64,000 bases of DNA. It comes from Onthophagus taurus. Taxonomy: Eukaryota; Arthropoda; Insecta; Coleoptera; Scarabaeidae. The position numbers were made by a program, and so were the translations under genes. The notes under the pieces were generated by a model. That model had not been told where the DNA came from. It made no database searches and saw only the letters and a program-made list of their open reading frames with translations. The stretch spans positions 3,102,501 through 3,166,500 of the forward strand of contig NC_091975.1 of the NCBI RefSeq assembly GCF_036711975.1, read 5' to 3'. This document shows positions 1 through 64,000 of this stretch, one piece after another. Each line of letters opens with the position of its first letter. Positions within the stretch are counted from its first letter, which is position 1.

Positions 1-3000
1 TGCAGCACCATCAGATACCGAACGTTGATAATTCCTCGAAGGATGATATTTGGATAAAACCGAATAACTTCTATTTAATTCACGTTCACGTCTTGTTTTG
101 CAAAGTTGGGCTAAGGTTGTCTGGAAAAAGAATAAGAAAAAGATATTTTAAATTTATTAATAAATCCATAAATCTTTTATTTTAGGTTATAGGAAAATCC
201 CAACAAAAACTTTTTATTGCTTCGAACGTTTTCTGGCTTGCCTTACAGAGTTATTCTAGTATTTAAAAGAGCTTGGAAATGTAAATTTTTAACGAAAAGT
301 CGACGTTACCATAAAAGAAGGAAGCTAAAAGACTCGAGACGACACTTCGTGGGTTAAAAACTTGGCCTCTTTACACTTTTTTAGTTCGTCTAGGACTTTA
401 TAAATTATAACTCGATTATAATGCGAGCCGTCTTCGTTTTAAAATAGATAATTCGGAACGGTTTCTTTTTTAACCTTTATAAATTATTCATCTACTTGGT
501 TTTATAATTATTTTATTTATTCTTACAAAAATGCAAATCGTTTTTTACCTAATCTTGTTCTAATAGTTTTAACAATTTTATAATTTTATTTATATGTTCT
601 ATTATAATGAGTACGAAATTGTTCCATGTGTTAAAACAAAGGGTCTTTTGATTATCCTCATCGTTTATACATTCAACTCTCTAGTCCCGATTTCTGTTAG
701 TAACGTATGCGACCCGAAAATTCACTATTACTCTCGCAGTTTGAATCTAGATTGAATACACAACATCTCCTTTATCTTTAGGGGAGGATATACGTGAGGT
801 TTTGATTTAATTAGTTTGACTACTAAAGTGTACTTATACTAGGAATCGTCTCTGTGATATGATATAACGAGGTACTCATTAATAACACCTATAGGTACTA
901 TAAATTATTAAAAACTCTCCTTTTGGTTAATTTCGATTACTACTAAACTATATTAGATGAAACAATTCAATATGAGTTTGTTAACAATCTACCCGACTTA
1001 ATTGCGGTTAGATTCAAATTGCATTCGCGGTGGAGATTTGAATTGGTCATTTTGTCATTGCAACAGGTTCCAATAACCGCCACTGATATTAAGTGGATAT
1101 GAAAATATGCTTTACAATCGAGTTTATGTGACCTTAGTGAGAATTCAATGCAATTTCGATTCCACTTCGTCATTGTTTTCTAAGTTCCTATTTTTCAAAT
1201 ACTCATATTGATTTTCAATCAAAACATATTTTCTTTATTTTAGTCTTGAATTGGCTTTTAAAGGAAAAATCCTTTCTTTGTTGTTTTGTTGAAATGTGAA
1301 TTGATTTCTTTTTTAAATATGTTACGATTAACAATACGTTTTAATTAATTGGTAAAAGATTGATAGTTAATATAATATAAATCGTTTTTTAATTGATTAT
1401 GATTCTAATCACGCGAGTAGCGAATTGCAAGAACATTGTGATGAACAAGAGGGTCCAATTATGGTACTAAACGACGATTCGAGATCGGTCCGTGACGAAG
1501 TTATATTATAGTGGGAAGAGGAGCGGTCGTGTAATACAATTTCCGGTTTGAAATGTCCCGATGGGCGCGTTTATAACATTACTCTCACTTACACTTTACT
1601 TGTATTAAAAATGTACTTATCTTATTTTAATATAATTACATATTTGTCATTACTTTACTCGTTACGTTGTGATGGGGACTAGGTTGGTTGTCGGATTTTA
1701 TGAGCAAAATCCCTGTAGAGCAACGTTAAAAACGGGGCTTAAATATTCCCTCTCTAAATAAATCTGGGGAACGTTTTTAAAATAATCCGATTTTCTGTTT
1801 CATTTTGTTTGTGTGTCACTTAATTTTCTGCAAAATGCATTTGTATTCATTTAAAAGTTATTTATTGTCGAGATAATTTACAAAAGGAAATGGAAATATA
1901 ATATTTCGTTGAACGTTGGTAGGTATTTCAGAAAATTCATATGTTTGGAATGCGAACAGATGTTATTTCTCTCTCAATTTCGCTGATATTACTTTGCTTG
2001 TTGTTGCGTTATTACGACATTTGTATAAATCGTTTATACCACGCGTTATATTTGATTATAATGATTTTAAGAATTTGTAATAAAATGTAACTTATAATAT
2101 CGTACAACATTCAAAAACGAATGTATAAATTAAGAAAGACTATGATTATTTTATCCTCATCAATGTATCTTTCCACCTGGACATATATCATGTGTTCAAG
2201 CACTCCCGAGTCGACTCCGAACACTCAACTAGGAATGTACAACCAATTTTCACGGGGAAAAGGTTGTTTTTTGTGATTTCTTCCACTTCTTTTCAATGGT
2301 GATCAATTACAAATTTTGTAAAAGATAGTGCAAAGCATTGGTTGCAGGCAGCTAACTCGTCTGGTTATTGTAGAAATGAATCATTTTGTCTGATTAAGCC
2401 GAGATCGTTTACGGCCGAGGCTCTATAATTAAAGCCATATTGACCCAAAAGTGCACAACATTCTGCAACTCTTCTGGTGTAAGTAGCCTCGGCTAATCTT
2501 AGAGCGGAGTATCTATGACTTTATTCGATTATTGTTGTAATGGATTATTTTGAATGATTTAGCAAGCAGCGGCTGCTAAATTTCTGAATATTATGAAAGC
2601 GTAACCAGCTTCGATCAAACATAGAGTGGCGAATCTATGACTTATTATGAAAATGGGTCATTTTGGATGGCTACAACATAAAATTTTTTCCACTTTACTC
2701 TAAAACTCCCCGAGACTTTAATAATCGAAATATTCCATCGAATTAAAAAAAAAACGTGTTCATAAATGTTTATGAACCGTGTTTTTCATGCGTCCTAAAA
2801 TGAAGTGTGATTTGACGTCAATCTCTCATTGACACATATTGTAACAATTTTCCATTTTTTTTTTTTAAATTAAACGTTTAATTTAAATGAAATTCAATAT
2901 TTTCCCTTTTACGTGTGTCAGTTGTAATAAAAACTTTTAAATGATTTTTGTTAACCCTTTAATTTAAATTTATTTTTAAATCTAAATTTGCTTTAAATCA

Positions 3001-4770
3001 GTCTAGAACAGGGGACAAATTACGGTTTTGTGATTGACATTTCGATTGTAATTTAAATAACAAGCTCGTATCTATTTATAGAAACTGTCTCGTTATTCCA
3101 GGTTTTACACAAACAGTACTGTTTTCAAACTAATAGTGTTATTAGCAAAAAAACGTGTGGGCGAGATATTCAAAGTTGTGGTTAATTAGACAGTTTTTTA
3201 TAACAGATTTTTGTATCTCTATGTCAATGCAATTTCAATTTAATTTTCTAATATTTTTTAATTTTGCTTTATTTGTGCAATTTTAGTCCGCTTTAATTGT
3301 GCGAATGCTGAAATTACTTTTAATTGATTTTGAACTCGCAAAAACTTTTATAATTACTTAAAAAAGATTTATTTTGTCATTTATGCTTTTTACTAGGAAC
3401 AACTACAAGGGATGTGTGTGAAAATATGCCAATTCTTTACTTAAAACGAAATTTATGATACAATTTTTATTAATGTGTTGTCAAGATTTTTTTTTCTGTA
3501 ATCACTTTATCATCAACATCCCGATAAAAAATGCGATCAATAAAAAAAGTTATTACAACATTCAAAATATACATAAACTTGCATCGATTGCTTGTTTAAT
3601 TACCACGTTGTTGACACTTATCGTTAACTATCGGCGGAAAACGACGATAACATCAGCTCATTTTTTAATAACATCCCAACATCAAAGCATAACCACGCCA
3701 ATAAATTACCTTACAGTAATTGAACTTACTTTGTTCGAACAATGTTCAAGTTTATATTTCGGGAATAGAGATGATCGATGGAGTTTCAATAGAACCGTCT
3801 CTTTCAACTCTATCTCTCTCCCACAAATCACTTATTGTTCATGAATTCTAGGTATGTAAAATCGGTTTAGTGAGAACATCAGACAATTAAAATTCGATGC
3901 ATTGCAAAGCGGTAAATGGAAAAATCCCTCTATTATATTTTTTTTAACGGTACATGAAATTGAATATAACGTAACAGTTGGTAAAGTTTTTCGATTTCGA
4001 ATTGAAATCGAGTTTTAATGAAAAGAATAGTTACAACTCAATATTGGAATTTTAATACTGAATCGTATAATTTAACTTTTAATCAAGTATTGTTATTTTT
4101 TTTTCTCGTTCTTTTAACCTCTTCATTTACATAATTGCCATTTTATCATCTTAATTGGTCATGATCTCGTTAATAAAATTGAATTAGTTCAATTCGTAAT
4201 TCGCACACGTGTAAAGTATCTATTTGGATGAGTTTCTCATTTTTGATTAATGTCTAAAAAACTTAAACTTTGTTGTTTATAGCTTCGTTTTTACGTCCTT
4301 TTTGTTAAAAACGTAGATTATTGTGTCATTGAACGGAATGAGATTTAAATTTATTGATTGTTCGTGGAAAATAACTGAGGAAAACATAGGTTAATTACGG
4401 GCGGGTAAAAGTTTAGGTGAAATAGCTTCATCGTGTACACGGGAAGTTCATTAATTTACCTACGTACACGCAGATCACCTTCAAATGTGGAGTTTATAAT
4501 CCTCCACAAAATGTAATTCGTTCTGTGACTTGGAATGACTTGGAAACTTTACAAATCCACCATTTTTCTTTTTTAATTATATCTGTTGATGACATATCCA
4601 TTTCGATTCCTTTTATCGTTTTCTTGGTGGAGAGCACTTTAATAACTCTTTGCGAAAATGCGAACTTGTTGCCGCAAGACCGATTGTAAAACGAGCTTCA
4701 AAGCCTTCCGGCAGCAAGCTTTTTACAGACAGGCTACAATTGCATTATTATTCTCGGAAAAGAACCTTAC
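1..4770. other. No gene recognised; 3' side of the receptor gene
   Basis: AT-rich sequence lying 3' of the last receptor exon found (minus strand). The receptor's C-terminal tail exon should lie here or beyond the window edge, in phase 0, but I could not identify it. A degenerate repeated patch is visible around 2360-2680, where similar words built on 'tcattttg' and 'atctatgac' recur at about 2371, 2538 and 2648. The 129-codon open frame at 3455-3844 is low-complexity AT-rich sequence and is not called. Confidence 0.5.
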
Positions 4771-7700
4771 CTTGAAAGCGTCGCGGAATTTATTCGACAT
4801 AATATTGTAGAGCAGTGGGTTGACCGTCGTCGATAAAAAATAAAGGACCCCGGAAATATGGATTAAAGCGACGTAGGCGTTGAAAGCTATTTCTTGTTGC
4901 TCAGGTGTTGCATTTGCCAAGTAAATTGCAAATAAACGTTGAGCGTGAAATGGTGCCCAACACACAAAAAACGCCGTCACTACTGCAACTGAAACAAAAA
5001 ATTAAATCGAGTTAATAAAGATTGTTCTTATTCATTTTTGAATTGTCTAACATGAAACTCAACACTAGTACTCAATATCAATTATTGGTAAATATCTATT
5101 TAGTGTGTTTCAAAGTACTAATGATAATGGCATGTGCAAAAAGTTTATTGCCTGATATTAATTAGTTACGTATTGTTAGTCATGTTATACGTATTGTTTA
5201 AAACGCTATATATTTAAAAACTATTATACCTATAGACATGAACGATATAACAAAATAATAGCAAAATCGATTATTATTATTAGTAAAAATTTTTTACTAA
5301 TAATAATTTATTGTCTCCAGAGAATTACAATGCATAAACAACAGTAATAGTAATATCAATACTCCAATATTCCATTCTCAACTAATCACACTTCACCAGC
5401 AGATGGTATAAAGACTCCCAGCCTCCAAGTTTTTATTGTTTGGCTCTGATGACAACTTGAGATCACTATCTGTCAGTATAAGATATATGCGAGAGAATAT
5501 GACGGAACACAGCATTTTGCGATTGTATCGGCAATTTAAGACCACTCAAGCTAGGAATACCACAGCAAACGCTATGGAAGTTTTTACGACTTCACTTTTT
5601 TCAAACCGTACTGTATGGAAATTCTGTAACACTTAACGCCGTTTGTTGCTTGCAATTTTGCATCCAAATACATAAAACATCGCAAAATGAAAATTTCAGT
5701 GCAATCATTCGAGTATGCAAGTTCGCAGATACTGGATGTCACGCCCTGACTTAACGTACTGCGATTTCTTTTTTTAGGAACGAATTAAGTATCCTGTTTC
5801 GTGCCTCTACTAGCAAACACATTTGAAGAACTCAGAGAAGGATTATAGCTGCAGTGATTTAATGACCTAGTTTAAACACTTTGCCTTAATGTAAAACGAT
5901 GGAATGAATTCAGAATTTGTTGCCAAGCAATTTTTATGCAAATTTAGTTTTACCTGTTACATTTTAAAACAATTCAACCAATGAAGTCTTTGAAAGCGAT
6001 ATTCTGAAAATGTCGACATAAGCAGTTCCAGGAACTCTTGTCTTTATGCGTTATTCTATTATCAAATCGACAAAGGCGGAGAAATGTCGGAACCTTTTAG
6101 ACCTCTTTCCAAAGGTATTTCCACGAACCAGGTCACCCGATGTACCTCTTCTGGATTTTTTTTGTTGAGCCTTCTTAAATAGTATTCTAAGAATTAAGAA
6201 CTAAAGACAATGTATCGAAGCGAGTAGGAAAATGTTTAAAATTCATAAATCTTATTTGTTCTTGCTAGATTATAAACGTTAGTTAATTATTTCTGAAGAA
6301 GATTTTTTGCCGATATTTTCGAGATAATCGCTTGTCTCACGTTAAATGGACCACCCTGTATACCGTTTTAAAAACAAATAAAATGGTGCAAAAAGTTAAT
6401 TAACATTTACTTTTTATATTTTAGTTGCGTGATTTGAAAATACATAAAAGAAGTTAATTGAACGATGGTTTCCAGTAGTAAAGTCTATTTGAATTTTTGA
6501 GCTTGTGTTATGGAGGGGCTCGTAATTGTTCGCTTATGCTAGTCTTTTTTTGTGAAAGCGTGGTGGATCGGTTAAGCTTCTTTTTAATTTTTTTTTAGGT
6601 TTTCCTTTTTTTTTTGGTTTGAGTTCGGAATTGCGTTTACGTTTGTTGGAAGGTTTTGCTGATAAAGCTTTCGAATTATTTCAGATCGGTGGCTGTAAAA
6701 CTTTAACGACTAGACTTAGTTTGTGGTTTATTAAAAAGGAAATAAAAATAAGCTATAAAATGTATTTGAACTAAAATTGAACATCGGTATTCTGTTAAGG
6801 ATTCGTTCTTGTTAGACGTCTAATGAATTTAGTTTTACGTGATTTCGAGTACGAACTTCGTTAGAGCTTTTATTTTTAAATTTTTAATATATCACTCGCA
6901 TCTGTTTGTGTTGTGTTTAAAAGTTTTGTATTCAATGGCAGTTTGGTTGCAACTATACGATACAAATTCCGATAGAAAGGGGTTCGCTTTATATAATAAT
7001 TAGTTAGAGAGCAAAGTTAATCTGCCTCAAAGCTGTAGCAAGCGGGGTTTTACTCGACTTTAAAGGAATGAATTTGGTTTGATTTAGTTGAATTTGCGCA
7101 TTATAATTAATAATTAAATTTAATATGATCAGATTAATGTATGAAGCTTTGTGTAAAGCTTTATAACGTGTATTTACATTAAGAAAAAAACTTTATTCGC
7201 TTTAATTGTATAAAAATGTTTCGAGTAGTTAATTATTATCGTTGTACATAACGTATTACGCCTAACAGTTTCGTCCTGGTAATTGTGATTGCACGCTATT
7301 CCAAGTCCGATAATTAACTTTATCTCTGGTATAATTGGTATCGTTAAAATTTTAATTCTATCCAAACTTAACCGAACATCTATTTAATTTGATCAAAAAT
7401 AAAATACTATCAACACAATAATGGCTTTCAGCTTTTTGAACGATCTTTTTGTTTAAGAATTATACAGAATATACAGGTGTCTGGTAAAAAATCTCTTTTC
7501 ATTTCTTTTTTTTAAGGTCGCGAATCGATCCGGATAACGGTGCCAATTTCAGTGTCCTCGTAATCGGTCAAAGTCCAATTTTAAATCGTCTCACAGAATC
7601 TATTTTAAAACGAACTTCACCAGGAACGAGTATCATTGTAATGAACGTTTTTCCATCAGAAATCTTTTCCTTTCGATCTTGATGGATCAAACGAGGCAAT

Positions 7701-10700
7701 TTCTAAAAAAGATTTCTTGAAAATGGTTTAAAATTTCTTTGAAAACGTAAAATAAACCATTAATTCAATGATTTCATTGAAACGCAAATATCAACAGAAA
7801 TTTCCACCCACATATATCAAATATCATGCAGCGCATGTAGATAGATATTTAATATTAGGATCGAACTGCATTATAGTCCGTTCATTTTAATCAGGGCATT
7901 TGCTAAACGTCTACCAATCAATTATTCATTACTAAACATTAATTAATTACTGACGAGTTATTACGGATCGTTAACTGCTTTATATTTAAATAAAAATAAA
8001 ATGTTTTGAATTAATATCTTATATGATGATATAGGTTAACGGTTTTGATTTCGAGGCCAGAACATACATTTTGTAAAAACAAGTAATAAATTCATATTTT
8101 CCAATGGAAAAGAACTTAAATATTATTTATATATCAATTACGTTTAATTCCGGTATATTAGTTACACTAGGACAACAAAAACGAGTGAAATAATAACAAT
8201 AAAAAATAATTTGTTGCAACCTTGTAATGAAGACTAATAGAAGACTAAACTTTTTTTATTAATTAAACAATTAACTAACAATATACTGTACTTAAAATAT
8301 TCTATTATTCGTCTTTAAATCTTTCTCCCACACAAATCCAACGTAAAATTTCGTGTTCTATCACGTAATCGTGCATTAATTAAAGGTCGATCAGGTTCGA
8401 TGTAGCATACTTAATTAGGTAAAAACCGAAACACGTGGGACGTATAAATTTATTTATACAAAAATAATCATTCGTTCGTTTCAACTGTTTTATTGATTTT
8501 GTTTGAATAGTTTGAAATCAATTTGAATCCGAAAATAAATACCAGAAATAGAAAACAAGATTAAAAAGAGATAATTAAAAAACAAGTGTTTTTTTTAATA
8601 AAAAATATATGTACAAGTCAATGCAACCGGAAGTGGAGACAAATATTCTCATTAACCGGTTATTATTAACTGCACCTAGTAAACTGAATCTCGTTATGAT
8701 TTCGTGGAAACGATCTTTTTCACGTACGGCTTTAATTTAAAACTTGGATGTTAAATTAATTGCCGGTTCGTTGAGTAAGATATGACAAGAAAATAATGAA
8801 AAATAACGTAATAATAACGCAATAATAACGCCGCGTTTCCGCACAGGAAAAGTATTCAAATAATCAGACGCTTTCGAGTTAGTTCCGGACTTGGCTCAAT
8901 TTACCAGACGAAGCGTTTTCTTGAAACGAAGCTACTTCGTTAGTCCCTTGGCTATCGACCATCTCGAAACCACTTTTGGGTTGGCCACAAATTCTCAAAT
9001 ATAAGGGTCTAATCAAAGAAAATGTGATAACAACAAGATCGTTTTGTTTTGGCAAACATATTTTATTTTGTTATCGAATCAAATTGAAATTGATTTTTTA
9101 TATATAAATTTTTTATTTATTGCAATTTTAACTTGATCAAATTTGTAATAGATGACTAAGTTCAGGTCGATATAATGATAATTAATGCGCCTCGATTGCC
9201 AGTGACCTCGCCTTAATTAGTCAAAAGATCTACAATTTCCTCTGATATAGCCAAGGCGCCACAATATGATGACAAGTTTCGGGTTAATATAATATTAATT
9301 ACTGAGCCTCATAACTCATAACAAAAATAACCAATTTTTGATACTTTACCTATGATTTTGATAAATTTGGTATTATATTGAAAGCAGCCACAAATAGATA
9401 TAGGGACGGTTTTAATTAAGTTGTAGAGAATTACATAGCGAAAAGGTAATTATAATCCGATAATCCGGCACCATAAAACTTTTAACACTGCCGGATTAGC
9501 TAATGTGCCGGATTACTGGGTTTGAATGCAAACAAAAATTCTATACGAGAAAACATAAACAAAATTAAATAGAAATGTGGAATCAAGAAAAAGAATTCCA
9601 TGAGCAACTGTAACTACGGTAGAAAAGGAAATTCAATGAAAATTATGTATATTTCAATAAAAAATAGATATTTGCACGAACTAGCAAGAAATTTTCCGTT
9701 TAGACAACAATAGGTTTATTATCATTACAACTTCGCATTTTCAACGCATAAATATTTTGATTCAATTAAATTTGAATTCTTAAATATGTTGCTTTTTGAA
9801 TTTTTATTTTCTAGGAGGAAATTGATAAAGTTGGAATAGTTTTATTAAGTATTCGCCTAAAGCGCGCAATTATCTAGTAACGTTACCACTACCCCCGGAA
9901 GTAAAAAAAGTTAAAACCGAAACTAATTAAAAAATAAAAATAGCTCTTTTTGCTTAATTATAAAAGCGAAAGATATTTTTCTCCAGTAACTAAGTATACA
10001 TAATCGTAAACATAAACTAAGATAATCTCTCAATGATGAATTTCAAATTAGTATCAAGCTAAGTTTATTTGCATAAATGCAACTCATAAAGTTTTGACAG
10101 AGCTTTAGGATTAGAATTCGAAACGGACGCAACTGTTTAATGTTAGCTCAAATTAACATTATGACAGGATTTAATACTTAAATGAAAGATTGAACTGTCT
10201 TTAAAAAACTTTATGTCGCTGTACAAAGTTTTTTATCTGTAAAAATGTGGTAATTAAAGTTGAAAAACTTTCAGCAAGTGATGAAACTTCTAGGATAACT
10301 AGACAGAGAAAATATCTTGACGCTTACAAACTAAAAATTATTATAAAAACTTCCAACGATATGCTGTGACATTACCAAACTCGACTATAAAGTGATTTTT
10401 AATTTTTTTTGAACCATTTTATACTAGAAAAATATCATTTTTCATAAACAGATTAAAATGATTTTGATTCTAAAATTAAAATAAAATTTTGAAAAATTTG
10501 ACAATCAATTCAAAAAATATTAACTTACGACCTACATAGTAAAAGAGGCTTTATCCATTACGTTTCTATTAAGTGTTCTGAATTATCCTTAGAATTTGAA
10601 TAATGCACTTAGTCTCTGCGGAAGAAACGAAAAGAGAGTTCGATTGGACACGAAAGAAGTTATGAACAAGAGCTTCCTATACTTTCGCAACGAATTCAAA

Positions 10701-13700
10701 TAAATTCATCGAAAATTCAAATTTTCGCGTTTTCAGTCATCTGTTAAGCGGTATTCCGGTGTTTTGAAGAAGACGCGTTGAGATTATTACGTTTAAAACA
10801 TATTTCCAGGAAACTTTCGACATTGATATCACAAAAAAAAGAAGCTTAAAATAGAATATTCTATATGAATTGAGTGGAAAATATAGTTTGAAAAGCAAAT
10901 CTCTGCAATTTCATCCCAGTAGTGTACAGGAGGATTATTTAATGTATTCCTCCTTTTGAAGCTGTAAAAGAGCTGCGCGATTTAATACTGTATCGTGTTA
11001 TATAGAAGTTTTATTTGAACAGTCTTATAGTGCTATCATGCAAGTAAATTTCTCTGAATATATCAGTATTGAGATTGTTTGGTTAATTAATTTAAATCAA
11101 ATTAAATATCGAATAAAACTTGTGCTCTAATAATAATTGCAACAATCATTTTAAAGAATAGTACTCTTGAGCGTATGGACAAAGAAACGGTCCCAGTGCA
11201 ATATCGTTTCAATTGAATCGAAAATCTTGTACACTCACCGAAGTGTTTTCTATCGAGACAATTTTAGATTAGTTTACCTTGAGAATGCGTTGTAAATTGT
11301 TTCGAAAATCTTCTGGTACACATTCCGTGAAAGATTGAATTTTAAAGAAAACTAACAGAATGAACCCAAAATAAACACGATTTTTTTATTTTTAAAATAA
11401 TTTTAAATAACTTTTCGTAAATATTTTTAAAATAGAAGGTTGATATTATCATATAAACTATAAACGCCTCGTAAACTCATTTTTATATTACCTTCTGTGT
11501 CATCTCGAAATGAAAAAATAGGCAAAAAATAGATATTAAATTTTTTTGTTTATGATTTTATGAACTTTGTTAGCAATTAACTAATAAATAAAATTTTTAA
11601 TATTTTAAATTGTATAAAATACCGTGAAATTATCAAGCGTTATTTCCGGTTAATTTTACTAAATAAGTGTGAACAATTTTTTTGTCGCTATATTTTTTTT
11701 TGTATCATTGCAATTAATGGGAAAATCATTTTCTCGAACTTCACAATTATCATTCTATCGAAAACTGTTAAAAATACTAATCGTCGGTTTAGACGTTAAA
11801 ACGTTAATAATACTTTTTTACAACTTATTAAAGATCTTTTTAAAAAGTGTATTTTTGTTGCAGCTTTCTTTAATATAAATTATATCTTATCAATCAACCC
11901 TTTTTTAATATAAAGAAACATCTGGTATAGGTACCCACTTTACATTACATCTCCAAGTCTAACGTAATGAAGTTCAAGTCTACGTTAAACGACAATTTTC
12001 ATGTCGAGGTAGCCAATTTGCGATACTAATAAGGAAGGAGCTATTCGCTTAAAGACTTTAAGGTAAATTTAAAGGTACTACACTATGTACCATTTTTACT
12101 CAATGTAAACATCTTTAATTTTACTTATAATAATAGCTTCCTTAATTTGTTTCTATAACATCAGAGTTTTGTATTTTGGCTTATTAAATCTAATTGGCTC
12201 AAATAAGTGTCGATTGATATACCTTGTTATAAAGAAGAAATTTCAAACTTTCATTTAAGTTGGCTTTTATAAATAAAGTTTCAGCGATTTTTTGAATTTG
12301 ACAATTTTTTACTAATAGCAAAATAACATAAGCACCAGACTTTTCAATTTTGACCCATTCCATCTAACCTATCCAAGTGTCAATTGATATTCATCGTTAT
12401 AAAGAAGAGACTTTAAGCTTTCATTTAAGCATATACACATCTCTTAGTTTTGATAATTAAAGCTTCGGTGATTTTTTGAAATTGAACCATCTTTTACTAA
12501 TACCGAAATAACACCAACCTCACAGTTTTGTATTTTGGCTCATTCCATCTAACTTGTCCAAACAAGTATCGATTGGTATACATCGTTATAAAGAAGAGGC
12601 ATCAAGCTTGAGTGCGGGAAGTTACAAATTTGTAATATGGAATTGAAAATAGAAAAACTATGGTCACACTAGACATTTTGGCTGCCAAACCTATTTTTAG
12701 TTATACCTTCGTAATGCTGTATCCTATAATTTTGGTTTTCTAGAACAATAACCAGAACAACAAAGAAAATCTGATTTTTCCAAAAATGGAGGGATAGCCA
12801 AAAACCTGTTTTTTCGATTTTTCTCACCGAGTTTTTATTTTTCTATTCAATTCTAGCCCCAGCAATATATTAAGTAGTTTTGGGTTGATGTAGCATAATT
12901 GTAGTGTCGCTCAGTAACAAAAAATATTTTCGCTGGAGTACTACAAGGCAGTACTAGATGCTCAGAATCTAAAGCAAATTCAGGTTTTACAAAACAATAT
13001 ATTACTCATAACAGCAAACTCTGAGTGGTACATTTCTAATTCTTCGTCATTATTACTTCAATGACATCTCTGTTTCACGAACGCATACAATAAAGTAAAT
13101 AGGCGACTGAAAAGGAAGCTATAGCAAAACAACAACCTGAATTAAAAATAAGAAATTGAAGTAAAGATTATTATTTCGTAAGCAACTAGGTCCTTTCGAG
13201 ACGCAATTTACTATATAATATTATAGTAATAAGTCTTCATATATCTCCTCGTTGACAGAACTCCCATAAATAACAATGACACTACGTTCATGGAACCTTC
13301 TAAAATAAGAATATTAAAGTATTTATTTTGTAAACTGTAAGTTTTGTATATCGGAGACGACCAAACTTCGATTTAAAAGTACTGGCCGTTATAAATCTCA
13401 TTTCTCGAATAAAAATTATTATCACCGAATGTCATCTATCCCGGTTTGCTCGGACTTTTTAATATAACTTTGTTTCGACTTTATAATAAGATCCTTAATA
13501 CCAAAAGATCAATTTTAAACCCATTTGTAAGACTTGTACCTACTTCTCTGCAACGTAATACCATTGCGAACAATTTTAACACTAAAGTCATAGAACGTAA
13601 TCTTCTTACTGCCAAGATGGAAAACTTGAATTAGCTTTAGTTAGAAAGTTAAATGAATATTCTAGAAATTTAGTATTCAAATTATATTATTAGTTATACA

Positions 13701-15081
13701 TTTATGTATTTCAATAAATACATTTCTATATATTGGAATTGGACCGCGTTTTATCACAGAACACTGATGACTGCTATCACAAGCACAGAAGCCGCTTGGT
13801 CACTCGTTACGTTTTACGATTATACAGGGTGTTTCAATAAATTTAATCACTAAAACTAGAGACAAAATGATGACGATTCGTGTAAAAATTTTTGAAGAAA
13901 ATAATCTAGAGTTTGATTTTGTACTTTTAAACTGGTTTTTATTTTATATAGAATTTAAGTCTAACCAGTTTCGGCCCTTGGCCATCAAATTTTATATAGA
14001 CTTAAATTCTATATAAAATAAAAGACAAACTTTTAATTTTATACTAACATCCAGAAAACAACACTGGCCCGAAATTGTAGTTCTTGGTGTATCTAAGTCG
14101 GTTTTATCGTCGTATAACGTGATTGGCGCTTAGTTTTATCCTTTAAAACAAATAGTATTTTAGGTCTTTCGGTATTCTGCATTTTTTCTAAGATAAGTTA
14201 CACCTTTACCTACCAGACAGCATGAAAATCTCTAAAAACGATAAAATGTCGCTTAGTCAAGTGATGTATAACGCGGTCCAATTGATCAACGAAATTAAAC
14301 TTAACTTACCTAACATTTTGATAACTTTCTTTTGTCCGGCTGAACTTTTATTACTTCTTGTAATTCTTCGGTGATTATGTCCATCACTTGTTGAATGTTG
14401 TGTAGATAATAATAATCGTGATTTACGTAATTTAATAGCTATTAATACATAAAGTACGGTGATTAAAGTCATCGGGCCCATGAAGAAGACAAAAGCTGAT
14501 ATTTCAAATGAATGTTGAAACAAACCTTCTTGCACGACAGAACATCCACTCGTTCCATCAGATTCATATTGAACTCCGAATTGCATTGCTTGAGGAATGG
14601 CTAATGATAAAGCAACTAGCCAAATTGCGACGATAAATTTGATGATTCTTGATAACTTTGCTATGGTCTGCGATAAAAATGGATGACATATGGCGACGTA
14701 TCTTTCAACGGTAAAAGCTGTTATGGTTAGAACGGTTGCGTTTGCTGAAGTTTCGGCGGCAAATCCTTGTATAACACAAAAAGCTTGCCCAAAAATGTAT
14801 TCGTTCGGTGACCAAATTCGATACATTTCCGGGGGAAGTCCGGATATTAGTAATAGCAAATCGGATATTGCTAAACTAAATAAATAATAATTCGTAGCTG
14901 TGTGCATTGATTTATTTCTAGAGATCACTATACACGTACTTATATTTCCTAATAAGCCGGCAATAAAAATTATCGCGTAAACCACCGTTATCGGTATTGC
15001 CCATTCCATGGGATACATATTGTTCGTAAAAGAAGAGTCATTACGAGGGGTTAAATCATCAAAAACTTCAGATTCATTCAT
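4771..15081 (-). CDS. Pyrokinin-type neuropeptide receptor (class A GPCR), partial
   Basis: Exons on the minus strand are 15081-14310 (start ATG, residues 1-257) and 4988-4771. They join in frame across a 9.3 kb intron (GTAAGT donor, TTTCAG acceptor). Exon 1 codes an N-terminus with two N-glycosylation sequons (NES, NDS), TM1 to TM5 and the third intracellular loop. It contains TNYYLFSLAISDLLL (TM2), the family hallmark ETSANATVLTITAFTVERY (TM3, ERY in place of DRY) and the ICHP motif. Exon 2 codes TM6 (CWAPFHAQRL) and TM7 (NPLLYN, the NPxxY motif) and ends just inside the C-tail at a GTAAGG donor in phase 0. This pattern is that of insect pyrokinin/CAPA receptors related to vertebrate neuromedin-U receptors, which couple to Gq at the plasma membrane. 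I favour pyrokinin over CAPA from the TM2-TM3 wording only. If the last donor is not used, the frame runs on for 15 codons to a stop. No tail exon was found. Confidence 0.88.
12158..12615. repeat. Tandem array, about 2.5 copies of a 170-189 bp unit
   Basis: Three similar blocks each contain a 'TTTTG...CATTCCATCTAAC' stretch, then GTRTCRATTGRTAT, then GTTATAAAGAAGA. The GTRTCRATTGRTAT words begin at 12207, 12377 and 12566, giving spacings of 170 and 189 bp. Copies have diverged by point changes and small indels. It lies inside the receptor intron and looks like satellite-type or transposon-internal sequence. Confidence 0.75.
13940..14020. repeat. Perfect 23 bp inverted repeat (hairpin)
   Basis: Positions 13940-13962 are the exact reverse complement of 13998-14020, with a 35 bp loop. 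A TACAGGGTG transposon-type end lies 117 bp upstream at 13823, so this may be the inner part of a small mobile element. It sits 290 bp from the splice donor of receptor exon 1. Confidence 0.8.
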
Positions 15082-16564
15082 TTTTATTGGTAGTTTTTAA
15101 TTTATTTCACTTCACACACATGACGAAAAGACAAGTTCGTATCTTAACCGGTCGATTTGAACAGTGTGAAAGCACGAGGTACACTGAAACTCGACTGCGC
15201 CGCCGAAACTGTTTTACTGGAATCCCCACCTTTTACAAAAATAAATACAATGTGTTAAAAATTAATTAAAAACGCTTTTAAATCAACGATTTTTTACTTA
15301 AATTAGGTGATATCGTTTTATAAAACATTTTTCTCTATTTTAACTGCATTGATTTAAAGCTTTCTTTCGTGAAAACTGACTCTATAAAGAAACATCTACC
15401 TTCAGCTTCTTGCCTGCCATAATTGAATCATATGGACCTATTTAGAAAGCAAATTTATTTGAAAATCAAACTGATGGCCTATAAATTTCCTTAGTTTTCC
15501 ATTACCATAATTGAATTAAATTGAAAAAATAATTTGCAATGAGTATTTATTGTTAATTTATTAATGAAATCCAATGAACTTTACTTTGAAGTTGATGATT
15601 ACAAATTGTATTTATTTTGCAGTTACACTTTACCACATCCAATTTAATACCGGGTCGCGTAATACATTTGCGTAGAAAATACGGCTGTCACAACTGTTAT
15701 AAATCAAAACGGTTGCAAATTAAGCGCCAAAAACTGAAACGTATTCGAGATGTACCGGGTGTATAAATGCACGGATTTAAAAAGATTTGGAATTTTTTTT
15801 TTGATAAAAAGGGTTTCGCTGCGATACGAATTTAGCAGAGGAAATTAATTAACGTTTATTTGAAAGGGTTTTGAAAGAATTAAGGTTTATTTATCTACGT
15901 AGTTATAAATTCAGAAATAGATCTAAAGAAGTTTTCGAAAAAAAATTATATTTATGATAATTACATTACATATTTTGTTTTAATTACATCATTATTTATT
16001 ATGTATTAAAACCAACAATTTCATTTTAATTAAACCAAATCAACGAATTATTTCCGATATTTCTATTTAAACAAAAGGATTAATAATTACTGTATTGTAA
16101 AACCTTAACATAATGAGCTTCGTTAGGGATTTACGGACAAAATATTTTTAAATCATATTATTAATATGAGACAGTTTAGGAAAGTGATCCTAAAACGGCT
16201 CCCACTCCAGTCTCAATATTCAATGAATTAAATCGTCGTACGCTTATCAAGGCATTCGTTTAGTGTGGGTGTGGAGGGTGCACGTTTCTTAAACTGTCCG
16301 GGCTTTGAATATGAGAGAAATGTAACTTTGAGTGGACCACCTAAGGATAAGTTCGAAAAAACGTTTTGTGTGTCTTCGATTTGTTATTTGGAAGAAAAAA
16401 ATTTCTATCTTTCTAAAAAAATCAAATTCTGGTGGAAAATGTTTGAAAATGTGGAAAAAGCAATACAAATTTAAAGAACAACAAAAGTTATTGAAGATTC
16501 TTTTAAGGTAAATGATTTCTCTCATATACATAACCAAAATTTATGCTTATACAGCATTAGAATC
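15082..16564. other. Intergenic; 5' flank of the receptor gene
   Basis: AT-rich sequence upstream of the minus-strand receptor. Positions 16169-16302 are bounded by imperfect inverted ends of about 14-16 bp (GACAGTTTAGGAAA and TTTCTTAAACTGTC), with the word AATATGAG present near both sides. This could be a small transposon remnant. No gene or clear promoter element was identified. Confidence 0.45.
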
Positions 16565-16675
16565 TGTAGTGTTTTATAATAAATATTATTTTGGGTTAAG
16601 AATAGCGTAGGCACGTGTAGCGCAACATGTTTTGTAAAAGAACAAGAAAACTGGTATTCATTAAAGTTGTAGTAC
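16565..16675 (+). repeat. Left copy of ~110 bp direct repeat flanking the kinase pseudogene
   Basis: This 111 bp stretch matches 17780-17888 in the same orientation at roughly 85-90 percent identity by eye, including an unbroken shared run through CGCAACATGTTTTGTAAAAG. The two copies bracket the VRK-like pseudogene, as if the kinase copy sits inside a larger element or between the halves of a duplicated segment. Confidence 0.85.
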
Positions 16676-17655
16676 AGGTTTTACCTTTTCATTTCCGTTC
16701 TTTTCTATATCCTCATTTTGAATTGCATTTCTTCCATCCTTTACTCTTGTATTATGAGGTTTCCCTTCTTGTTCTTCCTCTTCATCATTACTATCATCTA
16801 CATTGAGTTTTCGTCTTGGTAATTTTGTTTTTTTTTTCCAGATGATTACGTAAACAAGATATTCTACAACACCCTTGGGTGGGTCTTTATTTTTAAAACA
16901 TGTTTCCATCAAATTGGGGATATCATCCATATAGTTTGACTTCGATGTTTGAACGGCTGCTGGATTTTTAACTTTTTCCCATGGTAAAGTACAACCAAGC
17001 CATTGTATTATATTATATCCTAAAACTTCTATATCTCCTCTGCGAGTTTGTACGCCATCATGACCATCACGACTTACATACTCAAGAGTACCATCATGAG
17101 GTTTTTTCGGATCTCTCTTAAATTTTGTTCCAGTAAAGTAACGGCCGGTTAACCCATATAACCTCTACTGTGTATATATTCCAAGACATCCACAATTTGT
17201 AATGCAACTTTAAAAGCAGTAACAACAGGAAATTCGTTCTTACAATATAAAAATAACTTGGAAATGTCGTCTCCAAACCGTTCCAGCACGAGGAAACGAT
17301 ACTTTTCCTTGTTAATTGTGTGAGACCCTGAACTAATGTAGCGCGGCATACCCAAAGATTTTAATTTATTCTCCTTCATGAACGCAGATATATCATCTTG
17401 TTTAGCGTTTCTCATCAAGAAATTCATTTCCACAAATAATGGACTATTTCTGTGTGGTTCAATTTTTAGAACATGAGGAAATTCGGTGTTGTTTTTAGAT
17501 TCGTCTAACTCTTGAGCTAGATAAATGAGTCCGAATCCTCCTTTTCTAATTGGATTTCCAAGTTTCCATTTCTTTTTGTAAACATCTTCCAAAACTTCTC
17601 CGGAACGTATGTGATCTTTCAATTGATCATTTGCAGGTTTTTTTAGGGAGCGGAG
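16660..17655 (-). pseudogene. VRK-like kinase pseudogene (intronless, catalytic core deleted)
   Basis: Minus-strand translation from about 17655 to 17149 matches the N-lobe of vaccinia-related kinases (VRK1; ballchen in flies). It has the glycine loop as RKGGFGLIYLAQ, the ATP lysine in HVLKIEPH, the FVEMNFLMRNAK region, and helix E ending at LEYIHSRGY. A stop follows at once. In another frame the sequence resumes at about 17150 with the C-lobe (KKPHDGTLEYVSRDGHDGV, RRGDIEVLGYNIIQWLG, LPWEKVKNPAAVQTSKSNY, PNLMETCF) and an acidic/basic tail to about 16660. The catalytic-loop HGD and the metal-binding DYG segment between the two parts are missing, so kinase activity is ruled out. There is no ATG at the expected start. 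The absence of introns suggests a retroposed copy, but no clear poly-A tract was seen. The parent gene is not in this window. Confidence 0.85.
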
Positions 17656-17656
17656 C

Positions 17657-17681
17657 GGGTTGGGTTGGGTTGGGTTGGGTT
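17657..17681 (+). repeat. (GGGTT)5, telomere-like pentamer array
   Basis: Exactly five GGGTT units (a rotation of TTGGG) sit directly beside the 5' end of the kinase pseudogene, inside the pair of 110 bp direct repeats. Insect telomeres are usually TTAGG, and beetles are known to have variants. This may be an interstitial telomere-type tract or a chance microsatellite. Confidence 0.7.
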
Positions 17682-17779
17682 ATCGTTGAGTTAGCGTTGG
17701 GTTCCGTGCCGCCGAAACGTTTAATTTACGAATGAATTTTTATTTTAGTTTTTTTTTCTTATAATTAAGGGCGGAGATG

Positions 17780-17888
17780 TGTAGTGTTTTGTAATAGACA
17801 TTATTTAGGTTAAGAATAGCACAGGCGCGTGAAGCGCAACATGTTTTGTAAAAGAACAAGAAAACGAGTATTCATTAAAGTGTAGTAC
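17780..17888 (+). repeat. Right copy of ~110 bp direct repeat flanking the kinase pseudogene
   Basis: Direct-orientation partner of 16565-16675. It ends in the same GTAGTAC word. The two copies differ by scattered substitutions and one or two small indels, so the duplication is not recent. Confidence 0.85.
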
Positions 17889-20639
17889 GTAAAAGCAACA
17901 ATGTCTTTAAATTGTCACTGCCTTTTAGTGATGGAACGGATAGTGATTTTGCAAAATACCGAATACCGAATATTCGGCATCCCCTTCGGCCGGATATATG
18001 GCATATCTATCCGGCCATTATGGTTATAATTTCTGGTACATTTCTGAAGTGATACCCTACATTGCCTCATTATTGCGATATTTGAATAAAAATGAAATTA
18101 ATAAGAAAGCTGATAAGATATGTCAACTTATTTGGATCCAAGATACAAAATGAACTTTTTTGATACTGATTTAACTAACGAAGCAACTCTAAAAAGAGGA
18201 TACTTTAACTAATAATTGGCGATATTCGAAAATTTGATGAAATTTGAAATTTCAATTTTGTCGAATTCTTTCTTTTGTTTTGTTTGCGATTTCTTTCTTT
18301 TCTTCATCCTTTTTTATCTGTTCAGATGGCGTATGTTGTTTCACCGATGGCTTTCCACCTCTTTTCGTAACCTTCGCTTCTTTTGCTTTGCTTATCTCAT
18401 CGCTTTTCTCTAGCTTTCGCTTTAGTTCTAGTTTTAATTGTGATTCATCGACACTAAATCTAGAACTTACTTTCTCGTATTAGTCCGTTATATCGAGATT
18501 TTACTGTAATAGAAACATTTAATGCATCAACAAATTCGAATTTTACATTTAAAAAGTATCCTCTTAGGTTTTAATGATACCACGACGACCCTTCTCTTTT
18601 TAGTATAACAAAACGTCAATACTCTTTCCAGACCCTCAGAGAAAAACGACTCTCGAAAACTGGAACTGGAATCTTGTATTCCCTTTTTTATTAATTCCCT
18701 CTTTCCGACTGCAGACCACATCTGTTGACGTCTGCCCTCGAACTTAAACCCCCGTGAATGGGGTTGGAACGAAAATTGAACAAAAGTAAATGAATGATGA
18801 AGAGAAGAAACGTGTTTCTTGTTCGTAATTTAACCGTTCCATTTGCATAAAAGCTTGCCATTAATTAATAACAAAAAAAGTTATCAAAAAAGAATACTTT
18901 TATGAAGGATTGATTGAATGGATAAAGAATTATTGATTAAACGAAATCTATTGTATCCCAACGTTATGACTGTTTCGTTAATTGACTAAAATTTCCGAAA
19001 ATGAAAGTAAATTGAACTCAAGATTCAGTTTATGGGAATTCGATTACACCATTTAGTTTGCCCTTTAACTTAACGCCCGCGCAAGTGGACAGAGGTTGTT
19101 TGTTGATGATTGAATCGTGTAGTATTTCGACGTTTCGAATTTCTCTCAATATAAAAACTTAACAAAAAAACAACCATTTTTTTTATTTAATTCTTATAAT
19201 TATTCCGATACAATTATCATTCGTTAATTGATATCGATGTAATATCAACACCAATCAAACTAAATCACGCAGAGAATATTATTTCGCCATTAATTTCTAT
19301 TTAATATCAATTCAAAATCGTGCTGTGTACGTTCCAACGATTTCAATGTCGAATTGATGTTTTTATTTACTACATACACGAGCATTTTATTATTATTTAA
19401 TGCACCTTGTATTAAACAATTACAAGGTGCATCAAATTCAATTGCTTTGGTTTAAGAGCAAACCCATTAAGATCCAAAGTACTTCATTACAGTAAACAAT
19501 AAACAAGACAATCAATGTTAAGCTTCCTCATTTATACAATATATAACATTTAACATTAAAACATAATCTTGTATATTTGAAACGAATTAATTGCTTTAAT
19601 CGTATTAACGTATCGCAATCAAAAGGAATGTTGGAGGTTCGGTTGTAAATCTCCTTTGGGGATGAGACGAATAACAACCTGAATCCTGGAATTATGTAAT
19701 TTTCCAGGTAAGTTCTCTCTGTTAAATTACAGTTGGAGTGTACCCGAAATCCTAATACAAATCCCCAGCGAAATATGCCAAACACAGCATCTCCTAATAA
19801 AAACTTTATGGTATTTTACAATTTCGAATACTTGTTTTTGTCAATACTAACATCCAATAAAATTATTTCGTATACTACATTTAAGGGGAAAAACTTTCGA
19901 AATTGGATAATATAAGAGACCACAAATCCAACTTACCATCGTCAACAAACTATAAACTTCGCAGGGAAGTTAATCGACAGTCGAATTGAATTGTGTTCGT
20001 GCCAAATGCACTAAACACCCGATCGAAGGTACGAAGTATTAAGTAAATAAACAAATGTTGAGTTGGGAGAATTGTCTTTGACAACGATAACAATCGAAAC
20101 TATACGGAAATTTGGAATTTAAATTTCGAAATGCAACCTATTCAAATATGACAACAAAGTAAAGTATGTCAGATGTTATATGAATACTTTGACCGCAAGT
20201 AATTACTTCATTTTATTAAACAGTGTTAGCTATCTCCGAAGCTAATAGAGATAGAAAAAAGTTACTTACAGTCATGATCTCGTTTTTCGAGAAACTTCTA
20301 ATGTTGAAAACTTAAAACAGCTAGAACTGTCTAAAACGATTGTATGTATTTAAAACTTAACGTTGCTATGGTGATAACCATACTATGATACAAACTAATA
20401 TTCTTAAGTCATTACATTTTTGGGTAGTAGGCTTAGGTCGTTGTTAAATTGTTTCAAAGTACGAAACGGCAAAGTATAACAAAACTGATAATGAATTTCG
20501 AAAATTATGAAAAATTAAGTAAAAATAATAATAATAATAATCTCTATTCGATGCACATACATAAGAAATTACAACATGTCATAATGTCACCTAATTAGAA
20601 TGTGGTATTGACATGCAAAACAAAAACAAGAAAAAAGAA
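17889..20639. other. Intergenic, no gene recognised
   Basis: AT-rich. At about 17927 the text TAGTGATGGAACGGATAG followed by CCGAATATTCGG-type and CCGGATATAT words resembles the ends of hAT-family transposons, with a short inverted pair GGCCGGATATA / TATCCGGCC at 17988-18018. A CTAGTTTTAATT / CTAGAACTTAC patch near 18428-18470 belongs to the motif family also seen at 24340, 29425 and 46250. The rest shows nothing recognisable. Confidence 0.45.
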
Positions 20640-20659
20640 ATTCGTCGACTAATTGTGGA

Positions 20660-21060
20660 TATCTGAATTTTTCGTGAGCTTGATCAACTTCTTCTTAGTT
20701 GCTTTAATGCAGCTAAATATGTACACAGACGGTATAGTGAGAATTTTGTGTATTGCAAAATGTTCTCTGCAACTATCTCTACTCTTTAGATTGAGAAGTG
20801 CTTGAATTGCCCTCTTTTGTAATAGAAAAATTCACTCTGCTGCTGAAGACATGCCCCAGAACAGAATGCCATACGTTGCTACGCTGTGGAAACTAGCATA
20901 ATATGTGAGTTTAGCCGCTTCTATGGTACTGATAATTCTCATTCTCTGTACACAGTAAATTGCCATTTAGCTTCTTGGCAGTATTATCTACATATATGGG
21001 TGTACCATTTGAATTCCTCGTCTAGATACAGACCTAAAAATGTTAGGGATTTATTTTCAG
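20660..21060 (-). mobile_element. Non-LTR retrotransposon relic (reverse transcriptase C-terminal part)
   Basis: Minus-strand translation gives TFLGLYLDEEFKWYTHI at about 21045-20990, then after a frame break LTYYASFHSVATYGILFWG, an in-frame stop, and LLQKRAIQALLNLKSRDSC followed by FAIHKILTIPSVYIF (down to about 20670). These match the conserved C-terminal reverse-transcriptase/thumb segments of Jockey-type LINEs (FLGI-LD--L-W--HI; YG---WG; LQKRAIR; LTLPSLYI). It has at least one stop and one frameshift, so it is dead. Its 5' and 3' ends were not identified. Confidence 0.8.
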
Positions 21061-23070
21061 TATGTATTCGAATGTATTATCACTATAGCAACGTTAACTT
21101 TTAAATAAATACAGTGCATCCGTAAAGTAGCGGATATAGACGATAAAATCAATATACACAGTTTATGGAAAAATCTCTGAAACGGGTCTAAAGATATACA
21201 CTTTTTTCTTAATGTAGTATATTCAATGTTAATATTGGTTACATAAGAAAATTTTCGAGAGAAATTACTTAAAAGTGTAACTACTTCAAATTTGCTTGAC
21301 ATGATAAAAATAGCAGTAGCCATGAGTTGCTATGGTAACCAATTATTTGAAACAGTTTCGTAAGTATCAAAAACTGATTTAGTAAGTAATTAACCTCTTT
21401 AATGCAACATATTCTGATCGCTAACTCATTAGCCAAAGTATGGTGAGCCTAGCTGTGACTAAATTTAAAAAGCATGGGCAAAAATGTTTCAGGGGACATT
21501 CAACAAAACGTGATTTTGGCTGAGCAAAAAACTTTCATGTTACTGTAAAGCAGTCTCTCCCAAAGTGGGCTATAGTTTTCCCATCACCTATGCGAATAGC
21601 AGCAAAGTGAATATTACAGCATGAAACAGTATAATACCATTGGTGGAGAACTTGCGATCTTAATGAAATGAAATTTACTGTATGCAAAATTTTATAAAAA
21701 CTCAGTTACGCCATCTATAAATGAAATAGTTAAACATTAATAATTTTTAATGTTTGTTTTACAGCGTTCTTCTTCAATTGTTTTGGTTTAATTCTCAACT
21801 AAAGATCAACAATTTTTTATAAAAATGTTTAAAAAATATTTTTTTTAATTTAAAAAAACATCTAATATACCATTTTAAATTCGTTTTTCTATTAATTGTT
21901 AATTTTAGCGATAATTAAACATTTATTGTGTTCGTTTTAATTCGGTTAACTTTTCCAAGGCACCAACGAAACGCAACGGTCGGAGTTTTCCACCGAAACG
22001 AAGCTCTCCAGTACCTTTTCTGCGATACTTGCGCGTGGTGGTCGCGAAAATTGTCCTTTTAAAACTATTTTACTCAAATCCGATATTAAAAGTCAACCGG
22101 ATTTTAATTATTTTTTATTAGAAATCGAAAAACTTTAATTTATAATTTCATAAAAGGATATTTTTGTAATAACATTAATTTTTACAGTGCATCAAAATTA
22201 AAAAGAAACAAGTTTCAGGTACTACATTTAAATTTTTTTTAATTGCAAATTAATTCAAATAATTAAAACAACTTTATTATTAAACAATTTTGATTATATT
22301 TTTTTCGTTTTGAAATTAGGAACACAATCGATCGTAATTTCGCGTTATCGTACGTGATTATAATTTGAATTATTGATGTGAAAACAATTTGTTAGTTAAT
22401 GATCTTTTCGCCTTGATTTCCTTTAAAATTAAATCTTTAATTAAATAAGAAAATTTTTCGCCTAGATAGCCCGGAGAGTAATAGATGTCGAGATGAAGCC
22501 TTGAACTCTCTTAAAATAAAATGTGCAGGTTTCACTTTTCCTGCCAACGGATGCATTGCATACTTTTACGTAACAAAAACTAAATGGAACATGATACTAC
22601 TTAGCTTCCTTTAAATCAAATCAATCAAATAAAATAATAAATATTAATGTAAAACTCCTAATTGTTTCGATCTTGGCCCTAAATAAGCGATGATACGGTT
22701 AATTAAGAGTACTTTGCTCCGGTCACGATTAAGTGGTTCCAATTTGACGATATTAGATGGTTGTTGGAAGAAATATTTTTTAAAAATTTAATCAAAAAAT
22801 ATAAATTATGCAAAAATAAATACCCATTTCCAGGTATGATTATTGTCGCGCCAGAAATGATGTAACTAACTCAACTGTGGTCGCTTAGGTCATGGGTTGT
22901 TGTGTAAAAAGAACGCGTATTATTATTACAACGTAGTGAGTCATTAAAAACAATCGTCATTTTTAACAAGGTTTCTTTACACCAATAGTTTTTTGAAATT
23001 CCGAACCTGTTGATAAGAATTTATATTTAAACGTAAGTTCATATAATAATTAATATTTTTGATTTTATAG
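21061..23070. other. Intergenic; 5' flank of desaturase A
   Basis: No gene recognised. The part nearest desaturase A ends in a good splice acceptor (GATTTTATAG, to 23070) 23 bp before the start codon, which suggests a 5' leader intron as is common in insect desaturase genes. The matching donor and promoter were not fixed. Confidence 0.45.
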
Positions 23071-23093
23071 AAAGTCTATTATAAGAAGTAAAA

Positions 23094-25860
23094 ATGACCG
23101 AGGATGAAGACATTAAAATGATTAAATATAAAAAAGAAAATGAATGTTATGGAAATACTTGTAACAATGAATTTGTGTCAAGAATTAGATGGCCTGATTT
23201 GCTAGTTCAAATTTTTATCCATGTTGGGTGTTTGTATGGATTGTATTTGTGTATTGTAGCCGCTAGATTTTATACTGTGATGTTCGGTAAGTTTTTAAAC
23301 CCCTCCCCATATTCATCAAATAAATATAAATCACGATTGGAAAATGGAAGAAAAACAAGTCACGCAACGTGTACTAATTAAAATTATTTATTCAAAAGCA
23401 CTAATGATACGAAACACAACGGAAAATTGTTTCTAGAAATTTCCTTAATTAATACCACGACAATTATTAAACGGATATTTTCATTTCTTTAAAAGGGTTC
23501 ATTAACGAAAGTATTTACAAACAGAAAACTTATTATCACCCACATTTCATCCAACCCCTCGTCAAAATCAATATTCCGACACAATTTTCCACTTCTTCTT
23601 TTTTTGTACGTCCTTAATACACACCGAGTGGTTTTTGTTATGTTGTTCATTAAAACGTAAACGGGGTCGTAAAAAGTGCACGCATACATCGATCGTTTTT
23701 TTTTCATTAACTACAATTAAAAACATTTTAATGCTGAATAACAACTAAAACTTACACTATCCTGGTCACCACTTCAACTTCACTGGAAGTAGTCATATCA
23801 TATCATTTGATTTTTTGAAAATTTCATATCATTTTTGATTTATAAATTTGACAATTTCTTCTTTAATAATTTTGTCCTGGGCATTTCAATAATATTATCT
23901 TATATCATAAACTAGAATCTTTAAGCTAGACTAATAACATATGAATGTGATTGATTGACCACCCTGTATTATTGATTAATGTAGATTGACCAATATAACT
24001 AATTACGTTCTATTTATGAACATTACTACGTCTCTTAAGACGTCTAAACTTGAATGTTTCTAGTTCTGCAAAAGTATAGAATATAGCTAGTAAATACGCC
24101 ATTTGTGATTTAAATGAAAAATGTTTCAAATAAAAGTTTCCTGGTTAACTATGGCGGATAATCTGGCTATATTTGTGTGCTTGTATTGTTCTTAGTTTGG
24201 TAACCAACCGTGCTATGTAACCAATTTTGAGAGTGTTCAAGAACAACCTCAAAATTCCCTCAGAAATCTGAGCCGAGATATGGGAATATCTTTTGCTTTA
24301 TCATGTGCAAAAACAAGTCCTTTAAACTATTAAACTAAAATTAGAACTAAAACTAGAACTAACACTCCTTTAAACTAAACCTAGAACTAACATTTGCACT
24401 AGAATTAACACTAGATTTACCTAGACCTGAATATTTCTAGTGTTAGGTTTAATGTTACTTCTAGTTTTAGTTAACTAATAGTAAACCAATTTTCCACTTT
24501 TCTTTTTTTTGTCTTTAAGAGTCAGCGAGTAATTTTCGTTATGTTGTCCATTAAAACGTAAAAGGGGTCGTAAAAAGTGCACGCACGCATCGATCGCTTT
24601 TTCATTACGTTATCGAACCGTTTCCATGAAGGAATTTTAGCTTATCCAACGATATAGACGTCGCAAATATTTACTGACAGCGACCTAAATATCCTTTAGA
24701 AACGTTCCTTCTCTTTTTCTCATCTTAAAAAAGGATGTTTTATCATAATCATGGGAAAGGCAATTTCCTTTAAGTCTTTTTTGTTTTTTTTTTTGTAGCT
24801 ATTTGCACAATTTATACATCCGGTTTTGGTATAACAGCCGGAGTTCATAGGTTATGGTCACATAGGGCTTACAAAGCTAAATGGCCCCTTCGTTTATTGC
24901 TAGTCCTTTTATTTACAATAACTGGTCAAGTAAGAATTAAATTAAATTTCTTTTTTGTCTAAAATATTAATTTTACGATTTTTTTAGAGACACGTTTATA
25001 TCTGGGCTTTAGATCATCGCGTTCACCACAAATACAGCGAAACGGACGCCGATCCTCATAATGCGAAAAGAGGGTTTTTATTTTCGCACGTCGGATGGTT
25101 AGTTTTAACTCCTCACCCGGATGTTGTTGCGAAAAGAAAAGTCGTCGATATGAGCGATCTCGAAGAAGACTCAATAGTTATGTGGCAGAAAAAGTAAATA
25201 CTATAGACCTTCTTAAACATTTATTTATTGATACTTTATTGTTTGGAATCTTAGGTATTATCCAATCTTATTTTTTATCTTCACCATTGCTTTACCAGTT
25301 GGTTTACCAATTTATTGTTGGAATGAAACGTTATGGAATTCGTTTTGGATCAATTTTAACTTGCGTTTTTGTATTACGTTAAACATAGCTTTTTTTGTGA
25401 ATAGTGTGGCTCATATGTGGGGACAAAAACCTTATGATAAGTAAGTACAAGTCTTAGAACTTAATGATTTGATTTGTAGACAACAAATACATTAACAGTA
25501 ATTTTTTGTATACAAAAAAAAATTAATATTTCATAATATTTTAGAAATATAAGTCCAGTTGAAAATTTGGCTGTTTCAATAGCAGCTTTAGGTGAAGGCT
25601 GGCATAATTACCATCACGTATTTCCATGGGATTACAAAACGGGTGAACTGGGTGTTAAATATAACCCATCGACGTATTTCATTAATTTTTTTGCTCGGTT
25701 GGGATGGGCATACGATTTAAAAAGTGTCTCCCCCGAAATGATTTATAGAAGGGCGGCAAAATCGGGCGACGGGAGTTTTATTTGGGGATACGGCGATGGC
25801 GATATCGCCAAAGAAGATTTGGAGGAATTAGAAATGATGAATAATAATCATTTGGATTAA
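23094..25860 (+). CDS. Acyl-CoA delta-9-type desaturase A (complete, 343 aa)
   Basis: Five exons: 23094-23286, 24799-24929, 24988-25193, 25255-25440 and 25545-25860. They join in frame and encode 343 residues. The product is an ER-membrane fatty acyl-CoA desaturase that uses a di-iron centre, cytochrome b5 and O2 to place a double bond in fatty acyl-CoA. Histidine boxes are complete: HRLWSH (81-86), HRVHH (118-122) and HNYHH (259-263), plus the ligand His in NSVAHMWG. Hydrophobic membrane pairs flank them, as in the family. The third intron is only 61 bp (25194-25254) and starts with what would otherwise be an in-frame TAA, so the gene can be misread as broken; removing the intron restores the conserved YYP segment. 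A polyadenylation signal AATAAA lies at 26030. Desaturase B starts about 345 bp downstream on the same strand. Substrate chain length and position cannot be told from the sequence. Confidence 0.93.
23579..23713 (+). repeat. First copy of ~125 bp direct repeat in desaturase A intron 1
   Basis: Matches 24492-24612 in direct orientation, best over ATTAAAACGTAAANGGGGTCG and AAAAAGTGCACGCA followed by CATCGATCG. The two copies enclose about 780 bp of unrelated AT-rich sequence within intron 1 (23287-24798). Confidence 0.75.
24340..24480. repeat. CTAGAACTAAC-type motif cluster
   Basis: A run of degenerate CTAGAACTAAC and CTAGTTTTAGTT words in both orientations inside desaturase A intron 1. The same motif family occurs near 18428, 29425 and 46240-46390, so it is likely part of a dispersed element. 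Confidence 0.55.
24492..24612 (+). repeat. Second copy of ~125 bp direct repeat in desaturase A intron 1
   Basis: Partner of 23579-23713. The word GGGGTCGTAAAAAGTGCACG is identical in both copies. It lies about 190 bp upstream of exon 2. Confidence 0.75.
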
Positions 25861-26204
25861 AAACGTCGTATTATTGAGATGGTACATACTTTTTAATTGT
25901 TGCATCACGTGCCTAAAGTGTAATTAAACTAATTAATAATAACAGTATTTACTTTGTATTTTTGATATAATACGCTGAAGCTTTTTGTAAGTGATTATTA
26001 AAGAGAAATGTATTTATTTGTGAATGTGAAATAAATTGTTGAACGTTTTAATTAAATTCTTTTTCTCCTTTTGTTTTTGACCTTTAACTTTTCGTATTTC
26101 CATTGAATAGAAATTTTTGCCCTAGAAGTATTTGCTACACAGGATATTTTAATATCATTCTGATTCGTGCAACGTCAACCTACGCATCAAATTTAAAAAA
26201 AAAA

Positions 26205-27262
26205 ATGGAAGATAAAAAATTTTTAAGAAAAGAAAGTGATTGGCCCGTTGTTTTGTTATATTTATATTTGCATTTTTCAATCGTTCTTTGTCCCTTTTTA
26301 TTAGATGAAGCGATGATTTCTACTTATCTTTTCGGTAAGTCATTTCTTTGATTTCGCTAATTATGATTCAATAATTTTTTTTTAGGGGCCTTATTAACGT
26401 TTTTAGGATTACTAGGCACAACTGTAGGCGCCCACAGATTATGGGCTCATAAAACGTTCGTTGCAAACAAAAAATTAAAAATTTTCCTCATGATTTGTCA
26501 CACAATAAGTGGACAAGGAACCATTTATAACTGGGTTTTACAACATCGCCTTCACCACAAATATTTCAACACCCATTTAGATCCTTTTAATAACACTAAA
26601 AGTTTTTTACATCTTCAAACTGTTACGCGAACTTTAAAACCGGCGGGTGGTTATGAAACGATTAAATCTGAAGTTGAAACTGAAGATTTAGACAACGATT
26701 GCGTCGTTATGTTCCAAAAAAAATATTATTGGATTATGTATCCGATTTTGGTGCTTTTATTGCCGGTTAATGCGCCGGCTGAGTATTGGGGGGAAGGATT
26801 AATAAATAGCTTTATTATTATTGGGGTTATTAGATACTTAATTGGTTGCCATTTGAGTTCGTTCATCGAAACTAGCGCTAAATTAAATATTTGTGAACCT
26901 ATTGAAAAGTAAAATTGATCACTTTGTTAATTTAGCTCTACATTAAAAGTTTTTTTGTTTCCAGGAATAATGATAAAGCGTTATTAAACATTATTGAGAA
27001 TCATAAATGGGCTACATATCACTATTTAGCACCTTGGGATTACCAAAGTGGCGAATTTGGTTATTATGGAAACGATATTTTTTCGAAATGTATTAGGCTT
27101 TGTGAGAATTTCGGTTTAGCAGAAGGTTTAAAAACATTAGACCGAAAAACCATCGGTCAAGCTTTACAAATCGCCAAAGAAACCAATAAACCAGTCGCCG
27201 AGTGTTTAATGGATTCGCAATTCATTGATGTTAAACATTCACAATTTAGGCGATCTCATTAG
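26205..27262 (+). CDS. Divergent desaturase-like protein B (316 aa, iron ligands lost)
   Basis: Three exons: 26205-26334, 26386-26908 and 26965-27262, joining in frame to 316 residues. The first and last splice sites fall at the same codon phases as in desaturases A and C, so it is a paralogue; the introns within the middle part of A and C are absent. Box 1 (HRLWAH, 60-65) and box 2 (HRLHH, 97-101) are kept. Box 3, normally WHNYHH, reads WATYHY (233-238), losing two of three histidines. The extra ligand region, normally NSVAHMWG, reads ETSAKLNI (Lys209 in place of His). The conserved DPHN segment is DPFN. A normal di-iron centre therefore seems impossible. The frame is fully open with intact splice sites and an AATAAA at 27298, which argues against a simple pseudogene. 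A non-catalytic or altered membrane protein is inferred; its role is unknown. Confidence 0.88.
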
Positions 27263-27425
27263 AAAAAACTTCACTCTTGCTTTATCGAATGGGGAATAAT
27301 AAAAATATTTCATAGAAAATACCAATCGTTTTATTTTTATATCTGTTATTATAATTCAATGGTGATTAAACTATTTAAAGAACTGAAAATGCTTATAGAC
27401 GGTCTAATTAATTTGTTACAACATA

Positions 27426-28238
27426 CAGAGTGATTCACATAAGAACCGACACAGAGCAGGGACATGGAGAAGACAATAAATTAAGATGATTTAACGCAAC
27501 TTATCTCTGTACTAAGTTGTACCCCTGAGGAGTTATAGACCTTCAAAGTTGGGTCTTAAATTTTTAAAACATTCAATATCTTCATAATACATTAAGCTAG
27601 AAAAACCAAATTTGGTATACGTTATGAGTGCACCGAGGGTATTAATTGGTAGCAAGTTGAGACCAATTGAGGCATTTCAAAGGGTTGATTAAGGGTGACG
27701 GTCCCCTAAATTTTGACAGATTTTTTAACCTTTTGGTGGATTTAATACATTATTACCTCATTTGTAGGTTATAAAGTTATTAACCTATTTGTCAAGTTTG
27801 ACGTACAATTTCATAGCCAACTACTGAATTTTCGCTTATTTTAAGTAACTTTTCGAAATACGAAGCTTTAGTTATTTAAGTTTTTTATGAAAACGACAAA
27901 GTTTTTTAAAAAATAATAAGAGTAAGAAAAGTTTTAGAATTAAATTCCACATGAAATGAAGTAATAATGTATTAAATCCGCCAAAAGATTAAGAAAATCC
28001 CTTTGAAATGCCTCAATTGAGTTCAATTTGCTACCAATTAATACCCTTGGTACACAAATATGGTTTTTCTAGCTTAATGTATTACAAAGATATTGAACTT
28101 TTTAAAAATTTAAGAGCCAACTTTGAAGGCTTATAACTCCTCAGGTGTACAACTTAGTATAGAGGTAAGTTGCGTTAAATCATCTTAATTTACTTGTCCT
28201 CTACATGCTCTGTGTCGGTTCTTATGTGAATCACCCTG
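27426..28238. mobile_element. Fold-back MITE with long inverted arms, TA target duplication
   Basis: The two ends are long inverted repeats: 27426 onward (CAGAGTGATTCACATAAGAA...) pairs with the reverse complement of the sequence ending at 28238 (...GAATCACCCTG). The arms are about 290-345 bp with roughly 85-90 percent pairing by eye and leave a short unpaired middle. A TA dinucleotide flanks each side (27424-27425 and 28239-28240), which is the target duplication of Tc1/mariner-type elements. No transposase frame is present. It lies between desaturase B and the 3' end of PA2G4. Confidence 0.88.
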
Positions 28239-28461
28239 TATAACAAAATAAAGATAAATTCTACAACCTGACGTTTATAAAAATTAATTAATTTTATTTT
28301 CTAATTGTTAACAAAAAATTTATTAATTATGTTTATTTTATCCTAATCAATTCTTTTTTAAATAAAACGAAATGAATCCAAAAATAATGTTTTACAGAAA
28401 ATTGTCCGTTTTTATAAAACCATCCAATTTCAGCTTAACACGATAAAAAATATTTATAGCA

Positions 28462-31400
28462 TTAAGCAGCCGCTTCAACTTCCATCGGTTGTGGCTCCGT
28501 TACTGCTTCACCCTTCTTTTTTTTCTTTTTCGCCGCCTTCGGATTCGCCGAGCTGTTCAATAACGATTTAACATCTTGGTCCGTAATCGAATACTCGGAT
28601 TGACACAGTTCGGGCTCAAACGGCAAACCTGTTATCTTATGAGGACCGTTCGGCATTAACAAAACCGTAAATTTAAATTGAGCGACCAATTCACCTATTT
28701 CAAAACAATAAATTATTGTCATATTCATAATTTTGATTTAAAATACAGGTGTTCCTGTAAGTCATGGCATCATTTCAATCACAAATACTAGAGTTAACCC
28801 TTAACCACTGATGCTGATGTGGAGTCTCAGAGACTTTAACAGGCAAGTTTAATGTTAAATATAAATCGATCGAAAATGCACGTGTATATATATATACAAG
28901 AGGTGTGTCAAATGTCTGGAATATAGCCAATAACTTCGCCATGATTGTAAAGAAAAATATTTCAAATAAAAAATTCTTTATTAATTAATTTTCACAAAAA
29001 AAAACATGACGTTTCATTAAATTGACATTTAATTTTTTGTTTTTAAACCAGGAGGAGTATTTTAAATTTGTCAGCAGATTGACCTTGCACGTGATTGGTT
29101 GAATGCGAGGAAGGTTCACACACAGGCAATTTTGAATTTGAAGGTTAGGTAATTGATAATTCGACAGTTTCGTGTCATTATTGTATATTTTGTGTTCTTA
29201 AACCCTTTTTTATTATATTTTGAAATAAATACACTCATAACTTCAATGTTAATTTGTATGTATAGTGCTGACGATAACAAACGAAAATAAATACAATAAG
29301 TAAATAAATAATAATTATTAATTTAAATTTACCGCCAAAATATCTAGTGATATTTTCTGGTGATTTTTTCCAGTGTAAATCTGACTTTCGCGTTTACTCC
29401 TCCTGGTTTAAAAACAGAGTATAGTTCTAGTGCAAGTGTTAATTCTAGTTTTAATTGTTATTCAGCGCTAAGTTGTATATTTTTAAGTTTCGTGTTTAGC
29501 CCTGTGTCTTCAGACGCTGAATGTTAGGTAAGGTTAGTTTTGTTTACAAACATTAATTATACCATGAAGTATTCTTTGGCAATTTGTAATGGCAATTATA
29601 GCGTGAAGTTTTCTTTTGTAATGTCAATTACAGCGTGAAGGAATGTTCGGTAAGGTTAGTTTTGTTTACAAACATTAATTATACCATGAAGTTTTCTTTG
29701 GCAATTAGTAATGGCAATTATAGTGTGAAGTTTTCTTTTGTAATGTCAATTATAGCGTGAAGGAATGTGAGGTAAGGTTAGTTTTGTTTACAAACATTAA
29801 TTATACCATGATGTTTTCTTTGGCAATTAGTAATGGCAATTATAGCGTGAAGTTTTCTTTTGTAATGTCAATTATAGCGTGAAGGAATGTTAGGTAAGGT
29901 TAGTTTTGTTTACAAACATTAATTATAGTTCGTTTTTTTTTCTATAATACTTGTCAATGTAAATTTTTTAGGGTTTCTGTTGGTATTACCTAAGACCCTT
30001 ATAAAATTTATATTGTTTTCCTGAGTTTTAGTAACATTTTCAGTAAGTAAATAGTTGAGGTTAAAATACTAATAAATTTTTAGATAAATACGATTTAACA
30101 AAGTAAAATTAATTAGAATTAAATAGAACAAAACACCTTTTCTAGGTAAATAAATGGCAAATAAACGCCCCACAACATTTTTTAAGCACCTTTTTTTTGA
30201 ATAACGAAAGCTAAAACGTCAGTGTGACATATTTATTTCAAAACATGATAAAACAAAACTCCCTGTTAGTTTTGCCAACTTTACAACAATTTGGCAGGTA
30301 TTATAGAAAAAAAATGAACTATATACCTTGAAGATTTCTTTGGCATTATAATTATTGTGAAGTTAGTTACAGTTGGTAACATTGAATTTGTGTCACATTG
30401 ACGTTTAAACTTTATTCAAAAATTTGTTTAAAAAAATAAATTTATGGGATCAATTTTAATAGTAATTGTGCAGTAGTATTTCAGGACAAGGTTGTATAAT
30501 AATATGATGAATAACTCTAAAACGATACGTGTAATCAAAAATTTCTAAGAGTGAAAATCATTTTAGAATGAAATAGGCTTTTAGAATCAGTTGGAAATTT
30601 TAAGGGTTTACAACATTATAAAAAAGTTCTAAGGAAATAACCTTTGTGGACACTGTAAAGTGATCTTAAACGATTTCTCATGATAACATTGCATTGTTTG
30701 CCAAATTTTATCTTTCTAAGACAAACCATGTTGAAAATATTTAAGAAAATGTTTAATAATTTTTAAACTTTGGCATTTATGGGCCATTACACGAATCGCC
30801 ATCGTTTTAATTCTAGTATTTGCGATTAAAATTATGCCACAACGGACAGAAACACCTGTATATTTAATTTAATTTTATATTTACCCGTTTTTTCATAAAG
30901 CACTTGAAACGGTTCGATCAATTTATGATTAACACATTCGACAACGCCCAATTTCGCCTTAGTTTCTTCCTCGAAACTTCTCAAATTGAACGGCATATTT
31001 CCGTGCTTCGTCCTAACGGCCGAATAAAACATCCTCGATGCTTTCAATTTTAATTGATAAACTTCGTCGGTTTTTTTATAAATTGAAACTCTCGCGTCAG
31101 CTTCTTTTCCGACCCCTTCTCCAGTACTAACCAAAACATCCATCGCATAAACTTCGTGTTTATCGAATTCAAACTCTTCGTGTTCTTTCCTTTGAGCATC
31201 GCTCGGATTTTGAATAATCGTCTTTTCACCGTTGATTTTGAACTGTTTCAGTTGATGACTTAACATACCTTCAATTGGTTTACATTTAAACGATTCTGCG
31301 ACAGTTTGAATGACATCGGTGACTGCGTATGAATCATGGCCGGGTTTTAAGAGTCGTAATGCGGCCTGAGAGGCGTAATGTGCAGCTGTGATACAATCAG

Positions 31401-32199
31401 CTTTTCTTCCCGTGACTTTATTATCTGTTGAGGCACCCAAAACTATTGTATGTGCTACTACGGCAATGAAACCGTCGATGTGAGCACCTAAATCACTGGA
31501 TTAAAAACAAAAAAAATTTTATAATCAAAATTATCTTATCAAAATTTTGAAAATAATAAAATTAATTATATTCAGATTGTCATTTCTTCAATGTTTTTAT
31601 TCAGTTGGATCAATTGGAGTTAAAAAATCATCATAAAAATTTTAATTTTTTTAGGTTATGACAACTTAACCTAAAATGTCAACTACCCCTTTGACAGCTC
31701 ATTTTTTTTAATACTTACACTTTACATAAATCTTCATCTTTTAATGTATAGTCAGGTTCGCTTGGTACAGGCGAAAAATGACAAATGCAATTATTAACAG
31801 AGATACACGTGGGAAAAGCAATTCCCTTTTTGAGGTCCTTTTCCTTCTTAAAAACCTTGCTGGTTTCATCCAGAAGGAGACGATCGCCAAATTCGCATAT
31901 TTCGCGAACGGAAGCCCCCACGACGCACTTGTCAATAACCTGCTTGAGGACCCCTGCAAATGTGATTTGTTCATATAATGAAAACACGCATGTACTTGGA
32001 ACTAGATAACCACATGGTTTCTCGTAAAACCGGGTTAAGACCATATGGTTTTTCGGAGACGTTTAATTTTAATTCGGCGACATTAACTAACGTAAGGGTT
32101 ATAAAACTCACTGTTAACGATCTCCCCAGCCATTTTATACTTGGTTACGACCAAGTCTTCGGCGATGGTCTTCTCAATCACATCTTTGTCCTCCGCCAT
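28462..32199 (-). CDS. PA2G4: PA2G4/EBP1 homologue (methionine-aminopeptidase-like), 388 aa
   Basis: Minus-strand exons 32199-32112, 31953-31719, 31495-30885 and 28694-28462 join in frame to 388 residues (human PA2G4 is 394). The N-terminus has [15 protein letters not shown] and the mid-part has [63 protein letters not shown] and [10 protein letters not shown]-like [11 protein letters not shown]. The C-terminal exon has [20 protein letters not shown] and a lysine-rich tail ([10 protein letters not shown]). PA2G4 has the pita-bread fold of methionine aminopeptidases without enzyme activity. It binds RNA and ribosomal particles and acts in nucleolus and cytoplasm in growth control. MIC13 lies 280 bp upstream on the same strand. 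Intron 3 (30884-28695) is 2.2 kb and carries a MITE and a 122 bp tandem array. No anomaly was seen in the coding part. Confidence 0.95.
29040..29414. mobile_element. 375 bp MITE with perfect 20 bp terminal inverted repeats
   Basis: The ends TTTTTAAACCAGGAGGAGTA (29040-29059) and its exact reverse complement (29395-29414) bound a non-coding AT-rich interior. The outermost TTTAAA is itself palindromic, so the target-site duplication could be that word and the true ends may begin at CCAGGAGGAGTA. It lies within PA2G4 intron 3. Confidence 0.82.
29521..29930. repeat. Tandem array, ~3.3 copies of a 122 bp unit
   Basis: The word GGTAAGGTTAGTTTTGTTTA recurs with copies starting at 29521, 29643, 29765 and 29887, a constant 122 bp period with very few differences. 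Each unit holds three related sub-blocks built on AATTATANCRTGAAG, so the unit itself grew from a shorter repeat. The array follows the MITE at 29040-29414 inside PA2G4 intron 3. Confidence 0.9.
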
Positions 32200-32478
32200 T
32201 GCAACAACGTTGTGATCACGTGACAGATTTTGGTAACCTAAAAAGACACGACGCGGTTATGTGGTTTTAAAACGAAATATCCCTAGATTTCTTACTATTT
32301 TATTTTAAATTATGTATATTTATTTATGGTAATAATTATTGTAACTCTTTATTATTGCAAATCGATTCATACTTTAATTAATTTAAAAAAAATGACAATT
32401 GAAACTTAACCTAAATTTTTCTTCAACTTGATTTATTTACTTCATTTATTATTCACAAACAAATCTATATTAACATAA

Positions 32479-33017
32479 TTATTTTTTTTCTATTTCAGGA
32501 GTTCCACTAAACCCATCCATAAGTTTTTTCATCTCTTCGTTACCCTTAATAGCATCAATACCCGATTTCGTTAATTTGGTAACGTTTTGGGGTAAATCTC
32601 CTATATAAATAAAAGTAGCTGTGACACCATGGTTCCAATATTGTTTCATTAAGTACGATATTCTTCCAGTACTTGGAAGCTCGGGAATTTCAATAGGAAG
32701 TTGAGCTTGGGCTTGTTTCATGTAGGGGCATAAGAAATCGTTGATTTTGTTGTACAACTTGGTGGTTTCCTTGCTTTCTTTCCACACACCTTGATCGGAA
32801 ACGTAATATACAGCTGCCCCCGCTAATCCACACTTAATAGCGAACCTACAAATCAATAAATTAATATTTTTCTAACTTATAACTAATTTTATTGATACGG
32901 GAGTTTTAATAAGGTATTATGAAGAAATTTCATGATTTTTAACAAAAAGCCCTTACAAACGTCAGGTTGATGCCGAAAAAGGTTGCTTTGGTTTTGTTTC
33001 TTTATTTACCTGAACAT
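32479..33017 (-). CDS. MIC13: MICOS subunit MIC13 (QIL1) homologue, 124 aa
   Basis: Two minus-strand exons, 33017-33010 (only 8 coding bases: ATG, TTC and two bases of the third codon) and 32845-32479, join to 124 residues starting MFRFAIKCGLAGAAVYYVSD. A single N-terminal hydrophobic segment is followed by IPELPSTGRISYLMKQYWNHGV, resembling the IPQLP...WN-G segment of MIC13/QIL1. MIC13 is a small inner-membrane subunit of the mitochondrial MICOS complex and helps link the MIC10 arm to the core at cristae junctions. Length matches the family (about 118-125). The tiny first coding exon is supported by a GTAAAT donor and a GATTTGTAG acceptor, and by restoration of the conserved N-terminus. PA2G4 follows downstream on the same strand. 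Confidence 0.87.
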
Positions 33018-33384
33018 TTTGTTAAAAATTGATGTTTAATTTTGCGTTAATTTAATTTCTAGGTTAGAAGAAAGGTGTGTTGCGTAATAGATAGATGGAG
33101 CCACTAAAAAGGTAAATAAAGCGGGATTATTTAAATTAAAAAAAAATTTATTTACATCTACTACAAAAAAAAACATATCTTATTAATTAATCTAAGTTAT
33201 TAATAATAAAAACTAATAATAATAACAAACATTATATTTAGGATGTTAAACATTCACAAATTTTTTTTAGACCGAATTTGTGAATATTACAACCTTTGAA
33301 ATGATATATTTACAATTAAAAACAAAAAGAATTAGCGTAAAGTAAATTTTTTAACTTTACTATAGTTTTTATTGTGTTTTCTTT

Positions 33385-35444
33385 TTAATTTCGATTTTTA
33401 TTCGGTCTGGATGGTATGGGTAAAGCACCGGGTGGTAAATTAAATTCTGGCTTCACTCCTTGCGGTAAATTTTGTTCTCCATCTTCTTCTAGGGGCGCTG
33501 CAGGTGTTGTAGGGACATCGCAATCTTCCGTTGGGGGTACAACACATCTTAACGAACGACGATCAAAAACTAACATGGCAGGACATCTTTGAAGGCGAGG
33601 ATAACCACCTTGACACTGCCAATATCTATTACAAGATTTTCCTAATGGCACATTTCCATTTGCATCATCATTACAAAGTGCTGAAATAATAAGAAAATTA
33701 ACAAAAATTGAGGTAAGTGAGTAACTTTTCATACGATGTTTTTGGCAACCATCAACATTCTCAGGCCAATCGCAAGAATGCGTCTTTTCGTTATATAGAA
33801 GCCCACCGATGCAAAGTTGTTCAGTTGCGGTACCATTCCAACAAGTCCAATATCGCGTACAAGAAGTTTCGTGTCCGAAAATTCCGTATAACCAATCACA
33901 ATGATCCGTGCCGATTGGAGGATCTATATTTCATTGGGGTGATTAAATTTTGTATTAGATTTGTTATTTGAACTTACTGGCTTGTTGTTTTCCATCGCAA
34001 TAATTTGCTCTCCATGGATAATCACATCCTTCAGTAACACCGCGATTCTTTCCTGCATATACTAAACCATTCGGGCAATCATAAAGTTCTGGTTGACCGT
34101 TTACACATTCCCAATATCGGTCACAATATGTTAAATCAGGAACTACACGTGATTTTGCTTTACACGCATCTTCTTGTTGTTGGCTAGATATAATACCTTG
34201 AAAAAAAAATGGGAGACTAAGCCTATTTTCGTTCAAGAGTTGTGAAGTTGCAAACAGTTCTGGACATTTCTGCGCATACATACAGTATGCAATATGTATG
34301 CCCAGAAGAAGTCTTGAATCAAAATGATAAACGTTGTAAAAAGAGGCCAAAAAACAAAGCTGTTCTAAAATTCCTATGTATTAGTTAGTGTTTTTGTAAA
34401 AACCCTTTAAATACTTTCACTTCCTGTGTAAAATCTTTAACGGTGGTTTTATAAGATTTTGAAACACAATAACTTAATTAAAATGTTTATTACATAACGA
34501 TTACGTACAGGATGCAAATTTAAATCTTTTATCCTTCCTGTTTTTGAGCAATTAGTGTTAAAATCCATGACCTAACAAACTTAACAAGCAATTCTTTTGT
34601 GTTTTTATAAAATTATCCTTTTGGCTTTCCGCCAAAGGGATTTTAATTAATTATTTAGTTGATTTTCATTTATTTATGAGACATGAACCTGACCCAAGAG
34701 ACCTTTTACCTTCACTGACCACACAATTTATAATACGTATCAATCGTGACCATCAGGTCCATGAGAGCGACTCGAGATTCCTTCCCACATCCTTTTTGTA
34801 GACTTTTTTCGTATCCTTGAGAAAACAACGCCAGTTTCCCATATAAGAACGAAAGAACTATCGTGGGAGCGATTAAATTTACGTAACCGAATAGTTACAT
34901 CGAGGTGGTAAAAAATACCAAAATGAATAAAAAAAGAAAATAATAGGAAATCTTTTTCACACTTTCTCTAACAAATAAAACGTCTAAACGGAGAAATAAA
35001 TATTAGATAATTAGAAATCATATTTATTTGAATAATTTAAGTTAATTTAACGTAATAAACTCGATCTCTTTGGTTATGTAAGATTATTCAAGCTTAAAAA
35101 AGATGCATACTTAGCGAGATTTCGCTATCTTCTCGTTGTGGAACTCGAGACGAGAGAGTTCCAAGAAGTACTTTCACTTTAACTTTCTATGAATTAATCA
35201 ATTTGTAGCGTTGAGAGTTACTCTAACTGGTTTTGGTGATATTTTATGGAAAAAATAATCTCCATTCAATTTTGAATCAGAAACCAGAATAAAGGGTAAA
35301 AGGAATTTGACCTTGTTCGTGTTTATATAACTTCTAAATATCTTTAAAGATGATCTTTGAATTTTTAGAAATGAAGATATTTCTTTAAATATAAAAATAC
35401 TCACCTAATAAACTTAAAAGGATTATTAACCCAAAATGTTTCAT
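33385..35444 (-). CDS. Secreted three-domain chitin-binding protein (obstructor/CPAP3-like), 247 aa
   Basis: Minus-strand exons 35444-35405, 34196-33978, 33923-33735 and 33680-33385 join in frame to 247 residues. The first exon gives a signal peptide (MKHFGLIILLSLLG). Three peritrophin-A (ChtBD2, CBM14) modules follow with six cysteines each: first YCDRYWECVNGQPELYDCP, second HETSCTRYWTCWNGTATEQLC, third KSCNRYWQCQGGYPRLQRC. A proline-rich tail ends the protein. This layout is that of cuticular proteins analogous to peritrophins with three domains, which bind chitin in the cuticle or tracheal lining. I could not assign it to a particular obstructor letter. The last intron is only 54 bp (33681-33734) and is open in frame with exon 4, so exon 4 alone can look like a separate gene with a signal peptide; the joined model gives the full third domain. 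Intron 1 is 1.2 kb. Confidence 0.88.
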
Positions 35445-37873
35445 TTTGTTTGATTACACAAGAAAAAGTTTTTTTAATTTAATAAAAATTAATTAATATT
35501 TTTTCAAGTTAACGCACAAACTGTTGAACACACCTCTTCCTGTCTTGAACTGAACGACTACAGAACGTTTCTTTTCCTTTTTATTAAATACTTAACCTAT
35601 AGGAGGGGACCAACGTATGTCCTCTCCTGTTGGGTTTCAGAATCGACTCGAAAGTATAATTTCCACTCGAAATCACATTTAAAACGAAACTACCCAAGTA
35701 TTTAAAACATTTAATTAACAACGAGTGAATCCGAACATAAAATTTCTGCAATTTTCAAGGCTATTAGTTTGCACGTTCTGATTGATTAAAATAATTTTAT
35801 ATTTTTTTTTAAATTGTTAATTAAGAAAAAAAAAAGTTCAAGATCTAAACTAATCCTTGAACATCTTTGCTAAGAATTTAAATAAAAAAGACTCTAGACC
35901 ATGAACTTTAACATTTTCTAAGCAATATTTTAACGTGAAGTTTTTTTAAACGGTAAATTATTGATGCATCCTTTTATTGAATGCTAATGATTGCGTACGT
36001 GTATTGAATGAATAATTGAACAAAAATCCGTTATCGTAATTCAATGTTAAGGACCTTTAAACTAATCCAAAGAATTCGTATTAAATTAATGTTGCGATAT
36101 GTTTAACTAAATACAAAAAAAAGAAAGCTCAATTTCTCTTTAAACGCACCACCTTCACGAAAGCAATCGCAGTTAATTGACTTTAAATAGTCGTTTAGAG
36201 TAAAATTAATTAGAAATTAGTTTACAGATATCTTAAATATTATCTAATGTACTACAAGCAAAGTTCTTTCGAAAGTAACCGCGTCCTCATTCACAGATGA
36301 TTCTAAATCCAATTAAAAACTTATTTTCTATTGTATTTTTATTATCAAGATCGCCCCTTTTTTAACATTAATCCTTGTTTTTATTGTGTAATTAATTGTT
36401 ACATGGACGTTTCTTCTTTTACTACAAATTTTAAATCCTAATGACGACAGCAAACTTTAAAAAGCATAGAAAGCTCTAAATTGCCAAATTTAGCAATTTC
36501 AGAATTGAAGAAGACAGAATTCCAAAATACTTAAATATTGCGTTTTTGACATTAAATCCGGTTATCACACAAGAAGTAGGAATGATTTGTTATAATCAAA
36601 AAAACATGTTAAATGATCTTGTAAAACACGATCATGAAGATATATAAAACAGGATTGATTATTACCAACTCAAAAGGCATAGAAAGCTCTAAATTCCAAA
36701 ATTTGAACGATTTTAACAACAAAATAGAACATAACTCAAAAAGTAATAATTATGGAACAATTAGTTATTACCAAAAAACATTGCCAATTAATCCAAAAAT
36801 TATAATCCATAAAGCGAATTAACCCAACATGGATTATTCGCAACTTAGAACAGATAGAATTCCAAAATAATCAAACATTGCGATTTTGACATCAAATCCG
36901 GTTATAACTCAAGAACTAAAAGCGACGGATGTTCCTAGTTCTAAGTAATGCTCCAATACCTTAGAAAGGCAAGATACTTATAAGACCCAAATCCTCAAAA
37001 CTTAACGTTTTTTATGTATTTAGGATGTATTTAGGATATTTTAGGATGTTTTCAACATCCAGACAATTTAGTTTTCTAGATAACTTCTAATTCCATTTGA
37101 TTATAGTTAAATCTGATAATAATTCCATAATTTTATTAAAAGCCGTTTTTTTTTAGAAAAACCGATGTTGAATCATCGATGAGTTGTTTCCGAAGGTCAA
37201 CTTTCATTCGAAATTTAACAGATTACACAAACATTTATGCATTTATATCAGATAAGAACCAAAAATTCGCAGACGCTGCAGAATTCATTTCCAAGTCTAG
37301 CGACGTTTTTATATCAGTCTTCGTAACATGGCGTTAGATGGCTCCAAAATTGTCCGCCGAGACATAACTGTAAACGCTGTAAACCATTTTAGTCCAATTT
37401 TAGTCGACGATCAGGTGATTGCGGACTGGTCAAATAAAAACGTTGCCAATTGCCGGTCTTTTTTAATCCACGTGGTTAGTGCGGCTACGTGTACAGTTGA
37501 AGGAGTCAATCCATTTACGTTTTAGACTTCTTTAGCAATAACACGTCGTAAATTAAACTAAGCATTAAAAAATCTTAATTTGTTGTAGATTTTTGTAGTC
37601 GATTTTAAATCACCAATTGTAAGTATAATTTTTTCTGGGGTAAATACTTATTGCGTAAGTGAAATCTAAAATTAAAAGAAAGAATTTTAAATCACCAATA
37701 AATTTGTTGTTTATTCTGATTTATATTTAATTAAGTAATTTTGTTGTTTGCATAACTTGGCTTTTGTGTTAAACTAAGTCTAAAAATAAACTAAAAGTAC
37801 AATTAAATAACGTTCGCATTACGTTTTTAATGTCACGTCTATATTTTTTTTATTTAATTTAACTTGATTCTAG
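35445..37873. other. Intergenic; 5' flanks of the chitin-binding gene and desaturase C
   Basis: No protein gene recognised. Two 60 bp blocks, 36517-36576 and 36857-36916, are close direct copies 340 bp apart (shared AATCCGGTTAT and AGAATTCCAAAATA), and the word CATAGAAAGCTCTAAATT also occurs twice (about 36463 and 36678). A tandem TTTAGGATG stretch lies at about 37018-37050. A possible untranslated leader exon of desaturase C spans about 37314-37618. Confidence 0.5.
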
Positions 37874-37897
37874 AAGCTTTGAAGAAAATATATCAAA
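37314..37897 (+). promoter_or_regulatory. Possible promoter and 5' leader intron of desaturase C
   Basis: An arthropod initiator-like TCAGTC sits at about 37312-37317. A strong donor (ATT then GTAAGTATAA) starts at 37619 and a good acceptor (TTGATTCTAG) ends at 37873, 24 bp before the desaturase start codon. This would give a 255 bp leader intron, a common arrangement in insect desaturase genes. The proposed leader contains an open frame of 66 codons at 37328-37525 that matches nothing I know; it could be an upstream ORF or chance. This is inference only. Confidence 0.35.
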
Positions 37898-39368
37898 ATG
37901 CCACCGAATGAAACAGGAGTTTTACACGAAACTGATATAGTTGATACTCAAAATGTTAATATTAATAATCATGAGACGAAACCAAGAGAGTACAAATACG
38001 TTTGGAGGAACATTATCTTATATATTTACCTTCACGTTGTCTCTTTTTATGGGGTTTATGTTTTGTTTACTTCGGCCAAATTTTTAACTATTATTTTAGG
38101 TAAATAAAAAATAATTAGTTAAATTTTTACCAAACTGTTTTTTAATTTAGGATTTATTCTTCTAAACATGGGAAATTTGGGAATAACTTGCGGCGCACAT
38201 CGTCTTTGGTCTCACAAATCGTACAAAGCTAAAACTCCCTTGAAAATTCTTTTAGTCATCATGCAAACTTTAGCTTTTCAGGTATATTTTCCCATATTTC
38301 TGGTGGTTTTTACGACCCTCAGAAACAGTAGTAGTAGTACCTGGACGTGATTTATGATAGGCCCTCCTTTATTACTTTATGATAGCGAACTAGGTCCAGG
38401 GACACACTTCTTTATTTATTTTAAGTTTTTGTAATTTCCGTTAATGCGGACCTGAACAACTCACGCCAGAGTTTGGGGTTCGTAAACTACCTGTTTACAA
38501 CTCCATGGGTGTTCGTTATGTGACTGCTATTATATCATAAAAACCACCACAAATATTGGACACTATAAAAAATATCTTGTTTTCTATTTAATTAAAATTT
38601 TAGAATTCTGCTATTGAATGGGCTCGTGATCATCGCGTTCACCATAAATTTAGTGAAACAGATGCAGATCCACACAATGCAACACGTGGCTTCTTCTTTT
38701 CGCACGTTGGTTGGCTTTTAACTCGTCGTCATCCCGATGTAAAAGAAAAGGGGAAAGGCGTTGATATTTCCGATTTAACATCGGATCCAATTTTAAGATT
38801 CCAACAAAAACATTATGTTCCATTAATGATTTTTACCAGTTTTGTCCTTCCAACTGTTCTCCCCATGTATTTATGGAATGAAGGATTTGTAAACGCTTGG
38901 GTTTTGAATTTATTACGTTATTGTTTAGGTCTTAATATTACATGGTTGGTTAATTCAGTTGCCCATATGTTTGGGGATAAACCATACGACAAGTAAGATA
39001 ATAATATCTAATTTTTGTGGTATAAATAATATTGATGTGTAAATTATAGGTTTATTAATCCGGGTGAAAACTTTAGTGTTGCTCTTTTGGCTTTGGGCGA
39101 AGGTTGGCATAATTATCATCACACCTTCCCATGGGATTATAAAACGTCAGAATTAGGAAAATACAGCACCAATATGTCTACATTATTCATCGATTTTATG
39201 GCAAAAATTGGTTGGGCTTACGATTTAAAAACAGTCTCAGAAGATATGATTAAAAAAAGGGTTAAAAGGACCGGAGATGGTACCCACAATCTTTGGGGAT
39301 GGACTGATAAAGATATGCCAAAAGAAGATATTCAAGATGCTATTACTTTGAATAAAAAGTGTGATTAG
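37898..39368 (+). CDS. Acyl-CoA delta-9-type desaturase C (complete, 346 aa)
   Basis: Four exons, 37898-38099, 38151-38281, 38604-38992 and 39050-39368, join in frame to 346 residues. All catalytic features of a membrane fatty acyl-CoA desaturase are present: HRLWSH (84-89), HRVHHKFSETDADPHN (box 2, histidines 121-125), NSVAHMFG and WHNYHH (histidines 261-265), together with the family signature GEGWHNYHHTFPWDYK. Splice positions match those of desaturase A except that A has one additional short intron in the middle exon. It is expected to sit in the ER membrane and desaturate saturated acyl-CoAs for membrane lipid, storage lipid, cuticular hydrocarbon or pheromone use; which one cannot be told. 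A poly-A signal AATAAA lies at 39428. Intron 2 carries a 257 bp MITE. The chitin-binding gene, MIC13 and PA2G4 on the opposite strand separate it from desaturases A and B. Confidence 0.95.
38297..38553. mobile_element. 257 bp MITE in desaturase C intron 2
   Basis: The ends TTTCTGGTGGTTTTTACGA and the reverse complement of TCATAAAAACCACCACAAA form imperfect ~19 bp terminal inverted repeats (two mismatches). A TA lies on each side (38295-38296 and 38554-38555), fitting a Tc1/mariner-type target duplication. It fills most of the 322 bp intron. Confidence 0.82.
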
Positions 39369-39592
39369 ATTTGTTATCAGATATGAAAATAATTAGTATT
39401 CTTAATTTATTTTAAATCATCCTTATAAATAAACAGGTCTTATTTATGAATAAAAGTCAACTAAATCAAGCTAAATCAACTTTTTAGTAGTCCCTTAATG
39501 TTCCTATTCTTATTTACGATCAAAAGGATCCGTCCATACTTTCATATCTAAAAATTAACAATTATAAAACTAAATTTTGAATATTTTTAACA

Positions 39593-39826
39593 TTAATATT
39601 TACTTCCTGGTTGGATATCTTCCTGTCGAATACCTTTCCGTGTTTCTTTTTGAATCTTTTCTAAACACGAAGAAATTGACATATTTTTTAAGACTGTTTC
39701 TTAATACTTACTGTATTCATCAATATTCATCATAGGATAGATTACAATCGGATAAATTGCTATTGCTATACCTCCTATTAAACCACACATTACCCCAACA
39801 AATTTAAGATTTTTTATTATTACCAT
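39593..39826 (-). CDS. SMIM20: SMIM20/MITRAC7-like mitochondrial micro-protein, 60 aa
   Basis: Minus-strand exons 39826-39712 and 39660-39593 join in frame across a 51 bp intron (GTAAGT donor, GTGTTTAG acceptor) to give 60 residues. One transmembrane segment (FVGVMCGLIGGIAIAIYPIV) is followed by YPMMNIDEYKKIQKETRKGI and QEDIQPGSKY. This matches the SMIM20/MITRAC7 pattern (GG at the helix, YPI--RPLM-LEEYKK-Q, then QEDVQP). In vertebrates this inner-membrane protein stabilises newly made COX1 during cytochrome c oxidase assembly. The protein is slightly shorter at the C-terminus than the human form (67). The gene lies tail-to-tail with desaturase C, about 225 bp apart. Each exon is too short to be found by a simple open-frame scan. 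Confidence 0.85.
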
Positions 39827-41164
39827 TTTTTTAGGTTATCTTTGAGGTTATGTTGATATATTTAATAAAAATTGCAGTTACATAATCTCGACTTATTTTG
39901 AAAATTATTTATATATATGATTCTAAAAGTAATTAATTGTATTAAAAATTAATATTACGATTAAAATGATTTATTTTAACAATTAGTTAAAAAAGTTTTT
40001 TAATTTTAATTGTAGAAATAAAACAGAAATCTGTAAACTGTGTACAACTATCGAACTAACGATAAAGCAACACATTTCACCTGAGTGAATAATAGCTCAT
40101 TATATGTGAGTAGAATACTATACTTTGTCCACTACTATTGAAATTGATACCATAAATTTATTTTTTTAAATAAATTTTTGATAATGTTTAAATATCAATA
40201 TGACACAAATTCAATGTTGCTAACTGTAACCAACTTCACAACTATTTGTCAATATTAAATGTCAATTTTATGAAACATCATGTCTTTTTTAATGTCAAAC
40301 CTTTAGAAAGTCCTAAAAAAATTAAATTAAATTGACGTTTTTTTTAAATTTTGGCGTTTCAAATAATTATTATAGTCTGTCAAATTGATTACCCGTGAAT
40401 AATGATTCACTCTGTGAAAAATGACTACCCTTTTGTTTGAGAAAACTCATTTATAAGGTATATATTATAAGGTAGTCGTGGACAAAAGTATTTTTTCAAG
40501 GTACAAAATACGAAGGAACTGATATGACTTTATTATGACGCCCTCCAAAGGCTTAGGACAGATCTAGGCCCTTGATGAACCTTAGTATTATTCCAAAGTT
40601 TTGTTCCTTTATGTCAATGGGTGAACCTTTCCGAAAATTTTGTGTTTGAGACGTCCAATGTTGAAGAGCTGCTAATTTAGGGACGTCTCAGGAAACCAGA
40701 GAGCAACCATAACTCCCCTTTTGTGTTCAAAATGATGCAGAAGTTTATGGCAAGAACTTCAACCTAAAGAATGGTTATCACGGAGCTTAAGAGCATCTTA
40801 ATACAGTTTTTTGGTCCTCTGATCCCAACTCCGGATTCAACTATCTTTGAAGAATCAGTACCAAACTAGGACTTCTCTTTTGAGTTGAGGCTCATCCTTC
40901 ATCAAATCATCCCTGCTTCTAAACATAACCTTATGGCTGTCGTAGCTTTCTTTTCCGAGTGAGACTATTTCTACTTTGTTTGGGTTTATCTGCAGCAGGT
41001 GTAAATAGTAGAGCTTTTTGTATTAATTGGGTGACCCCATAATAATATATCAAAGTTTAGATCAAATGAAATTTAGCACACATTCACAAAATTTGACATA
41101 AAATTTCAAAATCATAAAATTTATTATTTTTCTTTATTTCACTTTGTCATATACGAAAAAAAAA
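39827..41164. other. Intergenic between SMIM20 and succinyl-CoA ligase
   Basis: No gene recognised. The segment 40199-40243 is a reverse-complement copy of 30358-30402 (shared word ATGACACAAATTCAATG or close to it), so it is part of a dispersed repeat. Positions 40540-41000 are less AT-rich and could be decayed transposon sequence, but I could not name a domain. Confidence 0.4.
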
Positions 41165-42436
41165 ATGTTTTATCCCCTCATAAAACTTAATTTCGCCACA
41201 AATATTCATCAAACGTTTCAAAAATCGGTTCGAAATTTAAGCTTGATGGAATACCAAAGTAAACAAATTTTAAAAGGTGAAGGATTAAAGATGAGCGAGT
41301 TTATAACGATCGATCAAGTTAAGGGTTATAAAGACTTTGAGAACTTTTTGTCTGAGCGTTATGTTGTGAAGGCTCAAGTGGCGGCCGGAGGACGTGGTTT
41401 GGGTTATTTTAAAGATGGATTGAAGGGCGGCGTTCAAGTGACAACGAATAAAGATCAGGCGAGGGATTTTATAAAACAAATGTTGGGGCACAATTTGATT
41501 ACGAAACAAACGTCTAAAAATGGGCTTAGAGTGAGAACGGTTATGGTTGAGCAAGCGGCGACTGTTTCTAAAGAAGCTTATTTTAGTTACGTTTTGAATC
41601 CTCAATTTAAAGATCCGATTATGATGATATGCCCGGCTGGAGGAGTCGATGTTGAAACGATAACGAAACAAAATCCTTCGTTGATGAGAAAAATTCCGGT
41701 TGATATTTGCAAAGGGTTTAGTTATGAACAAGCGGGTGAATATGCCGATTTTTTCCGATTCAAAAGAATGAATTACCCCCAATTAATTGATGTCATGCAA
41801 AAATTATGGCGTCTTTTTAAAAAGTACGATATGATGCAACTAGAAATAAATCCTTTGGCCGAAACTAACGATAATAAAATACAAATTTTAGACGCTAAAT
41901 TTACAATCGATAATAACGCCGAATTTAGACATAAAGATTTATTTAAACCGGATCCGGAAACACATCCAAACGAATTAGAAGCAGTGCAGTTTGGTATGCA
42001 TTATATCCAGTTAGATGGAAACATCGGATGTATGGTAAATGGGGCTGGTTTAGCAATGGCTACAATGGATCTTATTAAAACTCATGGTGGCGAGCCAGCT
42101 AATTTCTTAGACGTCTCCGGTGGCGTAACAGAATCCGGAATTTATAACGCATTTAAAATTTTGGGAAAATCAAGACAGGTTAAAGTAATTTTGGTGAACA
42201 TTTTCGGTGGAATTGTTGATTGCGCAATGATTGCTAAAGGAATAGTTAAAGCAACGGAAATTATTAAAGTCCCTTTGGTAGTACGCTTAGAAGGAACCCA
42301 TGCAGATGAAGCAAGAGAAATCATTAAAAGCGCACATTTTCCTATCGATAGCACCGATAGTTTTGAACAGGCCGCTTTAAAAGCTGTTGTTCATGCTAAA
42401 AAAAGTAGTTATCGTAAGAAAGAAGACAAAAAGTGA
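41165..42436 (+). CDS. SUCLG2: Succinyl-CoA ligase beta subunit, GDP-forming type, intronless (423 aa)
   Basis: A single uninterrupted frame of 423 residues from ATG at 41165. The N-terminus is rich in basic and hydroxylated residues with almost no acids, fitting a mitochondrial transit peptide, and the mature part begins near LMEYQSKQILKGEGLKM. The ATP-grasp and CoA-ligase regions are present (VVKAQVAAGGRGLG; LKGGVQV; QLEINPLAET and DAKF, the metal-binding Asn and Asp; GNIGCMVNGAGLAMATMDL; VILVNIFGGIVDCAMIAKGI; VPLVVRLEGT). It pairs with an alpha subunit to make or use succinyl-CoA in the citric acid cycle. Wording is closer to the G-beta than the A-beta subunit. Odd points are GRGLG where GRGKG is usual, FLDVSGGV for FLDxGGG, and IVDCA for IVNCA. 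The lack of introns suggests a retroposed paralogue, perhaps tissue-restricted. Antisense frames are shadows. Confidence 0.9.
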   Translation: MFYPLIKLNFATNIHQTFQKSVRNLSLMEYQSKQILKGEGLKMSEFITIDQVKGYKDFENFLSERYVVKAQVAAGGRGLGYFKDGLKGGVQVTTNKDQARDFIKQMLGHNLITKQTSKNGLRVRTVMVEQAATVSKEAYFSYVLNPQFKDPIMMICPAGGVDVETITKQNPSLMRKIPVDICKGFSYEQAGEYADFFRFKRMNYPQLIDVMQKLWRLFKKYDMMQLEINPLAETNDNKIQILDAKFTIDNNAEFRHKDLFKPDPETHPNELEAVQFGMHYIQLDGNIGCMVNGAGLAMATMDLIKTHGGEPANFLDVSGGVTESGIYNAFKILGKSRQVKVILVNIFGGIVDCAMIAKGIVKATEIIKVPLVVRLEGTHADEAREIIKSAHFPIDSTDSFEQAALKAVVHAKKSSYRKKEDKK

Positions 42437-42643
42437 TTATTAGTTCATATTTAATTTTGTAATTAAATCAAAATTGTTTAAAAAAATGAGGTGGTTAGGC
42501 AACCATTTTGACATTTTAAAGGAATCTGTAAAATTTGATTTATGTCATTTTTTTGAGGTTATAAGAGTTAACATAACCTTAAAATAAAAATAAATTTAAA
42601 TAAAACTTTAACTATAACTTAAATTAAAATTAATTTTGTTAAA

Positions 42644-45440
42644 ATGAAATTCGATAAAATCTGTAGGGTGTGTTTAATAGAAAAAACTGCTCTAAAACCG
42701 ATTTTTAATGCATGTATTCCAAACATGTTAATGAGTTGTGCTGCTATTCAGGTATTAATTTTTAATGTTCAAATCAAATTAATTAAATTTTAATAAAAAT
42801 CTAGGTTATCGAAGGAGATGGTTTACCCCATCAAATATGCACTCAATGCTTACAAACTGTAAATCGTTCCTACACATTTAAAACTCAATGCGAAAAATCC
42901 GATGGTATTCTACGACAATACATCAATATTATCCCTTTGGAAACCACTCAAAGTATTATATCCGACGATAAAAACGACCACATATTTAGTTCCACTGAAG
43001 TTTTACAACAAAGTTCGATTTTTAACGATATTTTTGATGATGCCGAAACGCATTCTTTAGTCGATAACTTCACTTCGCAAAATTCAGGTAAATAGAAATT
43101 TAAATTAATTTATTTCAAATAAATTATTTTTAATGATAGATCTTGCGGAAACAATGCAAAGTTTACGTACAATTGCTGAACAATGTTTACCGGCAACTTG
43201 GGAAAATGAACAAAATTTATCAACAGAAAATGTAACCACGACATGCGATGGTTTTAATTTAGAACAATTATATAAGTGCCAATTTTGTGAGGAAATATTT
43301 AAAGATGAATGGAGTTTAGGTGAACACATAAAAGTTCATACAGGTCAAGCTAAATATTATTGTGAAATGTGTGGTAAAGAATGTAACACCCCTTCAGCAT
43401 TAGAAAATCATTTACATGTTCATACATTAGATAGAAGTATTGATCGGGTTGTTGAAAAAAAGAAAATAAGTTATACATGTAATGTAAGAAAATTTAAATT
43501 AAAACATAAATCATATTTATTTGCCTGAAATAATTTTAGTTATGTGGTAAAGAATTTCCTGATGTTAAAACATTAAAGAGACATTATAGAGATGAGCACA
43601 CTGAAGAAAATAATTTATTAGAACGAAAATACGTTTGCAGTATTTGTGGAAAACGTTATAAACAAAATAAACTGCTAATTATCCATATGAGATCACACAC
43701 TGGTGAACGACCACTTAACTGTGACATTTGCGGTAAAAGCTTTTCATTGCCCAGTTCATTACACAAGCACAAATTAATCCATAACGAAATTAAAAAGCAC
43801 AAATGTAATTTATGTGGAAAATCTTTTCATCAAAATTCTAACTTAAACGCACATATTCGTACTCATACAGGAGAGAAACCCTTCGTTTGTAATATATGTG
43901 ATAAAAGATGTTCTACAAATGTTCATTTAGAGATTCATTTGCGCTCTCATACTGGATTAAAACCTTATCAATGTTTAAAATGTGATTGTGCTTTTACCAG
44001 TAAGTTTTTTAACTTTTCTATACTCTATTTTTTAATTCGAAGGACTAAAATAAAAAGTCACGTTTACACAATGTAATTTTTCAAAGCTATTTTTTGGCGG
44101 TAGTTTTAAAACCAGAGAATATTTTAAGTAAACTGTAGTTACGAATTTAATTACTTATTTGTTTAAACATAATAAAAGCCAGGGCGTACCTACTTACTTT
44201 GTCCTAAAGTCCCTAGATTATCAAAGTACTGCGGTTTGTCACCATTTTGGCTCGAAAATTAAGCGGGAAATTTAAAACTGTCGTTCTGTTGATAAAATTA
44301 CACCAAATTTCCTTTCTTTTTTTTTTCTCGTGGTACTCTAAAGAGTCTAAAGCCCTTCTTACTGCAATTTTTGCAACTCCAAAAGCAACAAGACGGCATT
44401 ATTACACATGTACTTTTTGGAAATAAGTGGTGACGTGCACTGACAAAGTTACACGGGCTTCATGAACCGGCGTACTTTGATAATCTAGGGACTTTACTTT
44501 GACCCACATAAAATGCAACATGTCAATATAATTTGACATTACAGTAAAACCTCGATATAATGCCTGGCATACACGAGCCTAGTTTTGTAAGCTAGGATAG
44601 CAAGCTAGTGCATCTATCTTCGTGTATACAAAACTAGCCTTATTCCAGGCTAGTTTAATAGCTTGCTGTTCTATTTTTAAAGCTAGTAAGCTTCCGCCAC
44701 CGCTAATTTTGCTGTCCTGGCTTGGGTTTAGCTTCGTGTGGCCGAGGAAGCTGGTATCCAAGCTAGTATCACGGACGTGTTGTACCGTCAACCGTCTGCA
44801 ATCGTACTGGCTTGGCTGACTTAAAATTACTGATATCATGTAAACAGCTCTAGCATCTTCCAAGAGAGGGCAGCAAACTAGGACAGTTATCTAGCTTATC
44901 TAGCTTGCCAATAGCTACCCTTCTTTTTGCCGCTCCAATTTGAAAACACTCCTCCGAATTAAAAAATAGAGTATTATATAATTAAATTACAATATTTTTC
45001 ATTTTTAGCTCAAGGTCAATTAAAAAAGCACAATTTAAGACACACGGGTGAACTTCCTTATAAATGTTGGCATTGTGGGAAAGCTTTTCGACAAAAAGAT
45101 ACCCGAGATACCCACGTGAGATATCACACTGGGGATAGACCGTATGCCTGCTCTTTTTGTCCGAAAAAGTATATCGCAGCAAGTCATTTACGGGTAAATG
45201 AATAATAATGTTTTTTATTTTTTTTTTAAATTTCATAAATTTTAGGTTCATATGAAAACTCATACAGGTTTGCGAAAATTTCAATGCAATATTTGTTGTA
45301 AATCGTTTACAGAATCGAAAACGTTAAAAACCCACATTATGACTCACACTGGGCAGAAGAGATTTCATTGCAATGTTTGCGGAAAAGGTTTTATTCAACA
45401 AGGAGCTTTTAATGTACACATTAGAAACTGTCATATTTAA
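42644..45440 (+). CDS. ZAD-type zinc finger protein with 12 C2H2 fingers (524 aa)
   Basis: Six exons, 42644-42751, 42805-43087, 43140-43483, 43540-43999, 45009-45193 and 45246-45440, join in frame to 524 residues. The N-terminus is a zinc-finger-associated domain with CRVC (7-10) and CTQC (48-51), an insect-expanded dimerisation module. A linker of about 100 residues is followed by twelve C2H2 fingers, several joined by the usual TGE(K/R)P linker (for example YVCSICGKRYKQNKLLIIH, HKCNLCGKSFHQNSNLNAH and FHCNVCGKGFIQQGAFNVH). Fingers 3, 8 and 10 are split by introns. It is expected to be a nuclear DNA-binding regulator or architectural protein; its target is unknown. It starts only 207 bp after the succinyl-CoA ligase stop on the same strand. 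Intron 4 (1 kb) contains a MITE and an AAGCTAG-rich segment. Confidence 0.92.
44199..44502. mobile_element. ~300 bp MITE in intron 4 of the ZAD gene
   Basis: Perfect 24 bp inverted ends, 44206-44229 and 44472-44495, contain AAAGTCCCTAGATTATCAAA and its reverse complement. Similarity extends outward less perfectly (CTTTGTCCT and TACTTTGACC). No coding capacity. Exact outer ends and target duplication are uncertain. Confidence 0.75.
44514..44566 (+). repeat. Transposon-end-like repeat, copy 1 (also at 46127)
   Basis: ATGCAACATGTCAATATAAT followed by TTGACATTACAGTAAAACCT and CGATATAA recurs almost exactly at 46127-46175. The segment CAGTAAAACCTCGAYATAA looks like the terminus of a Tc1/mariner/pogo-type element preceded by TA. 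The family assignment is inference. Confidence 0.6.
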
Positions 45441-46126
45441 TAAGTAAGTTTTATTACAACTGTGTCGTAAAGGTGGGTTGGTATAATTATTAATTACATT
45501 CCATGAACTTCAAAGTTTTATATGAACATTTTTGTGCAAGTAAATTCTTAGCGTTCTCTAAGATTTTATATTTTCCTTTCTCTCAATTATTTCCATTTAC
45601 CCATTTCACAGATTCTTAATGTTTAAGGATATACATCTAAATGTGTTTAATTAACTTGGCCAAGATGCTAAGTTTGGGTATAATTTATCTGGATAGTTGT
45701 TCTTCCTCTAAATCATGTTTCCTATGAACAAATCCAACGTTCGATTGGATTCATCCTCAAATGATTGGAGTAGAACAAAATCCTTTAAGTTCAAAACCCC
45801 GAAAACCCTTAAAATTCAGAAGTATCCTCAATCATTAAATAAAGCAGAAACCTGCGAGGTTCCTACAACTTCTGAAATCTGATAAACATCTGCAAAGTCC
45901 GAAACAACTCCTTTAATAAATGAGTTGAATAACGCAACACTGAAGCTCCGTCAGAAATGGCAGAATCAAGTTCCCAAGCTTTAGAGTTAGAACGGAATGA
46001 CGACTGAAGTAATAGGTGAAGTAGAAGAGTTCCAGTATATTAGTTCTTTGGTATAGGCATTAATGTCAATTCGCTTGGGCAATTACTGAGGAACTTTCAC
46101 GCGCATAAAGTAACTGCGCAATATAT

Positions 46127-46175
46127 GCAACATGTCAATATATTTTGACATTACAGTAAAACCTCGACATAACGG
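46127..46175 (+). repeat. Transposon-end-like repeat, copy 2 (also at 44514)
   Basis: Direct copy of 44514-44566, differing at a few positions. Both copies end in CAGTAAAACCTCGAYATAA. Confidence 0.6.
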
Positions 46176-46240
46176 ATCAATACGGGGATTGTTATAGCTC
46201 AATAAAAATATACAACAATCTATCGCTGAACAACAAATAA

Positions 46241-46350
46241 AACTTAACTAACACTAGACCTAGAACTAGGATCATTCGGGTTTAGCCGTCTTGAGAGAAG
46301 TGCGGCTAAACCCGAATGTTTCTAGTTCTTGGTCTAGTATTAGTTCTAGT
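46241..46350. repeat. Long hairpin with perfect 16 bp core and CTAGAACTA flanks
   Basis: CATTCGGGTTTAGCCG (46273-46288) and its exact reverse complement (46303-46318) enclose a 14 bp loop. Outside the core the arms continue less perfectly with CTAGAACTA / TAGTTCTAG words for about 30 bp on each side. The GC content of the core stands out in this AT-rich region. Confidence 0.85.
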
Positions 46351-46545
46351 TTTACACTAGCACTGTCACTAGAACTAACACAAGACCTAGAGAAAATAAG
46401 ATTAAGTAAAGAGATGAGAATAAATAAATAATGTAATCAAGAGACGTCTTCTCGTCTACATCAATACCCAAAAGCCATCCATTCCGTTTCTTACGTAACG
46501 AACAACCCCCTTTCGGTAGTTTCTATGTATACAGAGTTATCGATT

Positions 46546-46879
46546 CTTTTTTCCAGGGGCGTCCTCCTCGGATCGAAAATGTTTTAGAGCGGCGCGGCAA
46601 ACGCGCGCGCGCTCTTTGTCATCCAACGGGTATCGTCGCCGCGACCCGTTAGGAGGGGGCCCGCGCGGTCGCCGTCCCTGCCCGAATCGACTACTTCGGC
46701 GCAAAACTGGCAGAGCGGAGTCGCGCCTCGCGTAGTGTGCACAGAACGACCCGGGGTTTCTTTTTTTTTTATTAAAAAAAATACACTTCTCGAAGAACGT
46801 ATTAAACGAACCCGTGTGAATAAAACGTCTTTTATCGACGTCGATTAAGTCGATTCAAAGGAAAAACTCAGTTGAAGAG
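46546..46879 (+). promoter_or_regulatory. CpG-rich promoter region and 5' leader of Cow
   Basis: From about 46555 to 46750 the sequence becomes sharply GC- and CpG-rich (for example GGCGCGGCAAACGCGCGCGC), in a genome that is otherwise AT-rich. It ends shortly before the Cow start codon at 46880. This is the expected position for the promoter and 5' untranslated region. No single TATA box was assigned; an initiator-like TCAGTT lies at 46868, but it is too near the ATG to be trusted as the start site. Confidence 0.55.
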
Positions 46880-49800
46880 ATGCGGTTCGCCGCGGTGGTG
46901 TTGGTCGCGTCCGTCGTCTTGGCGGTCGGAAGCGCCGAGGGCAAACGCAAGAGGAAGTTTGACGGAGACTTCGAGTTCGCCGAAGAGGTGCGTGTTGCCT
47001 TTTAGTTCTTTCTTCTTTTCGTTTTCGATCAGTTCTATGTACCACTCTGTGGTTACGGTGGCAGCAGCGGCGGCGGCGGCGGCGACTCCTCTTTTAGAAC
47101 TGTAGAACCAAACCAACCCGTGTACCTGTCGAGCAGGTTTTCTTCGTTTGGAGGACGCGGTCGCTACAGATTCTTTTCTTCTTCGGTATCTTTGACATCT
47201 TTTCGATACTTTACCTGAAGAATTTCAAAAAAGAAATAAAAATGTTTTTTCCTTTTTTGATTTTATGTTTATTTAATACCTCTTTAAATTGGTAAAATTT
47301 TGAAGCAGAAAAGAATTAATATAATTGATGTTGTATTTTGCAGGATTTTTTTCAAGCATTGTTAATCACCCTGTATATTAAATATGGTCTATATTCTACC
47401 TATTATTTATAAACATTGACGTTTCTAACAATGTTATCGCCTGACCTAACAACGGATATAATCTGGAAATAGTTTAACACAAAAGAAGATTTCGTTGAAG
47501 AATATGACATTACATTACATAAATCTATTAACTCTAACCTAAAATGCGAAATGACAGTTCAAACATAACTTAGTATATCTATCTGTCAAATTTCAAAATG
47601 TCAACTTAAAAGGTTTTTATTAAATTTGCAATTGAGGTCAAAAATTAAAAAAAAAAATTAAGAGGAAACTTGCGGTGTTGATAAAAAATTATCGCACATC
47701 CTCTTGTAACCACGAAATCTGTTATTTAGAAAATACTGATGAAGTGTAATTTAATACGGATCACTTAGTATTTAGCTCTTCTCGGACAACCCGAGCCGAT
47801 AATGATAATGCTTTCTTTTGAATTAACTTACAGTAAATAAGACCGTCATAAAACGTCGCGGTTTAGGTCACATAGAAAGAGCAAATCTATAAAATCTCCT
47901 ATTAAGGCCTCATGAGTCATTATTATTTTTCAATTCTTGGGTTGGACGGTGCAAAAAAGGTGCGGAATCATCGATAATTATAATACATGTGTAGTGCATG
48001 TAATGATAATAATGGAATTGTAATTGCATGCCGTCAAATCATTTTTCTGTTTTAACCATCTATTAAGGATAGATGGCACACCTTGAAAAAAAGAGTTTGA
48101 CCCATATTTTTATTTGTATTCGAACCAGGTAGATTTTTAAGGCATTTTTACCTGGCATCTTTTAAATTTAATATCTCAAAAGCTCTTCTGATACAATTTG
48201 AAATAATGTTAATAACTTAATTATAACAGTTAATCATTTAGTAATTTTTATTAATTGTTAAAAGTGAAATTGGCGAAGAATAATAAAAAAGGCCCCACCA
48301 AAACTACTTTCCACATATAGTATCGATCGAAGTGGAACTGCGGGGAAGGCAGTTTAGGTTTCAACTTGTACGAACCGGATTCAAAATTGTTTTAATAATC
48401 GCAAAGAAACAATAATTTCAGTTCAATCCCCGTTAAGATTAATATTATCTTTTATATTTATTATGTAAGTTAAACGCATTAAACGAGGAAATATCCCCTG
48501 GGTGCAATTGTGGTAAATAACCAGCGACCGGAATTCCGTTGCAATATTAGGTTAAGGTTGTCCAATTTGATCACTCCCTCTACTTCGCTTTGTATTACTT
48601 TGTATCACTTTATATAGTTCTTATTGTGTTGAAAATCAGGTCGACGCATCGACCGAGGAAATTTCCGTCGTAAAATCAAAAGAACCATTTAAAAAAATTT
48701 AAATAGGGGTTTCTTTCAAAATGAAAAATGATTCGTGCCGTAGGTTTTGTTTGGACGAGCGAGAGCGAGTTATTTTTAAACAATCGAAAGTGTTGTTGGA
48801 ATGCACCTTCGTTGCCGTTACGGCCCCACCGCAACTACTGCAGGCTCACTCGCTTCTTGGGATTCGGGGGCTTATACAATTGCAGTTACTTCACTGTATT
48901 CGCACCTGACTTTACGTTTTTATCTCTCTTGTGACCTTTTATATTTAAATCTTTTTCCTCAGAGAATTTCGCGGCGAAACTTTTTCCCTAAAATCTATTT
49001 AGTTCTAAAATATGCATCGATTCGAGATGATAAAGTTCTGCTTCGGTCGTAATTATGTTAGTTCACTCGGTAAATAATTAAAAAAAGTTGTGTATACTAC
49101 AATAGCAGCTGGGGGAAAATCGGGTGTGAGTAGTTTCCGATGGAATTCCGGTACGATTTCGCGCCGCAATTTGTCGATTCATTACCCCGGAATTAAAATC
49201 CACTTTTTTCTTTCACCGGATGGCGCATAATTCCCGAATTAAACGGTTGATTTACGTGCGAGAGCTTTTCGGTTCATTTTAATATTGATTTTATCCACCA
49301 CCGGATATCACTTTTTCGGGGGTATTAACTTTATTAATCCAAATGAAATTATGGTATTATACTGTTATTTTTGTGATATTAAATATGTATTCTTTTCAAT
49401 CATTATTTATTCCTTGAAAAGTTTTGGCAACTTTCTTCGGATTACCGACTTACTTCCTTTTTGCTCGTCTAACTTTTACGATACCGCGTCGAAAAGTTTT
49501 CCACGGGTTTGGATATAAAGTATCTCTCGCCTCTTTTCGATATTATTTTTTTTTGGTACGGATTTTTATCAGCTTTTCATGCTAAACCACCGCCTGTTTT
49601 ATTCTCCCAGTTTCTCTCTTTTATAAAAGAATTCCGGAAAAGTTTTCAACGTTATAACATTAACCGGCGTAACACTGACATCGTTTAAATTAACGCTAAT
49701 TGCGTTTCTATTATGGTGTTATCTCACACGGGATGGGATAAACACGGGTATTATCTCATTTCCCTTTATTAACTCATACTTTTTTGCACTATAATCCCGT

Positions 49801-52800
49801 TTATATGAAAAATAAATGAAAACTTTCAATCATCTTTGTGTAAATTTGGTTAAATCAGGTATCTGATACCAAATCTAGTACTTATCGATATTATTAGTTG
49901 TTAGCTCATCTCTTAGTTGTAGTACGACGGTAAATACGATTTTGCAATTACCTGCATCCTAGTTATTAATTTTGTGGATTATGTAGGATGTAGCGGCTGT
50001 TCGGATTTCGATGCTATTCCTTATTAGAATATTATCCTTTGCCTCGATGATGTATTGATTGTTGCCAGTGAAAGTATTGCTGAGTATACTCACTATTTAA
50101 AATTACTATTAGTGTATGATATGGGTTGATACTAAGTTGCCTTGAGATACAACTGCTTCTATTTTGTTGCAGTTGGGTTAAGTGTTGGGCCAATTAAATG
50201 GTATAATTGTGGAACTATGATAATAACGACACGTATACGCGTATGTCGTTAATGAAATGACTCAAAGACTCACTATGACTATTATTTCACACATTATTTC
50301 TTTCCATAAATCTCATCATCCATCTCAAACTTTGTAACCACTCTTAACAACATCACCAGATGATTTCAATACGCCAATGGGCGTCCCTCATCTTGCGCAT
50401 TTTTCCAGCTTTACTCCTTCTCCTTAGCTCTTGCTAGTTACTGCACCAAATGAAGGTGTCAAATCTACAAGTAGAATATCTACATACATTACTAGTTTCA
50501 ATACAAATATATTATCTATTGTCCCCCTTGTTCCTCTTCTAAGACCTAATTTTACATGCGGAAAAACATTTATTTCCTTCACTTTTTTTCCTTGATCATT
50601 CTTCTATAACGCCTATATATATAAATATTTACATCCTGCACTTATCAGTTTTTCTCTTCTACTGCTTTTCTTCTGTTCAAACCTAACCATTATCTCCATC
50701 AATTACAGAAATCATAAATTTTCTTGAAATTATTGATAATAATAAAAATTGATGTAAAAAAAAGTGATAATTGTTCTATTTACAATAGTTATTTAAATGA
50801 AATAAATTTAGACCTTACCAAATGTAGTAAATCCACTGCAGTAGTGTATATACATAAGTCGTTGAATTATCGATTTTAGTTGAGGAGAACGAAGAGAGAC
50901 GGAAGATGAAGTCTCTAGAGCAGAGAGTAGAAGGGAGTCTTTGTAGATTGCACAACGTGAAGCCTAGAAAAGTTCTAATACCAACGTAATCCGCGAGATA
51001 GGATGTTGTAGTTTCAGTCTTTTGCCAATCCAAGCGTAACAACAATACGTTTTGTTGTAGTATTAAATTGAAAATTTTCCGCGAATCGATGCGATATTTG
51101 GATTTGTTGGCAGGAATTTTCCGGGAAAACGTCTCCATTTAATGTCCTCGAGGATAGATGCGTCTACATCCCCCCAACTATCGCTCCTTTTAACCCCCCC
51201 TATACATTCATTTCGATGGGGCTCCATTTGGATCCAAGTCAAGATTTTATTCCAACAATAATCATTGGAAATGCGGAAAGAAAAATAGGACTTTTCGTAT
51301 CCGACTTTTTGATTTTATGGATTAACAAAGTTTTTCTTTCTGTTTCGTAAAACTTTTGTTCTTTGCGGTTTTTGAAAAAAAGAAATAATAAAATTGTTTT
51401 CATTCGTTTCTTTCAAACTCGTTTCTTGAGCCCTTTTTACCGTAGAAAAGGAACTTTGCTTTTCGCCGAGCAAGAGAAACGAAGAGGAAAAAGAACAAGT
51501 TTCAACAGCACCACTTCAAATAGTTTACTTTAATTAACTGACCCTCTACAGTTGATGGTGGTCTTTGTAGAAGACTTCTTCTCGCTTCGTTTACTCCCGT
51601 AGTTCATAGAATGAGACGGATTCTTCTTGAAGTTTTCCGTTTTTTTTTGTTTTAATGTGGTTTAAAAAAGTTTTTTAAAGAAATCACGTTTTTGACTTTT
51701 TTTTTGTTATTGCAGGATGATGTTAAATCAACAAAATCATCGGGAGAAAAGAAACGATGGATTCATGATCCAACAAGTAAGTACAAAATCATTAATTTGC
51801 AATTATTATTAGTTTAAGTAAAAGAAAACATAAAACTCCTTCGTTTAGATGTTCAAAAAGAAACAATAAAACGTTGTTGTAACAATGGGGTTGATTGTTA
51901 ACTGTGGGCAAGAGAAAATGGAATAATCCGCTTCCCTTCATCTCTTTGTGTTGTTTAAATGTGGTAGAAATTGAAAATGTTTTTGAGGAGAAGAGCACAA
52001 GATAAATAGCGCGGACAAAAGAGTGGTTTAAAACCAAACAGAAGCAAAACAAAGAGAATACAAGAAAAAGAAAAGGGGGTTATCTATAAATTGAAAACAA
52101 ACAAATCTTTTTCTCTAGCTTAAACAAAATAAAAAATGGATTAAAATTATCTTTTAATTGAAACATCGCAATTTTAGAGTTAAATTTAATACCAAAAAAG
52201 ATTTATGCTTTAAGAAACGGAGAGTTGAGAGAACCCGCCCTCTTAAGAAATTCAATTAATAGTTAAAGAGGTCACTTCCGGTTTCACTCCCACTTCCCCT
52301 TTCCCCCCTTGTCGCAAATCGACGACGATTCATTATGAAGTTTGCAGGAGGCGCGCAATCAATGGGTTTGCAAATAGCTTCATTGTCAATCCTGACCTGT
52401 CAAACTCAGGATAACTAATGAAGCTCGCTAGAATCCGATTTCGAAACCATTTAAATCCCAAAATCGGATAAGTTTGAAATCGAAATTGCTTCTACGGTCA
52501 AATCCGGCACGAAAATGGAGTTGTTAACGAATAAAATAACTAAAAAAAGGGGAAAAGGAACGAAACGGGAAACGGATACAATTGTCTTCGAGTGAATCGT
52601 TGAAAAAGCTATAAATACGTCTCTGTATAAATTAGGTGGGAAGGAGATTTATTATCCCATTTGGATCGTAAATCTTATCCGCATGCCAAAAAATAAAAAC
52701 AAGACATCCTTATTTTCATCCATTTTGATCTCTTCTTTTAAGCATTTTCTTATGTCGGTATAAACCGGAAGTTTTAGATTTATATATTTATTATAAATAC

Positions 52801-55800
52801 CGATCGATTATTTTTTCTTTTCCAGGCGATCTTTGTAGACCGTTAAATTGCAAGAAAAAAGAAATGTGTTTACTTGAAGATGCTTTTACGGCGGTTTGCG
52901 TTTCCAAGAAGGAATTACAAAAAAACGGGTACTTATTCTTAATTTCAACAATTTCTCATTGTTTTTAATAAAATTATTATTAGTGACGTTGTAATACCGA
53001 AATCAATGGCTCAAATTGAAGATAGAAAACGATTAGAAACCCGAAATGGAGGTGGTGAAGAAACGGATGACGATGTCTTTTACGATACTGAAGATGATTC
53101 AGACGATGATGAAACCGAAGAGGATCTAAGCGATTCAATAACGTGAGTAATAATAATAATGAAGTATTTGTTTTTAAAAATTTCCACCTATATTTCTACT
53201 CTTCTGACCTAATAATAAAATACGAGGCAATCTGGGTAAAATTTGCTACCGTCGAGGGGACTACTTTTCTACCTACCCCCCATCAAAATGCAAATGATTT
53301 TATTTCTGACGGAATTCTTGAGAAGTAAAAAAGACGGGTTTCTTCTTATTACCTTTTTTTCGTTTTACTAACTTTTAGGAAAAGGAAAAGACAGGATCGA
53401 GGAGAGGAAAAGGGGCGAATTAGCGACCGTAAGAGCCACTAGAAGTTGGGGAACGAATTAAATCTTTCGCTTCTTTCTTTTTTACTCCGTTCTCCCGAAA
53501 AACTCGTCAACATCTAATTAAAGGAAACTTTTCGTTTTCAAAAATCTTCTTCAAAAAATTTAATTAAAAGTGTTTAAAAGTATTTTTATACAATTAATTG
53601 TCACCTGTAATTTTTACATTTTCCAACATTTTTTGCATGGAGGTCATTAATCTCAGTGAACAGAACTGATTTTTCCTAACCAACCTGGCATTGCACAGTG
53701 TTTATGACCTTACCCAATATTTTTGCATGGTGGTCATTAACCGCAGTAAACAAAGCAGACCTTTCTCAGTCTTCCTTGCATTGCGCAACGTCCTTATTCT
53801 TATCAAACATTATTTACAGATTATTGCCTTGGTAAGTATAACTATGCCTTCTTGATGATGATGAAACACTCTTTACCTTCTAAGAACAAAGTGTTACGCA
53901 TATACAACTATTACGTATCATCAATGGGGTGAACACAACATTCCAAATACAAGTCTAATCATTAGTACCATAGACATGCTTTAATAATTACAACCACTAA
54001 TTTAGACAGGGTATAGAATTCTGCGAGATGATGGTACGAGAGTCGATCATGTTGTATTAAAGCTTAATCACTCTCGTTGAAGTCGAATATCTTATCATTA
54101 TTTTTCATTAAGTTATTTCCCTTTTGGATTTCTAAACCAGATATTTGGTTTAGCCCAAATTAAGTTGTTAACTTACCTTTCAAAGTATGTAGTTACCCAA
54201 ATCCCACAAATAGATTCTCCACGAACTGATGGCAGGAAAAATTGAAAATTTCGTTTCAATCCCAAAACCTAAAATATAAGAAAACTTGAGTGAATAAAAC
54301 GATACATTTATAACACTATAATTTTGATAGTAAAATAAAATTATTTCCTTTCCAAAAAAAATATATATTTATTACAATTTCTTCTCTATCACCCACAAAA
54401 AAATTACTTTCTTTCTCCTAAAAGCACATAATTAATCATCCCACTTTACGGTTTTTTTTTTTTATAAGCCATTTTTCTTGCTCGAACCGATATCATCGCG
54501 CCCCTTTTCTTTTTTGCGTGCCATGATAAATTATTCGATGGCGGCTAGAAATTTCCGTGTAAAAACGAGAAAAAAAATGAAAGGGGAAAAATGGAAAGAG
54601 ATGAAGATGGGGTTGAAAAACAGATTGGCTCGTGGCCCGTATACAATAGTATAAAATTCGATTTTCCCCCTTTTACAATCTCTCCTTTCTTCCATCTTTT
54701 ATATCTCGATATATGTGCGAATGAATGGCTTCTGCGGAAAATTGGCGTGAAATTTAAATTTTTGGAACACATCCTGAATTTAAGATGAGCAAAACGCTGA
54801 TATGTTATAGTACAAATTTTTCGTTTTGTTAGAGAATTGGACAAAACGTTTCGTTTAAGTAAATCCAATTATTGTTATGAAGATGAAGCCTTTCAAATTC
54901 ATTTTTTAAGTTATTTTTTTTCTTTTTTAGGTGTAAACCATGTCCAGTAGTGAAACCAACGTTTCTTTGCGGTTCCGATAATCGAACATATTCATCTTTA
55001 TGCCGATTGGATTATCACAACTGTATTCATCATACAAATATACGGGTGGGATGTAAAGGTTTTTGCCCGTGTAAAACTGAGACGACAGACGTTCATTTAC
55101 GCAAAAAACAACGTCAGCAAGAACGTCTAAACTCATTTATGAATAAATACAAAGCGACTTTAGATAAAAGCGGAACAAATTCCGGTTCGATAACCGTAGG
55201 GAAACCAGCGCCATCATCAAAATCAGATTCGGTTTATACATTTACTCCACAAGATTTTAAATACGAAAATAAACATTATAAATATATAAAATACACGAAA
55301 TTCAATAAAGATAATAACGGTTATTTATATTCTTCTTCTTCTGATGATAAAGATAAAATTTATAATGAAGTAATTGATAATAAATTATTTAATAACAATT
55401 TAAATATGATCCCCGCTACACCCCCAGCCAAAGAATGTTCCGTTTCCGCTTTACAATCGATGGGGAATCGATTACTCGATTGGTTCTCCGTGATAATGGC
55501 CGATTCGTCGAAAAGACGGAGAAATAGAAATAAATCGAAAAAGGGAATCGCGATTTATTTCCCCCCGGTTTGTAAGGGCGAAGTGCGGTGGATGTTTCAA
55601 CATTTAGATTTAAACGGTGACGGCCGGTTGAATTTACAAGAATTATACGATTTAGAACACGATCAGAACGAGGTATGTTTGAAACCGTTTTTACAACAAT
55701 GTGATGTCAACAGGGATTTTAACGTGACACCGAACGAATGGTGTCGATGTTTTCAACGAACTGAACGACCGTGTGCTGCTGTTAAACGCAAAATTACCCC

Positions 55801-56144
55801 GGATTTATTAGGTAAGATTTTTTTTCTTTTGGATTAAAATGATTTATTTATATTTTTTAGGTGCGTACATTCCCGAATGTGACCAACAAGGTTATTATAA
55901 ACCAACACAATGCCACGGTGCGATAGGAATGTGTTGGTGTGTTGATAAACACGGCGTTGAATTCGCAAATACTCGTACACATTCAAAACCAAATTGTGAA
56001 AATTTGGTAAATAAAGCTGATGATTTACAACCAAACAGTGGTAAGAAAAATAATAATAAAAATTCAGAAACGAATGATGATGAAGATGGGGATGATGTTG
56101 ATCAAGATATAGAAGGGAGCGCGGATCATCCCGATAATTATTAA
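46880..56144 (+). CDS. Cow: Carrier of Wingless (testican/SPOCK family secreted proteoglycan), 531 aa
   Basis: Six exons, 46880-46987, 51716-51776, 52826-52928, 52984-53142, 54931-55811 and 55861-56144, join in frame to 531 residues. In order: signal peptide (MRFAAVVLVASVVLAVGSAEG), a basic stretch, a CRPLNCKKKEMCLLEDAFTAVC follistatin-like segment, an acidic region (exon 4), a Kazal-like domain (about 145-191, FLCGSDNRTYSSLCRLDYHNC), a long lysine- and tyrosine-rich insert, two EF-hands of the SPARC type (DLNGDGRLNLQEL, 370-382; DVNRDFNVTPNEW, 402-414), a thyroglobulin type-1 domain with CWCV (462-465), and an acidic tail. This is the testican layout. The fly orthologue is a secreted heparan sulfate proteoglycan that binds Wingless and affects its spread. 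Ser-Gly pairs are present (KSGTNSGS, NSGK), but which carry glycan is unknown. Intron 1 is 4.7 kb. The exon 1-5 part was not rejected at any splice site. Confidence 0.93.
46988..51715 (+). other. Intron 1 of Cow
   Basis: A 4.7 kb intron with no nested gene recognised. It starts with a GCAGCAGCGGCGGCGGCGGC tract (about 47060-47085), which is part of the GC-rich promoter zone. A lone CACCCTGTA transposon-type end lies at 47367. Conserved regulatory elements may be present, but I cannot see them from one sequence. Confidence 0.5.
53143..54930 (+). other. Intron 4 of Cow
   Basis: A 1.8 kb intron without coding signals. It contains a two-copy 90 bp duplication at about 53620-53800, listed separately. 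The stretch 54420-54620 is rich in pyrimidine and purine runs. Confidence 0.5.
53620..53800. repeat. Two-copy ~90 bp tandem duplication in Cow intron 4
   Basis: TTTTTGCATGGNGGTCATTAA recurs at 53630 and 53720 with the downstream CATTGCRCA word also repeated, giving a 90 bp period. The copies are clearly diverged. Confidence 0.7.
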
Positions 56145-59100
56145 ATTATTAAAAATTTAAGATCTAATTGAAATGATTAAGAAAAACTGTCCATTTTTTC
56201 GAAAGATTCTCGGTTTTTCTCGCTTGGTTTTTTGTTGTCGTCGATTTCTCATCGTCTCGATATATTTAAATTACAAAAAAAAAGAAAATGTAAGAGTAGC
56301 GTGTACGAATGCGAGATTAAAACCGACGAAAAAAGCTTTTTAGCGTCGTACTGAGTGTGTAACATTCCTCTAATAAACGGCTTTTAAATAACTATTATTA
56401 TTAAAAAAAATAATAAGGAAAACGATCAAAAAGTTAAAAAAAGGAATTATTATTATTATTGTAATAATAGAGGTTAATAATTATTTTATTGTATAACATC
56501 ATGTTGATCTTTGTTTTTTATGTTTTTTTTTATCCCTTTTTTGTATTATTATTACTATTACTAATAAGAATATAAAAATATTTTTTTAAGAAATCATGTA
56601 CATATTTTGTTCTAATTATTAATTGTTAATGTAGTATTTAAGTTTTTTTCTTTTTTACTTAAAAGATCTAATAGTGCAATCTAAAAGTTGAATAGATTTA
56701 GCAACAAAAAGAAATGAAAAAATTGTTTAATGTGATTTATTTTGGGTTAAAATTTTCGTTTTGTGTTTATTTTTATGGGTCAGTAGTCTTTAATCAATGC
56801 TGATGACGTAATTAGATAATGTGTATATAGTGGACGTTATTGACTGTAAATTTGATTTCACTTTTTTTTGGGTATGCTTTCTAATGAAAATAAAAAGAAA
56901 ACGGAAACACAAACTTAAACCCATCTTATTTAAAAAGAAAACAACCATTACCCTTATTAATGTATAACACCTACCTATATACATCTAATTATAACTGTAT
57001 TGTATGTTTTTAAAATAATAAAGATAAATAAAATAGAATTTAATATACCCAAAAATAAATTAACTTTTTTTATACATATTATACAGTCTGTTTACGGACA
57101 AAAGAAGATTATTAACGTAAAAATATTGGCAACAAAAGTTAATTAACCCTCCATTCGAAAAATCAATTAATTAAATTTTAGTATGATAGTGCATAAAATT
57201 CAAAAAAAGTGGGCATCTGTTTTTCAATACAAGAAATAAAATTTAGTTAAGTTATAAACCAATTCTGGCTACGCGACATCTTCATTTCAATAGCTAAGAT
57301 TTCGTTAAACGAGTTTATTTAAAATTTCTTTAACCGAAAAGCTGATAGAAACCTATTTTAAATCCTAAAAATAAAGCAACCCTAAATACAATAAAATTAT
57401 GTTGGTTGTCTAAACTCCTTTTTATTTATTCTCCTAAATTCGCCAAAAATTATAATGGCGGATGCGCCGGAAAAACTTTTTTCCATATCTTTTTTAATCA
57501 CAACACTAAAAATTTTTTTCTCATTTCCAATTATAAATTTAAAGCGCGAAATAAAGTTTGGCGAGTTCAACGACTCTCGAATAATTTGCACGAAAAAGCC
57601 CAATAAAAAGCGACGAGCTGAAAAAAGGGGTTGACAAGTAAAAGTTGAAATTAGCCTGATTTGACGAGGGTTCGTCACGTGGAATTATAACGTTAATTGT
57701 CCAATTAGAAACATTTTGAATTTTTCTTTGTCGGATTATTTGTCAATTTTTAAAACGAAATTTACGAAAGCTCGATTTGGGCGAGCAAATGTTTGCCGAG
57801 CTTTTGGCGCAGTTGCGCAATATTCCCCGACGCAATCAAAAGCGCTCGACAGTTTGATGTCAACTTTCAACAAGTTCAGATGGACCACTTTGGTGGCTAC
57901 AAACCTGCCCACGACGTGACTTGAAAAGTATTTACAAGTTTCCAAAGAAAATTTTCAAGAAGATTTTTTAGGGGTAATACGTAAGTTTCCAACTTTAATT
58001 TTCTATTTGCAATTTTTCCATTTTAAAAATGATTGATTGTTCTCAAATCAAATTAAATCATTAAAGTTATTTGTTAGTAATTGTTTTCTCGTTATTAAAT
58101 CTAATTAATACATAATAAACGCATCGATTTATGTATTGTCAGGTTGAAATTTCTCATTTCTATGCAATCCGGTGGACGAAGTGATTAAATTTACGTTTAT
58201 AAATGTTTTTGACTTCAATTCCTGCTATTGTTCAATATTGAATTTTAATAAATTATTTTAAATTTATAAACATTTATAAACACCAATACTTCGAATTTAC
58301 ATAATAGAACCGCATAGGATCACGTAAGTCGAAAATTGCGTAAGTTGTGTATTTACAGGTTAAAGCTATATTTATGTACTACACAAGCTGAACATATCTA
58401 ATTGTATTATTTATTTAACCGAAGTTTAGAGTTATTTATTTAGTTTTAATCGCTTACATTTATCGGTTTTATAAAATTAGTCTTTTCTTGGATCTTTCTC
58501 CTCATTATCTCCCTTCTCTTGCGTCTCACAAGCTTGCCGGTTATTCTTCTTTCTTTTTTATTCCTCCCTGTTTGCTCTAGTATCTCTCTGTATCTATATC
58601 ATTTTCGCTCTTGTAGCATTCCCCTCCCTCCCAGATCTCTCGCACACCTCATACCACTCGTTGATAATAGAACTTAAAAGATTGATACTTAAGTACTCTC
58701 GTTTGGATATGTTTCACTTAAAGATCTTTTCCTCCCTTAAACTAGGAGGGTTAATTGCAATTTAGAGGAGGCAGATACAAAGAGGCCGTTTGTTCTTTAT
58801 GTGTTTCACTAGGGTTTCATTAGGGTAATTTTAGTTGATAATGAAAAAAAGATTTAGTAATTAAATCTTATTAATTTTACGATATAATCAACAATTTAAC
58901 AACCGAAACTATTCATTTTAACTTCGTTACTTAAGTAGAAAACTTTTTGTTTTCGGGTGATTTTCTCGAATAAGATTGGAAGTCTCGACGCAGATTGCGC
59001 AATAATTTCAGTTAACAATGTGGAACTTTTAAGTACATCTTGAAAGAGAAGTACGACTTTAAATGCAATTTAAATGAGTTATAGCATCTTTTTTATCTAT

Positions 59101-62100
59101 TGTTGTTAAAAAAAATGAAAATATTTCTTCTGTTATAAACAAAAATTAATTTCTGTTTGGTATTAGTTTAAAGATAATATTTCTAAGTGCGGTTTTAATC
59201 AGATTAATGATTCCACTTTAATGAAGACCAATCAATTACGGATCTGATTTAATTTCACATCCGCTCGTTCATCCACAATTATTTTAATGAGAAGTTTCGG
59301 AATGTAAGTGGACACATGCAAAATTATTATACTCTTACGGTTATAATTTAGAATAATGTAGAGTATTTTGATTTATCATGTAGCGAATAGAATTAATTTT
59401 GGAATTTCCACGTTGTAATTTGATACGAAACTAGTAATTGGAATACTGTTATAGCATATGTTATTATAAAAATAATTGTGAAATGTGGTGGTGCTTATTA
59501 GTAAATTAACGAGAGCATTATTGAAATTACGCTTTTCTAATGCGATATTAAATTTAAAAAATATTTTAAGGTTATGTTCACCAAAAATTTAAAACTCAAC
59601 TCATTTTTTCACCTTGATATTTAAAAAATGTGATAATACTTACTTTGGCATCCCCGGGAACGAATTAAAACGAACTTGGGTTTCCGGAAAGAATCCTTAA
59701 AGAAATATTTATAATTAAAACTTAAAATTCTCAGCGATTTTAAAACTGTCAATTACTGAATCACAACAAAACGTAAATGAAGCGAAGTTAGATACTAACT
59801 AAAATAAGACAATAAAGTTTTATTTTATTATTATTTACGCATTAACGCATACGATTTATTTTATAATTGTTATTTTAATTGTAAATTGATTATAGTTATC
59901 TATTGTTGAAAATATATTTAATTATGAAATTAAGTGGTCGAATATAAGTTGTAATTAAAATCGATAGATGGCAGTATGTTTTTGTTTCAATTTCAAATAC
60001 TTCAAGAAAAATTAATTTTTTCAATGTATAATAATGCTTTGTATGAAAAGTGTGGATAGTAGGTTGAAAATAGAACTGCGTATATTTGAGAGAGCAACTG
60101 ACAGCTATTTCAATTACAACGACGAAATGGCGTACATTGTCCTGCGGGCGTTCCCGGACTATTTGTCCCCGGACTCCTAAAGTTCAACTCAACCACAAAC
60201 ATCTATTATTGGTATTTATTTTAACGGAAACGCTCAACTTAAATATTTTTTTAGATCTAGATTAAAAAAATTCTTGAACTAATTCGTTTGATGATAAATT
60301 TTCGAAGGTATTATTATTGTTAAGTATTAAAACTTGATAGAATTAATCCGAAGAGATTAAATTATATTTCCTGAAAAGCCTTTTTGAATTAATTTCGGAG
60401 AATAACGAAAACACTTCGATAATCCGTTTATAACGAACCCAAACAATCGATGAAATGAAGTCTCTCGGAACAAATTTCCAATTAACTCTTTCAAAACTTC
60501 ATATTTCCTTGAGTTTACTTTTTTGTACTTTTTAAAAACTCTATTTCATCCGCAGGTGTTGGACACGTTGATAGATTGAATCGAAAACAACCTTCATTTG
60601 AAACACTTTCTTTTTTCCCTTATTTTTCGATTTTCTTAAATTTTTTTTGTATTTACGTGTCATGTTTTACACGAGGAGCTTTCCAGCCGATTTAACCCCC
60701 TAAAATTAACAGAAATAAAAAAAAACTTGAAAAAAATATTTTTTATGTTTTAAAACGAGACAATACAAAAAAGGTTTTTGTTTGAGAAGAGAATCACTCG
60801 AATGAGAGAACGAACCGGAAACCGGAATTGTTAGTATAGACACTGACAGTTGATGGGCTATTTATCTTGTTGATTGAAACGGTCTTGTTAACGACGAAAC
60901 TTTTTTTTTACACATTTTTTCCATTGGGACACGTGTTGAAAACGAAATCCTTAATCTTCATGATTACAATGGTCAAAATATCTAGAGATCTTTAAGTCAC
61001 GTTTTCTAGTATGTTACGTGACGAAAATCCTTAAATTTAAATTGAAAGTTTAATCACATAGTTGAAGTTTTTGGTTTAACTAGATAAACGTAAAATGTAA
61101 TTTTTTATTTATAAACGTTTTGTTGCAATGTGACAGTAAAAAATTTTTATTAAATTCCAAGCAACACGTTTGAAACGCAATATTTCACTTTAAAATCAGT
61201 ACTTTTTATCAAAAAAATTCTATGAGAGTCATTCTATCAATGAAAAGCGATTGAAAAAAGGTAAATTTTAAATTCAATATTCTTTTAGAAATGGAAATTT
61301 AATATCTCTCGACACAACTCCAACTCGTCATATTTAAAAAAATAAGCTGGAATAGTCTAAATTCGATTTTATAAAGATTGAATGTAAATCAGCGGTAAAT
61401 TTTTCCTCCAAACACCCACATTGTCTAAAATAAATTGTTCCGCCCCAGTTTCTCTTAATTTACCACCATCAAACTCAAACGAGACGGTTTCATATGCAAA
61501 TTGCTTGGATTTGCTCGTCTAGTACATAGTTTCTTTGCATTGAAATTGTATGAATACGTAAAAAGATCGATTTATTTCCAAGAAAATATATCTTAAAAAT
61601 ATTATCTAAAAATAGAAAGGAATCCTTAAACATACCCTAAAGCCCAAACTAATCGCTACTAAAATTCCTCCTGTCTGTTGAAACGTTAGGCTAACCCTTC
61701 GTTATAATTAAATTAATTAAAGTTAATTAAAAGTTGTTTGTATCCTTTAAAAAAAATGTTTGCTATTATTCCTAGAAGAGTGTTTAAGATAAATTAAGTG
61801 TCAAATGCAGCTGGATCTCTTCAAAGACAAGGTTTAATAATTAAGAAATGAGCAAAATCGTGTTAAATAGATGAAATATAACCGGCTTAACCAAATCGAT
61901 AGCTTGACAAAATAATCTGTTCAATCCAGGCTCTTTAATCCACCATTTGATTGATAAAATGTCAAATGAGCTTGAATGCGCTATTTCTGGCACAACTTTA
62001 ATAATCAATATAATTTCCCCTACGGTATCTTACAACATAGTACAACTATTAAACAATTAAGTTATTGTAAGATAACAATATCTTAAAGGGAGTTTAAAGG

Positions 62101-64000
62101 AAATCGCCCGGATTTCAAGTATAGGATCAGTTTCGAAGTTAGTTTCACCGGTAACGTTTTCGCAAATCCTGGATCAAGTTCTAGTAAGCTCGTTCAAATC
62201 GAACGCACGAACGAAGTAGTCGAAATATTTTACATAATCTGTTACGAAAATAACAACATTTTTTTCTAAAATATTCTTTTAATTGTAACTTCTTACAGAA
62301 CTTTCGTGTATTTAGCTCCACCAACTTTATTAATTGTTCTTAAATCTTGTTGAAGAATTGTAATTTATTTTAAGTTACAGTGAGTTCATAAAACTTACTA
62401 TACATAAAAGCTTTTTGTATAAAGCTTCTTTTACGATATTATGCACGATGATGTTATAAATCTGTCAAGATTTGTCACCTATTATGTCAAAATATAAAAA
62501 ATGTCTTCAATCGACATTTCCAGTACTCTCCCAGGATTCTGCAATGCGGTGTTCCTTCTATCCTTTCCTCGTTCACTGCTCTTCTCCTAGCCTCCACCCT
62601 TACTGCATCCACCTTAACCTCCTCCCTCACTACATACCCTGGAGTCTCCCTCGAATTAAATAACCAGCAAATATGGGAGAATCTTCTACCTGATAGAAGT
62701 GAATCTGATGAATAAAAAATATTATCGACTGGATTTTGCATTGTAGATGTAGTATCGTAGATACATAATGCTCCGGGCAGATTAGATGGATTTGATATTG
62801 CTAATGCAAATTCAAATTATCTGAAATAAAGACATAAAGATGCCTCTTGCACTATAGATTACACCAATTTGAAATCATTTAAAACTTGGGTATGAGATAA
62901 GCCCTTTAACAATGTCAACCCTTAGCTTGCGTTCAGAAAGACAACATAATCCCTTTTGAAAAGGGTGTTACATAAAATATCCCATCTCTCAATTATTAAT
63001 AGAAAATGTTTTTAAAAAATTTCCAACACAACAATAAACTCAATAAGAAAATCTTGGGGGATGAATTATTTATAGATCCTTTTTTGTGTTGATATCGAGC
63101 GAAATACGTCTCCTTCTTTTTTACTTCTATTGTTACAATTGCGACTTTAAATTAATTGCTATCGAAAGTTCCCAACTTTGAACGTTGAAAGCTTTAAGGA
63201 TTCGAGGGTGTTGACGAAAAACTTTTTATCTAACCACAAAAGAAAAGTCGATCCTAAAATTTTCACCTTACGTAAAAAGAGAGTCTTCTAAAAATTATTT
63301 TAACAATTATCCTTCCCACGTGTTTCTAATAACGCAAATTATGAAGGAGTTGCTTTCAAAGGGGAAGCGAATTCATCAAATTATAAAGGATGATAACGAA
63401 GTATTGTTCGTTTTAATAACTTGAATAACGCGAAATAATTGTAATTAAACGTTAAAAAATAATAAAAATGTAAAAAATTGGCTGCTTTTTTTGTGTCTGT
63501 GGGGATTTTCTTCGATGAATAAGAGAAAAAAAGGGGGATTCGTTGAAATTTGGAAATTGAAAACCGCTTGAAAGATGTAAATGCGCAAACATCAAAACGT
63601 GGTTTTTGGAATTGAAATTTTAATTGGTTTTCGTCGGCGTGTTCTCCATTCTATCGTTTCCACTGAATTTACCAACACCCCTTCGAAGATTACGATGTGT
63701 TTCATGTCGAAAAAAAATCATTTCGATTTTTATGTAAAAAGCTTCAAATTAATTCAATCGAATATAAATAAAAGTTTTTTCTTTTATAACAGGTACATAA
63801 TTTATTCACATTACTCTATGTATATCTTTTAAAGAAGCAAAGCAGGCGAAAACCCGAGAAGCTCACTTGTACCAATTTGCATACAAAATCTAATTAGAGA
63901 ACTAGAACGAGTGAATTTATTTCACAATCTTCAACTCCAATTTGCTTAATGTTTTCAAACGTGTTTTTTTCTAGTTTCGAAAAATTCTTTGTACTCAATC
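56145..64000. other. 3' flank of Cow and intergenic sequence, no gene recognised
   Basis: The Cow 3' untranslated region probably extends through the AT-rich part after 56144; AATAAA words near 57016-57034 are candidate poly-A signals. From 57.1 kb to the end I found no conserved protein motif on either strand. A GC-richer island at about 57760-57925 and a shorter one at 60125-60180 (with CCGGACT repeated) stand out. A pyrimidine-rich tract lies at about 62540-62650. The tail of the window could be the far upstream region or intron of a gene lying outside it. Confidence 0.45.

Follow-up and report, generated by a model that had tools for sequence, protein, structure and literature searches.

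Organization of the locus

The window, a stretch of 64,000 nucleotides, carries desaturase A, gene B, and desaturase C in this order on the forward strand. Desaturase A (positions 23094–25860) consists of five exons (23094–23286, 24799–24929, 24988–25193, 25255–25440, and 25545–25860), and desaturase C (37898–39368), which served as a comparison gene, of four (37898–38099, 38151–38281, 38604–38992, and 39050–39368); both contain all ten active-site positions described below. Gene B (26205–27262, forward strand) starts 344 bases past the stop codon of desaturase A and ends approximately 10.6 kb short of desaturase C, and its three exons join into an open frame of 316 amino acids plus a stop codon. 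Exon 1 (26205–26334) contains the start codon, the N-terminus, and the first hydrophobic region; exon 2 (26386–26908) encodes box 1 (GAHRLWAH), box 2 (QHRLHHK, followed by DPFN), and ETSAK in the place of NSxxH; and exon 3 (26965–27262) encodes KWATYHYLAPWDY in the place of GWHNYHHxFPWDY, the C-terminus, and the stop codon. The start codon lies in a good context, with A at −3 and G at +4, both pairs of splice sites are intact (TCG/gtaagt...tttttttttag/GGG and AAA/gtaaaa...tttccag/GAA), and the first AATAAA 3′ of the stop codon, at 27298–27303, provides a poly-A signal. Gene B has two introns, compared with three in desaturase C and four in desaturase A, and the exon lengths place them in codon phases 1 and 2, the phases of the first and last introns of A and C. 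An earlier note on this DNA had described a three-exon open frame with good splice sites and a poly-A signal, all of which were verified from the sequence. The broken frame or damaged splice sites by which a pseudogene is recognized are thus absent from gene B.

Other features of the window and the genome were recorded in the course of this analysis. A palindromic repeat element at 27423–28241, about 160 bases past gene B, has outer arms of 36 nt that are 97% complementary and at least 121 matches in the genome, a count for which the best 40 of 678 candidates were scored; the element resembles a short inverted-repeat transposon. One long intronless open frame on the forward strand (41102–42436) matches ATP-grasp_2 and Ligase_CoA, as succinyl-CoA ligase beta does, and could be a retrocopy. 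An exact match to the telomere repeat (TCAGG)5 was found nowhere in the genome, (TTAGG)5 occurred at one internal site on contig C3, and neither was present at the contig ends.

Relationship of gene B to the first desaturases

The best solved relative of the gene B product in a phmmer search was stearoyl-CoA desaturase SCD1, which aligned over query residues 10–281 of 316 (PDB 4ymk, E 7.5e-38) and 10–274 (PDB 4zyo, E 2.9e-37), and with which it shares the box 1 and box 2 histidines and a similar hydropathy pattern. The hydropathy profile of B correlated with that of the family at r 0.845, the lowest value among the 16 aligned rows (others, 0.894–0.971); because the profile still tracks that of the family, the protein is probably still seated in the membrane. 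The match to the Pfam family PF00487 reached 20.9 bits, below the gathering cut-off of 29.7, while desaturase A scored 56.1 bits. The codon usage of gene B matched that of the family (r 0.83; range across 14 genes, 0.67–0.87). Judged by the SCD1 alignments, gene B is a full-length acyl-CoA (first) desaturase relative by descent.

The possibility that exons of gene B had been missed was rejected, as none were found in a scan of both strands of positions 23000–40000. HNYHH occurred there only in exons of desaturases A and C, and the looser patterns [HQ]xxHH or NSxxH gave five matches (29822 on the reverse strand; 33657, 34253, 38245, and 38536 on the forward strand), all without desaturase context.

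To place gene B among its paralogues, the 290.8-Mb genome (33 contigs, with the window on contig C10) was searched with PF00487, B, and C. These searches gave at least 14 modeled first desaturases and one relic, the count being a lower bound because only the best candidates were scored; among those candidates, neither a second copy of B nor another gene with the same losses was seen. Desaturases A and C were modeled by hand and with a spliced aligner, and 11 further paralogues with the spliced aligner alone, with C as the query (A for C itself). Some models are imperfect: the N-terminus is missing from c3_5966k, as are nine residues before box 2 from c10_3568k; the first exon of c10_11849k is uncertain; and c10_3579k contains seven X from the masking of a neighboring prediction. 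Left outside the count were a weak first-exon-like match at C10:11840832–11840993 and PF00487 matches on contigs C5, C15 (two), and C16, which scored under 150 in the aligner with a first-desaturase query.

Active-site positions of gene B

The 14 first desaturases of this genome were aligned with segments of mouse and human SCD1 (16 rows in total), and the ten active-site positions were taken from the SCD1 list in the text of PMC8533217, which gives 127 in place of the 157 of the motif. At these positions B reads HHHHH-EK-AHY, while all the other 15 rows read HHHHH-NH-HHH, corresponding, in human SCD1 numbering, to the substitutions N265E, H269K, H298A, and H302Y. The calls were identical under five alignment settings (the first and four further MAFFT settings). 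N265, one of the listed positions, is the asparagine at the Fe2 water position of SCD1. Gene B thus retains six of the nine histidine ligands, and neither the full set of nine nor the asparagine expected of a functional di-iron desaturase is present; it is the sole ligand-loser among the 14 first desaturases modeled, of at least 14 in the genome. Invariant residues around box 3 that are not ligands (G294, E295, G296, N299, and F304) are changed as well.

The motifs ETSAKLNI, WATYHY, and DPFN, together with intact box 1 and box 2 histidines, were confirmed in B as the earlier note had described them, and two of the meanings it gave them require qualification. Its description of the di-iron site as dismantled holds for the ligands that are lost (N265, H269, H298, and H302), but it is too broad, because the losses are one-sided: six of the nine histidines stay, including all five that are assigned below to Fe1, one half of the center. 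The change from DPHN to DPFN is likewise present, but it has little bearing on the metal site, because the histidine of DPHN is absent from the ten positions listed in the text of PMC8533217 and because the paralogue c10_11849k (contig C10, near 11849 kb) has DPYN instead of DPHN, yet retains all ten active-site positions.

We also examined the eight residues that contact the acyl-CoA headgroup in human SCD1 (N75, N148, R155, D156, R188, K189, G197, and W262), as given in the text of PMC9825965. None of the eight is identical in B, which reads V G L Q K P K S, although R188K is a conservative change. Desaturase A keeps only one of the eight (D156; D R L D T P R F) with seven changed, whereas the other 12 paralogues differ at 0–3 of these positions, gaps aside. 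Desaturase A may thus use a lipid substrate that carries a different headgroup.

Assignment of the lost ligands to the two irons

According to the text of PMC10359943, Fe1 of SCD1 is held by five histidines and Fe2 by four, and mouse H265 is on Fe2; from the numbering offset of 4, this residue would correspond to human H269. A residue-level split between Fe1 and Fe2 for SCD1 itself was not found in our literature search. In AlkB, as described in the text of PMC10113152, the Fe1 ligands are the two box 1 histidines, the first and third histidines in box 2, and the second of the three in box 3. Fe2 is bound by the second box 2 histidine, the isolated histidine, the first and third histidines in box 3, and a glutamate. 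AlkB shares with the desaturase family a nine-histidine center (PMC10113152, PMC10110569), and although its fold is different, its site is said in the text of PMC10110569 to resemble that of desaturases. Carried over to SCD1 by motif order despite the differing fold, the AlkB split would assign H120, H125, H157, H161, and H301 to Fe1 and H160, H269, H298, and H302 to Fe2. AlkB differs from B in its fold and in having a complete di-iron center, while its glutamate by the four-histidine iron recalls N265E in B (PMC10113152, PMC10110569).

On this split, B keeps five of the five Fe1 histidines and one of the four Fe2 histidines (H160), and N265 is gone too. If three of nine histidines were lost randomly, the chance of an Fe1-only pattern would be 4/84 = 0.048, or 0.024 with N265 counted. 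The pattern is, however, confounded with position, as every lost residue falls in the second half of the protein, much of which is more diverged; consensus positions were kept at 7/10 in the box 1 region, 3/15 in the NxxxH region, 4/20 in the cap, and 7/13 in box 3 itself. In addition, the ligands of B were retained no better than other invariant columns (6/10 versus 21/38, p = 1.0). Because of these weak chance figures, the confounding with position, and the ordinary rate of ligand retention, we regard the Fe1-only pattern in B as suggestive and statistically weak.

Divergence and selection on gene B

To compare the divergence of B with that of its relatives, we counted departures from columns in which all 15 of the remaining rows agree. 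B departed at 21 of 48 such columns, whereas each other row departed at 0–2 of 27–29, and the end branch of B measured 2.6 changes per column under LG+G4 and 4.8 under a mixture model, compared with 0.07–0.94 for the other rows. The departure of B therefore exceeds ordinary family variation. Neutral drift to this extent in a gene that had lost its function should have disrupted the reading frame; the frame of B is open. This expectation was quantified by neutral simulations, in which the coding sequence of desaturase A, as a stand-in for the ancestor, was evolved for every combination of seven distances with three indel rates (0.05–0.15 indels per substitution, 80% of them frame-shifting), with 4,000 replicates each for a total of 84,000. 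None of the 84,000 combined an open frame with the loss of 21 or more invariant columns, the maximum among open frames being 10, and no open frame was left at 0.1 or more substitutions per site.

A desaturase relic on the minus strand of contig C11 (about 5585270–5586080), some 14 kb from the intact c11_5600k, was excluded from the trees and counts. Between box 2 and NSAAH, in a stretch that corresponds to one exon of c11_5600k, its frame is broken by an in-frame stop and a shift of frame, while box 1, box 2 (HRVHHKYSESDADPH), and NSAAH are still readable; box 3 was not found in the relic. Gene B is the reverse of this relic, with its frame retained and its ligands altered. The view that B is a fresh pseudogene was rejected on the neutral simulations and on this contrast.

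We further estimated the strength of selection with a codon model fitted to 14 genes over 291 of 375 columns (those filled in at least 10 of the 14 genes and in B) on the topology of the LG+G4 tree. The free model (lnL −10717.54) gave an omega of 0.21 on the B branch and 0.099 in the background. Setting omega on the B branch to 1 lowered the lnL to −10724.33 (6.8 worse), and neutrality was thus rejected, while setting it equal to the background (about 0.10) was 0.8 log units worse (2 × lnL difference, 1.7) and was not rejected. The estimate is loosely bounded, with the lnL falling by 1.8 at 0.05, the lowest value tried, and by 2.2 at 0.5, because synonymous sites are saturated. Given this saturation, and because the branch spans periods both before and after the ligands were lost, the estimate is an average that supports constraint on B without dating it. 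The open frame despite the loss of 21 of 48 invariant columns, together with an omega below 1 on the B branch, bears out the proposal of the earlier note that B was kept for something besides standard desaturation, and argues that B has probably been retained for a job other than its original chemistry.

Evolutionary history

Desaturase A was the row nearest to B in the tree; support for grouping the two was 69 with LG+G4 and 91/84, without a star, with the mixture model. The two proteins also have L155 and P189 in common. On these data B is probably the sister of its neighbor, desaturase A, with a placement that is unsure because the B branch is very long. A two-step history fits these observations, in which the common ancestor of A and B changed its headgroup recognition and B then lost Fe2. 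Gene B would have been born by duplication beside A, in a lineage already without most of the CoA-headgroup contacts, and its Fe2 site would have been lost afterwards through H269K, H298A, H302Y, and N265E. The first step has a parallel in ADS1 of plants, an enzyme that works with other headgroups and, according to the text of PMC5037126, has lost charged CoA contacts.

Gene B belongs to the same family as the insect first desaturases Desat A1 to E, which were surveyed in 15 species and likewise show clustered genes and lineage-specific copies (PMC4298175). That survey treated a broken frame, short length, or the lack of a recognized domain as marks of a putative pseudogene, and it reports one such gene in Tribolium, in Desat A2; its main text does not contain the word "histidine". 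Measured against these marks, B is of full length, yet it lies below the Pfam cut-off.

Proposed role of gene B and alternative explanations

Taken together, these data lead us to propose, with a probability of about two in three, that B belongs to the first-desaturase (SCD1-like) family as a pseudoenzyme that has been maintained. It has lost an essential catalytic residue, as the equivalent of H269 is essential in mouse SCD1 (PMC10359943), and because the loss of this residue alone abolishes the activity of mouse SCD1, B should be unable to desaturate. Relative to SCD1, it is changed at N265, H269, H298, and H302 and at all eight CoA contacts (PMC9825965). A laboratory counterpart is the mouse SCD1 H265L mutant, which is described in the text of PMC10359943 as stable, with slightly less than one iron, and inactive; it resembles B in the loss of the isolated Fe2 histidine but carries one engineered change, compared with the three Fe2-assigned histidines that B lost naturally. 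The role of B would likely be non-catalytic and in the membrane, where the protein might partner or compete with a working desaturase or respond to lipid, iron, or oxygen. A partner role is possible because crosslinking has suggested dimers and oligomers of SCD1 (cited in PMC8960569).

A changed metal site in B is a live option on the residues that are left. Since all five Fe1-assigned histidines (H120, H125, H157, H161, and H301) are kept, B may hold a single metal. In the emptied Fe2 site, E265 and K269, four residues apart in a stretch that is helical in SCD1, could form a salt bridge. At the sequence level, B has what would be expected of a one-iron derivative on the AlkB split, namely all five Fe1 histidines and a lost Fe2 site of which H160 remains. 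We therefore consider, tentatively and as a possible but doubtful refinement, that B could be a naturally evolved one-iron member of the desaturase superfamily, with Fe2 removed and its place perhaps filled by E265 and K269, and with Fe1 retained either to sense oxygen, redox state, or iron or to carry out a new one-metal reaction. The five-histidine Fe1 site was likened to the heme of P450 by the authors of the AlkB study.

Several explanations other than maintenance as a pseudoenzyme were weighed. The gene might be dying under a long period of weak selection, with its frame held by membrane insertion or a minor trait and without any specific function, as its end branch (2.6–4.8 versus 0.07–0.94 elsewhere) and the retention of just 4/20 and 3/15 consensus positions in the cap and NxxxH regions would allow; we consider this unlikely, since a long phase of low selection should yield stops or frameshifts, no simulated frame was open at 0.1 or more substitutions per site, and the codon usage of B agrees with that of the family (r 0.83). 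A recent pseudogene with a frame still unbroken would be compatible with the score below the Pfam cut-off (20.9 versus 29.7 bits) but is very improbable, given that an open frame with 21 invariant columns lost appeared in 0 of 84,000 neutral simulations and that the C11 relic shows the opposite condition, a frame broken by a stop and a shift while box 1, box 2, and NSAAH are readable.

The remaining two explanations would make B a working enzyme. A second metal site might have been rebuilt from E265, Y302, H160, and perhaps a new H295, with a changed reaction: N265E places a carboxylate where AlkB has one near its four-histidine iron (PMC10113152, PMC10110569), and H302Y and E295H add possible ligands. 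Nevertheless, K269 puts a positive charge in the place of an Fe2 ligand, A298 offers no ligand, and the box 3 surroundings that are invariant elsewhere (G294, E295, G296, N299, and F304) are altered too, so that a rebuilt site appears distinctly unlikely. Alternatively, the first exons of B might be spliced to the canonical last exon of another gene to give an active enzyme, an arrangement that the phase of the last intron, common to A, B, and C, would permit. However, within 23000–40000 HNYHH exists only in A, which lies upstream, and in C, about 10.6 kb downstream and beyond genes on the opposite strand; moreover, positions N265 and H269 are encoded in exon 2 of B itself and would therefore stay lost even with a borrowed last exon. 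We regard such exon sharing as extremely improbable.

Implications

Retained dead enzymes are known in other families. Among the papers listed by our searches of the open-access literature, none pointed to an insect desaturase with these ligand losses or to a pseudoenzyme among membrane desaturases. A gene of the B type, which lies under the Pfam cut-off, falls into a blind spot of surveys that require a recognized domain and would be called a pseudogene there. Among nine histidine mutants of mouse SCD1, only one was stable with enough yield for EPR, according to the text of PMC10359943. If B is expressed and holds one metal, it would represent a natural single-iron version of a center whose irons are hard to separate.
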